Shown one piece after another: positions 1 to 64,000 of a stretch of 64,000 bases of DNA (positions are counted from its first letter, which is position 1; each line of letters starts with the position of its first letter). This stretch comes from Zanthoxylum bungeanum (lineage: Eukaryota > Streptophyta > Magnoliopsida > Sapindales > Rutaceae), in assembly GCA_019454045.1 (NCBI GenBank), contig SKCR01035572.1:34665-98664 (forward strand), in the 5' to 3' direction. The notes beneath the pieces are model-generated. The model was not told the DNA's origin and ran no database searches. It saw only the letters and a list, made by a program, of their open reading frames with translations. The position numbers and the translations under genes were made by a program.

Positions 1-707
1 TCCCAGATTATCATGACCATGTCATATTATCCCGATAGTTACAACATAATAGAGTACTAGTTCTGTATCCCTGCGTGATCATCATCTCCATATGACTGAA
101 GTGATACTTCCATCTTGACATCGCACCCAATACACTACGATTCTCAATAAACCCAGAAGAGGCGTACACAGAACCTGTTAAAGCCCCGGACGACCAAAAC
201 CAAAGCGTATTGATTGTCGCAAGTATTAGCGATGCAAGTCTCAGGTTAAGACCAAATACACCTATCCTGATTCGGATTCCTATAGACACATAATCATACT
301 ACCAATGGGATTCTGAGGGGTCTATCCAGAGCGAAGCTGTTCCCGTACCAACGGTAAACACAACCTCCTATCACACTTGCATAAGTATCCAATACTTAAA
401 TATATGAGAACTATGTTGTTATGCTTCCACAACACGCACAAGTGCAATACTAGTCTATTCCGCATTATTGATGTCCAGTCTCGATAATACAATGACTAGG
501 GATATTTAATGATTAAACCTTCGTAGATTGATACTGTCTCATATATTATAATCCGGAATTAATCATAAGGAATTTTATCATTTATATATTTAAGTAATCT
601 AATTACAAAATGATAAAATAGCAATTTCCTTTGTCACATAGTTAATTTGTACAAAAACCACAATGTCTTTTACAAATAGTGACGCTATAGGTCATAATTG
701 TCTAACA
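1..707 (-). mobile_element. Partial LTR of a minus-strand retroelement, cut by the window edge
   Basis: Read on the minus strand, this segment starts with TGTTAGACAATT at 707 and has the non-coding, A+T-rich look of a copia-type LTR. Directly to its right, from 708, begins sequence that matches the interior of the 3' LTR at about 7465 (shared GTATGAGAC, then the block with TCTATTTAGATCAG). This element therefore inserted into the 5' LTR of the neighbouring element and removed its first ~540 bases from view. GTATG at 708-712 would be the target duplication, but its partner lies outside the window. No coding capacity is seen; the open frame at 11-289 lacks recognisable domains. Confidence 0.6.
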
Positions 708-2730
708 GTATGAGACAACATTCACACTTAGATGGTAGTCACGACACCGATCTATTTAGATCAGACGCCCGTCTGTTTGTTGGGTGTGGACCAATCCTCA
801 GGATATCCTCTGTGTGTCAAGATAGGATCCGTCAGTTCTGTATACAGAGCATAGGTAGTACATATATGATTAGTAATCTGTTAAATTCATGGTCATGGTA
901 TACTTTGGAAGTAAGTTCCGAGTGTTATTTAGAGATCGCTAATAGATACGTCGACGAGATAGAGATTTAACGTTTATATCTATATCTCTGGGATAATCCG
1001 GATACATGTGACAGAAGGATTATATGTATGGAATGACCTCGACCCGTATGATTCAGCTAGTTTATCTGTGGTCGTCATAATTTACGGGTGGGTAGATTAT
1101 GGACTCAAAATTGGATTTCATGATGGATATGCTTGAATCTAAAGTCTCACTAATGAAATATACTCGTAGAGCACTAGGGCGACTATTATAAATCATGGTG
1201 ATTATCTATAAATCGTTTAATTGTTAAACGAAAGATACATGCATTAGGGGCCGAACCGTCATTTTTCTAATTAGTGTGTATTTGTGTTTAAGATTTGATA
1301 TTATTAAATACACATTAATTAATTGTCAAATTATGATATTTGACATATGTCATTAATATATGTATTTGAGATATTTAAAGTAAATATAATACATATATTT
1401 GAGATATTTGTATTTAATTAATTAATTAATTGTTAAATAAAAAAAGTAATTAAAATATAAATTTCTGACCAAATGATAATGATGGAAAAGGATTAACAAG
1501 TGTATATTGTTACTTTGCATTAAAAGAAATGGTTGTTATATTAATTTTGACTTCTAAGAAATTTTATTTAATTTTGATTAAATTGGAAAATATTTTTTTA
1601 AGAAAATTTCGACCATGACCTAATAGTATATAAGTGTTATATTTTTCATTTGCTTCAACCTTTTTCCAAGCCTCCAAATATTACAAAAGATTATGTTGAG
1701 AGAAAAAGTGAAGAAATTGATAAAGACTTGAAGAAAACTTGGTTATAAAGTAAGTTTTTCAACTTTTCTTCAACTATAAAAATGTTTCTAGGGTTCTTAT
1801 CTACAACATAGTTTTTTCACAAGTTTTTCTACTCTCTTAATTGTAATAAGTGGTTTGGAAGCTTGAATGAAAGTATGATGCATGTATATAAACAAAGTGA
1901 GCTTGTAAATGGTTTATTAGCACACTTTTGATCATTTGATGATCTAGTTTCCAATCTAGAGTTTTTGGGCCACTCATTGATGACCTAGAATTGTTCTAGA
2001 GTTATTTTAAAGTGGTGAGACTTGTTTGGTGTGGTAGAGACTTGATTGAAACATTGGATCTGTTTAATTTGGTATAATTTGATCATATTGATATTTTTGT
2101 AAAATTAGGGTTTATACCCTTTCCAAATTTGGGGCTTTTCATATATATGTTGTGTAATGATGTATATATGATGTATATCAAGTTTGGTGATGATTGGATT
2201 TCATCTTAACTTGTTTTGAACAAGATTGGACTAAAATGCACAAGTTGGAAACTAGGAGAGGCTCACGACAATTTGTAAGAAATTGTGGGTTTGAGTTGAA
2301 ATTTTTAATTTGATGTGTATGACATGTTAAAATCACTTTGGTATTGATTTGGAATCATTCAAAATTATTTTTGACAATTTAAGAACCAAAATGATCAAAA
2401 TGCAAAGTTTTGAGGCAATTATGCAATTAATGAAAAATCTTGAAAAAGTTTTCAGAATTATGTTTTCATGTATATTTGATGTAAAAATCATTTTGGTTTT
2501 GATTGCAAATCACCTAAGTTTATTTTGAACAACTTATGACTAAAATGATTAAAATGGAAAGTTTTTGGCCTTTACGGCAATTAAGAAAAATATGATTTCT
2601 TGAGTAAAAATTTCAAATTTTAAGTATTGAGTAATTAAAATAAATTTGTTCAAGAAAATTTTTGCAATCAGAAAATTTTCATTTTCCGCGTTCTACTGCG
2701 TTACCCGTACTACGCCTTAAAACCCATACA
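708..2730 (+). repeat. 5' LTR (left end missing)
   Basis: It is homologous to 7465-9459. It ends in AACCCATACA, against AACCCCTACA in the 3' copy. It lacks the first ~540 bases of the LTR, which are replaced by the element ending at 707. Confidence 0.75.
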
Positions 2731-2734
2731 AAAA

Positions 2735-2746
2735 TGATATCAGAGC
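2735..2746 (+). other. Primer-binding site, initiator-Met-tRNA type
   Basis: TGATATCAGAGC lies 4 bases after the LTR end and differs at one base from the plant iMet primer site TGGTATCAGAGC. Confidence 0.7.
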
Positions 2747-5700
2747 AAGTTTGATTCTAGGCCCTTGATATGATTAGCCCTTTAAATCTAATGTTTGATC
2801 TTTTCTTTACTTGATACATGCACGTTTTAATTTAATTGACTAAATATAGGGTGTATGACACTTGCGGAATATCCCTAATTAATAAGGTTTTAAAGTAACT
2901 AATATAGTGATACTTGTTTCTTGGTTCGCCTTGTCAATACGGTTTATGGATATCTATTCTACAACTACATCCGAGAACGTTCCAAAGCAGGGATGATGTA
3001 GTTGATAGAAATTTATTTATGACGGATGTATACTTGATACTAGATAAATTCAAGTGAAAGCAGAATCCTGAACGTGCAAAAGCTATCAGGGTTACGCAAG
3101 TAGCTTGAGTTTATCATTGATGAGTTTAGCCTTGGTACGCCTCCTTGTGAACGTGCCAAAACTATCACAACGAGAAACGGTCAGAACCAAAATCGGAGTC
3201 ATAATGAGTGTGATTGACAATGAGTTTTCTACCTGTGAATATACGTAGGCGAGAACGTGCAAAATTGTGAGTTGAAATATATTCATGGGTCCACTTTCCA
3301 TTATAGAATTCGATTTAATTATTGAATTCTCGTTTTTCATTGGGGATTACGATATTACATAAAATAGTGGGAGACACTGCTAAGTTTAAAATATTTCATA
3401 ACTTAAGCAGTGTGTAATATTATGAAAAATTACCGCTTATTTATTTTCCTTATTTTATAGTAGATAGAATTAAACTTCTAATCCACTGCTTACATATTTT
3501 TATATGTTATTTCTGACTTGAATTATGGTTGCCTTTTCTAGAATAGGTTCTAGATACTATTAGAGTAGGATATTGTTAGATTAGTCTAAACCATCGGGAA
3601 CTGTTGTTCTGATTTTCTTCAAAAATCAAGATGGTTAGTGACTTAGTTACTAAGTCATTATAGATAATCTAGATAGATATCTATTTTAGGATATTATTCT
3701 ATAGAGAGAATAGTTTCTTATGTAGTAAGAATTGACACGAATCAGTTCATGTCTCTAGATTCTGACCGGTATTAAGAAAACCCCATTAGGTATTTGTTTA
3801 TTTGATAATGACATTTCATAGCTTTAATTACCTTTTGAGGTAATGTGTCTGACACCGTTTGCTAATCAATTATTTACAATTGTTGTGAATAACTGAAAGA
3901 AAATTATAAAGCTAAAGAGAATATATGCGTATAGTTGTGTATAGAAAATATCGATTCTCACAATACGACAACTATAGGTATTGGATACCAGATCTCCCAT
4001 CTAGTTATTTAAAATATTATTTAACGATTGTTTTGATATTTGATATCAGAACTTACGACTATTAGATAGTTATCTGTTATTTATAAACAATTGTTATATA
4101 TATTTTAATACAACTAGTAGTCTCATTGACATAGAGATAACATTAAGAAAATATTCAGTAAAGTAAATAATTTAGAACAGTGCTTTATGAGATTTCATCA
4201 CATAAGCATTAGATGTTTATTCCGTATGGTAAATGATGGTCTGATATGAGATCACACCATATATCTTTTATCCATTTAATGAATATTGTATTCGAGAATG
4301 TGATTAAATTTTATTTAACCAATGATTGTCATTGGAGTATAAAATTTATTTAACTGATACATTAGATGTATGTAGTTTAATAAATTGTATAATTGCTTAA
4401 GGTAGTTTTCTTTACTTCGTAACTTAATTGATGAATTGTCATAACTTAGTTACGTGTTTCTGAAAGAACACATATTGAACGTCTTAAAAGATTCAAGAAC
4501 TTTCAATCTGTTCTAATGAAACGTAGATAGAACATCTTTGACTAGTTCAAAGATATTTGATCTGATGTTTTGAAAAAATTATCCTTAAAATTCATAACAA
4601 GTCTTTGAATTATTTAAAGATATTTGATATGATCGAATGTATGAATTTATGGCAATTAGTTCTAAGATTATTCCATGAATATGATTCTTACTCAATATAA
4701 TTCTTCTACGTTTCAATCTTGATGGAATTAGACAATGGGAGTAATCAAATCTTATATGATTTGATTCGTTTGATATTGAGTGTTACCAAATTAGTTTCAA
4801 TACTTTTGGAGATATGCTCCACTAACACTAATTCATCCTTTTAATTAATGTTCCATTAGTTTCTACAGTTACATATATGACATGTATAGGTAGGAAATTT
4901 GAATCTTTAAAAGTTTGAGATTTTAGTCTTTCTTTTGTATAATGGTTATATTTGAAAGTACTTGCACCTCGGAGGTACAAGTAAAAATTTATCATTTATT
5001 CTATTTAATAGAATATTCTATTCTATTTGAAAGAATATCTTTTCTACGATCCCGAATAATAAAAATTATTTTATTATTTGGTGTGTAACATTTGATGTTG
5101 ACTATTGTAGAAAAGACTTGACTTATTGAAGTCAAATGAGAGAGTGATAAACTATAAATGGAACTATTTAATTAATAAGATGAAACGACCCTTAGACATC
5201 TTCCGTATAAGTCCAATAGGATGTTAGAATCATTCACGAGTATTTGATACTTAATGGTTCTGTTGTTTTCTTATCGAAGAAAATTATTCTATAACTTATA
5301 GTGGGAGCGATATTTGATATCGATTTCGAAAATTACCATTGAACCATATATTTAAGATTGTTCATAGCTTACTATGATCAAGTTTTGAACTTGATTAAGC
5401 TTTCGTTATGAATAGTTCATAAAATGTGCTAATGGTTTGCGCAGCAAAAGCAATGTGAGCTAATTAAAGGTTTAACCTTTTACAGTATGACAGAGAGAAA
5501 TGTTATACACAGCAATTTATTGTAGATTCTGAGGAAACTTGTCTCTAGTCGCACTGATTGAACAATTTAAGATCTGTTGGTTAATGTTGATATTTATATA
5601 TTTTAGCTAAAGAATACAAAGTGGCATTTTTGAATGGCTTCTTCAGATAAGAGATCAGTTGTGATTTCTTCGTTTGAAGAGTACATTCTAGAATTGCCCT

Positions 5701-6910
5701 AGAGTTTGTGTTCTGCTGAGATTGCAGTTTGGTATACTAGCTTATAGTGCCTATTGTAGACTCTGGTGAGCCTTCCGGAAATCGTATTCTTTGTATTTGA
5801 TATCAGTCAGATTGTCTGATTTTATCAAAGTATAGAAAATACATATATGATAAAAAAGGTTAGTGGGAGCGTATAAATTACTTTCTAGTGTTATATATCC
5901 TAACGAAATAATCATTATTAAGGTAATAATGAGATGTTTGGCGAGTAAAACGTTTACTTAAGTCTTCTTTACTCCATGAAAATAGTGGGAGTAGTTTTTG
6001 TTATATTCGATATAAAACTTTTATATAAGATATAGAACTAAGATACTTGTGAGATACTCATATTATTCGTGCATTAGATATTATCTAATAAAAGACACAA
6101 CAAAGCTATCTGTATGACAGTTAGTATAACTGTTTGACAGTTAGTGTATGTCTTGTATATAGTATTCATCTTTCATAAAAGATGATTCCTTTTTTCGAAA
6201 GAGATATTGATTAGAATGTCTAATCAATCTTATGTATCATGTGATGATGACATAATGAATAATTTATTATGTATGATTAAAGATATCGATTTAATCGTAA
6301 TTGTTACGAGTTATTTTGATACCTTATAGACCATAGGATGGATCTTGAAACCTGTTCTTTGTGATCTTTGAGATATTAAGAACGAGTTTCTAATACATGG
6401 AGCATATAGTATGCAACTATTCGGGTCATATTAGTTTTGAGTCTGATTATGACATTAGACGGTCTACGTCATAGTCATAAAGAGTCGGAAAAGATACAGT
6501 GAGAGTGTCACAGAGGATTCTATTTTGTGAGTGGAATTAGATGTAACTTATGAAGTATTGACTTATGAAGTTGAATGTGACCTTATAAATTAGAATTTTT
6601 CACATTAGTATTGTGCTTGCGGTTCTCTACATAGTATTTTGGAATTGATCCATTAATACTTGGACAACTCAGTAGTTGTAGCACAATATTGATGTCGCAT
6701 CTGAGTCATATTAATGTATAACTTAGGTTCTATAAAATATGAATAATGCTACCTAAGGAACAATTGGGTTTTTTATAGGACAAACTCAATATGTCAAAGC
6801 GGACCTACTTCTTGTTGCATACCTCTTGAGTGCTAGATGAGCTCTTGAAGGCCATGTGCATATGATACATATTGAGATGTGTATATGATATTGTGGATTG
6901 GCACAATAGC
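2747..6910. other. Non-coding interior of the long-LTR copia element
   Basis: I found no credible protein domain in any frame. Visible structure includes four spaced copies of a GAACGTGCAAAA-like motif between about 2975 and 3270, and several GTGGGAG purine patches (for example near 3369, 5302, 5862 and 5988) resembling copia polypurine tracts. The longest open frame (3092-3340, minus) covers the motif repeats and looks fortuitous. Confidence 0.55.
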
Positions 6911-6923
6911 AAGTTGGAGAAAT
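6911..6923 (+). other. Polypurine tract before the 3' LTR
   Basis: AAGTTGGAGAAAT precedes the LTR start TGTTGGGG, the usual arrangement in plant copia elements. Confidence 0.65.
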
Positions 6924-9459
6924 TGTTGGGGTTGGTGCTTAGAGCGCCAATCCGGACCGTATTATGTCTGATTCATGAATACGAACATCCTTTTTTTTCC
7001 ATGATATTACTTTCTTAGTGGTTGCACCTCTTGTTTTTATATACGTATTCGATCTAATTACTATTAGATTGAAACTAAATATGATTTAGTGATATATATA
7101 TATATATATTAGACAAAGACCTGATAAATATAATATAGAGCGCGGTTACAAAGTAGTTTGTAATTGACATTGGGAAGTGTCACTACACTAGAAATATATT
7201 ATCAAATAAAGTTTCTGGTCAAGATATACTAACACGAGTCGGTTAGTTGAATCTGTTGAGACTAGTATATGTCGTATATCGTGACTTGGTCTGATGGTTT
7301 ATCCCAATAAATCATGAGTCTTGGGAGACTCGTATAGACGTGTATGTGTTTATAGTGGATAAAATGACTCACCGAAGATTCTTAATGGATGGTACTCCAA
7401 CGTCAATAAGAATATTCTCGAGTTGAGTAGCATAGTGGTCATTCGACTTGAGATACCACTGTGGATGTATGAGACATCCTCCACACTTAGATGGTAGTCG
7501 CGTCACCGATCTATTTAGATCAGCCTCCGTCTGTTCGTTGGGTTTGGACCGATCCTCAGGATATCTTCTGTGTGTCAAGATAGGATCCGTCAGTTCTGTG
7601 TACAGATCATATGTAGTCTATAAATGATTAACAATATGTAAAATCCATTGTTGTGTATACTTCGAAAGTAAGTTCCGAGTGTTATTGAGAGATTGCTATA
7701 AATACGTCGACGAGATTATACCTATAGAGATTGGCATTTATATTATATCTCTGGGTAATCTGGATACTTGTGACGAAGGGATTATACGTATGCAATGACC
7801 CTGACGCGTATGATTCAGCTAGTTTATCTGTGGTCGTCTTAATTTACGGGTGGGCCAGATTTTTCGTGACGGATATGCCTGAATCTAGAGAGCCTCACTA
7901 ATGAATTATACTCGTAAAGCACTATGGCGACTATTATAAATAATGATGATTATCTATAAATCATTAACTGTTAAACGAAAGATACATGCATTAGGGGTCG
8001 AACCGTCATTTCCTAATAGTGTGTATTTTGGTTTAATATTTGATATTATTAAATACACATTAATTTATGTCAAATTATGATATTTGACATATATCATTAA
8101 CATATGTATTTGAGATATTTAAAGTAAATATAATACATATATTTGATATATTTATATTTAATTATTATTTATTTTGTAATTGTTATAATTATTAAATTAA
8201 TTAAAATATAAATATTTTACCAAATGATAATGATAGGAAATGATTAACAAGTGTATATTGTTAACGTTGCATTAAAAGAAATGGTTGTTAATTGATTTTG
8301 ACTTCTAAGATATTTTGTTTAATTTGATTAAATTGGAAAATATCTATTTTCTTTTTAAGCCAATTTTGGACATGACCTAACAGTATATAAATGTTATATT
8401 TTTCATTTGCTTCAACCTTTTTCCAAGCCTCCAAATATTACAAAAGATTAGGTTGAGAGAAAAAGTGAAGAACTTGATAAAGACTGAAGAAAACTTAGTT
8501 ATAAAGTAAGTTTTTCAACTTTTCTTCAGCTATAAAAATGTTTCTAAGTTTCTTATCTACAACATAGTCTGTTCACACGTTTTTCTACTCTCTTAATATT
8601 GTATATAAACAAAGTGAGTTTGTAAATGGTATATTAGCATAATTTTGATCATTTGATGATCTAGTTGCCATTATAGAGTTATTGGGCCATTCATTGATGA
8701 CCTAGAATGTTCTAGAGTTATTTCAAGTGTGTGAGACTTGTTTGGTATGGTAGAGACTTGATTGAAAACATGGATTTGTTTAATTTGGTATAATTTGATT
8801 ATTGATGTTTTTTTGTAAAATTAGGGTTTATACCCTTTCCAAATTTGGGGCTTTTCATATATGTATTGTATAATGATGTATATATGATGTATATCAAGTT
8901 TGGTGATGATTGGATTTCATCTTGACTTGTTTTGAACAAGATTGGACTAAAATGCACAAGTTGGAAACTATGAGGGGCTCACGACAATTTGTAAGAAATT
9001 GTGGATTTGATTTGAAATTTTTAATTTGATGGTATGACATTTTAAAATCACTTTGGTATTGATTTGGAATCATTCAAAATTATTTTTGACAATTTAAGGA
9101 CCAAAATGATCAAAATATAAAGTTTTGGGGCAATTCTGCAATTAATGAAAAATTCGGAAAAAGTTTTCAGAATTCTGTTTTCATGTATATTTGATGTACA
9201 AATCATTTTAGTTGTGATTGCAAATCACCTAAGTTTGTTTTGAACAACTTATGACGAAAATGATTAAAATGAAAAGTTTTTGGCTTTTACGGCAATTAAG
9301 AAAAAAATATGATTTCTTGTGTAAAAATTTCATATTTTAAGTATTGAGTAATTAAACTAAATAAGTTTATTTTAATTGTTCAAGAAAAATTTTGAAATCG
9401 GAAAATTTTGATTTTCCCCGTTCCCTGTGTTACCCGTACTATCGTTTAAAACCCCTACA
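6924..9459 (+). repeat. 3' LTR, 2.5 kb
   Basis: It begins TGTTGGGGTT and ends CCCCTACA. It is complete, and unusually long for a copia LTR. A (TA)n run lies near 7095-7110. Confidence 0.75.
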
Positions 9460-9653
9460 ATACCTCACTGAGGGCATTTTCAAGTTCAATGTAATAACTG
9501 TCAATCGACACACGTGCTAATAATAAAGCTACATCTTACACTATATTATTGAGTCACAAAATGTATGGCATGAGAGATTAGGACATGTTAATTATGATAC
9601 AGTACGTAAATTAATTAACATGGACCTTATATCTAAATTTACATTTGATAACT
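9460..9653 (+). pseudogene. Copia pol fragment: GAG-pre-integrase, left half
   Basis: The plus strand reads through to a typical pre-integrase core (WHERLGHVNYDTVRKLI) and stops at the ATAAC target duplication at 9649-9653, where a gypsy element is inserted. The frame continues at 14989 on the other side with the cysteine-containing end of the same domain. Upstream frames contain stops. This is an old copia element that served as landing site; its gag and 5' LTR are not in the window. Confidence 0.75.
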
Positions 9654-10372
9654 GTACAGCCCAAAATTGGGCCAGTGGCAAAAACGTCCTTTCTTTCGAA
9701 CCCAAATAACAATGAAACCCCCAACACGAGGCCCAGCTTAGTAGGTTTAATGCTATTTTGGAAAACCCAGGGCATAGCCCAAAATAGACCTTATTCCATT
9801 TGCATGCAGATAAGGATACCACACATAAGCACAAACAAGAAACAGAATATAAACATACCTCAAATCATTACAACTATTTCCCTCTTTTACTAAACATAAT
9901 ATATATTCTCCACATGCTGAGATTTTTGATCACTAAATAATTATATCTTGATCACGTTGTGGGACTTACCTCCATGTGCCAACTAAAAAGGCATTATTTC
10001 TTGGCCTATAAATGGAAGCATGATTCAAGCTAAATGGGTCATTCAACTCAGAGTTCTTCAATTCAGGCTTCACTTCTTTCTTACAAGTCTTTGCTCTCTG
10101 ACACTAGCTCTCTCAGAGCTCTCCATCCCCTTATACACTTACCACCGCCCTCACGGCCACCCAAAGAGTTCAAGGAAACATCAAACCTTGCTTTCACATT
10201 TACATATTTACTGCTCATTTCATACTACTGACTTGAGCGTCGGAGTTCCCCGGAACCCACCACACCGGTGGGTAGTCTACTCCCGCTCACTCTACCTTTG
10301 TCTTGCAGGATCGCTAGTGCCCCAACCTACAAATTCTTGATTGTGGATCTCGGCCGAAATCCAGCATCCACA
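9654..10372 (+). repeat. 5' LTR of the non-autonomous gypsy element (719 bp)
   Basis: It runs from TGTACAGCCC to CATCCACA and closely resembles 14269-14988. The open frame at 10020-10340 lies wholly in the LTR, is repeated in the 3' LTR, and has no recognisable domain. Confidence 0.88.
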
Positions 10373-10374
10373 AT

Positions 10375-10394
10375 TTGGCGCCCACCGTGGGGCC
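10375..10394 (+). other. Primer-binding site, Tat/gypsy type
   Basis: TTGGCGCCCACCGTGGGGCC lies 2 bases after the LTR. The same sequence occurs on the minus strand at 44014-44032. The primer tRNA was not determined. Confidence 0.8.
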
Positions 10395-13300
10395 TTAGCG
10401 GTTCATAGCAAGTAAAAATCACCCAGTCTACAATTCTTACAAACATAACTATCTATGGTTTCGAGCAACAAACAGATGTCAGACCTTGTGGTGGCACAAT
10501 TAACCATTCTACAAAATAGTTATGATCAATGGAAGATGAAAATTAAGCCATGTAAGACTCCAGTACAAATCTCCAATAGTAACTGGAACATAATTCTCTC
10601 TTCACCCACCCAAAGGCGTGAGGCTACAAGTCATTTCAACTATCTTATCAACCCAATCTCTATGAGCATTCAAGAATATGGCAAATGAAAATTCACCACC
10701 AAACAATCATCCACTTAATCACCAAAAAAGCTGTCACATTTCACCAGTCGACCTTTCACAACAAGTCACATCTTTCATATGAAAGGAAATATTAGAGTAA
10801 TCCTCTCCAGTCTACCTGGGTCAAACTACCAATAAGGAAAATCTGAGCATTTTTTCCTTAAAAATCATCAGCTCTCAAAGACTTGGAAGAATGGCCATAT
10901 TCGTCATGCGACATGGATGAATCCCAATCTTCTTCATACGACACGAAAGGCATGTCACCTCTTCCAGAATACATAAAAGACTATATAAAAAGTTTGTCAT
11001 CTTCTCCAGTCGACCATACTCTCATAGACCTTCTTAAGGTCTTGTAGAGTGGAAACTCTCATGGACCTTCATCAGGTTCATTCAACTGTAGACTCCTGCC
11101 AACTTCTATCGGTTCGGATGGAGTGTAGATTCCCATATACTCCATCAGGAATAATGGGGTGGAAATTTTTTGAGACCTTCGTCCAGTCCAGTCGATTGTA
11201 GACTCTCATATGCATCACTTTTCTTCATATTTCATGTGACTAAAAAAAATTGTGTCCATGCTAAGGACAAATGCCACTCCCAAAAAAAAGGCTAGAAAAG
11301 CTGAAGCCCATACTTCAACTTGCATCAATTTTCAACAAAATCATACTACCATGAAGTTGATGCTTCACGCATACAGCCACTATCCATGCAAAGAGGCGCT
11401 AATTGCCAAAAGGTGATTAATTCATATGTTGCCCACTCACCTCAATAGTTAAATATCAAAACTTTATAAGGCTCCACGTGAACCTGTAGCATGGAATGAA
11501 GAGAGCCACTCGACTCACCCACAAAGGCATTAATATATTACTTACACCCATTCGACATAGAGCAAAAATAGCCCAATACCAAACATCTCCAGCCTTTCCA
11601 CTTCATGAGTGCAGAAACGGCTCATTAGCTATCATATGTCGGCCTAGAGTGGTAGGCCACTCACGCATGAAGCCATAAATGTGCAGACCAGCCAACTCAT
11701 GTCCATCAACCTATGACCAGATGCAAGTCCACGATGCCAACATGCTACCATGCCGAAATCTTCAGCCCTATATGCAAAAACCGAAATCCAAGGTGGGCCG
11801 AAAGCTTGTCCCACAAGCTGAAACAGGTCAGCCCAAAGAGAGTGACATTTTCTGAATAAACCTAAGCATTGTACAAAAACCCTCAGGATACTTGGCAGAG
11901 GCTCCATTCGACACTACAAGTATATATGAATCTCACTTTTGTACCATGAAATCAAAGCTAAGCAACAAAATACGTGCTACACCAAGTCAACAATAATTCA
12001 AGCTTTGTAAATTCAATTTATCATTAGCATACTGCCAGGAGGCTCCATACGACACTACACGAACGAAGCTTAGAAATTAGAAAGATGGTCCATACTACAT
12101 TACATGAAGGCTCAGAAGACATTGAAGGATTGTCACCCTCTCGAGACAACACAAATGGAATTTCATCTCCAAATCGCATGAAAGGTTAGACATCTTCTCC
12201 ATGCTACGTTGATTTAATGAAACCAAATCCAAACTACATAGGGAATCTTTTATCATGCCTAGTAGAATGAAAAACTTTCTTGGACCTTCTTTCGGTCCAA
12301 TTGTCCAACCTTCATCAGGTTAGATAGAGTGAAAATTATTCTTAGACTTCCACAAGGTCCATTCGACCATGGACCCTCACTGATCTTTGTTAAGTCGTGT
12401 AGAGTGAAGATTGTAGTATGAGGAATGAAACCCTCTTTGACCTTTCTTAGGTCTAGTAGAATCAGGAATGATGACCTTGGACTTTCATCAAGTCCATTAG
12501 TTTAGTCCATTCGACAGTAGTCTCATAGAAAAGTGAAGAGTAATGCCTTACATCTAGTTCATTCGACCATAGCTTCATGGACCTTCATCAAGTCTTATAG
12601 TATGAAGATTCTCATAGATATTCATTAGATTCATTCGACTGTGTCTTATGGACCTTCATCAGGTCCATTTGATAGTCCATTCGACAGTAGTATCATCGAC
12701 CTTCATCAGAACTAGTAGTATGAGAAGGAAAGACTCCCATAGACCTTCTCCAGGTATAGTAGAGTAAAGATCCTCATTGACTCATATAAGATCATGTAGA
12801 ATGAAGAATGAAGACCCCCGTGGATCTTCATCATATACTAAGTGTGTAGACTCACATGTACCTTCATCAGGTATAGTGGAGTGTGTATACTTTTTTGGAC
12901 CTTCATTGGGTCGTGTAGAGTATAAACTCTGATGTACCTTTTCAAGTATAGTAGAATGAAAACTTTTCTTGGACCTTTATCAGGTCGGGAGGAGTAAACT
13001 CCCATGTACCTTCATCAGGTATAGTGGAGTGTGTAGACTTTCTTGGACCTTCATCGGGTCATGTAGACTCGGATGTACTTTTTTCAAGTGTTGTATAATG
13101 AAATCTTCTTAGACTTCCATTAGATCTAGTATCTGTAGACTCTCTTGTACCTTCATCAATATGTATAGTTGACTTGAAACATAATATAAAGAAACATCCT
13201 CCATATGGGACTTCATTTTAAACCTTCTTCCCAGTCAACACAACAGGCAAGTAAAGGATCTCTCATTGTTTCAGTCAAACAGAGTATGCTTCTTACATTG

Positions 13301-13479
13301 AAGAGCAATTGACTAGTCACTCGATAAATCCTCCAGACGACAGGTATCATCAATGTTCTTCTTTCTTTACTTACCATGATTGTGGTTTTGAAATTTGCGA
13401 GCAATGCCATATGACATAGTTGAAGACCTGGACTACTCCTAGTCCAGACGACATTAAAGACTTCCCGACGTATGGAGTA
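10395..13479. other. Non-coding interior with degenerate short repeats
   Basis: From about 11030 to 13160 the sequence is dominated by imperfect repeats combining CCTTCATCAGGTC, TAGTAGAGTG and CATTCGAC at irregular spacing. No frame above about 90 codons and no domain is present. Confidence 0.65.
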
Positions 13480-14060
13480 TACCCAAAACCTTTATCTGGT
13501 TTAGTCGACTGGGAACATCCCCAATGACTCATGTAGAGTCAACATATGACCTTCATCTGGTCTAGAAAAATTTGAAGACTCCCCTGATCCTTGACCAGTA
13601 GTATGGAGATTGTCCTGACCTTCATCTGGTTCAGTCGACTGGGAACATCCCCCATGACTCATGTAGAGTCAACATATGACCTTAATCTGGTAAAGAAAAA
13701 TTTGAAGACTCATCTGGTCCTTGACCAGTAGTATGGAGATTGTCCTGACCTTCATCTGGTTCAGTCGACTGGGAACATTCCCCATGGCTCATGTGGAGTC
13801 AAATGGAAGACCTGAACCTTCATTTGGTTTAGTCGATTGGGAACATTCCCTATGGCTCATGTGGAGTCAAATGGAAGACTTGAACCTTCATCTGGTTCAG
13901 TCGACTGGGAACATTCCCCATGGACTCATGTCGAGTCAAATGAAGACATAGACTTCCTACAGTCCATACGACAGTGTAGTGTAAAATATGCATTGAACCT
14001 TCAGCAAGTTCAGTCGACTGGGGACATCCCCCATGTCTTATGTCGAGTCAAGTTCATGAC
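13480..14060 (+). repeat. Tandem repeats with GTCGACTGG core
   Basis: The GTCGAC/T core recurs at 13504, 13634, 13764, 13832, 13900 and 14013, a spacing of 130, 130, 68, 68 and 113 bases. Each unit pairs a 'CTTCATCTGGTTCAGTCGAC' segment with a CATGACTCATGT-like segment. The reverse complement of this motif makes up the 158-bp array at 20640-22015 in the large Tat element. Confidence 0.85.
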
Positions 14061-14268
14061 AATGACTACATTTCGACCAGACAACTTGAAAAGACTCTGC
14101 AACTCTTCTATCCTCACGAGTAGAAGACATTAAATCCAGACGATAAAAAAGGAAAGTATCTAAAATTCTGCATTCTTGATAGGTACTATTACAAATCATG
14201 TTTCATACGACATGCATAAATTACTCTCCAAGTCAATGACTTATTGACTTAGAGAGTAGAGGACAAAC

Positions 14269-14988
14269 TGTACGGTTCAAAATTGGGCCAGTGGCAAAAA
14301 CATCATTTCTTTCGAACCCAAATAACAATGAAACCCACAAACAGAGGCCCAGCTTAGTAGGTTTAATACTATTTTGGAAAACCCAGGGCAGAGCCCAAAA
14401 TAGACCTTATTCCATTTGCATGCAGATAAGGATACACACTTAAAGCCAACCAAGAAACATAATATAAACATACCTCAAATCATTACAATTATTTCCCTCT
14501 TTTACTAAACATAATATATATTCTCCACATGCTGAGATTTTTAATCACTAATTAATTATATCTTGATCACGTTGTGGGACTTACCTCCATGTGCCAACTA
14601 AAAAGGCATTATTTCTTGGCCTATAATGGAAGCACGATTCAAGCTAAAGGGGTCATTCAACTCAGAGTTCTTCAATTCAGGCTTCACTTCTTTCTTACAA
14701 GCATTTGCTCTCTGACACTAGCTCTCTCAGAGCTCTCCATCCCTTTATACATTTACCACTGCCCTCAAGGCCACCCAAAGACTTCAAGGTAACATCAAAC
14801 CTTGCTTTCACATTTACATATTTACTGCTCATTTCATACTACTGACTTGAGCGTCGGAGTGCCCCCGGCACCCATCACACCGGTGGGTAGTCTACTCCCG
14901 CTCACTCTACCTTTGTCTTACAGGATCGCTAGTGCCCCAAACCTACAAATTCTCGATTGTGGATCTCGGCCGAAATCCGACATCCACA
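14269..14988 (+). repeat. 3' LTR of the non-autonomous gypsy element (720 bp)
   Basis: It starts TGTACGG after the purine-rich AGAGAGTAGAGGACAAAC and ends CATCCACA, directly before the TSD ATAAC. Confidence 0.88.
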
Positions 14989-16430
14989 ATAACCAACATA
15001 AATATGAGGCTTGTGTTGAAGCAAAATGCATAAGGCATCATTTCATTCCATATAACGAAGTTCTGAGCCTTTGGAACTTGTACACTCCGATATGTGTGAT
15101 ATGAATATTGTGCAAACAAGAGGCGGTAAAAAGTACTTTATAACTTTTATCGATGACAACACAAGATTCTGTTATGTGTATTTGCTGAGGAGCAAAGATG
15201 AAGCTATTGGGAGCTTTATACACTGTAAGAACGATGTTGAAAATCAACTTGGTAAGAAAATAAAAAGAATCAGGATTGATAGAGGAGGTGAATATGTGTC
15301 ACCATTTGATGAATATTGTTCCAATCATGGAATTATTCACGAAACTACTGTTCCTTATTCACCTCAATAAAATGGGATTGCTGAGCATAAAAATCGAACG
15401 TTGAAGGAAATGATGAACGCCATGTTGACAAGCTCTGGTTTACCCCAAAATTATTGGGGGAAGCTTTGCTTTCCGCTAACTACGTTCTGAACAAGCTACC
15501 TCACAGAAGATTGGACAAGACACCATATGAATTATGGAAATGTCACGTACCTTTCTACAAATATCTGAAAGTGTTATGGTGTCTTGATAAAGTAATGGTT
15601 CCTAAACCTAAGAAGGTTAGAATATGACTTAAAACTGTTGATTGTATATTCATTAAATATGCTCGCAACAGTAGTGCATAACGATTCTTGGTCCATAAGT
15701 CTGAATTTCCTGACATCAATCTGAATATGATAATTGAGTCAAAGAATGTGATATTTTTTGAATAGTCATTTCCTTCTAAGGAAAGACAAATAATAGAGTC
15801 TCTCAAAAGAACTATTGATATTGTCAAAGACAATGATCAGGCTGGCCAAGAGTCGGATCAATCTGAAAATGTTGAGGCAATCGAACCTAGACATAGCAAA
15901 AGAGCTATAACATCTAAGTCATTTGGACCCGATTTTCTGACATACTTGTTAGAAAATGAGCATCAAAGCTATAAAAAAACAATGTCTTCGTCGGAGCACC
16001 TTTGTGGAAAGAGGTTATCAATAGTGAGATTAATTCCATCGTACAAAACAATACTTAAGAGTTGGTCGATCTTCCTCTAGGTTGTAAGCCATTGGGCTGC
16101 AAATGGATATTCAAACGAAAGATGAAATCGGATGGCTTCGAAATTTCCTATAGGATATTCCAAATTGGCCCAAAACAGTTAGTATACATTATGATAGTCA
16201 ATCGGCTATTGGGAGAGCCCAAAATATAATGTATAATGGTAAGTCTCGGCACATACGTCGCATATATAATACCATACGACAATTGCTCTCAAGTGGCATA
16301 ATTTTGATAGATTATGTCAAATCGAAGGAAAACCTAGCGGATCCACTTACTAAAGGTTTACCTAGAGAGCAAGTTGAGAATTCATAGAAGGGAATGGGCT
16401 TGAAGCCTATAGATTAAGAATTGTCACTAT
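14989..16430 (+). pseudogene. Decayed copia pol: integrase and RNase H end
   Basis: This continues the reading broken at 9653. It begins with the end of the pre-integrase domain, then the integrase core at 15110-15370, where FIDDNTRFCYVYLL and the downstream RIDRGGEYVS segment carry integrase catalytic Asp positions. More integrase follows to about 15560, interrupted by stops near 15367 and frame changes. A short reverse-transcriptase start (GCKWIFKRK) is at about 16090. The middle of reverse transcriptase is missing: the text jumps at about 16160 to the RNase H end (VKSKENLADPLTKGL near 16320-16370). The copia order INT-RT-RH is preserved. The element is dead. Confidence 0.82.
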
Positions 16431-16995
16431 GTAAACCCAACCTAGCTGACTGGAGATCCCAAGACCTAGGTTCAAAAGCGACAACGGAAACTTTATGCAA
16501 TTCAAAATAAGCATTGTAGAGTTTTATACTCTTTCTCATTCATGTAATGATGCAGAGTGCTATCTGTCAAGGTTAGGATAAGCTAAAGGCTTTTAATGTT
16601 CACTATATTAGGAGAAGAGTCCTAATGGGGGTTAAGACAGATTACCTCTTTATAGTAGATCACATATTTCAAGTAAGAAGTGAGGTCGCTTCAATGAGAC
16701 TTTTTACAGGCTAAATTCCCTAAAATGTTTGATGAATCCAGGACCAATGTTCATGACTGAAAAGAACATAATCATAGAACGGGAAATGGTCGAAGTGAAG
16801 CTGTGTGTTGGCAATTGTCTTGGTTTACACAAACGGCATAACAGTTCAAGACTATGGGTCACTGGTTTTCCATGTAAATCTGATTGTCATTCACTAGGAA
16901 AGGTTCAAGGCGAAAGCTACATATTTCAATGCAGCTTTATTTCACGGAAACTCTCTTAAATGTCTGCATGAATATTTAGAGAATTGTGAGGGATT
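16431..16995. other. 3' untranslated region of the decayed copia element
   Basis: Non-coding sequence between the RNase H end and the presumed 3' LTR. The 76-codon open frame at 16729-16959 has no recognisable domain. Confidence 0.5.
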
Positions 16996-17619
16996 ATTGT
17001 AAATTCTCTAAATATATAGTATGGATGAAGAATGGTCATTTCACTTGAGTAGTGCCCTATAGGAAATGCACAAACATGTAGGGACATGTCCTCTAAAATT
17101 AGAAGAACACACATCTAGGCTCAAAAGGTATAAGAAATGGGTATAAGCCTTAAGAGGGTTACACTCCAAACCAAAGGGTACCATCAAATGCACCCTTCCA
17201 TGTCTATATAAAGGAGCTTTATGTTCATACTAAAATGATCTAAAATTCATAAGTTTTCCATTGTCTAAGAGAGTCATTTTTAGAGTCAAAAGCAAGTTTC
17301 CACCATTCTTTCTTGTTGAAGATCTTGTGAAATGAGTGCCCTTTTTTCAAGAAAAATCTAAGTAATCATGGGAGAACGTTAGCCACAAAACCATCCGTAG
17401 AGTACCGAGGCGAGGCTAATAAGTTCTTAAGGATAGAGACAATTCGACTTGGACCAAGTTGATTATCATCTTATACATTTCCAGATTTTTCTAAATTCTA
17501 ATTGTTTATGTTAAATTGGCATGTTAGTGTATATTTGTTTCCATTGTTGTATTCTGGTTTTGAATAATAAAGATTAATTTAGTATGTTGAATTCGTTTAA
17601 TGACAGTTATTTGACAACA
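16996..17619 (+). repeat. Probable 3' LTR of the decayed copia element
   Basis: A purine-rich ATTGTGAGGGATTAT precedes TGTAAATTCTC. The segment contains a TATATAAAGG-like promoter motif near 17214 and a possible ACAACA end near 17619. The matching 5' LTR is absent from the window, so both borders are estimates. Confidence 0.4.
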
Positions 17620-18754
17620 GTTGGCTCAGGCTTTTTTTGCCATTATTAAGTGGGGGCAAAGTTAGAATTGAAAATCTTAGAGTTAAAATATCTAAGTGGT
17701 AAATTGTAGAAGCCGAAGTCTAAAAAAGTTCAGAAATCTGAGTGCACGTATTGAAATTTTTAAAATTAGTTGTAAATAAAATGTTGAGAACGTAAAGTTA
17801 GAGGGACCGAAGTCTAAAAGAGAATACAAATTTATGCAATAAAATGCCATGATTTTAATATAAATAGTTGACAAACTTATAAATTGATTCTTTACTCACA
17901 AATATAAAAGTGTTCTGGTAAGTCTGGGGTCGATCCACAAGAAATGGATTTAATAGGATAAAATAAGAATTCAACTAATAAAATAAAATTGATACTAGGA
18001 TTAGGAGATCTAATTTTGATATTCAAAATGTAAAATAATTTTTACTTTTTTATAAAATATAAATTATAATTATTTCCCGATCAATTTATTTTTTGATTTT
18101 CAAGTATTAATTATGCCAACACATGTTATCCGTCATATCGATAATTAGTCTTACCAAAGTACTAATATGTCAAAACATGTAGAACCGTATTATCTATAAC
18201 TAATCCAGATCTTTAGTAGTATAGTCTCTCATATTTATCTGCGCCAATCGGGGTGTCTATAGCTCGTCCAGAGTCCTCGATAAACTGAAAATAATATGAA
18301 TTTTATTTTGGAAATAATCACAATTTATAAATATAATATAAATAAAAATCACATATATTTTCATACCACTAACTTCACCCTTTACTCTAACATGATACAA
18401 ATTTTCAGAACAATATATAAATAAAAATACTCATAATTTATTAATGAAAGAAAAAATATTACAAAATAAAATAAATAAGATAAAACACACAAAATACTTA
18501 CCTCAAATCCCAAGAGAGAAAAAAATGAAATAACTCATCCACACCGGAGGACAGCTCTATATTTTCTCCTTCATCTCCTCACTGAGGTGCCGAGTACCTC
18601 CTTTTATACATTTACTTTGCAATTGCCATCACATTTCTACCGAAAAGTGATGGAAATTTAAATAATATAATAATATAATCTATTATTTTTTTTATTTTTT
18701 TAGTTATAATATATATAATATATATATATATATATATCTTAGTGGGACCTCCAA

Positions 18755-18825
<71 letters not shown>

Positions 18826-19840
18826 TATATATAAAATCTCAGTGGACCTCCGAAATATATTTTTTATATATATTATAATAATGATAATACAATACATGTG
18901 TAGTTAAATACATAACAAACTCAATTTGTTTTCATTATAAACATAGTGAATATTTTTCAAGTCTGATTTGACTTTAGTTGTTACACTCTTTTAGATTTTA
19001 TGAGTCTTGAAATTTAAATCTCATATCAAATTTTCATGTTGAGTTGCCTACACAATAAATAAAAATCACAATAAAAATATATAAAATAAAAATTTAATTA
19101 TTATTTCACAAATGTGCTAAATTAAGGGGATTAATGAAATTACAAGTGTAAAATAATTAATTATTCCTTTAAATCAATGGTCAAATGGTAAAATTCATCT
19201 TTGCTGACATTAAAAATAGATGGAAACACGAAACAAAAATACCAAGTTCACAAAAATATAATTTGAGTTAAGTACTGAGTTTTTATAATTTTTTATCATG
19301 TGTGTATTTATGATAATTGACGATTAAGATTTTATCATATGTAGATTTTCATCAAATAACTATCAATTGTAATATATTAAATAAAAATTACAGTTCAACT
19401 CCAAATTCAAATCTACAAAAAAAAACCAGAAGTAAGTTAGTCATAAAGTGCCAGTGTGTGCATTGCATGCTACGAAATCAGGAGTAGTGACATTTGCAAT
19501 TGATTTGTGTAATAATTCTTAAAACAACGAATATATATATATTAAATATATTTAATTATCATTTATTTGATAGTTTTTTTATATTTCAACAAACTTATTA
19601 ATATATTATTAAATTGTTACATCACTCACCATTATATTTTAGAATTTTTCTGATCTGTGAGTTATCGATGATTATCCAATAGACTCAAATGTCAAAATTG
19701 AAAACTTTGAAGACTTGGTTGATGCATTTTGGCAAATAAGATTCCCCCCACCCTCCAAACAACTTTGGACTAAAGCGTGAATTACCCTTCCTTCTATAAA
19801 TTACGAACTAAACAAGACCATATTTTTTGTTATTGTAGAT
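17620..19840. other. AT-rich spacer with possible old LTR remnant
   Basis: No gene is seen. From about 17908 the text TGTTCTGGTAAGTCTGG, followed by a 'gtcgatccac' phrase, resembles the minus-strand end of gypsy LTRs. A minus-strand TATAAAAGGAGG near 18600 would fit an LTR promoter, but no second copy was found. TSD base pairs TAGAT at 19836-19840 belong to the large gypsy insertion that follows. Confidence 0.4.
18709..18832. repeat. AT microsatellite
   Basis: Two (TA)n runs are separated by a short GTGGGACCTCC segment. The second run, about 18762-18818, is the longest AT dinucleotide tract in the window. The unit CTTAGTGGGACCTCCAAAATA recurs, slightly changed, after it (near 18838-18860). 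Confidence 0.9.
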
Positions 19841-20456
19841 TGTGGATGCTGACTTTCGCTCGAGGTCCACAATCGAGATTCGGGTTTAGAGGGCACTAGC
19901 GAACCTGCAAAATGAGGGTAGAAAGAGCGAGGAAGTCACTGCCCACTGGTGTGGTGGGTGCCGTAGGCACTCCGACGCTCAAGTTAGTAGTGTGAATAAG
20001 ACGGAAGTAGGGAGATCTATGGCTAGTAGTTACCTCAATCTCCGTTTGTTAGCCGTGAGGGCAGGGTATGTTGGTAATTGGTACGTCGAAGATGGTATGT
20101 AGTGGAACTGAATAATGTTGAATCCCCTCTCTATGCTATGGCTCCTCTCTTTTATAGGCTCCCCTGATATGGAGTCTTTCTTCTGCCCGTTGGAATCATT
20201 TGTAACTGATGACTTAATGATGGGTTTTATGTCTAGTAACTGATAGCTTTATGATGGTGTTTAAGTCTAGTAATTGATAGCTTTATGATGGTGTTTAAGT
20301 CTGGTAATTGATTGCTTAATGGTCATCTTAGGTGGATGATTCAGTGTCGATAGGCTTTGGGCTAGATCTTGGTAATGGATCTTGATCCTCTGGGTTCGTG
20401 GTTGGCCTAGAGGTGAAATGTCGTTTTTACCCTTGGGCCTAATTTTGGCCCGTACA
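19841..20456 (-). repeat. 3' LTR of the Tat element (616 bp)
   Basis: On the minus strand it starts TGTACGGGCC and ends CATCCACA. The preceding minus-strand GAGACAAAC resembles the purine-rich end found before the LTR at 14269. Confidence 0.88.
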
Positions 20457-20639
20457 GTTTGTCTCATATTTTCTAAGTTTAAAAGTCCTAGACTTTAAGA
20501 GTACCTTTGTGCATGTCGAATGAATCAGGACACTGGAATTCTTTTTGCTCATCCTGGTTGAGTCTCAAAGTTTTAATCAACACGATGCTCCGTCATACGG
20601 ACTGGAGGAGTCCGACTTTAATCGTCTTGTTTAAAATCC
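20457..20639. other. Spacer between the 3' LTR and the tandem array
   Basis: Non-coding; it contains the purine-tract end of the Tat element at the LTR border. Confidence 0.5.
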
Positions 20640-22015
20640 TTCATTGGGTGTTCCTGGTTGATTGACACATATGGTGGTTCATGAGGTAACATCAATCGTC
20701 ATAGTCGTATATATTGAAGGATGAAGAGTTCGTATTTGTCTCGACACATCGTATGGACTGAAGGAAGTCCAAGACCCCGTTTGACTCGACATGGGTCCAT
20801 GGAGGATGTCCCCGGTCGACTGATACTGATGAAGGTTCATAAGTTGTTTCACTCGACGTATCTTACGAACTGAGGAGAGATCATGTCTCTGTTTGACTCG
20901 ACATGAGTCCAATGGGAAGGTCATCGGTCGACTGAACCCGTTGAAGGTTCAGAAGTTTGTTTCATTCGACATGTCATATAAACTGAGGAGAGATCGTGTC
21001 TCCTTTTGACTCGACATGAGTCCAAGAATAAGGTCCCCGGTTAGATGAACCTGTTGAAGGCTCATGGGTTAATTCACTCGACATGTCGTATGGATTGAGG
21101 GGAGTCCATGCGTTTATTTGATACGACATGTCACATGGACCGAATGAAGTCCATCACTTCTTTTGACTCGTCGTGAGTCCTTTAAGGGTGTCCCCAGTCG
21201 ACTGAACCAGATGATGGTTCATGTATTTCATTTATTTGACACGACATGTAGTATGGATTGAAGAAAGTCTATCACTTCTTTTGACTCGTCGTGAGTCCTT
21301 TGGGGGATGTCCCCAGTCGACTGAACTAGATGACAGTTCAAGAATTAATTCATTCGACATGTCGTATGGACTGTGGGGTGTCCATGTATTTATTTGACAC
21401 GACATGTCGTATGGACTGAAGGAAGTCCATTTCTTCATTTGACTCGTCGTGAGTCCTTTGAGAGATGTCCCCAGTCGACTGAACCAGATGACGGTTCAGG
21501 AATTAATTCATTTGACATGTCGTATGGACTGTGGGGTGTCCATGCATTAATTTGACATGACATGTCATATAGACTGAAGGAAGTCCATCACTTCTTCTGA
21601 CTCGTCGTGAGTCCTTTAGGGGTTGTCTTCAGTCGACTGAACCAGGTGAAAGTTCAGGAATTAATTCATTCGACATGTCGTATGGACTGTGGGGTGTCCA
21701 TTCATTTATTTGACATGACATGTCGTATGGACTGAAGGAAGTCTAATTCTTCATTTGACTCATCGTGAGTCCTTTGGGGGATATCCCCAGTCGACTGAAC
21801 CAGATGACGGTTCAAGAATTAATTCATTCGACATGTCGTATGGACTGTGGGGTGTCTATGCATTTATTTGACATGACATGTCGTATGGACTGAAGAAAGT
21901 CCATCACTTCTTCTGACTCATCGTGAGTCTTTTGGGGATGTCCCCAATCGAATGAACCAGATGATGATTCAGGAATTAATTCATTCGGCTTGTCGTATGA
22001 ACTGTGAGTCCTTTT
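20640..22015 (-). repeat. 158-bp tandem array in the Tat 3' region
   Basis: The palindrome GTCGAC in the phrase CCCCAGTCGACTGAACCAGA recurs at 21197, 21316, 21474, 21632 and 21790, with a mutated copy at 21947. From 21316 on the spacing is 158 bases. Each full unit also holds ATGTCGTATGGACTG twice and GACTCGTCGTGAGTCC once. Units left of 21197 are more diverged. The open frames in this stretch are products of the repeats. Confidence 0.9.
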
Positions 22016-22118
22016 GTGTCACCTCTCATTCGACAATAAGGTTTCTTCTTAGTTTCTGTGTAACCCTAGTGCAAGTTCCGAGGATTTTTTAGCGGGAACT
22101 TGAGGCACCAAAAGAAGG

Positions 22119-22127
22119 TTATATAGG
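22119..22127 (+). promoter_or_regulatory. TATA box for the antisense extra gene
   Basis: TTATATAGG lies about 280 bases before the plus-strand start codon at 22403, just after the tandem array. Its orientation supports independent transcription of the gene opposite to the retrotransposon transcript. Predicted only from sequence. Confidence 0.45.
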
Positions 22128-22402
22128 AGAGCTTTGGTTGTTCATTCGCCTTATTCGCAAAATTCCATTTCAGAAGTCGATTTGGGAGAGCTCTCAAGTC
22201 TTTAAGGTTTTCTTCAAAAACACATCTCTTGTTCTTCATTTTCTTTAAACATTCATAGTGTAGATTCAAGCTGTTCTTAGGTAGTATAGGATGTTTGATC
22301 TTTTGGACCTTAGATCTAATTTCAGAATTGTGTTTGTGGGTTTTGATCTTTAGGGAGTAGATTTCTAAAGAATTTAGTGTTTATATGATTGTCGTTTGGA
22401 GG

Positions 22403-23820
22403 ATGTCGAGTGAATAGTCCTTAGGCAGCTTAGGTGCTAAGATTGACGATTATGTCGAATCATCTTCAAGTGAGACGGAGGTTGATGAAGTATATAGGGA
22501 TTGGTCATATCAGGATCTGATTGATGCTGGGTTAATAACTGTATATGAATTATCCAAAGAAGTCAATATCGAAGCTATTCCACTAAGAATTTTACCAGTC
22601 ATTGTAGAGTCGAGTGAAATACCTAGTACAAGTGAACCAACTAATCTGTTATCGAAAAAACCTGTTAGTCGAATGACTGGGAAATTATTGAGGGAACTCG
22701 GGTGCAAATATAGGTTTCATGATACACTGGAGCTGAAGGTACCTTTGTCGAGTGAAAGAATTGACTACAAAATTCCGGGGTGGATGATATTCTATGTGCA
22801 ACCATTCACTGATGGGCTGAGGTTCCATATTCCAAGATTAGTTTGGGAAGTTCTGGATCATTTTGAGATCGCTCATTCTCAGCTGATGCCCAATACTTGG
22901 AGAATTCTATTGTCAATTGAGTACATGGCCTTCAAGTTAGGAGTGTTTTCTGAGGTGAATGATGTTTTGGACACATACTATCTAAAGGAACACTTGAATG
23001 AGAAGGGAAGATATACTCCGTTTCTTGGCAAGAGGAAGAAACATTTAGTTACCAGATTGCGGATTAATGATAGGGGAAATTGGCAATCCGACTACTTCTT
23101 TGTGAGAGGTGAGGGTATATTTGGTTCGGCTGGAGCTGGTCGAATCCCAGAACATTGGAGTTTTTCGAGTGAGTAGCGTTTCTCTATTATATACTATCTT
23201 CGAATTTACTTATGGATTGGAATAATCGTGAACTTTGTCTTTGCAGATCCTTTATGAAATAAGTCGTTTGACTCTACTAGTCGAACCATTTCAAACACCA
23301 AGATGATTCTGGCTCTGCCGGCTGAGGAAAGAGATGGAGAGTTATCTTGGTAGAGGAGAGATTAAGGGGACTCTGTTGTGGAAGGATATTCACAGTCGAT
23401 AAGGTACCTTTCTGGCCTTTTGTAAAGATGTATTGCACGTGATATCTGGTAGTTGGTCGTGTCAAGAATTATACGGAGAGTCTATCATTTTAAAGCCTTT
23501 AAATCCTAAAGAACTTTTATGCGCAGAGGACATGATGTCTGGACCATTCAAAGTAGTTTCACTCGACGAAATGAAGAATCAGAGGAAGGTCGGGAAGTTG
23601 AAGGTGAAAGAACATGAAATTGAGAAGTTAGTGGACCCTCAGCCCAAAGATGTCGTATCAAGAGAGGCTGTTACGGAGAAGGGGAAATCGATTGAAATGA
23701 TTTCAGTTGGGAAGAAAATGAAAGTCGTTACGGATGTGGAGGAAGATATTGACAATGTTATTTTAAAGGTTCCTCGCGAGTCGACTGTGATTTCGGACCC
23801 TTCAAGCATAAACTCATTTA
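22403..23820 (+). pseudogene. Antisense additional ORF of the Tat element, 5' part (Transposase_28-like)
   Basis: It starts at ATG 22403. A TAG at codon 5 breaks the frame, which is otherwise open through 22673 to 23168. The central domain reads as in plant 'putative gypsy type transposon' proteins: PGWMIFYVQPF, RFHIPRLVWEVLDHF and a QLMPNTWRILL block. A GTGAGT donor at 23169 and TTTGCAG acceptor ending 23246 define a 78-bp intron. The following exon is damaged (stop soon after the acceptor, more near 23360), then open as a Lys/Glu-rich segment to 23820. There a copia element is inserted, and the gene resumes at 30417. The function of this protein class is unknown. The gene runs opposite to gag-pol. 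Confidence 0.7.
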
Positions 23821-25772
23821 TGTCTTAGGGATATGCCCTATACCCAACTTGTGGATGGGATATATGTACATGTATTTGTAATATTTTCATTAATTAATAA
23901 AATGACAATATTTATTATACGTGTCTTACATAACTTATATGAATCATCAACACTGTAATAAAGCCCTTAGAGTAATAAGACAATGGCTTCCACGCCTTAT
24001 GAGAATCATTACTCTTAAAAGTTTTTAGTCATAGTTTTGTAAGTAATTTGGGTGTTCACAAAGCGAAGAGACTAGCATGATGATATGATCCGCCCTTAAG
24101 TGGGGTAGCTGATCTCATAGGCTACTAGCGGAGATCCGTCCGCTTGGTGTATCACATGGATGCATGAGTTGCTCGTGTCCATCGAACTGACCGATAAAAG
24201 TTTTCATATGTAGTGTTTATCCCATGTGTCTGTGAGAAGTTTCATGTATCGATTATATGACTAGTCCTTAGACTTGAGGTCTTTACAATCATATGTGTGG
24301 ATCAAATAACTTTGACATTCTCCTTCCCATGTTCAAAATATCTGGTCATAGGGGTATGATTGGGTCATTTGTTGAAACACATGAAGTTTGTAAAGATACA
24401 ACAGAGAATCGCCACTCTCTCGGATAATATTTTCTTATAAGAGTAGTATTTTAGTTTGCGGGTTGATATGTGTGATCAGTGCTTGAGACTGTGGCCACAA
24501 CGGAAGAATCATGTGAGATTCTTGGGTTAGAACGATTCATGACACTATCAACATCATACATTTGACCATATGGGTAGACATTTTCCGTACTCTAGGTCAA
24601 TATGTGGGGATACAGTGAGGTGAGGGACCGTATCATATGTAAATCGCATACATAATGGGTATATATATCTTTCCTTCTCATTTGGGAGCATTGGCATGTT
24701 GCTAGATGTCAACCTTGGTCATTGAAATCGAACGACCATTTGATCGGATGATAATTTATATTCGATTAAATTACCACGATTCATTTCATGTCCAACTTGA
24801 GGGGAACCCAAAAGGTCACACATAACAAAGTCGAAATCAATGATTAACAGTGCACAGTACAAATATAACAGCATATATGATTGCTGTAGGAATTGTTCTT
24901 AAATGGTTTAATGTGCTTAATTATTGAACAGATCATTTATGAGGTTTCATAGTGGCTTAGTGATTGGTGAATGACGATAGGGGCACTTTGGGAATTGGAA
25001 TAAAAAAATAAAAAATTACTATTCATGTGAATAGTAACGTGAATAGTGAAAAAAATTTTGTTATTTGTTTTGAATTCCAATTCGGCCCAAACTCTTATTA
25101 GGGTTTTATAATCTCATTAAACCACTAAAGTAAGATCCAATGGCTAAGATTAAATTAGCTTTTATCTCACATCGGATTCTTAATTAATTTTGTTGTCTTT
25201 GGAGCACTATATAAACTCAAAGAATTATTCACAAATTTTTACATCAAAACCTTTCATATATTGGGTTTATATAAGTGAGCAACTCTAAAGTTTAAGAGTA
25301 AGTCACTGATTTTGAGGATCCTTAAGTCTAATTGACTAGAGGAACCTCGAGTTAAAAGTTTTGAGGTATTTGCCTAGGCTAGCACCAAGGGCAAAATACC
25401 TGTGCACTCGAGGCGTAGTCTTGCCGTTGAGTTTTGGCTTTGGTGTGTGCATCTTTGGAGGCCACACACTTTGGTGGCTCTTTGGAATGTGGAAGAGCTT
25501 GCTGAGTTCGAGAAAAGCTTGTAGATTGGAGGGAGGACTGGAGGAGTCTTCGGTTCAAATAAGTCTTTTTCTTTTTTTTTTTATTTTAATTAGAGTTCTT
25601 ATGATAGTTAGCATATTTAGGTTTATGTTATTTGCATGTTTTGTGAGTTTTATGCTTAGAATATATAGCAACATGCCTAGGCTTATAGAATAATCAAAAT
25701 AAATGGGTCTTGGGCAAAGGGAGAGCGGCATAATAATCTTAATTTTCCGCGTCGCACGGCCGCTTCCCTACA
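23821..25772 (+). repeat. 5' LTR of the nested copia (1,952 bp)
   Basis: It begins TGTCTTAGGG and ends CTTCCCTACA. Its last ~920 bases are repeated at 29504-30416. Confidence 0.82.
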
Positions 25773-25773
25773 G

Positions 25774-25786
25774 TGGTATCAGTGCG
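25774..25786 (+). other. Primer-binding site of the nested copia
   Basis: TGGTATCAGTGCG follows the LTR by one base and matches the first nine bases of the initiator-Met primer site. Confidence 0.65.
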
Positions 25787-28057
25787 CCGTTTTTGTTTTG
25801 ATTAGTTCTCTCTCATTTGAACTCGAAATTGGGTGTGTAAAAGCTCGTTGGAAGCTAACACCCTGAAATTAATTTTATGCACAAGTTTTGCATGATTTGG
25901 TTAAGATTTGAATTATGAAATTGCATTTAAAGTTCACGCGTCTGCAGAAAAACGTGAATAGTAAATTTACTTGAAAAAAAAAAATGCAATATCATAATTA
26001 AATATTAATCAAAGTTATTTAATGCCTAAAATAATTCCAACATATTAAAACTCATATGCTTGATGATTCTATGTATGATTAGAATTGGCATGTTTATTTT
26101 AGGGTGCAAGCATCTAGAGACTTTCTAAGAAATAGAGAGTGTATTACTTATCTTTTAGCTAAGTAATTATTTCGTGATGAACTTAGAGATTATTACCTTA
26201 AGGCTAATAAATATAAATCACTTGTTTATAATAAAAGACATTATAAAAGATACAAGTGGGTTGGGACCAAGGGGTTAATAAAATTTCCAAACTAAAGTTA
26301 ATTTAACCAAAGGTATTACTAGAGTTAGATAATGATTTGGTGTCTTCCTTCACTCATTCCCTTTTTATAGCCAAAAGGAAAAGCTATGAAGAAATCTAGA
26401 TAATCATTTACTCAAAGCTTACCTTAAATCATATTTAAAGTGTTGGACTAATTTGGAGGATCTATTGTTTATTCCTGTCACCAATGGAATAAGAGCCTAA
26501 GAGGTAAGGGTATTTAAGAGAGTTAGCTCCACCCTCCCTCTGGGGAATTTTCAATGGAGGAATCCATTTGACAGTTATTCACTTAAACTTGCTAAAATCC
26601 TCAATAATAATTTAAGTTTAAAATTTGCATCCCATTGTGATAGAAACCTGCCTTGAACAAAGCCAAGCAAACCCCTCCACGTATTCTAAGCCCCAAGAAC
26701 CGCGAATCTTGATTTTGTAAGAACAAAATCCTTCCAAGATCAAGTCCAACCCTTAAACCTTTCTTTATTTCTTTGGAGAATCCTGAACAGCGATACAGCG
26801 CCACAACGCTTGCCACACATTGATAAGTTTTTATTCCGTAGAACCAAGGAAGAATCCACTCCCTCAAGATGACACAAGTCACTTTGTTTTGTAAAAAGAT
26901 ATATTATTGGTTAATTCCAATTATAATGAATAATGCCCCTTTAAATATGTGGCTAACCCTAATTCTACCCAAATATAATAAAACCCTAGTAAAATAAACC
27001 CAATAACACATAAAATACTTTAAAATTTCGTGCATGGGCTTTGTAATATAATTAAAGTTCAGCCCAGCACTTAAACAACACATAACCTTAAAAAATATAA
27101 AATATAAAACTGTACAGACATCTTGCGTCCTAGTTTTGACCAAGAAGAAATCCGAACTGGACTTTGATGTAAGTTACAAAGTTGTAGAGATACGAGTTCC
27201 CTTTCCAATTCAACTTGAATCATAAAAATCGGACATCGGACGAAAAAGTTACGTCCAAAATCGAAGACTGCGCAAATCCCACCAATGCTATGCACCATTA
27301 GAAAATTAAGCCAAAAATCAATCAAGACAGCCCATGCACGTCCAAGACCCATTCCAATCTTGCCTTAGACATAATAAAGAACTCTCATAAAGTCTCATGC
27401 ATTGACCAAACTCTTGAACAACAAAGGAATCTTCCAATCCACCAAAAAGGTCCAAATATACCAATCTGATCAAGCCATGCAATCAGCCACAACTTCACGT
27501 TAACTTGGCCCAACAAACAGACCTCTTTCTGGATCTCATCACATTGTAAAGTATAGACCCAAATGGCTTAAACCGTATTGGCATGACTAGGATTTACCAG
27601 ACTGATCAATACCAATTTGTCCCTAAATCGTACTATTGACAATGGTTTGACTTTTCTGAGTCATAAGACGTAGCGACCCTTAGGCGTGGTCTTATAACTT
27701 AGTGGCAAAGATTGGGTGTCCACAAGGACTAGCATAAGCTATGGCATGTTTGATTGCCCAACCCAATGATCGAGGAATTTTGATTTATATCATAAATTGG
27801 TTGGGAACCTACCTAATTATCGTATTTTATAACGACCGGCCCTAGTCGGAGTTATGAAATGATTATAATGAGATCATTGCCCACAAGAAATCCATCATAT
27901 TGGGATTGATGCGATTTGCTTAAAATTTTAAAACAATTGAGTGGGAGCAACTTCATAATATTAAAAGCCCATGTTATTATGAAACTAATGAAAACATATT
28001 CCTAATTTTAACATTTTCTCTTAATAGGTGGGTTAAAATATTTCACAAACATTCAAA
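25787..28057. other. Long leader of the nested copia
   Basis: This is 2.3 kb between primer site and gag without credible coding sequence. Minus-strand frames at 26601-27352 lack known domains. A GAGTGGGAGC purine patch is near 27940. The part around 26880-27640 differs in style from the rest and might be a further insertion, but I see no clear borders. Confidence 0.45.
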
Positions 28058-29503
28058 TGGCAAACAGAGTATCACTTCATTCCATCCTTGATCAGCATAA
28101 GCTTAAAGGGGACAACTACAATGACTGATTTAGAAACCTTAAAATTGTCTTATGACAAGAAAAGATTTTCTATGTTCTTGAAAGGCCATTTCCCCCCCTG
28201 AACCCGTAGAAGATGCTGACCAAAATACATTTGATGCTTGGAAGAAACACGTCGATGATGATGAGCAAGCAGTTTGCATAATGCTTGGCTCTATGTCGGA
28301 TGAACTTCAAAAGCTCACGAGATATGGATGCTCAAACCATCATCTTTCACTTGAAGGAGTTGTATGCAACTTTCGTTCATACCGTGAGATTCCAAGTGTC
28401 ATGTGCCTTATTCCAAACAATGTATAAGGAATGATCTGTTAGTGGACATGTGCTTAAGATGATTGGCCACATTGAAAAATTGGCCAACCTCGGGTTCATC
28501 ATGGATCATGAGATAGGTCACGATCAAATTCTTTAGTCCTTACCAAAAGAATTCTCTAACTTTATTATGCAGTTTCATATGTCTGATAAAGAAGCTACTT
28601 TAGCAGAATTGCACAATATGATAAAGCAAGCAGTGAAGGACTTGAAACTGGAGCTTAAAACCTCTGTCATGCTTACGGATACGGACCTGAAGCCACGATG
28701 TTCAACGAAAAATAAGGCCAAGGTCAAGGCTCTAGATCACCTAAAGCCCAATGGTAAGGTGGAGAAGAAAAAATGGAAGGGGAAATGTTTCTTTTATGGA
28801 AAGAATGGTCATTGGAAGAAAGACAGCAGATCCTTGAAAGCCAAGGAAGTTAGGGAAGCCCAAGAGGCCAAGAAGCCTAATGCTTCAGGTATGTTGTATA
28901 TGATTGAACTATATTCTCAAAACTTTGAACCTTCTACTTGGGTGCTTGACACCGGTTGTGAGACTCACTTGTGTAACAATGTGCAGGGCCTGAGAAACAG
29001 TAGGAGACTCTGTCATGGGGAGGTTGACTTACGCATGGGTAATGGAGCAAAACTAGCTACATTGTGCGTGGGGACTTATTCATTAGTTTTTATGAATGGT
29101 TTAGTTTTAGACTTAGAAGATTGTGTTTATGTACCTTCTCTAGTAAATAACATCATTTCAATTTCTTCTTTATGTAATAAAGGTTTTTCATGCCTAATAA
29201 GTTGTAATGAATGTTTTATTTATTTCAATGAAATAAAATATGGAGATGGTATTTTGAATAATGGTATCTATGTCCTACAAACTAACAAAGAATGTTCAAC
29301 CTCTAATATATACAACGTTAACTCGAATAATCTCAATGAATCACTTCTATGGCACAGTCGTTTAGTTCATATCAATGAAACAAGATTAACTAAGTTATAT
29401 AAGGATGGGTATTTCAAACCCTTCAAATATAAACCTTATGAAACTTGTGAGTCTTGTTTACTTGGTAAAATAATCAAATTACCCTTCAAATGTAAAAGAC
29501 AGC
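28058..29503 (+). pseudogene. Copia gag-protease-pre-integrase fragment
   Basis: Gag starts at ATG 28058 (MANRVSLHSILDQHKL, the typical copia gag start) but has stops within the first 35 codons and frame changes up to about 28540. From 28567 the frame is open. A degenerate zinc knuckle (CFFYGKNGHWKKDS) has Tyr and Ser in place of two zinc-binding Cys. The protease active site is WVLDTGCETHLC. The pre-integrase domain follows, with LLWHSRLVH and CESCLLGK. Coding sequence stops where LTR sequence begins at 29504; the remaining codons to 29556 are translated LTR. Not functional. Confidence 0.85.
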
Positions 29504-30416
29504 GTGCACAGTACAAATATAACAGCATATATGATTGCTGTAGGAATTGTTCGTAAATGGTTCAATGTGTTTAATTATTGAACTGATCATTTATGAGGTT
29601 TCATAGTGGCTTAGGGATTGGTGAATGACGATAAGGCACTTTGGGAATTGGAATAAAAAAATTAAAAAAATTTACTATTCATGTGAATAATAAAAAAAAT
29701 TGTTATTTGTTTTGAATTCCAATTCGGCCTAAACTCTTATTAGGGTTTTATAATCTCATTAAATCACTAAATTAATATCCAATGGCTAAGATTAAATTAG
29801 CTTTTATCTCACTTCGGATTCTTAATTAATTTTGTTGTCTTTGGAGCACTATATAAACCCAAAGAATTCTTCACAAATTTTTACACCAAAACCTTTCATA
29901 TCTTGGGTTTATATAAGTGAGCAACTCTAAATTTTAAGAGTAAGCCACTGATTTTTTGAGGATCCTTAAGTCTAATTGACTAGAGGAACCTCGAGTTAAA
30001 AGTTTTCAGGTATTTGCCTAAGCTAGCACCAAGGGCAAAATGCCCGTGCACTCGAGGCGTAGTCTTGTCGTTGAGTTTTGGCTTTGGTGTATGCATCTTT
30101 GGATGCCACACACTTGGGTGGCTCTTTGGAACATGGAATAGCTTGCTGAGTTCGAGAAAAGCTTGTAGATTGGAGGGAGGACTGGAGGAGTCTTCGGTTC
30201 AAGTATGTCTTTTTATTTCTTTATTTTAATTAGAGTTCTTATGATAGTTAGCCTGTTTAGGTTTATGTTCTTTGCATGTTTTATGAGTTTTATGCTTAGA
30301 ATATATAGTAACATGCCTAGGCTTGTAGAATAATAAAAACAAATGGGTATTGGGCAAAAGGAAAATGGCATAATAATTTTAATTTTCTGTTGCACACTCG
30401 CGGTCGCTTCCCTACA
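29504..30416 (+). repeat. Truncated 3' LTR of the nested copia
   Basis: It corresponds to 24850-25772 with scattered small changes and ends CTTCCCTACA. The frame at 30014-30229 is the counterpart of that at 25361-25693; both are LTR-borne and domainless. Confidence 0.85.
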
Positions 30417-31106
30417 TGTGGATGGGCTTCTTCTGGAAAGGGATGAAGAAAGGCTTACGCAGATTGGTCCAGTGGAAGCCATGAAGAAAGCAACAGCTTT
30501 AAACTACCAAGTACGTATACTTAGCTTTTCTTTATATTACTTCGATTATTGGTCGAATGAATTCTAACTTTTGACTTTTCAGGCATTGGAATGTAGCCTA
30601 TACATACGAAAATATGCAAAGTCGAGTCAGAAAATGATCAGTAAACTGAAGAAATCGTTGTCCGTGGTGAGGAATGAAGCATTGGAGTTGAAGTCCGGGT
30701 TGGTCGCTTCTGAGATAAATGAAAAAGGGTTCGAAAAGGAATTGAAGGAAGTTAAAGCTACTCTCAAAATGGAGAAAGAGACGTATGAATTAATGATCGA
30801 TGCCTACAAGTAAAGTTTGACAATGTGAAGAAGGAGAATGAGCAGTTGTTTGAGCAAATGGAAGGGATCGTTATTGAATCTATGATGAGGGATAGCTGTG
30901 ACTTGATGAATGACTATCTTACCGGGAAGCATGTCGATTGGAAGCCGGAGAGATGGATTCAAGAATATGAAAAGTTTGTTGATGGACTGTCTATGTCGAC
31001 TGAAGGTGAATACGAGGAAAATGGTGATGAAATCGACTCAAAGAAAGTTGAGATCGGATTGGTAGCAATTCCTCAGTTCGAAATTGGAGAGACCGAGGGA
31101 CGATGA
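30417..31106 (+). pseudogene. Antisense additional ORF of the Tat element, 3' part (coiled coil)
   Basis: Right of the copia the antisense gene resumes with VDGLLLERDEERLTQIG. A GTACGT donor at 30511 and TTTTCAG acceptor ending 30582 remove a 72-bp intron in frame (NYQ joined to ALECS). The next exon encodes a long Lys/Glu-rich coiled coil (30583-30810), then a frame change near 30812, and a further coiled-coil/acidic segment to 31106. C-terminal coiled coils are usual for the gypsy-associated Transposase_28-like proteins. Its end lies about 410 bases from the end of the oppositely oriented pol gene. Confidence 0.65.
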
Positions 31107-31517
31107 AAGAATGTGAGGATGTTGGACCGGCTGAGGTTGAGGCCGATGCGATGATCGAGCCTGAAAACCAAGAAGAAAAAGAAGCTTCTGCCAATATTCA
31201 TGTGGCTGCTGAAGAGGAACCAGCCAGTGCTCCCGAAGTCTAAGAACTTTACTAATCTAACATACTTAGTTTTGTGTTTGTTGATATTTTGTATAAAGCA
31301 TTTATTTTGTCGAATGGAAGGAAAATTTGTCGGAGTTCAGAACGTGATACTCTATCTTGTCGAATGGAAAAAGGGTGAATGATTCTAATGAATGAATTTT
31401 TATTCCAATCAGTCGAATGACTTTTTGTAAACAACAAATCTCTTTATTTCATACTTTCGAAAGATAACTAAGTATTACATGCATACTTCGAAAGATAACT
31501 AAGATTCGCAAGTATTA
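31107..31517. other. Spacer between the converging antisense gene and pol
   Basis: Non-coding apart from frame-shifted continuation of the acidic tail of the antisense gene (to about 31240). The short motif CATACTTCGAAAGATAACTA is directly repeated near 31450-31500. Confidence 0.45.
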
Positions 31518-34500
31518 TCAGATGAATCGCATGAGATGAACGACGTTCCAAATATTGCGGATGAGAGTCCCTTCCACGGTTTATAGCTTATAGGCTCCTC
31601 TCCAACAATTTTGGTGACGAGGTATTGACCTTCCCAGTTCGGTTCCAACTTACCGTCGCCAATCTCCTTTGTGTTCTAGAAAACTCTGCGCAGGACCCAA
31701 TCTTTTTCCTTGAGGTTCTGCTCATGAAATTTTTGTCAAAGTACTTGGCCATCCTCTGTTGGTGGGCAGCCAGTCGAATGGAAGCTTGATCCCTCACTTC
31801 ATCAAATGTATCGAGATTGTAATTCATAAGTTGTCGATTCGATTCCTCATCGAGCCATTGGTAGCGCGGGGATGGGATGTCTTCTTCAGTCAGTATTATA
31901 GCTTATGTTCCAAATGCCAGTGAGAATGGGGTTTCACTTATCGATGATCGGGTCGTTGTTCTGTAAGACCACAACACACCCGGGAGTTCATCCGCCCAAG
32001 CACCTTTAGCCTTCTCTAATCTCTTCTTTAAAGTACTCAAAATCATTTTGTTAGACCACTCGTCTTGGCCGTTTTCTTGTGGGAAACGTGGGGTCGAAAA
32101 GCTCAACTTTATACCCCAATTCTTGCAGAAATCTTGAAAGTGATGGCTGATGAATTACGAACCATTATCAGTCACTATTTCCCTTGGTATGCCGAACTGA
32201 TAAATGATTATTCTTCCAGACGAATGTTTGTGCCTCTTTGTCGCGTATCCTGTGAAATGATTCTGCTTCGATCCACTTCGAGAAGTAATTCGTAAGCACA
32301 AGCATGTAGACTCGCTGTCCTAGGTCGGCTGGGAGTTTCCCGACGATATCCATTCCCCACTTTATGAACAACCAAGGAGATAAGATGGGATTGAGTCTTT
32401 CTGGTGGGAGATGTGAGACTGGAGCAAACCTTTGACATTTTTCGCACTTCTTAGTGAACTCAGCTGAGTCGGACCTCATCATAGGCCAGTAGTAGCCTGT
32501 CGAATGGGCACGGAGTGCCAAACTCTTTCCTCCGAAATGATTCTCACATTCCCCCTCATGTAGCTCCCTCAACACATGTTGCGCCTCGTCGTGTGTGAGG
32601 CATTTCAGATAGAGTCCTCAAAATGATCTTTTTAGCAACTGACCGTCGAATAATATGAACCTTGCAGACTGTCTCTGGACTTTTCTGGCTTGGATTTTTT
32701 CATCTGGAAGCACGCCTTCTTGCAAATATTTGATAATATGAGACATCCAAGTGTCGACTGAATTTACTGAGGCGGCCATTCTTTCTTCTTTCCAAATTGC
32801 TGGCCAATTCAAGTACACCACTGGTATTGAACGTGGTTTGTCTCCCTCCATCGTTGAACCGATTGTGGCCAAAGCATCGGCTTGGGAGTTCTCGCTTCTA
32901 GGGACTTGGGTTATAGTGAGTTTCTCAAAGTCGACTGAATATCTTTTACCTTTTGTAAGTAGGATGCCATATGTGGTCCCCGAGTGTGATACGACCCATG
33001 GATCTCATTGACAATTAGTTGTGAATCAGACTTTACTTCTATTTTTATAGCTCCGAGTTCTTTAGATAAGGACAACCCTGCTATCAGCGCCTCATATTCT
33101 GCCTCGTTGTTGGTGACTCTGAAATCGTACTTGATTACTTGTTGTAGAACTTCGCCTTTCGGAGTGGTAATCATTATCCTGAGGCCACAATCCTTTTTTT
33201 TACTGGATCCATCGACTGCAAGCTTCCATGGAATGGTCGAATAGACATAGTAGACTTCTGTTTCTACTGCTGCAAATAGGCCGGGAGTAAAGTCGGCTAC
33301 AAAGTCTGCTAAGGCTTGTGATTTGATGGCGGTCCGGGGCAGGTACGTGATGTCGTGTTCTCCGTGTTCAACCGCCCACTTCATCAATCTCCCTGATAAT
33401 TCTGGTTTATGGAGAATGCTTCTCAAATGGTATGTAGTATATAGGGTGATTGGATGTCCCTGAAAGTAGGGTCTAAGCTTTCTTGCAGCCGTTATCAAAG
33501 CGAATACCAACTTCTCCATTAATGGGTAACGTGATTCTGCTCCCAGCAGAGCCTTACTTATGTAGTAGACTGGGATTTGTTCTTCTGCCTCTTCTTTGAT
33601 TAAGACTGCACTAACTGCGTGTTCTGAGACTTCTAGGTAGAGATAGAGCCTCTCGTTGTCGAGTGGCTTTGACAGCAAAGGTGGAGTGGTAAGATACCGC
33701 TTGAGTCCCTCCAAAGCTTCTTCACAAGCGGGAGTCCGTGGACTTGGAGATGAACCTGTTCAGTGATGCTATCATCCCCGCTAGTCGCATGACATCTTTT
33801 GGACTGGAAGGTGAGGGGATTTCGAGGATTGACTTGATTTGGTCTGGATTTGCTTCGATTCATCATCGAGTGACTACGTATTGTAAGAATTTCCCTGAAG
33901 CAACACCAATGCACATTTAGTAGGATTTAACTTCATCTCGTACCTGTCAATGATGTTGAAGGCTTCTTCCGGGTGCTCAAGATGTTGTTTCGATTTAGAA
34001 GACTTCACCGGCATGTCATCTATGTAAACTTACATTGTCTTCCCAATTTGATTAGAGAACAAATTATTAACCAGTCGTTGTTATGTGGCCCCCGTATTCT
34101 TCAGGCCGAATGACATAACCTTGTAGCAGTATATGCCTCGGTTGGTGACAAAGGCTGTCTTCTCTTGGTCGTCTGGATGCACGAGTATCTGATTGTAGCC
34201 TGATTACGCATCCATGAAACTCAACAATTCGTGTCCAGATGTAGCGTCGACCATCAAGTCTATGTGTGGTAGTGGGAATGAGTTCTTCGGAAAGGCTTTG
34301 TTTAGATCCGTAAAGTCAATACAGACTCTCTACTTTTCATTATTCTTTCTAACAACAACCACATTGGCAAGCCACTCTGGAAACTTCACTTCTCTAACTG
34401 CTTCATTCTGTAATAATTTCTGAACCTCCTAATCAATGATTTGGTTTCTTTCGGGGTCGATTCACGTTATGTCTTTGTGAGACCATGCAAAAATATCGTG

Positions 34501-36197
34501 TCGACTCTTCAGGAATTCGATCAAATCAGCTCATAATTTGGGATCCAAGTTAGCTACAACATGTGCCTTGTGATCCGCAAATTGAGAGTGAATTTGGATA
34601 TCGTCAAGCTCCTCGAGACTTGGTAATGTCGGCTCTGTGCCACGAGATCCATTCTGTAATTGCTATGCCGACTCGGCTTTCACCTTTAAGGTCGTCTGGT
34701 AGTAGCTTCTGGATGCAGATCTATCGTCTTTAATCTCCTGAATCCCCCAACTGGTAGGGAAATTAAAAACTTGGTGATAGGTGGATGAAACCGCCCTCAT
34801 CTCATGAATCCAAGATCTGCCCATGATAAGATTGTAGGCTGAGGAGCTGTCCAAGACCAAGAAAGTGGTCATTTGTTTACTCCTACTACGAAGACTGGGA
34901 GTGATATTTCTCCCATTGTGAATTTTTATTCCCCACAAAATCCAATCAGCACTGTCGTCCGTCTATTTATTTTGTCCAATTTGGTCCCCATGTCCGCGAA
35001 GACTGTGGAGAAAATGATGTTTGCTGAAGAGCCCATGTCAACCAACATTTGTTTGATCAAAAAATTGGCCACTTGCAAAGAAATAACTAGGACGTCGTGG
35101 TGTGGATTCAAATTATGAGAATCTTCAGTGTCTGGGAACTCCATGGTTAAGTTAGTGAACATATTATCTACTGACATCGTAGTGTGAGAAACATTAGCAA
35201 GACCTCTCGAGTGTCGTTTGACCGTTGAATATGAGACTCCATTAATTTCTGATCCTCCTGAAATAACATTAACAGTATTGTTAATTGGTGGAGGTGGGGT
35301 CAGAGTCTCTCTTTGACCGTGTCTCTCATCCCTTCGTGCCAATGTGGCTTTCCCATTCTCAGTGAGCAAATCCCTTAGAAACCTTTTGTTTAACAACTCC
35401 AGGACCTCCAATCTCAAAGCCACACACTCTGTGGTCGTATGACCTTAGTCTCGATGGAAATCACACCATTTTCTGGTATATTTTTTCGTAGAGCTCTCAC
35501 TGGAATGTGGGGGCCATTTCACTTCATTTCAATTTTCTTTAGTACCAAAACCAATTCACCTAGGAAAATTGTAAAGTTATAGTCTGATAGCCTGGGCTTG
35601 CTTGCTGGTGCTTCCTCCCGGTTTTTATAAGGCCTTGGTCGTCTGTCAAATTCTTTGTGGAAAGTCATACGTTCTCCTCTCTGTTGGGTCCTCATTTCCG
35701 GATGAGCAACCATGTCGTGTCGCCTGGAAATAGCTGGCCTTCTATCAATTCGCGAGCTATCAATGTCTTCTCTTCTTTTGTTCCTCTTGGCCTCTTCCTA
35801 ACTTGTTTCGACTTGGGCCCGCGCTATGGCCTGGTCCATCATGTAGTATTGGAACTTGGTTAGTTTCTTGTAAAGTCCACTTTCGTAAAGCAGTCCATTC
35901 CGGAAAGCCTCCACCGCCGTAGGTTGATGGAGATCCCGATTATTAATTCTCTCCTTGTTGAAGCGAGCTACGTAGCTCCGCAATGACTCATTTTTCCTCT
36001 ATTGGATGGTATTGAGATCATATGTAGTCTTCTCAAGCTTGCATGAACTCGCAAAGTGTTGTACTAAATTGTTTGCTAGTTGTTGGTAGGACTAGACGGA
36101 CCTGTAAGGTAGATTGATGAACCAGGTGAGGGTCGGTCCTGCCAACGTTTCTCCAAAGTATCTGCATATTCCAGCTTCTCATTGGCTTGGTGACAAG
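31518..36197 (-). pseudogene. Tat gag-pol, C-terminal gag to integrase
   Basis: Read leftwards. Gag C-terminal part (about 36190-35100); aspartic protease with LVDMGSSANI near 35030 and a LIMGRSWIH flap-side block near 34830. Reverse transcriptase at 34400-33715 has FTDLNKAFPKNSFPLPHID and YIDD codons at 34026-34015. The gypsy RNase H (33700-33330) reads YLEVSEHAVSAVL, so the usual first Asp is Glu. The second RNase H (33245-32920) has VDGSS, NNEAEYEAL and SDSQL, the archaeal-type catalytic blocks. Integrase has an H/C zinc segment (CEKCQRFAP, about 32440) and a core and C-terminal part ending with TGA at 31518. In-frame stops in RT (in place of conserved Trp and Tyr) and several frame changes make it non-functional. 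The gag N-terminus is at 43955-43434, beyond the nested element. Confidence 0.88.
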
Positions 36198-38174
36198 TAA
36201 CCGGTGCAATCACACGCGTATAACGCAATCGCATGTATCGTTCAAGTAGTATAAAAATATCGATCCCACGAGGACTTAATTCCTACTGTTGTTATTAATT
36301 ATTGATACTATTTATTTACAGGTATCTAATTATAGGGAGAAGAGAATGATTACTTTTGGTTGGTTGAATATGGATTTGATAAATAAAATACTTAAAGACA
36401 CAAAAGAAAATACTAAGGAAAATAACAAAAGACTCAAAGATCTAGTGGTGTGACTCCACACAATATTATTATAAAGATGATTGATTCTCTTATATATGTG
36501 TAATAAATCAGTTTGCTAACCTGGAACATGAAATTATGCAAAATCCTCTGTCGATGGTCAGCTGCACATACCCAGTATAATCCAATTAAACCATATGTCT
36601 ATGTTAACCCAATTACCTGGATTCATTAAGATCAAATTCCAATTGTGGCTACCCCCGCCCGACATGTATATTCCTATCATGTAAGGAAATCTATTAAAGG
36701 ATTATTTATCCTCAAGGAAGATCGTGAGCTATTGAATCTAAGGCTGAAACCTAAAATCCCTATGTCTAGTTCATTTTAAGTTTACCACATCAATCTTATT
36801 GGTGATCAGACAACAAGAAGCATTAAGCTTAAGACTCAATAAACAAACTAAAGAATTATCCCTATGTCTAGTTCATTTTAAGTTTACCACATCAATCTTA
36901 TTGGTGATCAGACAACAAGAAGCATTAAGCTTAAGACTCAATAAACAAACTAAAGAATTATCCATAAAAACAAAATCAATTATTAAGTGTGGATATTATG
37001 TTTCATCACTTCCCTAGAATAAAAATAAAATGATGGGGGTTGGGGGATCCACCTTTACTATTCCTAATTTAAAAATCTCCCTTATTATAATATAGAATTT
37101 ATCTGTGATATTGTCAGCCGACCATATAGGTGGTATCCTCATTAAGTCAGATTTTAATTAAGTCCAACCAGCCATAAAGGCGGTATCATTATTTGTCCAT
37201 AAACCAGCCATATAGGCGGTAATTATCTGTCACCTAAAGACCGGCCATATAGGCGGTGTTACTTTATGTCAAATAAATAAAACCAGCCATTATGGCGGTA
37301 ATTCTTTTAATTTGAATTATAATTTATATATTATAATTAAGGGAGATTAATCTAAATTAAAATAATAAAAGCTTCACCCTTCCCCAAGTGGAAATCTAAC
37401 TACTAACATAAAATAAAAGAGAAGAAAAAGAAACTAGTACTATTACTGAAAATAAAAATGCATAAATTAAATTACTAAAAATAAACACACAAGATGCAAT
37501 CCTCAAATTCCTTACAAAAACCTAAGGAAATCATAAGAATTACAAATAAAATGGCTTGGTATTTATAGGAAAATCTAAAAGCTTCCACCAATTTCTCCAC
37601 CGATTGCTCCACCGATTGCTCCACCAGATATGGCACCAAACATGGCATCAAACATGGCACCAAACATGGCATCAAATATGGCACCAAACATGCAAGCATG
37701 TTTGGTGGAAGTTTGACAATTTTTATTTTTATTTTTATTAATATTATTTTATATTTTGAAAATGAATATAGTAATTACTCAAAATATACTGGATTTTTCA
37801 TCAATTTCGGCCTTCAAAACTTCAGAATTCGAAAATATTTAAATCTTTAAAGTTGTAGATCTTTGAGGTTTCTTTAATCTGCAACTTGAATTAGCTCAAT
37901 CGGATATTAGATGAAAAAGTGATGACCAAAATACGAAACATGCGCAAAATGGAATTAAAGACTGCACTTCGTGACACGTACAGTAAATTTTCATTTTTGA
38001 CTTTTTTTCCTCCGAATTTCATCATTTTAGCCCCGAGTTGATTCCATTAAGTCCTAATATTATTTTTATCTGCAAAATAAATAAAAACATATCAAAACGT
38101 TCATAAAACTCGAGAAACTATACAAAATATTAGGTTAAATGAGTGGGAAATAGTGATATAAATACTACTCATCA
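36198..38174 (-). repeat. 3' LTR of the LOG-bearing element (1,977 bp)
   Basis: Plus-strand ends are TAACCGGTGC and ACTCATCA. It contains ~540 bases absent from the other LTR, including a 102-bp perfect tandem duplication (36756-36959), about five CCAGCCATATAGGCGGT-like units (37115-37310), and a CATGGCACCAAA minisatellite (37628-37692). Confidence 0.88.
36756..36959. repeat. 102-bp perfect tandem duplication
   Basis: ATCCCTATGTC at 36756 and 36858 starts two units that appear identical along their length. A third ATCC starts at 36960 but diverges. Perfect identity suggests recent origin or an assembly duplication. Confidence 0.9.
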
Positions 38175-39424
38175 CACCCCCAAACCTAACATTTTGCTAG
38201 TCCTCGAGCAAAACACTAAATAAAATAACATAAAAATAAATTAAGCTAAGCCATTTTCGTAGGGATCACGGTTGCATTTAGCGTATGCAACAAGCCTTTA
38301 AACCTCTATGTGTCCCTAGTGGACGAGTTGTAGTCTCGTGAGGGTTTACAGCAATGATACCCACAAACATTTTACAAAAGTAAAAAGGTAGTGAAACTAA
38401 TGCACACAAAGCAAAAAGACAAGAGAAAATAGAATAAAGAAGCTTGTGACTAATCAAGTGAAACTTCTACTCCAAGTTAGTAGTTATTTTCTTTCTTTTT
38501 AAATTACCGAATAAGTAAATTCTCCGATTATTTTTACCATTCTTCATATACACAACCAACAAAATATTATTCAACTCATTTTTCCCACAATAGTCACAAG
38601 TGCAGTTGAGAAGAGAGTAATATTTTTGTCCTAAAGTTTTATCAGAATTCACACCTTTTTGTAGCAATGGAATAATTTTTTCTGATTTTTTATTTTATTT
38701 TTCCTTTGATTTTCTGATTTTTTTTTATTTATATACAATATCTTCCGTCTATGTAACGAGCTTTGGGCCAGTGACTCCCAAACCAGTTGGTTTTAGGGCA
38801 CTAGGTGTTAAAACACCCATACGGACTTAATAACTCGGATCTCAGACATTTTTTTCACACTTTTTTTCTTCTTTTTTTTTTCTTCTTTTTTTTCTTTTTT
38901 TTTACTTCATTGCCATTTATAGATGTTTCCTCCAATTAAACTAGATCACCGAATATTACAAACTCTTCAATTACAACTCATGTCTGTATGTTACTATGCA
39001 TATTGATAGTACATGCCAACTGAGCATATGAAGATCCATTTTAATCAGTTTTATGGAGAATTTACAAATTAAATAATTTAAAAGGAAATAAACAAAAATT
39101 AACTTATTTCGAAAATGGATTGAAATACGTCTCAAGAGTGGAAACTCCTTACACAACTATCTCTCACCAATTTCACCTTTTTAGTCAAAATTAAAACACA
39201 AAAACGCAAAATATTTTTGTAATTTATAAAAAAAAAAATTCAATTTTTTGTATTTTTCGAAAAAAATTTGGACTAAAAATAAAAACATCAAACAAAAAAC
39301 AAGATACTAATCAACTAATTCCCTCCCCCAAACCTAAATGAGACATTGTCCCCAATGTCTTAAACAAAAGAAGAAGAGTTTAGAAGATAGTACCTGGTTA
39401 GTTGAAATTCACCAAAATAAAATA
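38175..39424. other. 3' untranslated part of the LOG-bearing element
   Basis: It begins with the purine tract (minus strand, next to 38174) and contains long T-rich runs (38855-38905). Near 39330-39360 the minus strand has GACATTGGGGACAATGTC and TTTAGGTTTGGGGGAGGG, phrases common before the 3' end of Tat/Athila-type non-autonomous elements. No coding sequence. Confidence 0.55.
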
Positions 39425-40073
39425 TTACCGATTAAGATCTATGTCCAATTTACGCTTCTTACCACAATCGCTATCTGACCAGTTCAACTTGGAAAGAATG
39501 GGGTCAATTTTTGGTTCAAAGGTTAGGATTTGGTCAATTAATTCATCGGCCTTTGTTGCAGTCATGAAAATATCTTGCACTGATTTTGTGACGAACTCAT
39601 GTCTTTTGGCTTCCGCAAGAAATACAAACAGAAAATCGAAAAAATGTTCAATGTTGAGTAATCCAATGGGCTTCCGATGAATGTTCAAACTCGCCCATGA
39701 TGCTACTGTGAATATTTCTTCAATCGTTCCAAGCCCACCTGGTAACGCAATAAACGCATCTGCAGTATTGATCATTTCATGGAGTTGTTCAGACATACCT
39801 GATACGATGCGTTCATCTCCATTTGTTTGTCCGATTAAGTTTTCGTCCGTCAAAGTTTTTGGAATGATTCCCAAAACATGACCGCCACCATCCTAAACGG
39901 CTTTTGAAATGCTTCCCATTAATCCAAGATTGCCACCGCCATATACTAGGTGCATATTTCGTTATGACTCTCCCCAATTCCTTTGCAGCCTCAATGAATT
40001 CTGGTTTATTACCAGAGTTGGATCCACATAAAACACAAATTTGCTTGAATCGCTGCTGTGAAGTTTCTTCCAT
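39425..40073 (-). pseudogene. LOG-like: Captured LONELY GUY-like cytokinin riboside 5'-monophosphate phosphoribohydrolase, intronless
   Basis: LOG enzymes release active cytokinin bases from their riboside monophosphates. Here ATG at 40073 begins an N-terminus of the family type (FKQICVLCGSNSGNKPEF). A frame change of uncertain size near 39950 leads into YGGGNLGLMG. A TAG at 39895-39893 interrupts the next helix, and the rest is open to the stop at 39425. It includes the diagnostic PGGLGTIEE (consensus PGGxGTxxE) and ASWASLNIHRKPIGLLN. Total length, about 216 codons, equals a full LOG protein, yet no intron is present although plant LOG genes normally have several. This points to capture from spliced RNA. 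It lies between the gag-like ORF and the purine tract of the element, in the element's sense. Two lesions make it non-functional here; intact relatives may exist elsewhere. Confidence 0.9.
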
Positions 40074-40792
40074 TTTCTCTCTCTTATTGGGTGTATATTT
40101 GGATGTGTCAAAGAGAGAAATGTAGAGCTGAATTTATAGAACCTGAAAATGGGTGAGTAATATTAGCACTAGTACCTGACAAATGACAATTATTAGATGA
40201 ACGTTAAAATAAATTGTGAAAAGTCAAAAAGTTTAGATCTTGTTGGCGAAAATCAAAGAAAATAACAAAAGAAAAGAAAATGAAAGCAATTATTAAGGCA
40301 ACGGAATTGTGTACGCAATATGCCACTCGCTTAGTATAAATTCATCAGGATGCGCCTCAAGAATTCATTCCTTACTCAGCCATCACTCATGAATTAGCTC
40401 TCATCTTTGCGATTGCCAAACACCATTCCTTTTGTCTCAAAATTCTCCGTTTGTGCTTTTTCTTATAAAAATAACACACAAAATTAAAAACTCTACAACA
40501 TGTATACACAAAATATAAAATTAGATATTAAAACAAATTGCATGGGTTGCCTCCCTGCTAACGCTAATTTTTTTATCTTCAGCCAGACGTGACTGAAATC
40601 CATCTGTCAAGAAGGTTTCAGCGTCGTTTTGGATGTCTGATTAAAGACATTCTCATGTGTGTTGCTTTTGAAGGGTCTCTTCCAATGGCAAGGTAGCAAA
40701 AAGAATTTTGTCTCATTCAATGCTTGTGCTACCTTTTTAGGAGGTCTCGTATGGTGCTTGACTTTGAATGGGATTTCCATTCTGTCAAGCTT
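40074..40792. other. Spacer between the gag-like ORF and the LOG copy
   Basis: The minus strand continues the gag-like reading past a TAG at 40793 to about 40608 (KVKHHTRPPKKVAQAL), then shows a LAGRQPMQF-like phrase near 40540 typical of the 3' end of the first ORF in such elements. The remaining ~450 bases upstream of the LOG start may include its 5' untranslated region. Confidence 0.45.
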
Positions 40793-41836
40793 CTAGGTGA
40801 TATCTCTAATTTGTACTCCCCGATACATTGATATTTCCCATGAATGCACTGGATCTTCAATTTGGTCTGTCATTTGCTCCTCATTTTTCTCTGCTTCTTG
40901 CTCCACCTTTTCTTCACATATGTATTTTAGGATTTCAGTGTTCGGTTCTTCATCTGTCATCTGTGAAATACTTGCTCCAAAAGTGTCAACTTGAGGATGA
41001 AAAGATGTGTCTGACATTAGGTCTGCATCCTCTAATCTGAGTGAAATGATTGGCTCAGGTAGATCTTCTTCAAACATTTGTGCAATGGACGCTCCAAGAT
41101 CTTCATTTTGAGGATATAGAGTTCCATCCTCAATTCTAGTTGGCACGAACAACTCTGCTTCTTCATCTGAATCAGAGTCTGAATAATCAAACTCAAATCG
41201 AGACTTCGCTAGTTCGGGTTCCTGAATTGATACCTCTGGTTCCTGATACTGCTCAGCCTCTTCCTCTACTAATGTGTCATCATGAAATGTTTGGTACTCG
41301 AAAGCTTCGTCAGTATCATCTGAAAATGCTCCTTGAGGTGTGTAGCTCTGATTTTCTGTTAATTGTCTCGTTTGTTCTGTCAGTATCTGAATGGATGCTG
41401 ATTGTCTTTGAATACTTTCGAGTTGATTTTGGACTGATTCAAGCATTGTATCCAACTCCTCATCTGGTTCCTTGTTCCAATCTTTGAGCATATCAACCAA
41501 TTGTTCTTCCTCTGATGGTTCTGATTGTTGATGAAAATCGTAGATAGATGGTGGATAAGATGGAAAATGTGATGGTTCTCCGTACCTTGAATGATTCTGA
41601 TAATTCTGCCACTCTGAAAAGTATATGCATTGATCGCTCGGGTGGTTACCATCACATATCACACATCTCCCCATTTCGTTCTGATGAGCAAATGTAGTAT
41701 TGCTTGGTTCTGATATCCAGTGATAGTAGTTGGGCTGGACAACAGGCCTCAGAAAACCGGACTGTTGCTCCCTGAATTGGGGTGTATCTTCTTATCGTAA
41801 AGCTCGTGATCTCTCAATCTCCCAATAATGTTCCAT
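40793..41836 (-). pseudogene. Acidic gag-like ORF of the LOG-bearing element
   Basis: ATG at 41836 opens a frame with one TAA near 41795; a second ATG at 41674 gives an uninterrupted 293-codon ORF. It begins with a CCHC-like knuckle, CVICDGNHPSDQC (Cx2Cx3Hx4C), similar to that of Athila/Tat gag. Then come Gln-rich helical repeats (SVQNQLESIQRQSASIQ) and a long Glu/Asp-rich region with two related blocks (LGASIAQM and FGASISQM). No protease or polymerase follows. Probably a relic of gag kept for packaging, but its function is not established. The reading originally went on beyond the TAG at 40793. Confidence 0.6.
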
Positions 41837-41948
41837 TTTTCAACCACCTGAAAACAAAAGAAAGAATAAAAATTATAGATAAAAATAAAGAAAATTAGAC
41901 ACAAGTAAATTAGATAGCTTCAAAATTAATAACTCAAGAAAAATAAGT

Positions 41949-41971
41949 CCCCGGCAATGACGCCAAAAACT
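41949..41971 (-). other. Primer-binding site of the LOG-bearing element
   Basis: The minus strand reads TTTTTGGCGTCATTGCCGGGG directly after the LTR, close to the Athila/Tat site TTGGCGCCGTTGCCGGGG attributed to tRNA-Asp. Confidence 0.65.
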
Positions 41972-43428
41972 TGACTGGTGCAATCACACGCGTATAACGC
42001 AAGTGCACGTATCGTTCAAGTAGTATAAAAATATCAATCCCACGAGAACTTAATTCTTACTGTTGTTATTAATTATTGATACTATTTATTTACAGGTATC
42101 TAATTATAGGGAGAAGAGAATGATTACTTTTGGTTGGTTGAATGTGGATTTGATAAATAAAATACTTAAAGACACAAAAGAAAATACTAAGGAAAATAAC
42201 AAAAGACTCAAAGATCTAGTGGTGTGACTCCACACAATATTATTATAAAGATGAATTGATTCTCTTATATATGTGTAATAAATCAGTTTGCTAACCTGGA
42301 ACACGAAATTATGCAAAAGCCTATGTCGATGGTCAGCTGCACATACCCAGTATAATCCAATTAAACCATATGTCTATGTTAACCAAATTACCTGGATTCA
42401 TTAAGATCAAATTCCAATTGTGGCTACCCCCGCCCGACATATAGGCGGTAATTATCTGTCACCTAAAGACCGGCCATATAGGCGGTGTTACTTTATGTCA
42501 AATAAATAAAACCAGCCATTAAGGCGGTAATTCTTTTAATTTGAATTATAATTTCTATATTATAATTAAGGGAGATTTATCTAAATTAAAATAATAAAAG
42601 CTTCACTCTTCCCCCAGCAGAAATCTAACTACTAAACATAAAAGAAAAGAAAAGAAAAAGAAACTACTACTATTACTGAAAAAAAAAATGCATAAATTAA
42701 ATTACTAAAAATAAACACACAAGATGCAATCCTTAAATTTCTTACAAAAACCTAAGGAAAACATGAGAATTACAAATGAAATGGCTTGGTATTTATAGGA
42801 AAATCTAAAGGCTTCCACCAATTTCTCCACCGATTGCTCCACCAATTGCTCCACCAGACATGGCACCAAACATGGCATCAAACATGACACCAAATATGGC
42901 ACCAAAAATGGCACCAAACATGGCATCAAACATGGCACCAAACATGCAAGCATGTTTTGTGGAAGTTTGACAATTTTTATTTTTATTTTTATTAATTTTA
43001 TTTTATATTTTGAAAATGAATATAGTAATTACTCAAAATATACTGGATTTTTCATCAATTTCGGCCTTTAAAACTTCAGAATTCGAAACTATTTAAATCT
43101 TCAAAGTTGTAGATCTTTGAGTCTTATTTAATCTGCAACTTGAATCAGCTCAATCAGATATCAGATGAAAAAGTTATGGCCAAAATACGAAACATGCGCA
43201 AAATTGGAATTTAGGACTGCACTTCGTGACGCGTACAGTAAATTTTCGTTTTTGACATTTTTTCCTCCGAATTTCATCGTTTTAGCCCCGAGTTGATTCC
43301 ATTAAGTCCCAATATTATTTTTATCTGCAAAATAAACAAAAACATATCAAGACGTTCATAAAACTCGAGAAACTATACAAAATATTAGGTTAAATGAGTG
43401 AGAAATAGTGATATAAAACCACTCATCA
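41972..43428 (-). repeat. 5' LTR of the LOG-bearing element (1,457 bp)
   Basis: Plus-strand ends are TGACTGGTGC and ACTCATCA. Compared with the left LTR it lacks ~540 bases, joined at a shared CAT (CCCGACAT/ATAGGCGG near 42440). Its CATGGCACCAAA minisatellite (42858-42948) has more units than the left copy. Confidence 0.88.
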
Positions 43429-43433
43429 ACAAG

Positions 43434-43955
43434 CCAGTTGACATCATCTTGTACTTGTAGTGTATTACATGGTCATCTCGATCCATCATATAGCTTCATT
43501 TCGGGTGGGCTAAATTTTTGTGGCAGTTTAACAGCTACAATTATTTCCATGAAAGGGGTGTCTGAAATCGCTCCAGCTCTGCTCTTCCTAATCGGCAACC
43601 TTACCTCTGGTAATCTGGACATGATTGCTTCTTTGAACTCTGTCATATCTCTTCTTATGATGGATGCAACTTGTTGAGTTTGGTCGAGAGAGGAAGTCGG
43701 GCCATGGAGATCTGGTGGATTGTCATTAGCCTGCCCATCTGATGTGGGCGGGACTGCTGGATTGCTTGGATTGCTTGCTTGACCAGGGACGTCGTGACGC
43801 TGAGAAATTGAGGACAACTGCTCCAACTATTTTTGTAGATTCACATTGGAGTCTCATATAGTCAGATTCTCCTCTTCTAAAGCTTGTAATCGTTCTTGGA
43901 GCATTGCGAGTTGTACTGCCATAGGGTCTGGCGCTTGTTCATTAGCAGAAGCCAT
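43434..43955 (-). pseudogene. Tat gag, N-terminal part
   Basis: ATG at 43955 lies about 60 bases after the primer site and starts MASANEQAPDPMAVQL with a short coiled coil. In-frame stops follow at about 43855 and 43827. Then the frame is open to the insertion point, including RRDMTEFKEAIMSRLPE and PQKFSPPEMKLYDGS, typical for the start of the Tat capsid region. It resumes at 36197 after the nested element. Confidence 0.8.
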
Positions 43956-44013
43956 TATCAACTGTTTTGAAATGTAGAATCGGATGGTTTTCGTTTGCAA
44001 TAATTCACTTAGG

Positions 44014-44032
44014 GCCCCACGGTGGGCGCCAA
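44014..44032 (-). other. Primer-binding site of the Tat element
   Basis: On the minus strand TTGGCGCCCACCGTGGGG lies next to the LTR end, the same as at 10375-10394. Confidence 0.8.
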
Positions 44033-44034
44033 AT

Positions 44035-44638
44035 TGTGGATGTTGACTTTCGCCCGAGGTCCACAATCGAGATTCAAGTTTAGAGGGCACTAGCGAACCT
44101 GCAAAATGAGGGTAGAAAGAGCGAGGAAGTCACTGACCACCGGGGTGGTGGGTGCCGTAGGCACTCCTACGCTCAAGTCAGTAGTGTGAATAAGACGGAA
44201 GTATGGAGATCTTAGTAGCTACCTCAATCTCCGTTTGTTAGTCGTGAGGGCAGGGTGTGTTGGTATGTCGAAGGTGGTATGCAGTGGAACTGAATAATAT
44301 TGAATCTCCTCTCTATGCTATGGCTCCTCTCTTTTATAGGCTCCTCTGATGTGGAGTTTTTCTTCTGCCCGTTGGAATCATTTGTAACTAATGACTTAAT
44401 GATGGGTTTTATGCCTGGTAACTGATAGCTTTATGATGATGTTTAAGTCTGGTAATTGATAGCTTTATGATGGTGTTTAAGTCTGGTAATTGATAGCCTA
44501 ATGGTCATCATGGGTGGAACATTCAGTGTCGATGGGCTTTGGGCTAGATCTTGATAATGGGTCTTGGTCCTCTGGGTTCGTGGTTGGCCTAAAGATGAAA
44601 TGTTATTTTTACCCTTGGGTCTAATTTTAGCCCATACA
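44035..44638 (-). repeat. 5' LTR of the Tat element (604 bp)
   Basis: On the minus strand it starts TGTATGGGCT and ends CATCCACA, and it pairs with 19841-20456. Confidence 0.88.
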
Positions 44639-46559
44639 TAGACAAAATGTGTCAATTTAGAAGTCCCAAAAAACGACACCCTTTATGTGGCCTCAATTAT
44701 AATGAAAAAGAATGATCCAACTTGCATACTACATTGACCCAGTTAACAATCTATCATTTTTTTTAATTGTTGGATACATCATCATCAAACCACTCATTCC
44801 GGATTTAAGCGAAGTAGGTAAAATTTTTGGCTGTATCGGACTCTTACAAGAAACGTACTCCTTGAATTCAAACTCAGAACTTGAAGATCAGATTCCAAAC
44901 CCTACACTATCAAGCCACGCCTCTTTGAGACTAATAATCCATCATCCTTACAAATTAAACTCAAAGATTAAATAAAGATACTGGATGCCCAACCAAAACA
45001 AAACCTAGTTAAAATTGAGTTTTTATAGAGTTTTTATAATTATTTTTCTTAAAAAATTTGATCGAGGTCGATATCTCTCTAAATATTAGTGGCAGTATTT
45101 CGAACTCATATTCGGCAAATATTTAAATTGCCTATAAATTTCAAATTATAATATTTTTACATTATTATTAAAGAAATCATCTCATGATCCCTTTTTTTTT
45201 TTTAATGAAATTCATTCTATATAAAAAGAAGGATAATGCTAACTAGTGTCCTAAGAGCATTCATTAAAAATCAATTTTTGGAAAATTTTAACATCATTTT
45301 TATGGGAAATGAAAAAAAAAATCAAACTATTAATTTTTTTTTCTTTTTCCCTTAAAAACTTTTATAAAATAATTTCTTAACGAGTGTATAAAGGCACTTT
45401 AACATTTTCCTAAAAAGAATTTTTTTTTTTAAAAAAAAAATCTATCTCAAACGGATAATCTTCCACCCAATAAATAAAATGACTCGTTCATATGACTAAG
45501 TCATTGAAAATATGAAAATAATTAGTTACGGATAATATTCTTTTTACTTATTCAAACAAATATATTATTATGCGATTGCCTATCTTTCCACTTTAATCGT
45601 GTTTGATTAGTTTGATAGATGTTGCAAGTTGTTTTCAACTTTTCATCATGTCCTTATATCACAAAGTTTTATAATATTTTAAAAAAGCGCCCTACCTACT
45701 GTAGTGTATCATTTGTAAAAATCAGTTTCATAAATATTTTATCAAAATTTAAAATATTTAAAATCACATGATAATATGTTTAAAAATATCAATTAAGTAA
45801 CCCTAATTTGTCTCCCACCTATAATTACAAAAGTGTCTCAAATCTTTCAATCGGCCAACTAACCAAATAGCTAAATCTACCTAGCAACCAAATCACTTAA
45901 GCGATTAAGTGGCCAACTTGGCCAAACAAACCAAAGCAACAATCAAACCAATGAGTAATTACACAAACTACGGGACAGACACGACTCCAGCCCCAGGCCT
46001 TGCATGTGACATCCGATACTGGATCGTAATACGCAATACTACGTATACTACGCCTGACAAAGATGTTGTATTCAGTAGAAGAATATTTCTGGAGAATTGG
46101 GTAGGCACGGTGTTTTGCTAAAAGCCAACCATGTCTTGTAAATCGGTAAGTTCGTGTGATGCCACATCCGTTTAAGGTCACGAAATATTCATGTTCACAT
46201 CTAGCCTAGCTAGATATGGGCCCACTTACTTCACCATGAATAGGGCTAACAGGTCGGTCGAGCTTCACGACGCTAGCCCCATTTCAGGGTCTATCTCAAA
46301 CTCTTCCAATAACAATGCTCAATGCAATAATCTGATGGTTGAATGATGCAATAAACGTTCCTATAGGTTGCTATAAATAATACACCACAAATAATTACTA
46401 CGACTTAAAGACACTACTATAATAATTGTTACAAGTGACATAAAAAAAATAATGAATTACAAAACGTGTTACACGACCTAGGAATTACCAGAAGCTAAGG
46501 CCACAATATGAGTAATCGCATCAACTGACAGAAGAGAGCAAGAAGTTGTAAGAGATAAG
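44639..46559. other. Intergenic spacer
   Basis: No gene seen. It contains the minus-strand SINE listed separately and A+T-rich sequence. The frames at 45897-46181 overlap on both strands without domains. Confidence 0.5.
44757..44937 (-). mobile_element. SINE copy (tRNA-derived), minus strand
   Basis: The minus strand begins GTGGCTTGATAGTGTAGGG (box A region), continues through TTCTGAGTTTGAATTC (box B region) and TTTCTTGTAAGAGTC, and ends in an A run (T run at 44757-44764). It is the same family as 46560-46744 and 62184-62360. Confidence 0.65.
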
Positions 46560-46744
46560 TCCCCAATGGGTGTGGTTTGGTGGTGTAGGGTTTAGGATCT
46601 CACCTTGAGGTTCTGAGTTCGAATCGAGGGGGTGCACTTCTTATAAGAGTCTGGGACAGCCGGTGATTTTACCTGGGCCGCGACCCAGAATGGGTGGTTT
46701 GGTGGCGGGATTTCCATCGTTTCAAAAAAAAAAAAAAAAAAAAT
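46560..46744 (+). mobile_element. SINE (tRNA-derived) with perfect 14-bp target duplication
   Basis: The head GTGTGGTTTGGTGGTGTAGG and GTTCTGAGTTCGAATC resemble pol III boxes A and B. The tail is an A run of about 19. TTGTAAGAGATAAG flanks the unit on both sides (46546-46559 and 46745-46758). The intact TSD and clean poly(A) indicate a fairly young insertion. Confidence 0.88.
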
Positions 46745-47019
46745 TTGTAAGAGATAAGATTCAATCGTGGTAGGCTCTTAATAATATTGTCTTCATGTAG
46801 CCATACAGCTGGCAAAATGATTGATTAAATAACCAATAATGAAAGAAAATAAAAACAGAATATTTGGATAAGCAATTCCCAAAAATAACCATCCGAAAAA
46901 GTGCAGATTTTTCCTTGAGATGCCCTTCTGCCACGAGCATGCCACGCGCCCACTTCCATCTCTCAATCCTTACTGTACACGTGTCATCATCACAAACAAC
47001 CTCTAGCGATCAGCAACTC

Positions 47020-47215
47020 GAGAAAATCTATAATGCAATAGTGGTACCACGTCATCCATGCAACAAGTTAATCATATATTGCCACGCGTGCTAAAAAATT
47101 AAAAAACAACTAAAAAATATGTATTAAATTACACATGTCATTTTTTAATTCGTTGGTGGTACCACGTCACTCATATCTCCGTTACACCAAAGAATTACTC
47201 TACTCCTCCAAAACT
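47020..47215. repeat. Dispersed repeat with GTGGTACCAC palindrome, copy 1
   Basis: It matches 53229-53412 in order and orientation: GAGAAAATCT, then GTGGTACCACGTCATCCATG, then a 'ccacgcgtgctaaaaaatta' stretch, then a second GGTACCACGTCACTCATATC. Terminal inverted repeats or target duplications were not identified. Confidence 0.75.
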
Positions 47216-47370
47216 GCCACCCCCACTCTCCTACTTAAAATGTCCAAATTGTCCCTCTTTTTTACAAAAATTCACTCCACAATATATACACACACTTATT
47301 TAAGAGTACTTATATATATATTTATTAATTTAACACTACCTATATACTTTTTTTAATTAATTTTTTTTTT

Positions 47371-47810
47371 ATTTTATTTTTTTGCTCTTTATATATCTAA
47401 TTTTTTTTTATTTGTTTAATAAATATTACAAAATTCATATTTATTATTAATTATTTTGTGTTTATTTATTCATTCAATTTTTGTGATTTTTTTAAGTTAT
47501 TCAACACTACTTATGTATTATAAAAATATTCTCATGTACATTAGAGAAATATATATTTAAAAAATAGTACAAATAACAACTTAGAAAATTACACTTAAAA
47601 ATATAAAAAATATATTAGATTTATTAAACAAATAGACCATCAAAAAATTTATTTCATAAATTAAATTTTTATTTAAAAATTATCTTTTTTACCTAAGTAG
47701 TGTTAATTTAATTAAAAAATAATCAAAAAATTAAATGAATAAATACGAAATTTGTAATATTTATTAAACAAATAAAAAATATTATATATATAAAAAGCAA
47801 AAAAAATAAA
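47371..47810. repeat. Long AT-rich foldback
   Basis: The left arm 47371-47513 and right arm 47691-47810 are imperfect reverse complements along their length. For example, TTTGTTTAATAAATATTACA pairs with its complement near 47750-47771, and the arm ends are AACACTACTTA and TAAGTAGTGTT. The loop is ~180 bases. It could be a foldback transposon or MITE; no target duplication was found. Confidence 0.7.
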
Positions 47811-47880
47811 TTTAAAAAAATACAAATATTATGAAATACAAATATTTAATTAATAAAATGAAATATATATATATATATAT

Positions 47881-48190
47881 ATTATAAAGCACAATGGTGT
47901 GTGAGGAAAGAGAATGAAACCAATGGTTAGGATTAAGAGAGATAATGTATCAAAATGCTATCTTTATTTGGCTTAATTGGCGGTTCAGATCATTTCATTA
48001 TAATCTAATGGCTGATAAAGAATCATTTCATTATAGAATCTCTATAAAAATAAAAAATGAAAACTACCAAATAAATTAAAGAATAAAATCATTTAATTAA
48101 AAAAATAAAATTAACAAACAGATTAAATAACAGAATATTAATCTCTCTATAAATTATGTAACACCGTACCGTAGGCACGGATAATATCTA

Positions 48191-48191
<1 letters not shown>
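47881..48191 (+). mobile_element. Probable non-autonomous Helitron (3' end clear, 5' end uncertain)
   Basis: The right end shows the Helitron signature: an imperfect hairpin CCGTACCGTAGGCACGG (48164-48180), then ATAATAT and CTAG followed by T (CTRR-T). The element lies between two (TA)n runs (to 47882 and from 48192), consistent with Helitron insertion between A and T in an AT microsatellite. The expected 5' TC terminus was not seen. It ends about 265 bases before the ferritin start codon. Confidence 0.55.

Positions 48192-48229
<38 letters not shown>
48192..48229. repeat. TA microsatellite in the ferritin promoter region
   Basis: A (TA)n run begins immediately after the Helitron-like CTAG end and stops at AAGATGGACAG. 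It is the only TATA-like sequence close to the gene, so the TATA function may lie in it. Confidence 0.75.
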
Positions 48230-48231
<2 letters not shown>

Positions 48232-48456
48232 ATGGACAGTTTCGAAATTTCGACACAAGACAAAAGAGGGCACAGGGGAGAGAAACTTGTCGGGGGAGGG
48301 GGAGCTTGTCAGGGAGTGGGGAGTAGTAAATTTCCCTCTTTATCTCCTTCTTCACTCTTCCACTTCATTATCACCACCATCACCATCTCACAGCAACCGT
48401 TACATTTCATTTCCTCTGTTTTTCAAATCCCATTTCTTCAAATCGAAAACAAAAGC

Positions 48457-50889
48457 ATGTTGCTCAAAGCATCTCCAGCGTTCTCGCTCGTTAGCCCACA
48501 AAAAGTGGCTTTAAATCCTCTATTTTTCTCTGTTTCTTCAGCTTCTCCCCTGAACTCAAGTCTCCGTTTTTCTTCACCGCTGAGTACTGGAACTAGCGTC
48601 ATGGTTTGCGCTTCAAAAAATGCTGACAACACACCCATAACCGGCGTCGTTTTTGCTCCTTTTGAAGAGGTGGAAAAGGAACTCGATTTGGTGCCTACTG
48701 TGCCTCAAGTGTCTCTTGCTAGACACAAGTTCACCGATCAGTGTGAGGCCGCTATAATGAGCAGATCAAGTGGGTTTTTTTCCTTTCTTTTAAACACTTT
48801 ATGCATATAAAGTTTTATTTTTTTCTCTAAAAGATTTAATTTTTTGTTAATTTGTGCATTATTTTGACATGGGTTCTTTTAGAATATTTTTATTTTGTGC
48901 ATGCAGTGTTGGTTATGTTATATGTATATGTTTGTGAAAATAGTTGGATTCCTTTTTTGACTTGTTAATTTTTAGGCTTCTTTAAAGTTGTTTTTCAGCA
49001 TTCGCTTAAAAAGCTGTGGATTTTTTGTGATAAAAATTGTCTTTTCTATCAATGTATTTTTTTTCCTAATGATTTGTTAATTTTTTGTGCTGTGACAGTG
49101 TGGAATACAATGTCTCATACTTGTATCATGCCATGTTTGCTTACTTTGACAGAGACAATGTCGCGCTCAGGGGTCTTGCCAAGTAATTTTGTTTTTAAAA
49201 AATCAGAATATGTTTAGTTTTTTAGCTTTCTCCTTGTTTTGGTTTAAGCATACATTTTATTTTGTGTTGTGAATAGGTTTTTCAAGGAGTCAAGTGAAGA
49301 GGAAAGAGAGCATGCTGAGAAATTGATGGAATATCAGGTGTTTAATTTGTTGCTTTCGTGGTTTTTTGTTAGTGTTATTATTTTTTTTGTTAATCTGTCA
49401 CTGGGTTGTGTGCTAATCTTTCTTGTTTTATAATCTTTAGAACAAACGAGGAGGACAAGTTAAGCTGCAATCGATATCGATGCCCCTCAGTGAATTTGAT
49501 CATCCTGAGAAGGGAGACGCTTTGTATGGTAAGTTTCATGATTCAAAGTATGCTTATCATAATGCTATTTTGACTTTAGATGAGTACTCCACCGATGAGA
49601 TGACTAATTTTCAACGATTAGTCCTAAATGCTATTGTGAATACTTTTGACTACAAAGGGTGCAATGGACTGAGCTGTATCTCAGCTCATTCGTGTTTGAG
49701 AAAATGGATTCAAGTTCAAATATTGGTGAAGTATTTAATGCTTCTGTTTTTGTCCAAGGTTTGTCCACCTGGTATTGCTGGTCCTTCAAGGATTCTGCTG
49801 TATTTGTTGCATGAGACTATGGTATATATGGAATAAGGAATGTTGTTTACGCACTTCTTTAAGGGGTGCAAGTCATTAGTCATTAAATATATTTGTTATA
49901 TTTGTATAAATGTGTCTGCAGATTGGAACAGGAATATAAATAACGTGTAAAATGTATAAAAGATAGGGTCTAAATATTTTATTACTTTATGCACTTGTGG
50001 TGGGTTGATGAATAATTGAATGAGCATGAACTAGATGAATCACTCTAGATTTTAAAATCAATTCAATTGTATCAATGCCTTATCAAAGACCGGAATGAGT
50101 GGTTCCTTTTACTTTGTTGACAATTAATTCAGTTGTGGGGTGTTTTTTACCAATTTGAACTGTCTTTATGATGCATGAGTGGTTATGAATATTTTTTGTC
50201 ACAAATTGTTTGCACTGCAATCATTCAGCCATGGAGCTTGCATTGTCTCTGGAGAAGCTAACAAATGAGAAACTCCTCAACTTGCACAAGGTGCGGCCTA
50301 TCTCTACTTAATATTGTACAACTTATGTGTATTACTTTCTTGAACATGGTATGATGTTAACTAATGTAGATAGTGTCATAGCCTTGTTCAAGCAAAGCTA
50401 TAATTTTAGAAATGCTAGTTTCTTTTTGGGTGTGTCGACTGTCGTGTGAATTTTTCTTGCCTACTCACTGGAGCCATGCTTTATTTTGGATCAACAGGTA
50501 GCTGTCGGTAACAATGATGTGCAGTTGGCAGATTTCGTTGAAAGCGAGTATTTAACTGAGCAGGTACAGAACAAGTTTTACATTTCATTCCTTGTTATCA
50601 ATTTGATTTTGTGCCATGGTAAAAGTGCTTTATAACTTCAAAATGTCATTTCAATTGTTTCCCTTATGCAGGCAGAATCCATCAAAAAGATCTCAGAATA
50701 TGTTGCTCAGCTTAGAAGAGTCGGCAAGGGGTTTGGTAAGAACCAAAATGAAATTCCCCTCAGTAATTAATATTACAATTTGATATGATCATCTATTATC
50801 TGTATTATCTTCTGTCTTCTCCTTCTAAACTGGCTGTTGTGGTTGGAATTTCAGGAGTCTGGCACTTCAACCAAATGCTACTCCACTAG
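48457..50889 (+). CDS. FER: Plastid ferritin, eight exons, one apparent frame-breaking deletion
   Basis: Ferritin stores iron as a ferric core in a 24-subunit shell, in plants mainly in plastids. Exons: 48457-48769, 49099-49182, 49277-49337, 49441-49528, 50229-50290, 50498-50563, 50672-50735, 50855-50889, all with GT-AG introns; eight exons are usual for plant ferritins. The start [14 protein letters not shown] with a Ser-rich stretch is a plastid transit peptide. The plant-specific extension ([14 protein letters not shown]) and ferroxidase helices follow ([31 protein letters not shown]), and the end is [11 protein letters not shown]. At 48756 the family's Asn-Glu-Gln-Ile codons lack one A of an AAA run (ATAATGAGCAG), which puts exon 2 out of frame. 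All other exon phases agree with each other. Either a true null allele or a base-calling error in a homopolymer. Confidence 0.92.
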
Positions 50890-51534
50890 GAAGAAGTTGT
50901 CGCGTGATTATGGACACATCTTGTTTCTCACCTGACTATCCTTGTGAAGGCTTGATCATATGTTGTCCTTAAGTCCTTAAGTCCTTTGGTTTGCTAGTTG
51001 ATCACCTGACTATCCTTGTCGCGTGATGATGGACATATCTTGTTCCCATCTTACTTTCTCTTAATATGTGTCTGTCTTGCAAGTTAGTTGAATATTATAA
51101 TGTAATTGATGAATGCTTTTATCTTCCCGGGTGGCACCATATCCATGGTTGCGAATGTTTTATTTATTGAATTCACCTAGTCCCCTTCATTAGAACCAGG
51201 ATTAATCTCGGTCCCTGACTCTTGAGATGCATACCTTCTATATTGAAGGTTGAAAAAGGATTGACCCTGCCTGTAAAGATCGGTCATAACCAATAAAGAG
51301 GCATTGTTTGTGATATGGGTTCTCTAACAAATATGGTCAATATGTTTTCGCAATAATGTTGTCTCTTTCAATACTTTTGTGATACAATGATATTGGGGGT
51401 CCTTCAGATGTGCACAGCTGGCCCTAGCCTGTAAAAACTTGCATTTTATTGCAGCTGAATATAGATACTTCTAGACTTGGAAGAAAAATATAGGCCACAC
51501 AGATTATGATATTTTGCTCCATATGGATGCCATC
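50890..51534. other. Ferritin 3' region with internal duplication
   Basis: GTCGCGTGAT-ATGGACA occurs at 50899 and again at 51018, and CACCTGACTATCCTTGT at 50929 and 51003. These are local duplicated segments in the presumed 3' untranslated region. No further gene is seen. Confidence 0.55.
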
Positions 51535-52339
51535 TAGGTTTGGCTGCCGTTTGGTTTTGGATTGGAATTGGAATCACCGGGAACTTCCGGTTCAAGAATT
51601 GGAAAATGTCGGTTCGGTTTCGGTTCTTAGATGGGAACCGAACCGAAACTGTAAAAAATAATAATAATAAAAATAAAGGTGACCGGCTACTTTTGATCCG
51701 TTTTTGTCTCCAACGGTCAAAATCCTTTTGAATCAAAAGTTTTTTTTAAAAAAAATTAATATTTATATTTTTCCTATAAATACCTATGTTCTCTTAATTA
51801 TTTTCTCAACAATAATTTTCATAAATCTCAATTTTATTCTCTCAATTTCTATTTATAATTTCATTCTCTCAATTTCTTCTCATTTCTCATTGCTCTCTAT
51901 TATTATTTTAATTCTCAAATATTATCTAAATTTATCATTATTAGTTTATTTATTAAGGTACATGAGTAATGAGTTATTCAAACTCAACAAAAAGATAACA
52001 AAACTACATGAACTTTGATTCATCCAGATCTCATAGGATATGTAGGCATATTATTTTTTTTAAAGAATTAAGTCCAAACCCTTTAATTTATTTTTTTCAA
52101 ATTAAAACTAATTTAAAATCAATTAACCATTTTAATTTAATTTTTTTCCAAATTAAAAACCTTATATATATATTTTTTTTACAGATTTACGATTCCGAAC
52201 AAAATTTTTGTAATTCCGAATTAAAATCAAAACCGCCGATTCCAGTTCCGAAATCAGAATTGAAATAACACTTTTACAGTTCGATTCCAATTTTTTTTCG
52301 AAGAACCGGAATCGACGGTTCTGAAACTGCTCAGGCCTA
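51535..52339. mobile_element. Possible non-autonomous hAT-like element
   Basis: The ends are roughly inverted (TAGGTTTGGC at left, complement of TAGGCCTGAG at right). Subterminal blocks rich in CGGTTC/GGAATTG at left are mirrored at right (GATTCCAGTTCCG, AACCGGAATCGACGGTTC). The middle is T-rich. This subterminal style is common in plant hAT elements, but an 8-bp target duplication could not be matched. Confidence 0.4.
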
Positions 52340-53898
52340 CCATAGCTTATTGCCTATGATGCAAAGCTCAATGCTTGAGCTTTATAATTCACACCTGATC
52401 ACCAAATCTCATCTGGAGCATCAACGTGCTGATGCGGCAAAACGACATGACATTATAGCTAGGTTCATTGATCTCATTGCACTTGTGTAGTTGTGTGTGA
52501 CTTTAGAGAGAAGCTAGCGAGCCATTTCAAAAGACACTATTAAAGTAAATTCACTTTTCAAATATTTATTTGTTTATCCATCTGATAAATTGAGAAATGG
52601 AAAAATAAACTTAATTCCAAAAGTCTCCTCAAATAAAAATACAGTTATATTATTTTAATCAAAATTTTCTCTCCACCAAATTTAATTACCCTTCATTTCA
52701 TCCAATTTTTTTTACCTTAATTACTCTCAAATTTATCTTTTGAAGTATTTTCGGTTTTTTTTCCCACTTGTTCAAAATTAATTAAATTTTATTCTATTTT
52801 CGATTGATTTCCTTAATGACTAGTAATTTTATTTAATAAATTGAGATGAATTGGGATTTTTGGTAGAAAATTTTGGATAATCGATTTGATTCATTTAGAT
52901 AAAATCTACTAAAGAATGAATAAAATTGAAATGATAAATGTTAGTAAAATTTATAGTGAAATTTATATGTCTATAGGTAAGAAAAAGAATTATTGAGAAT
53001 TATGATTATTGTTTATATTATTTTAATAAATAATTATTATTAATAACTTCAACATATTCGAAGAAAAATAAGTTAAAAAAGCTCATTTGATGTCTTTATC
53101 ATTTAAATAATAAAATAACATTTTAAAAAGTCTTTTGCAAATGTTCAAGGATTAAAAAAGTGAAACTAAGAAATTCCTGCCACGTTGCACTCTATGATTT
53201 GCCTGTTTGCGCGGTTGGCCTCACCCAGGAGAAAATCTTCTATGCAACAGTGGTACCACGTCATCCATGCAACAAGCCAATCATCAACTGACACGCGTGC
53301 TAAAAAATTAAAAAACAACTAAAAATAGATAAAAAAAAACTCTACATATCATTTTTTTATTTACTTATGGCACCACATCACTCATATCACTGTTACACTA
53401 AAAAATCTCTCCTCACCCGGCCTCGGCCTAGGCTCAAGTACAGATATATTTGATGACCCTGACAGATATGCAAAGAAAATTAAAAGCGAACTAAAAAGAC
53501 TGCCACGAGGCACTCTATGATTCGATTGCTTATATAATCGGCCGAAATATAATACGTGGCGCGCTGTAACCGTAGCCCACCATTGAGAAGAGGGATGGTA
53601 GTTTACAACAATTTTATTTTAGGTAAACGTTATGAATTCAGGGTTAAATTATCCGACTAAAACGTAAAATAAAACAGATAAATTTTTTATTAACCCAAAT
53701 TATTATATGAATTATAATGTTGAATTAGAATCCAGGATTTAGACCTACAATACCAAATAGATGTTAATCCTCCGACATCAAATCACGCACTCACGCCCTC
53801 ATATCGTAGTTCGCGACACACCGAATTACTTTAATTCATTCGACAGCCTACGCAGAAAAAATCTTTAATCACAAAGCAGAATAACAGAGAAACTGAAA
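52340..53898. other. Intergenic spacer upstream of the phosphatase gene
   Basis: A+T-rich with no coding sequence. It contains copy 2 of the GTGGTACCAC repeat. A plant TATA box for the downstream gene was not clearly identified. Confidence 0.5.
53229..53412. repeat. Dispersed repeat with GTGGTACCAC palindrome, copy 2
   Basis: Same order of blocks as 47020-47215. Copy 2 has 'tggcaccacatcactcatatcac' where copy 1 has the second GGTACCACGTCA block. Confidence 0.75.
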
Positions 53899-55760
53899 AT
53901 GAAGAGGGCCATGACTTCTTCTACATCGATCATGTTCTTACCTTTCTTAACGCAATTAAACGACGCCGTTCACGGTTTCGACGTTCGACAACACCTTTCA
54001 ACTGTCACAAGTTATTTACCGTTTTGCCGCCAAAATTAATTTTTTATAATTTGTTTTAAGTTTATTTTTTTTATTATTGTATTTTTGTAATCGTATGTTT
54101 GCTTGTTTGTTAATTTATAAGCAGATACGACGTCGTGAAAGATGTTGTTGATAAAAGCTTTGCAGCTTCTGTAATTCCCGACGGATGTACACCAATTCAC
54201 TTAAATCTTGTGGTAATTTTTCTTTATGAAACTTATATTGCTGTTACATATATAAATATTAGAAGAATTTTTGTAGGTAACCATCCAAATACATAAGCAT
54301 TACATTTTTGTTTGATATTTAGTTATTAACAATGGCTGAATGAGTTAGTGGTGAGAACAAAATCAGTCTCATGTTATGAAAAACCCAAGGGATGAAATTG
54401 GAAGTAATTGTCTTTTGGGTTGCCAGGCGAGGCACGGGACTCGTGCGCCTACGAAGAAACGGATGATGGAGTTGGAGAGATTGGCTGATCATTTGGAAGT
54501 ACTTATAAGGGAAGCCAAAGAAAAGGGTTTGTCTCTACATAAAGTTCCTGGCTGGTTACAGGGATGGATGTCTCCTTGGACAGGGAGATTGAAGGGTGGT
54601 GAATTGATTAACAAAGGCGAAAGAGAGTTGTATGATCTTGGAATCAGGATTAGAGAAAAATTTCCAGATTTGTTTAGCGAGGAATATCAACCAGATGTCT
54701 ATCCCATAAGGGCTACTCAGGTTAGCTATCTTTTCTGTAATCATGTAATTATGCCTTATTCTGAGATGCTTCCTAAGTTTAAGCCATTGATTTCATGGAA
54801 TCCAATGGTGGATGAATTGCTCATTGTTAAATGCTACTTTGACTTTCATTTTCTACCAATAGATTGGATGAATATATGGATGATCCTATAATACCTTTTA
54901 CAGTATCACTTTTACATTTGTTTCTTCTCTGATGAACTAGGTTCCCCGGGCTTCTGCCAGTGCAGTAGCGTTTGGCATGGGGCTATATTTAGTGAGAGAG
55001 GGATTCTAGGACCTGCATGTCATCGAGCATTTGCTGTTACAAGTGAAAGCCGTGCAAGTGATATAAAGCTGAGGTTTCATGATTGTTGTGACAGCTACAA
55101 GGTATTAAACTATTAATGCGATTTGATGTTGGTTTTAAACAACATGTTAGTAACTTTTGGATTTTAGCTTTTAACTTTTAAGCAGGATATTAGTATTTAA
55201 TCTGGTTAAATTTTATGTTATTAGAGAATTACTTATTAATCAAGTTGGCCGTACATTAATCATATTATGTAAAATTCGCTACAAATATAAAGTAGTATTC
55301 GTCTCAACCAATGCTCATTTTCATCTCATGTCTGCAAATAAAATTGGCCCTTTCAGTTCTCTTTGATGGATGTAAAGAATTATACTGAATGATCTTCCCT
55401 TGTCACATCTCAAAATTTAACAATTGGCAAAATAATAAATTTCAAGTTAACAAAACAGCTCTTGATTTTGATATTCCGAAAATGTATGTGGTTAAATGGG
55501 TCTTTGGTCATAGAAGCTTGTGATGCTGTGGCCTTTTTTAACCCTTTAATTACTTGAAAGATATTATGATGCAGGATTTTCGGATAAGTCAGGAACCTGC
55601 AGTTGAAAGGCTCAAGGAACCGACTCTTGATAAAATTACCTCTTCATTGGTGAGGCGATATGAACTGAATTTCACAAGACAAGATATTTCTTCTCATGAT
55701 TCCAAAATTTATATGCAATTGAGTCATACTGATGCTGTGATATCCCCTTTGCTTTCAATT

Positions 55761-55838
55761 TGACAGGAAGCATCCTTGTTGGATATAACTGATCAATTTG
55801 CAGGAAGCGTCCTTGTTGGATATAACTGATCAAGGTTG
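55761..55838 (+). repeat. 37-bp tandem duplication across the exon 6 acceptor
   Basis: CAG|GAAGC(A/G)TCCTTG occurs with acceptors ending 55766 and 55803. Only the second is followed by the family continuation (QGCGLFSPSE). Use of the first adds 37 bases and shifts the frame. Confidence 0.85.
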
Positions 55839-56824
55839 TGGCCTTTTCAGTCCTTCTGAGGTATGTCCTTCTGTAGTGATAAATCACTATCTTGTGTTTA
55901 AGCTTTAAAGTTATCGAGATTTGAGTTGACTCTTTTTATTACGGATTGTCATGCTTGTGAATACCATAACATATGGTGCTTTGAATTTTGATTTGATCAC
56001 ATTTTAGTCTTTTATTTTGTCAGAATTTTGTCTCTTGGCTATAAAATTTTTGTTGATTCTCATCTTTCCTTCCAAGGAAGTAATTAACACAGTAAATGGT
56101 TTATTAGTTTAAGAAAAATAATTTTTGTTGTTATATAATTGAATATTTTCATAAACAAACCTCTGAATCAATACTAGTCCGTCAATACAAAAACTATTTT
56201 CTCTGCCTTGCATGGTGTTATTAACTTGAAAATTGTGTTTACATGTTGTAGGTTGCCTTGCTGGAGTGGACAGATGACTTAGAGGTGTTTATATTGAAGG
56301 GTTATGGTAAATCATTGAATTATCGAATGGGAATTCCACTGCTCGAGGACATTGTTAAATCAATGGAACAAGCTATTAAGGCTAAAGAAGGTAACATAAA
56401 ATCTTTGTTTTTCGTTCTTGCTTGCCAACATGCATGTTCCCTCCTTTTTTTTTTTTTTTTTTTTTTCAATTTAAGGGGGAGATTTGGACTTTCATGTGGG
56501 TTATGGCAATCGTGGATCTTAGGGAATGATGCTGTTGGAACAGTCATTTTCATGGAACAGATAAAAAAAAACTAGTGTGCTAGAGGTGCAATTGGTGCCA
56601 ATTAATGTCCCCAGCAACTATAAACTGTTTAGGGCTGTTACCCTAGATTTTGCGAAACGACCGGCTAATAATTCTTTGGTTCTTTTCAATATTATGCTAT
56701 TGTTTTCTTTGACATTACTATTGGTGCCTTTTCCAGATGTATATTTAATGTGATTTTCTGGTATTTACGAGGCCGACACTTTTGGCCTAAAAAACTTTAT
56801 AGGCATTGTTTTTGAGATACCTTG

Positions 56825-57934
56825 TGAAAATTCGATTTTAACAAAAGTTCTGACCCTATGCGGAATTATAAACAATAAGCAGGACAAGTCCTGTTACTGC
56901 TACTATGAAATTGCAACAGGCAAATTAACAGGCAACCACAATAACAAATAAATAAAATATGCTGCAAATATAAAAACAATAACGATAAATAAAGCAGCAA
57001 ATAAAATCAATCACACAAAATTCAACACAATAATTTTGGTGACGAAGTGGAAAACTCTTCCGAGTAAAAAACCACTCCGGGTATAGGCTACCACCCGAAT
57101 CCACTATATCGAGAAAAACTTACAGCGATGGTCAAGACCTATGGTGGCAACTCCACCGACTCAAGTACCTCTATACTGCAAGAACTCAAGGAACTCCTCA
57201 AGCCCGCGACCCACGGTTTTCTTCAGAACCTCTGAAGTCTCTGAGTAGATTGTATCACCTCTGAACGCCGGAACTCCGACTACCAAAACTCCTCCTATAG
57301 AACTCTAAAGGATTAGGGATTTTGGGTTAAGTTGTGTTGAAGGTTTATCAAAGAATGGATTTCACCATTAACAAAGAAGACATAAGATTCAAAGAGTCTT
57401 CAAGGTGAAATCAAAGAGAGTTGAAAGCTTTGAGAGTATTTGGCTCAAGGGAAATATGCTTCAACTGATGAGAATGGCGGCTAAGGGTTATATTTATAGG
57501 TAGGGTGAAAACCTAGGGTTTTGCAGGCCAAAAACGCGTCCAGATCGCAGTCGCGTTCGAACGCTTACTAGAACGCTACACGGACGCGCCCTTTCTGTGA
57601 AGACTCGTTCGAACGTCAATCGAACGCACAACGAACGTGAACTCTCGGGAATGATCTCGTTCGAACCCAACAAGAACGAGACTCGAACATTTGCTCTCTG
57701 GAATTCCCGTTCGAACCCAATAAAGAACGTGCCACTAACTCCACACGTTCGAACCCAATTACGAACGCAGCACCTACGCCACTCGTTCGAACACTTCAAC
57801 GAACGCACCACGAACGCATGTCTGATGCACAGCAGCCAAAACCCAGTCCAATTGCACAAAGATCTTCACGACATATTACAACTCAATTGAACTTATTTTG
57901 TCACGGACACATGCCAATAAAAATGGAACTCACA
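56825..57934 (-). mobile_element. Solo LTR in intron 7 of the phosphatase gene
   Basis: TGAAAATTCG to AACTCACA on the plus strand, flanked by a perfect 5-bp duplication CCTTG (56820-56824 and 57935-57939). In minus orientation it has a TATA box (CCTATAAATATAACC, around 57490-57504). The text near 57030-57060 (minus GAGTTTTCCACTTCGTCACC) is characteristic of the 3' part of many plant copia LTRs. No internal region remains, so it is the product of LTR-LTR recombination. It is antisense to the gene. Confidence 0.88.
57548..57815. repeat. Array of CGTTCGAAC palindromes in the solo LTR
   Basis: CGTTCGAAC occurs six times, near 57553, 57607, 57658, 57709, 57747 and 57784, each followed within 5-15 bases by (A/C)GAACG. 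The spacing is irregular at ~38-54 bases. It lies upstream of the minus-strand TATA box of the LTR, a position suited to enhancer repeats. Confidence 0.8.
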
Positions 57935-59114
57935 CCTTGGCAAGGGGCAACTGCTTTTTCTGTTCATGCATTTATGACCTTGTCTAAAATAGTTGGTTCA
58001 GCTTGTGAAAGGGTTTTGCTCATGCAGCACTTCTGTCTGCAGCTGCTAATGTCTCCTATAAATCTTTTAGAGAAACTTACTCCTGGGAATTACGAAAAGG
58101 CAAGACTTCGGTTTGCACATGCAGAAACTGTGATTCCTTTTACTTGTTTGCTTGGACTTTTCCTCGAACGATCTGGTGAGGGCCCTTGCCATTACATCAT
58201 TGAATTCTTTTGTAAAATTTGGAAGAATGTAGCTATTTACAAGTTCATTTTCATAATGAACATTGGAATATTTCAGAATTCCAACAAATTCAAAGGGAAG
58301 AACCCTTGCAACTTCCGCCAAAGCCTCCCCAGAGTAGAAATTTTAGAGGCAGCATTTTGGCCCCCTTTACTGGGAATAACATTCTGGCTCTGTACAGCTG
58401 TCCTGCTAACTCTTCAGACAAGTACTTTGTAAGAGTACTGCACAATGAGCATTCCACACCAATGCCAGTAAGCTCTAGGTTCTTTCCTTCAATTCCTTGA
58501 AATGATTTGTGTGGTTTGCGGTGTGTGGTCTTTAAAGCTCCAGTTGACTGCATGCTTATTTCATTTTTCATTATAGCTTTGTTTCTGTTATAAAAGATAC
58601 AAAATTTTACTTCTATTATGTGTTGGAGTGGCCAGTTTAAATATGAATTACAAACTATAAGTATATACAAGTATAATGTTTTCTCCCTCATCTTTTCTTA
58701 TGTGTATTTTAAATGGTTGTTACTGCTGAGCTGCTGCAAGATTTTTTATATTGTCTCTGCCTTCTAATTTTGCGCTATAGTAACTCCTTACCGTTAATGC
58801 TTCTCGTGTTTCTGAATAGGGTTGTAATGGTACTGATTTCTGTCCATTCAATGTCTTCAAGGTACTAAAATCTTCCACTCTTGTATACCTTTAGATATTA
58901 TCGCTTCTCGCATGTTCATAAAGTAACCTTTATGTTTGTTTTTCTACAGGAAAGAATTGTTGCTCCTCATCTAAAGTACGACTATAATACGCTGTGCAAT
59001 GTAAAGACGGAACAACCAGCACAGAAAACTAAAACCAGTAAGTTGTTGCAACTGCTCTGTTTACTGTTCCCACTGTGGAATGATGATACACAGTCTTGCA
59101 AAGTTGAATTGTAG

Positions 59115-59534
59115 TTTATTTTAAACCAAAAAAAAAAAAGGATTTTCTTACGCACATTTTGATTTTCAGCCACTGTCAGCTCCTCATAGCATAGTTTCAT
59201 TTTGGAATGACTCTACTCCAAATCTATGAACAATATAACAAATCACATTATGAGTTTGCCTGTTCAGTTCCATATTCTGACTCAGTTTTATCCAGGATCC
59301 TTCTTGCCAGAATTAACCATTATCGCTGTTCTTTGTAAAATTGACTGGCTACTCGTAAGTTTCTAAGAACATTTCAGTCTCTTTAGCAAGTCGATCTTAT
59401 GGCATCGTGCTAATTTGGCTTATTTTTAAATGGTTACTATTTCGTTTAGAGATTCACATTGATACGTGTCTTTTCTGATATGTCTTCATATGTACATGTA
59501 GAATTGATAGAGAGAAGCCAATAATATAGCAAAT
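59115..59534. other. Spacer between convergent genes
   Basis: Shared 3' flanks of the phosphatase (+) and the MCA-like gene (-). It contains an A11 run near 59130 and no recognisable feature otherwise. Confidence 0.6.
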
Positions 59535-61854
59535 TCAAGGCTTCATAAATTGGTATGGCGGAGGAATCATCTTTCTCCCTTGGCAGCCTAAAAATGAAAT
59601 AAATAAATATTCCATCATATAGTTCATGAGCTTTTTTCATGGCATTTTTAAAAAACTTGTTCATGTTCACAAGGTAAAGTTTATCGCACTTACCTTCAAA
59701 GCCTCTCAGTTCAAGCTCACGCCATTCTTGAACCATGGCGCAGCAGCAACACATGAGATGAGTTAAGAAGTCATCACATGAACCACCCTGCAAAACAGAG
59801 CAGGTGGGTGGTTTTATCATTTTTAGTGGGTGTGTTTCAAAATAGGGTCAATCTGATCCGATTTGGTCGAGTTTCACATATAAAATTTATCGAGTTAGTT
59901 TTCAGTATCTGATATCGACTTTGACCCAACCTTAAATAGACATGTTAGGGGTGAATTGAAGAGCTGAATCTCATAAAATGGTCCGAAATTTTTTTATTTT
60001 ATTTTAAATAAATAAAGTTTATTTCACTTGACCATGTGTTCACTAGTAGTTTATAATTATAATCGATGTGAGAAAAAAAGATACCTGAATATCAAAAGTT
60101 TCTCTCAATTTCCCCCTAATGGAACAACTGTAACAGCAGCATCCACAGAAGATAGAATATGCCATGAGATTATTGATTGCTCGTTCACGTGCTGTAGAAC
60201 CAATGGAATAAGCAAAAGCTTCATCAAAATCTTCTTTTATTTTACCCTAACAAATGATGATACTCTATTCTATGAGCTTACATATTTTCCCTTTGGTCAC
60301 TGTATTAGCTATACTTGAAAATGTTCCACAGGGATAGATGCAAGTCTTCGAGCCTGCAGTTGTACAAAATTAAAAAAATAATAATAAAAAACAAACCTGA
60401 AAGCTCATAAGATTCTAGGCTAGCTACCAGCAATTTAATAGAACTCACTCAAACAAGGTTCTGTGAAACAACCAAAAAGATCAGCTTGCCACTCTGATTG
60501 AACTCCAGTTCTGAATCCCAGGTTCCCACTGTCAGAGTTCACAGCTCCGGTCCCATAACTGTGCCATAATCGTTTCATTTAGTATATAAACAGATCTCTA
60601 GTGTAGATGTCCGCACGTTTTTAGCATGCAATAATCGCGTTTTAAAGTACTAAAGTTTCAACACACACCCTGATATAACATTAGTGGGTTCATTAACAAG
60701 TTTCTTCATCTTCTTCCCTGGAAGCTCATTAACAACATTCTCTGTAACATCAATTAGATGTTCAATCAATTGGCACTGCTTGGTATCGTTGTTTGTTCTT
60801 GATCTCTGCAACTCGATATGTAGCTTCTCTTTTTCTTCCTGTAGAGCTTCCTGGAATCCCAATTCAGGATATTTTCTTGACAGTGAATTCTCCAATATGC
60901 TTGCATCTTTCGTTGAACGGTCAGGTTTTAATATTACATTTTGTGCTTCAGCATCCTCTTCATCGAGTGTGTACTCTCTTTGATCTGCTTCAATGGCTTG
61001 CAAGCCTTCCTTCAAATGCTGAGCTCATTCACCATTTCAATGAAAATGAGTTTGTGAAAGTAAAATTCGACAGGAAAATTAAAAAAAAAAATGAATTTTC
61101 TTTTTTGTTGCCAGTGGGTCTATTAGCTGTGTGTTAAAAGGGTTCAGTCCATGTCAAGGTCCCCATTGCCAGAGCCACCCAGGAGGTCTCTTGGGTAGGG
61201 TTAGGACCATACTAATAACAAAACTATGAGGGGTCATGGCTTCAAAGTTGGGTCGGCCGTCAAAACGGATAATATCTTTGCTGCTTATTTTGATATCAAA
61301 AAGAAGATATTTATATGGACTTGGGCCATATCAAGAATAACATCGTGAGGCACCAATACTTCGATATCTGACTAGTTGGGTTTAGCTGTTACACTCTTAG
61401 TTTCTAAAACATAAACAAAAAAGTGTTTTGTGGAAACAAAAAGAGATTCTACTGAGTGAATACTGACCTGCATACGAAACTCGTGAACCAGAGAAATCAA
61501 GGGCACGAGCCTAAGGTAACGATCAATCTCAGCCTGGACTTGGCGGAACTGATACACTACGCTCCACCCCATAGCAAGCATGTACATATAGCTATTGTCT
61601 CTACAGCTCTCGACCAAGTCGAGAGCTTTCTTCAAAGCCTCCTCCAAGCAATCCAACGGCTCCTTTATCGCTGGCAAATTCACCAGGTCCGTTGATTTCA
61701 ACTTCTCCAACAAGTTCCCTATTATCTGCACGTGCTCAGCCAGCTGCTCGCAGTTCCTTCGGTGGGCTGCCGCCTTTCGAGCCGATGATATGATCGTGTT
61801 CACAAGGCATACAGCATCTACTCCTGTTGTTGCCTGCAGTGCCAAGCTTGCCAT
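59535..61854 (-). CDS. MCA-like: MID1-COMPLEMENTING ACTIVITY (MCA) / cell number regulator 13-like protein, seven exons
   Basis: MCA proteins are plant plasma-membrane components for stretch-activated Ca2+ entry. Exons on the minus strand: 61854-61468, 61018-60669, 60558-60449, 60353-60282, 60191-60085, 59787-59694, 59587-59535. They sum to 1,173 bases, a whole number of codons (about 390 aa; Arabidopsis MCA1 and MCA2 are slightly over 410), with GT-AG borders and no stop. The N-terminal segment includes GVDAVCLVNTII (the Asp matches the residue reported as essential in MCA1/2) and CRDNSYMYMLAMGW. Exon 2 encodes a coiled coil (EALQEEKEKLHIELQRSR). Exons 3-6 form the Cys-rich PLAC8 domain (WQADLFGCFTEPCL, CGCCCYSC, CCCCAMVQEWRELELRG). 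The ATG at 61854 fits family starts; an upstream in-frame ATG at 61998 would add a Lys-rich extension and is less likely. The intact frame contrasts with the two neighbouring genes. Confidence 0.92.
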
Positions 61855-62183
61855 AGTGTTGCCGTACGTGTAGCAAGTTTGGAGAGAGATGTGTTTTTGG
61901 TGTTGAGTTTTCTTTTTGGGGTTATATTTCTTTGCTTTCTTTGTTTTGTTATTTTGTGTTTCTGCTTTTGAAATGTTCATTTTTAGTGGTTTACGCAATG
62001 ATCCACTGAAGTGTGAAACGATATAAATGAAATTCTATTTACACAGAAATTACATTTATATAAAATTGGGATGTAAAGTTTGTATCATCGCAAATATAGC
62101 ATATGGTGCGATTTTATTATTATTAATTATGGTACGCGTATGAAATGGTTGTTTACCTTATCATTTCCCCATCATACAATAAC
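61855..62183. promoter_or_regulatory. Upstream region of the MCA-like gene
   Basis: A+T-rich. A minus-strand TTTATATC near 62022-62029 could serve as a weak TATA element. Nothing else is identified. Confidence 0.3.
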
Positions 62184-62360
62184 CTTTTTTTTTTAGAATT
62201 GTTGAAAATCCGACGGTCAAATCATTCCTTATGGATTTAAGTTAAGTAAGTAAAATATCGTATGTCTTAAGCTCTTACAAGAAACGCACTTTCTGAATTC
62301 GAACTCAATATCTCAATGTCAGATCCCGAGCCATACACCACCAAGCCACACTCCCTGAGG
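62184..62360 (-). mobile_element. SINE copy (tRNA-derived), minus strand
   Basis: The minus strand reads GTGTGGCTTGGTGGTGTATGG (box A part), ATTGAGTTCGAATTC (box B part) and TTTCTTGTAAGAGC, ending in an A run (T run at 62184-62194). Related to 44757-44937 and 46560-46744. Confidence 0.7.
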
Positions 62361-63623
62361 ACATCCTACGATAACTTGTACCAACAAAAACACATTTTAT
62401 CTATTGGGTTGAAATATTGAATTTATATCTCAATTTTATAATTATATTATATTTTTCTAGATATTCTAACTCAAGTGATGTGTTATTCTTCTATCAATAA
62501 TGAGTGTTTATGCAGTGGAATTCTACAAACAATTAAATTAAAAGAAAAATATATAAGTTGGTAAAAAAACGTCATGTCATTGCTTGAATATCCAAATATC
62601 GATCCCTTATTCTAGGGGTTTTCGCACTATTTATAATATTTTGTTACAAGGAAAATAAATTGACAGCAGTTATATTTCATTTACGTTTCCCATTAACTGG
62701 CTTACTCTCTAGAATTTCGAAATTTCCTTATTCTGGGAGATTATCCAAGTTAAAAAAACGGAAAATAATTAATTGGTTGTCTGATTCCTTATTTAGAAGA
62801 TTTGTGTCATCAAAGAGCTGATATTTCGGGATTATTCCTTGCGTGACGTGTGCTTGCTTTCGTGAGAGTCAAGCCTGGTATGGACTTTCTACTGGCGAGC
62901 CTTGAATTCAGATTCTGATGGAGATTCTGACTTCAGACCGTGGTGATGGATTTTATTACCAAACTTTGATGACAAGAGGTCCTGAAACCTGATCTTGATG
63001 AGAGATCCTAAATCTCTCTGCGTCTCGCCACGTGTCAATTTTCTAAGTGCTTGATTTTCTGCAAACAATGAGATATTTAAATATGAAAATTTCTCATGTA
63101 ATAGATGAATATATTAGATGAAATCTCTTGGTATATTGATTTCGTAAATGTTGGTTGCTCTTTTATTTATGTGTTTATAATATAATGAAGTGATATTTAA
63201 CAAGCTACATGATTAACATGATTGAAATGAATGGGTTAGTAAAAGCTAACTCTACTTTTAATGGATTTGAAATAATATTGAACTTTTAGTAGAAGTTTCA
63301 AGATTGATTATGATTGAATGTTAGGACTTCTCCTGTGCGAAAATAAAAGGGATCCAATTTTCTTCTTTAAGAAAACAAAGCTAATTGTGGGGTTAGTCTA
63401 AAAGTGGGATCGATGACTTTGAAGGATTTTTAAATGGTTTTTATTAATATTTTCAAAATTTTAGAAAAAAAATAGTTTCTTAAATTTTGAATTGATATTC
63501 TTATTATGTTTTACTAAGTCCGAATTTAGATAAACAAACTTAAAATTATAAAAGACTTTTTAAAGTCTGATCCATTAGCTCATCCTAATCTTGCTGTCGA
63601 TGTTTAAATTCTTATTTTATATA
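62361..63623. other. Intergenic spacer
   Basis: I see no gene, RNA or bounded repeat in this A+T-rich stretch. Confidence 0.55.
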
Positions 63624-63915
63624 GGGAAATTATCAGTTATCCACCCGAAAATTATCTGATGTTCGAAAAAAATATAATTTTGAGAAAATGACATTTATAC
63701 ACCAAATTTTTCAAAAAGAAACATTTACTACTCAAAAACTGTGTGTGTTTTCGAACATCCGCTAAATTTCGAGTTGATGGATGATAAAACTTCTTGAATT
63801 TTTTGGTAGTAATTGACCATTTTTAATAACTTTTGGTGCAGAGATAACATTTTCTCAAAATTATGTATTTTTTCAAACATCTGATAATTTTCGGGTTGAC
63901 ATATTGTAATTTTCC
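63624..63915. mobile_element. Mutator-like MITE with perfect 9-bp target duplication
   Basis: A 292-bp unit with inverted termini of ~85 bases. GGGAAATTATCAG at left pairs with the complement of the right end; both arms contain ACCCGAAAATTATC and ATTTTGAGAAAATG. TTTTATATA occurs at 63615-63623 and 63916-63924. Long TIRs and a 9-bp duplication fit Mutator-type non-autonomous elements. Confidence 0.85.
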
Positions 63916-64000
63916 TTTTATATATATTAATATCAGTTGTTAAGGAAAAAACTTATATATAACGATCTTTATAGGACCGTCCATTCAGTGAATGCGACGT
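63916..64000. other. End of window
   Basis: Right copy of the MITE target duplication, then unremarkable sequence. Confidence 0.5.

Follow-up and report, generated by a model that had tools for sequence, protein, structure and literature searches.

A LOG-family gene as a probable selected accessory gene of Ty3/gypsy-type retrotransposons in Zanthoxylum bungeanum

Genes that plant LTR elements have captured are commonly regarded as fragments or passengers. Citrus belongs to the Sapindales, the order of the host studied here. PMC9289625, which cites Steinbauerova et al. 2011, places a YgdH (LOG-family) domain in Gypsy LTR elements of Citrus sinensis and C. clementina, as well as of Populus trichocarpa when the filter is loosened; the same paper describes Phalaenopsis Gypsy elements with an ORF for an ALKBH5-like m6A demethylase. 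Maize Bs1 carries transduced host gene segments, none with a full-length ORF (PMC13317346). As context for the Athila elements, PMC6317226 reports that extra ORFs are common in the OTA superclade, that plant LTR elements as a rule have TSDs of 5 bp, and that the primers of non-chromoviruses include tRNA-Asp.

Here we analyse an element in a 64,000-nucleotide stretch of Zanthoxylum bungeanum DNA (the window). A sequence-only reading had proposed that it captured a spliced LOG mRNA and could spread hormone-activating gene copies. We consider it probable that the element is instead a decayed, pol-less member of a very numerous Ty3/gypsy-type, and probably Athila-like, lineage that holds a long-resident, selected LOG accessory gene.

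Anatomy of the element in the window

The element lies on the minus strand at 36198-43428. Paired LTRs, a 5-bp TSD, and PBS-like and PPT-like sites identify it as an LTR retrotransposon, as the sequence-only reading had said. The TSD, ACAAG, was read at 36193-36197 and 43429-43433. Sequence comparison of the LTRs places the 5' LTR (1457 bp) at 41972-43428 and the 3' LTR (1977 bp) at 36198-38174, both on the minus strand. The 3' (left) LTR exceeds the right one by about 0.5 kb and contains a 102-bp tandem duplication (36756-36959) that is absent from the right LTR; over 1430 aligned sites the pair differs by 57 substitutions (K2P 0.041). A primer-binding-site-like stretch, TGGCGTCATTGCCGGGGA (41965-41948, minus strand), lies 6 nt inside of the 5' LTR, and may be of the tRNA-Asp type. 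The primer-site pattern TTGCCGGGG is present in 8 of 20 fetched family members.

A gag-like open frame of 332 aa with a zinc-knuckle-like CVICDGNHPSDQC follows on the minus strand (40793-41791); it has no Pfam gag match, and a PHROGs search with it returned nothing useful. Between this frame and the LOG lies a stretch that we call UP (40140-40792, minus strand), common to 20/20 members, with GGGAGGCAACCC at 40555-40544. A conserved leader block, TTTTCAGGTTCTATAAATTCAGCTC (40125-40149, minus strand), sits 52-76 nt before the ATG of the LOG and resembles a TATA box and/or a 3' splice acceptor; its exact pattern occurs in 14/20 members, with 1-2 mismatches in the remaining six. The LOG homologue itself occupies 39425-40073 on the minus strand. 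It is followed by the stretch that we call DOWN (38175-39424, minus strand), which reaches to the 3' LTR and is common to all 20 members fetched at 10 kb. DOWN includes a palindrome-like motif, GACATTGGGGACAATGTC (39342-39359, minus strand), whose pattern GACATTG.GGACAATGTC is found in 10/20 fetched members, and ends in a purine-rich tract, GGTTTGGGGGTG (38175-38186, minus strand), read directly beside the 3' LTR. This order on the minus strand confirms that an intronless LOG in sense orientation lies between the gag-like ORF and the purine tract. The earlier claim that pol is missing also held: a Pfam scan of the six frames of 38175-41967 gave no pol domain at E<=0.01, and the window copy is thus non-autonomous. 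Rfam at gathering scores found nothing in the window.

The window LOG matches PF03641 (E=6e-31) and, without gaps across 141 aa, At2g37210 (PDB 2a33; E=1e-33). Both defects ascribed to it are present, namely a single frame change near 39960 and a single in-frame TAG at 39893-39895, and this copy encodes no working LOG. On reading the sequence, we saw no poly(A) 3' of its stop. The longest word common to the LOG flanks is 10 nt, a length equalled in 18/200 shuffles; the 9-nt word CAGGTACTA occurs 105 nt ahead of the ATG and again 28 nt beyond the stop, and words of at least 9 nt arose in 48/200 shuffles, so this pair might at most be a faint trace of the original LOG insertion. A LOG confined to this copy, with its own TSD or poly(A), had been named as the contrary outcome, and we rejected a separate later insertion into the window element alone: the poly(A) is absent, the flank repeats are within chance, other copies carry the LOG, and the layout is identical in 20/20 relatives.

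LOG-carrying copies and a second subfamily

The host genome is 3.96 Gb in size, and its ferritin points to the Sapindales. We searched it with the window LOG and scored 40 of 6936 first-look candidates; searches with the LTR, the gag and the protein gave 15019, 11461 and 65966, all of which are candidates and not copy numbers. All 40 scored LOG places (window copy included) cover 648-649 of 649 bases at 92-100% identity. The family is therefore multi-copy, as had been supposed, with the LOG present over at least 648/649 bases in 39/39 other copies. Intact members, also anticipated, exist: the 217-codon frame is open in 18 of the 39, and a protein search gave full-length single-exon frames at 150/150 scored places, of which 132 are free of stops, although both of these fractions are biased upward because copies were ranked by similarity. 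The gag-like frame, UP, LOG and DOWN appear in identical order in 20/20 fetched neighbourhoods, and six of these 20 copies have perfect 5-bp TSDs that differ between copies. When the best 20 of 39 other long LTR places were extended, the LOG adjoined 8/8 recognisable 3' LTRs; it was both complete and intact in none of the eight, and in one locus (L051) was open across the part matched. Among the LTR divergences, the value of 0.159 for L018 probably reflects a wrong pairing, and at six loci, where the 5' match starts from base 1, the comparison takes in a neighbouring copy. We found no relatives among viral contigs or GTDB genomes.

A second subfamily was found in the same genome. Its ORFs are integrase-like, carlavirus-type cysteine-rich, and an intact LOG, and 4/4 loci have the intact LOG, the integrase-like piece, and a DOWN homologous to that of the window. 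The leader block of the window's subfamily is present here too. The LOG of one locus, L068, matches PF03641 (E=1.5e-36) and shares 211/217 residues with that of P0012, whose predicted model matches 2a33_B (TM 0.95 by target); domain and predicted fold both place the protein in the LOG family. The integrase-like ORF of L068 has no Pfam match, and its likeness to Athila is our presumption; the letters of an Athila motif had no literature match, and Pfam detected neither an Athila ORF-1 nor any other env-like domain. For the cysteine-rich ORF, a PDB sequence search gave nothing below E=0.1 and PHROGs nothing useful. A 3-kb extra stretch in L014 had no Pfam pol match at E<=0.01. Scans of the window element and of the L014 extra stretch revealed no reverse transcriptase, so any autonomous LOG carrier is putative. 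The protein tree comprised the window piece, the hits of at least 149 aa (105/120) and two pieces from Arabidopsis; in it, the window's 36-row clade is sister to a clade of 70 rows that includes named Populus proteins.

Constraint and catalytic residues of the LOG

We compiled the variant spectrum of the LOG from the 30 of 39 copies that were 654 bp long and so in register. Variants private to one copy (36 synonymous, 111 nonsynonymous, 7 stop) fit neutrality (p=0.71; omega about 1.1), while those in at least four copies (43 synonymous, 23 nonsynonymous, 0 stop) depart from it (p=4e-11; omega about 0.19), and the two classes differ from each other (Fisher p=4e-8). Three stop variants fall in the class common to 2-3 copies. 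The shared variation thus carries the signature of purifying selection, while private variants look neutral, which would fit a decay of frames once copies have inserted; by these patterns, the LOG behaves as an accessory gene maintained by selection in source elements. The excess of third-position variants is greater in the LOG than in the gag-like frame (at least four copies, Fisher p=3.5e-4) and is absent in UP and DOWN (DOWN in the phase read). The gag-like frame has a bias of its own (74/53/92 at three or more copies, p=0.005), which suggests that it is weakly constrained across copies. Mean pairwise identity at 15/20 loci was 0.938 for LOG, 0.908 for UP, 0.906 for DOWN and 0.854 for gag. 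LOG distances correlate with those of DOWN (Mantel r=0.62, p=0.0005) and are uncorrelated with those of UP (r=0.06, p=0.36), so it is likely that elements recombined with one another or that gag and UP form a module with a separate history.

Between the two subfamilies, the LOG has a dN/dS of 0.20 at a dS of 0.89. Two such LOGs in one genome indicate that the capture into this lineage is old. No parental gene was found, and the shared cassette reaches 5' of the ATG, across the conserved TTTTCAGGNTCTATAAATTCAGCTC block, which plain mRNA capture does not predict. On these grounds, a recent capture from spliced mRNA during reverse transcription looks doubtful.

The catalytic site could be aligned in 103/120 hits. 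Among the open window-type copies, the catalytic Glu (PGGxGTxxE) is present in 19/19, and the strict PGGLGT.EE in 15/19. At the site of the catalytic Arg (Arg155 in CgLOGII), these 19 copies have Gln (17), His (1) or Lys (1), and at the neighbouring Lys site Leu or Ile in every case. The Arg is present in L068 and in 85/103 relatives; the Lys beside it is found in none of the 103, which have L, M, I, F or D there. In the bacterial LOG CgLOGII, Ala at the Arg or at the adjacent Lys abolished activity (PMC5379747). Replacement of the Arg has most likely deprived the LOG of the window's subfamily of its hydrolytic activity on cytokinin ribotides. The label "hormone-activating", and with it the earlier suggestion that the family spreads such copies, looks doubtful for the element LOG, judging from its residues.

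Weighing the explanations against known systems

Recent recombination of a spliced LOG mRNA into one element, with the family now spreading cytokinin-activating copies, would account for an intronless, sense-oriented gene with intact copies, and canonical LOG genes have several introns (those of peanut mostly have 6 introns between 7 exons; PMC13257298). The subfamily dS, the leader block shared upstream of the ATG and the altered Arg and Lys sites nevertheless make it distinctly unlikely. That the LOG is a neutral passenger, hitch-hiking on the amplification of one master element, is hardly credible: among the copies sampled, roughly half are broken, and singletons are neutral, but we rejected this option on the spectrum of widely shared variants, and the low dN/dS between subfamilies and the stronger third-position bias in LOG than in the gag-like frame also contradict it. 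The constraint might belong to host LOG genes, through repeated re-capture or conversion of element copies. The LOG's rank as best conserved segment and its independence from UP fit this idea, which the leader block common to 20 members and the second subfamily, the correlation of LOG with DOWN, and the homology of DOWN between subfamilies render very unlikely.

Whether the product is a true LOG enzyme that raises active cytokinin in element-expressing cells is a separate matter. The conserved Glu motif, the Arg kept in the second subfamily and the predicted fold speak for such an enzyme, but it is unlikely given the absent Lys, the Gln in most window-type copies, and the inactive CgLOGII variants. 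Under the preferred reading, that of a selected accessory gene, a Ty3/gypsy-type lineage would have gained an intronless LOG-family gene long ago and retained it as a resident directly upstream of the 3' purine tract, where related elements hold env-like or other extra ORFs. The protein would be produced from the element, either from a TATA-like leader of its own or through a splice to the acceptor-like block, and would benefit the elements carrying it; most plausibly, it would be a LOG-fold protein that binds nucleotides and has come to serve the element. More tentatively, it is possible that this is a retroviral-style accessory protein with a remodelled site, long retained in hundreds to thousands of copies, that steers host cells by binding cytokinin nucleotides or mononucleotides related to these. 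It could then be a sink or competitor, and not a producer, of active cytokinin; its retention perhaps predates the split of the host and Populus lineages, and in one subfamily it may act beside the carlavirus-type cysteine-rich nucleic-acid-binding ORF.

A phytohormone-enzyme gene is thus the best conserved segment compared, with variants that seem to be under selection in source copies and to be neutral once a copy has inserted. Retrotransposon manipulation of host cytokinin or nucleotide signalling becomes a directly testable question, and plant single-exon "LOGL10-like" annotations may partly represent accessory genes of retrotransposons, with catalytic sites that have changed. In the second subfamily, the integrase-like ORF just upstream of extra ORFs presumably resembles Athila; the LOG occupies the place of an env-like ORF.

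That Gypsy elements of Citrus and poplar contain LOG domains is already known (PMC9289625), and the window family likewise has a LOG-family domain inside a Gypsy element. Those consensuses were built around reverse transcriptase, whereas the window element is without pol. We add the selection signal, the catalytic change and the scale; in the literature searched, neither selection nor catalytic residues nor copy number were reported for the Citrus and Populus elements. The Phalaenopsis elements resemble ours in that a host-type enzyme is fixed as an extra Gypsy ORF and kept over replication rounds. Their enzyme is active in vitro, whereas in the window family the catalytic site, known from sequence, is altered in one subfamily. 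Like Bs1, the window element is a plant LTR element with host gene sequence; unlike Bs1, its family holds a complete gene under apparent constraint across divergent subfamilies.

The LOG element and its surroundings

The element carrying the LOG homologue spans 7231 bp on the minus strand (36198-43428) and is flanked on both sides by ACAAG duplications. Between its two LTRs, 57 of 1430 aligned sites carry a substitution (K2P 0.041), which under two LTR substitution rates gives an age of ~1.6-2.9 million years. In the interior, a stretch resembling a primer site is followed by a gag-like open frame of 332 aa, by the LOG homologue in sense orientation (39425-40073, minus strand) and by a G-rich tract ahead of the 3' LTR; a Pfam scan of this interior in six frames found no pol domain. 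The family assignment of the LOG frame is firm (PF03641), and it aligns without gaps to Arabidopsis At2g37210 over 141 aa. The sequence-only reading of a LOG gene inside an LTR element that lacks pol is confirmed, and the stop and the frame change that it reported are both present, so this copy is broken. A perfect 102-bp tandem duplication (36756-36959) is found in the 3' LTR and is absent from the 5' LTR. The 9-nt word CAGGTACTA occurs twice in the 39300-40180 region, 105 nt before the ATG and 28 nt after the stop of LOG; the pair may be a trace left when LOG was first inserted, but 48 of 200 shuffles gave flanks with a common word of at least 9 nt.

On the strand of the LOG element (minus), Pfam matches at 32911-33759 mark RNase H domains, RVT_3 among them. 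Also on the minus strand are a protease-like frame (34926-35444) and, beyond the element, a gag-like frame (43473-43826), both recognized by eye only and without a Pfam hit. The LOG element seems to be nested within an older Gypsy-type element to which the RNase H belongs, presumably of the Tat-type clade. Ordinary genes lie close by: a ferritin-like frame (48175-48810, by protein similarity), whose nearest named proteins come from Melia azedarach (74% across 47% of the query) and then Mangifera, Xanthoceras and Pistacia; a branch 2 histidine phosphatase frame (54355-54891, His_Phos_2); and an MCAfunc-domain frame (61372-62034, by domain match). Judged by these ferritin matches, the host would belong to Sapindales, possibly to Meliaceae.

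A multi-copy family with intact members

When the LOG segment was searched against the genome assembly (3.96 Gb, 51709 contigs), 40 places were scored out of 6936 first-look candidates, and all 40, including the window copy, match over 648-649 of the 649 bases. Twenty of the 39 other copies were fetched with 10 kb of context and the remaining 19 as LOG only. The gag-like frame, the stretch that follows it (UP), LOG, and the stretch between LOG and the 3' LTR (DOWN) occur in the window order in 20/20 loci with context, so LOG is not confined to one copy. The LOG frame is intact (ATG, 654 bp, no internal stop) in 18 of the 39, bearing out the suggestion that intact members may exist. As a LOG-independent check, we used the 5' LTR as query and extended the best 20 of 39 other long places 2 kb upstream in element sense. 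In eight of them DOWN leads into a 3' LTR, and LOG is present at every one. Two of these LOGs are divergent (68-72%), one is just 330 bp (L063) and none of the eight is both complete and intact. The remaining 12 were 5' LTRs, solo LTRs or other.

Six of the 20 fetched copies have perfect 5-bp duplications, each different. Of the 17 LTR pairs that could be measured, 16 diverge by 0.021-0.073. DOWN precedes the 5' LTR in seven of the 20 fetched copies (L010, L011, L018, L020, L022, L024 and L025), which seem to be chained elements with common LTRs. L011 and L020 have almost identical broken LOGs and flanks and are probably a segmental or assembly duplicate. At the LTR-seeded locus L062, a diverged LOG (72%) lies in reverse orientation and does not adjoin DOWN.

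Selection, catalytic residues and a second subfamily

Among 30 in-register LOG copies, singleton variants (36 synonymous, 111 nonsynonymous, 7 stop) fit an absence of constraint. The counts are 25, 49 and 3 for variants in two or three copies, and 43, 23 and 0 for variants common to at least four, giving approximate ratios of 1.10 for singletons versus 0.19 for the last class. The pairwise NG86 ratio of 0.27 (15 copies, mean dN 0.043, dS 0.158; 0.32 among the nine intact ones) is a mixture of constrained and unconstrained phases. In the same elements, variants in at least four copies fall at the three codon positions as 53/45/72 in the gag-like frame versus 9/3/32 in LOG (Fisher p=3.5e-4), the third-position bias being weaker in the former; in the phase read, neither UP nor DOWN has an excess at third positions. 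Of the segments compared, LOG is the most conserved. Judged by these substitutions, LOG shows the pattern of a gene that reproducing copies would need and that is released after insertion.

A genome search with the protein of a diverged relative, whose ranking favours intact frames, scored 150 places, all full-length single-exon frames and 132 of them without a stop. The four loci fetched (L068-L071) form a second subfamily, with ~76% nucleotide identity to the window-type LOG, dN/dS of 0.20 at dS 0.89, and a homologous DOWN. Each has an intact LOG and, between it and an integrase-like piece, an ORF 161-183 aa long. The integrase-like piece is named for its motif and has no Pfam hit; in L068 and L069 it stays open over 163 aa, and in the other two loci over 27 and 50 aa. 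The cysteine-rich 183-aa ORF of L068 (669-1220 of that locus), has a match to Carla_C4, a nucleic-acid-binding family of carlaviruses (24.9 bits against a cut-off of 20.9, E 2e-5), and falls just under the Viral_NABP cut-off; a frame of L070 also matches Carla_C4. A plant-virus-type cysteine-rich protein is present here within a retroelement. No such ORF was found in window-type elements, where the only matches, two weak ones of 20 residues, lie in L015. We read the second subfamily as relatives that would carry pol and have additional ORFs following integrase; the window type would be a non-autonomous form.

Just upstream of LOG, the pattern TTTTCAGG-N-TCTATAAATTCAGCTC is exact in 14 of the 20 copies and in L068, and has 1-2 mismatches in the other six. 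It could serve as the TATA box of a promoter of LOG's own, or as a 3' splice acceptor permitting an env-like spliced message.

The database relative P0012 is identical to the L068 LOG at 211 of 217 residues, and its model has the LOG fold (pLDDT 82.7, best PDB match 2a33_B). The catalytic Glu is kept in all 19 open window-type copies. At the site of the catalytic Arg155 of CgLOGII, these copies have Gln (17), His (1) or Lys (1), and the 103 of 120 database relatives with a readable catalytic site have Arg (85), Gln (15) or another residue (3). At the adjoining Lys site, 102 of the 103 have L, M, I or F and one has D; none has Lys. In CgLOGII, a bacterial LOG, replacing either the Arg or this Lys by alanine abolished activity (PMC5379747). 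These changes make ordinary cytokinin activation doubtful, most of all in the window's subfamily, even though the substitution record indicates that selection is keeping the LOG protein.

Origin and known LOG-bearing elements

In the phylogenetic tree, the window LOG falls in a 13-row clade of close relatives (100/97) nested in a 36-row clade, whose sister is a 70-row clade with named Populus LOGL10-like proteins; Arabidopsis LOG3 and At5g11950 lie outside both. Three members of the Populus-type clade (P0093, P0097 and P0098) each consist of one 217-aa frame, on contigs 21-32 kb long, and intronless copies therefore look genomic there too. The common ancestor of the two clades may already have carried a LOG element, or there may have been two separate captures. 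LOG is likely an accessory gene that has long resided in these elements, and not a hormone enzyme captured recently. The sequence-only interpretation, in which a LOG mRNA was captured and the family could spread hormone-activating copies, is partly supported: the family is multi-copy with intact members, a fresh capture is doubtful, and so, given the Arg and Lys sites, is hormone activation.

Our literature search found no study on selection, catalytic residues or the pol-less form of LOG-bearing Gypsy elements, and "cytokinin" is absent from the main text of three reviews and surveys on captured or extra ORFs (PMC13317346, PMC7264820, PMC11963269). Extra ORFs occur in most OTA elements (PMC6317226), and in a screen of 121 angiosperm genomes Gypsy consensuses with YgdH/LOG domains were reported from two Citrus species and, under a looser filter, from Populus trichocarpa, a result said there to agree with Steinbauerova 2011 (PMC9289625). 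Gypsy elements with a LOG domain are therefore known in kind.
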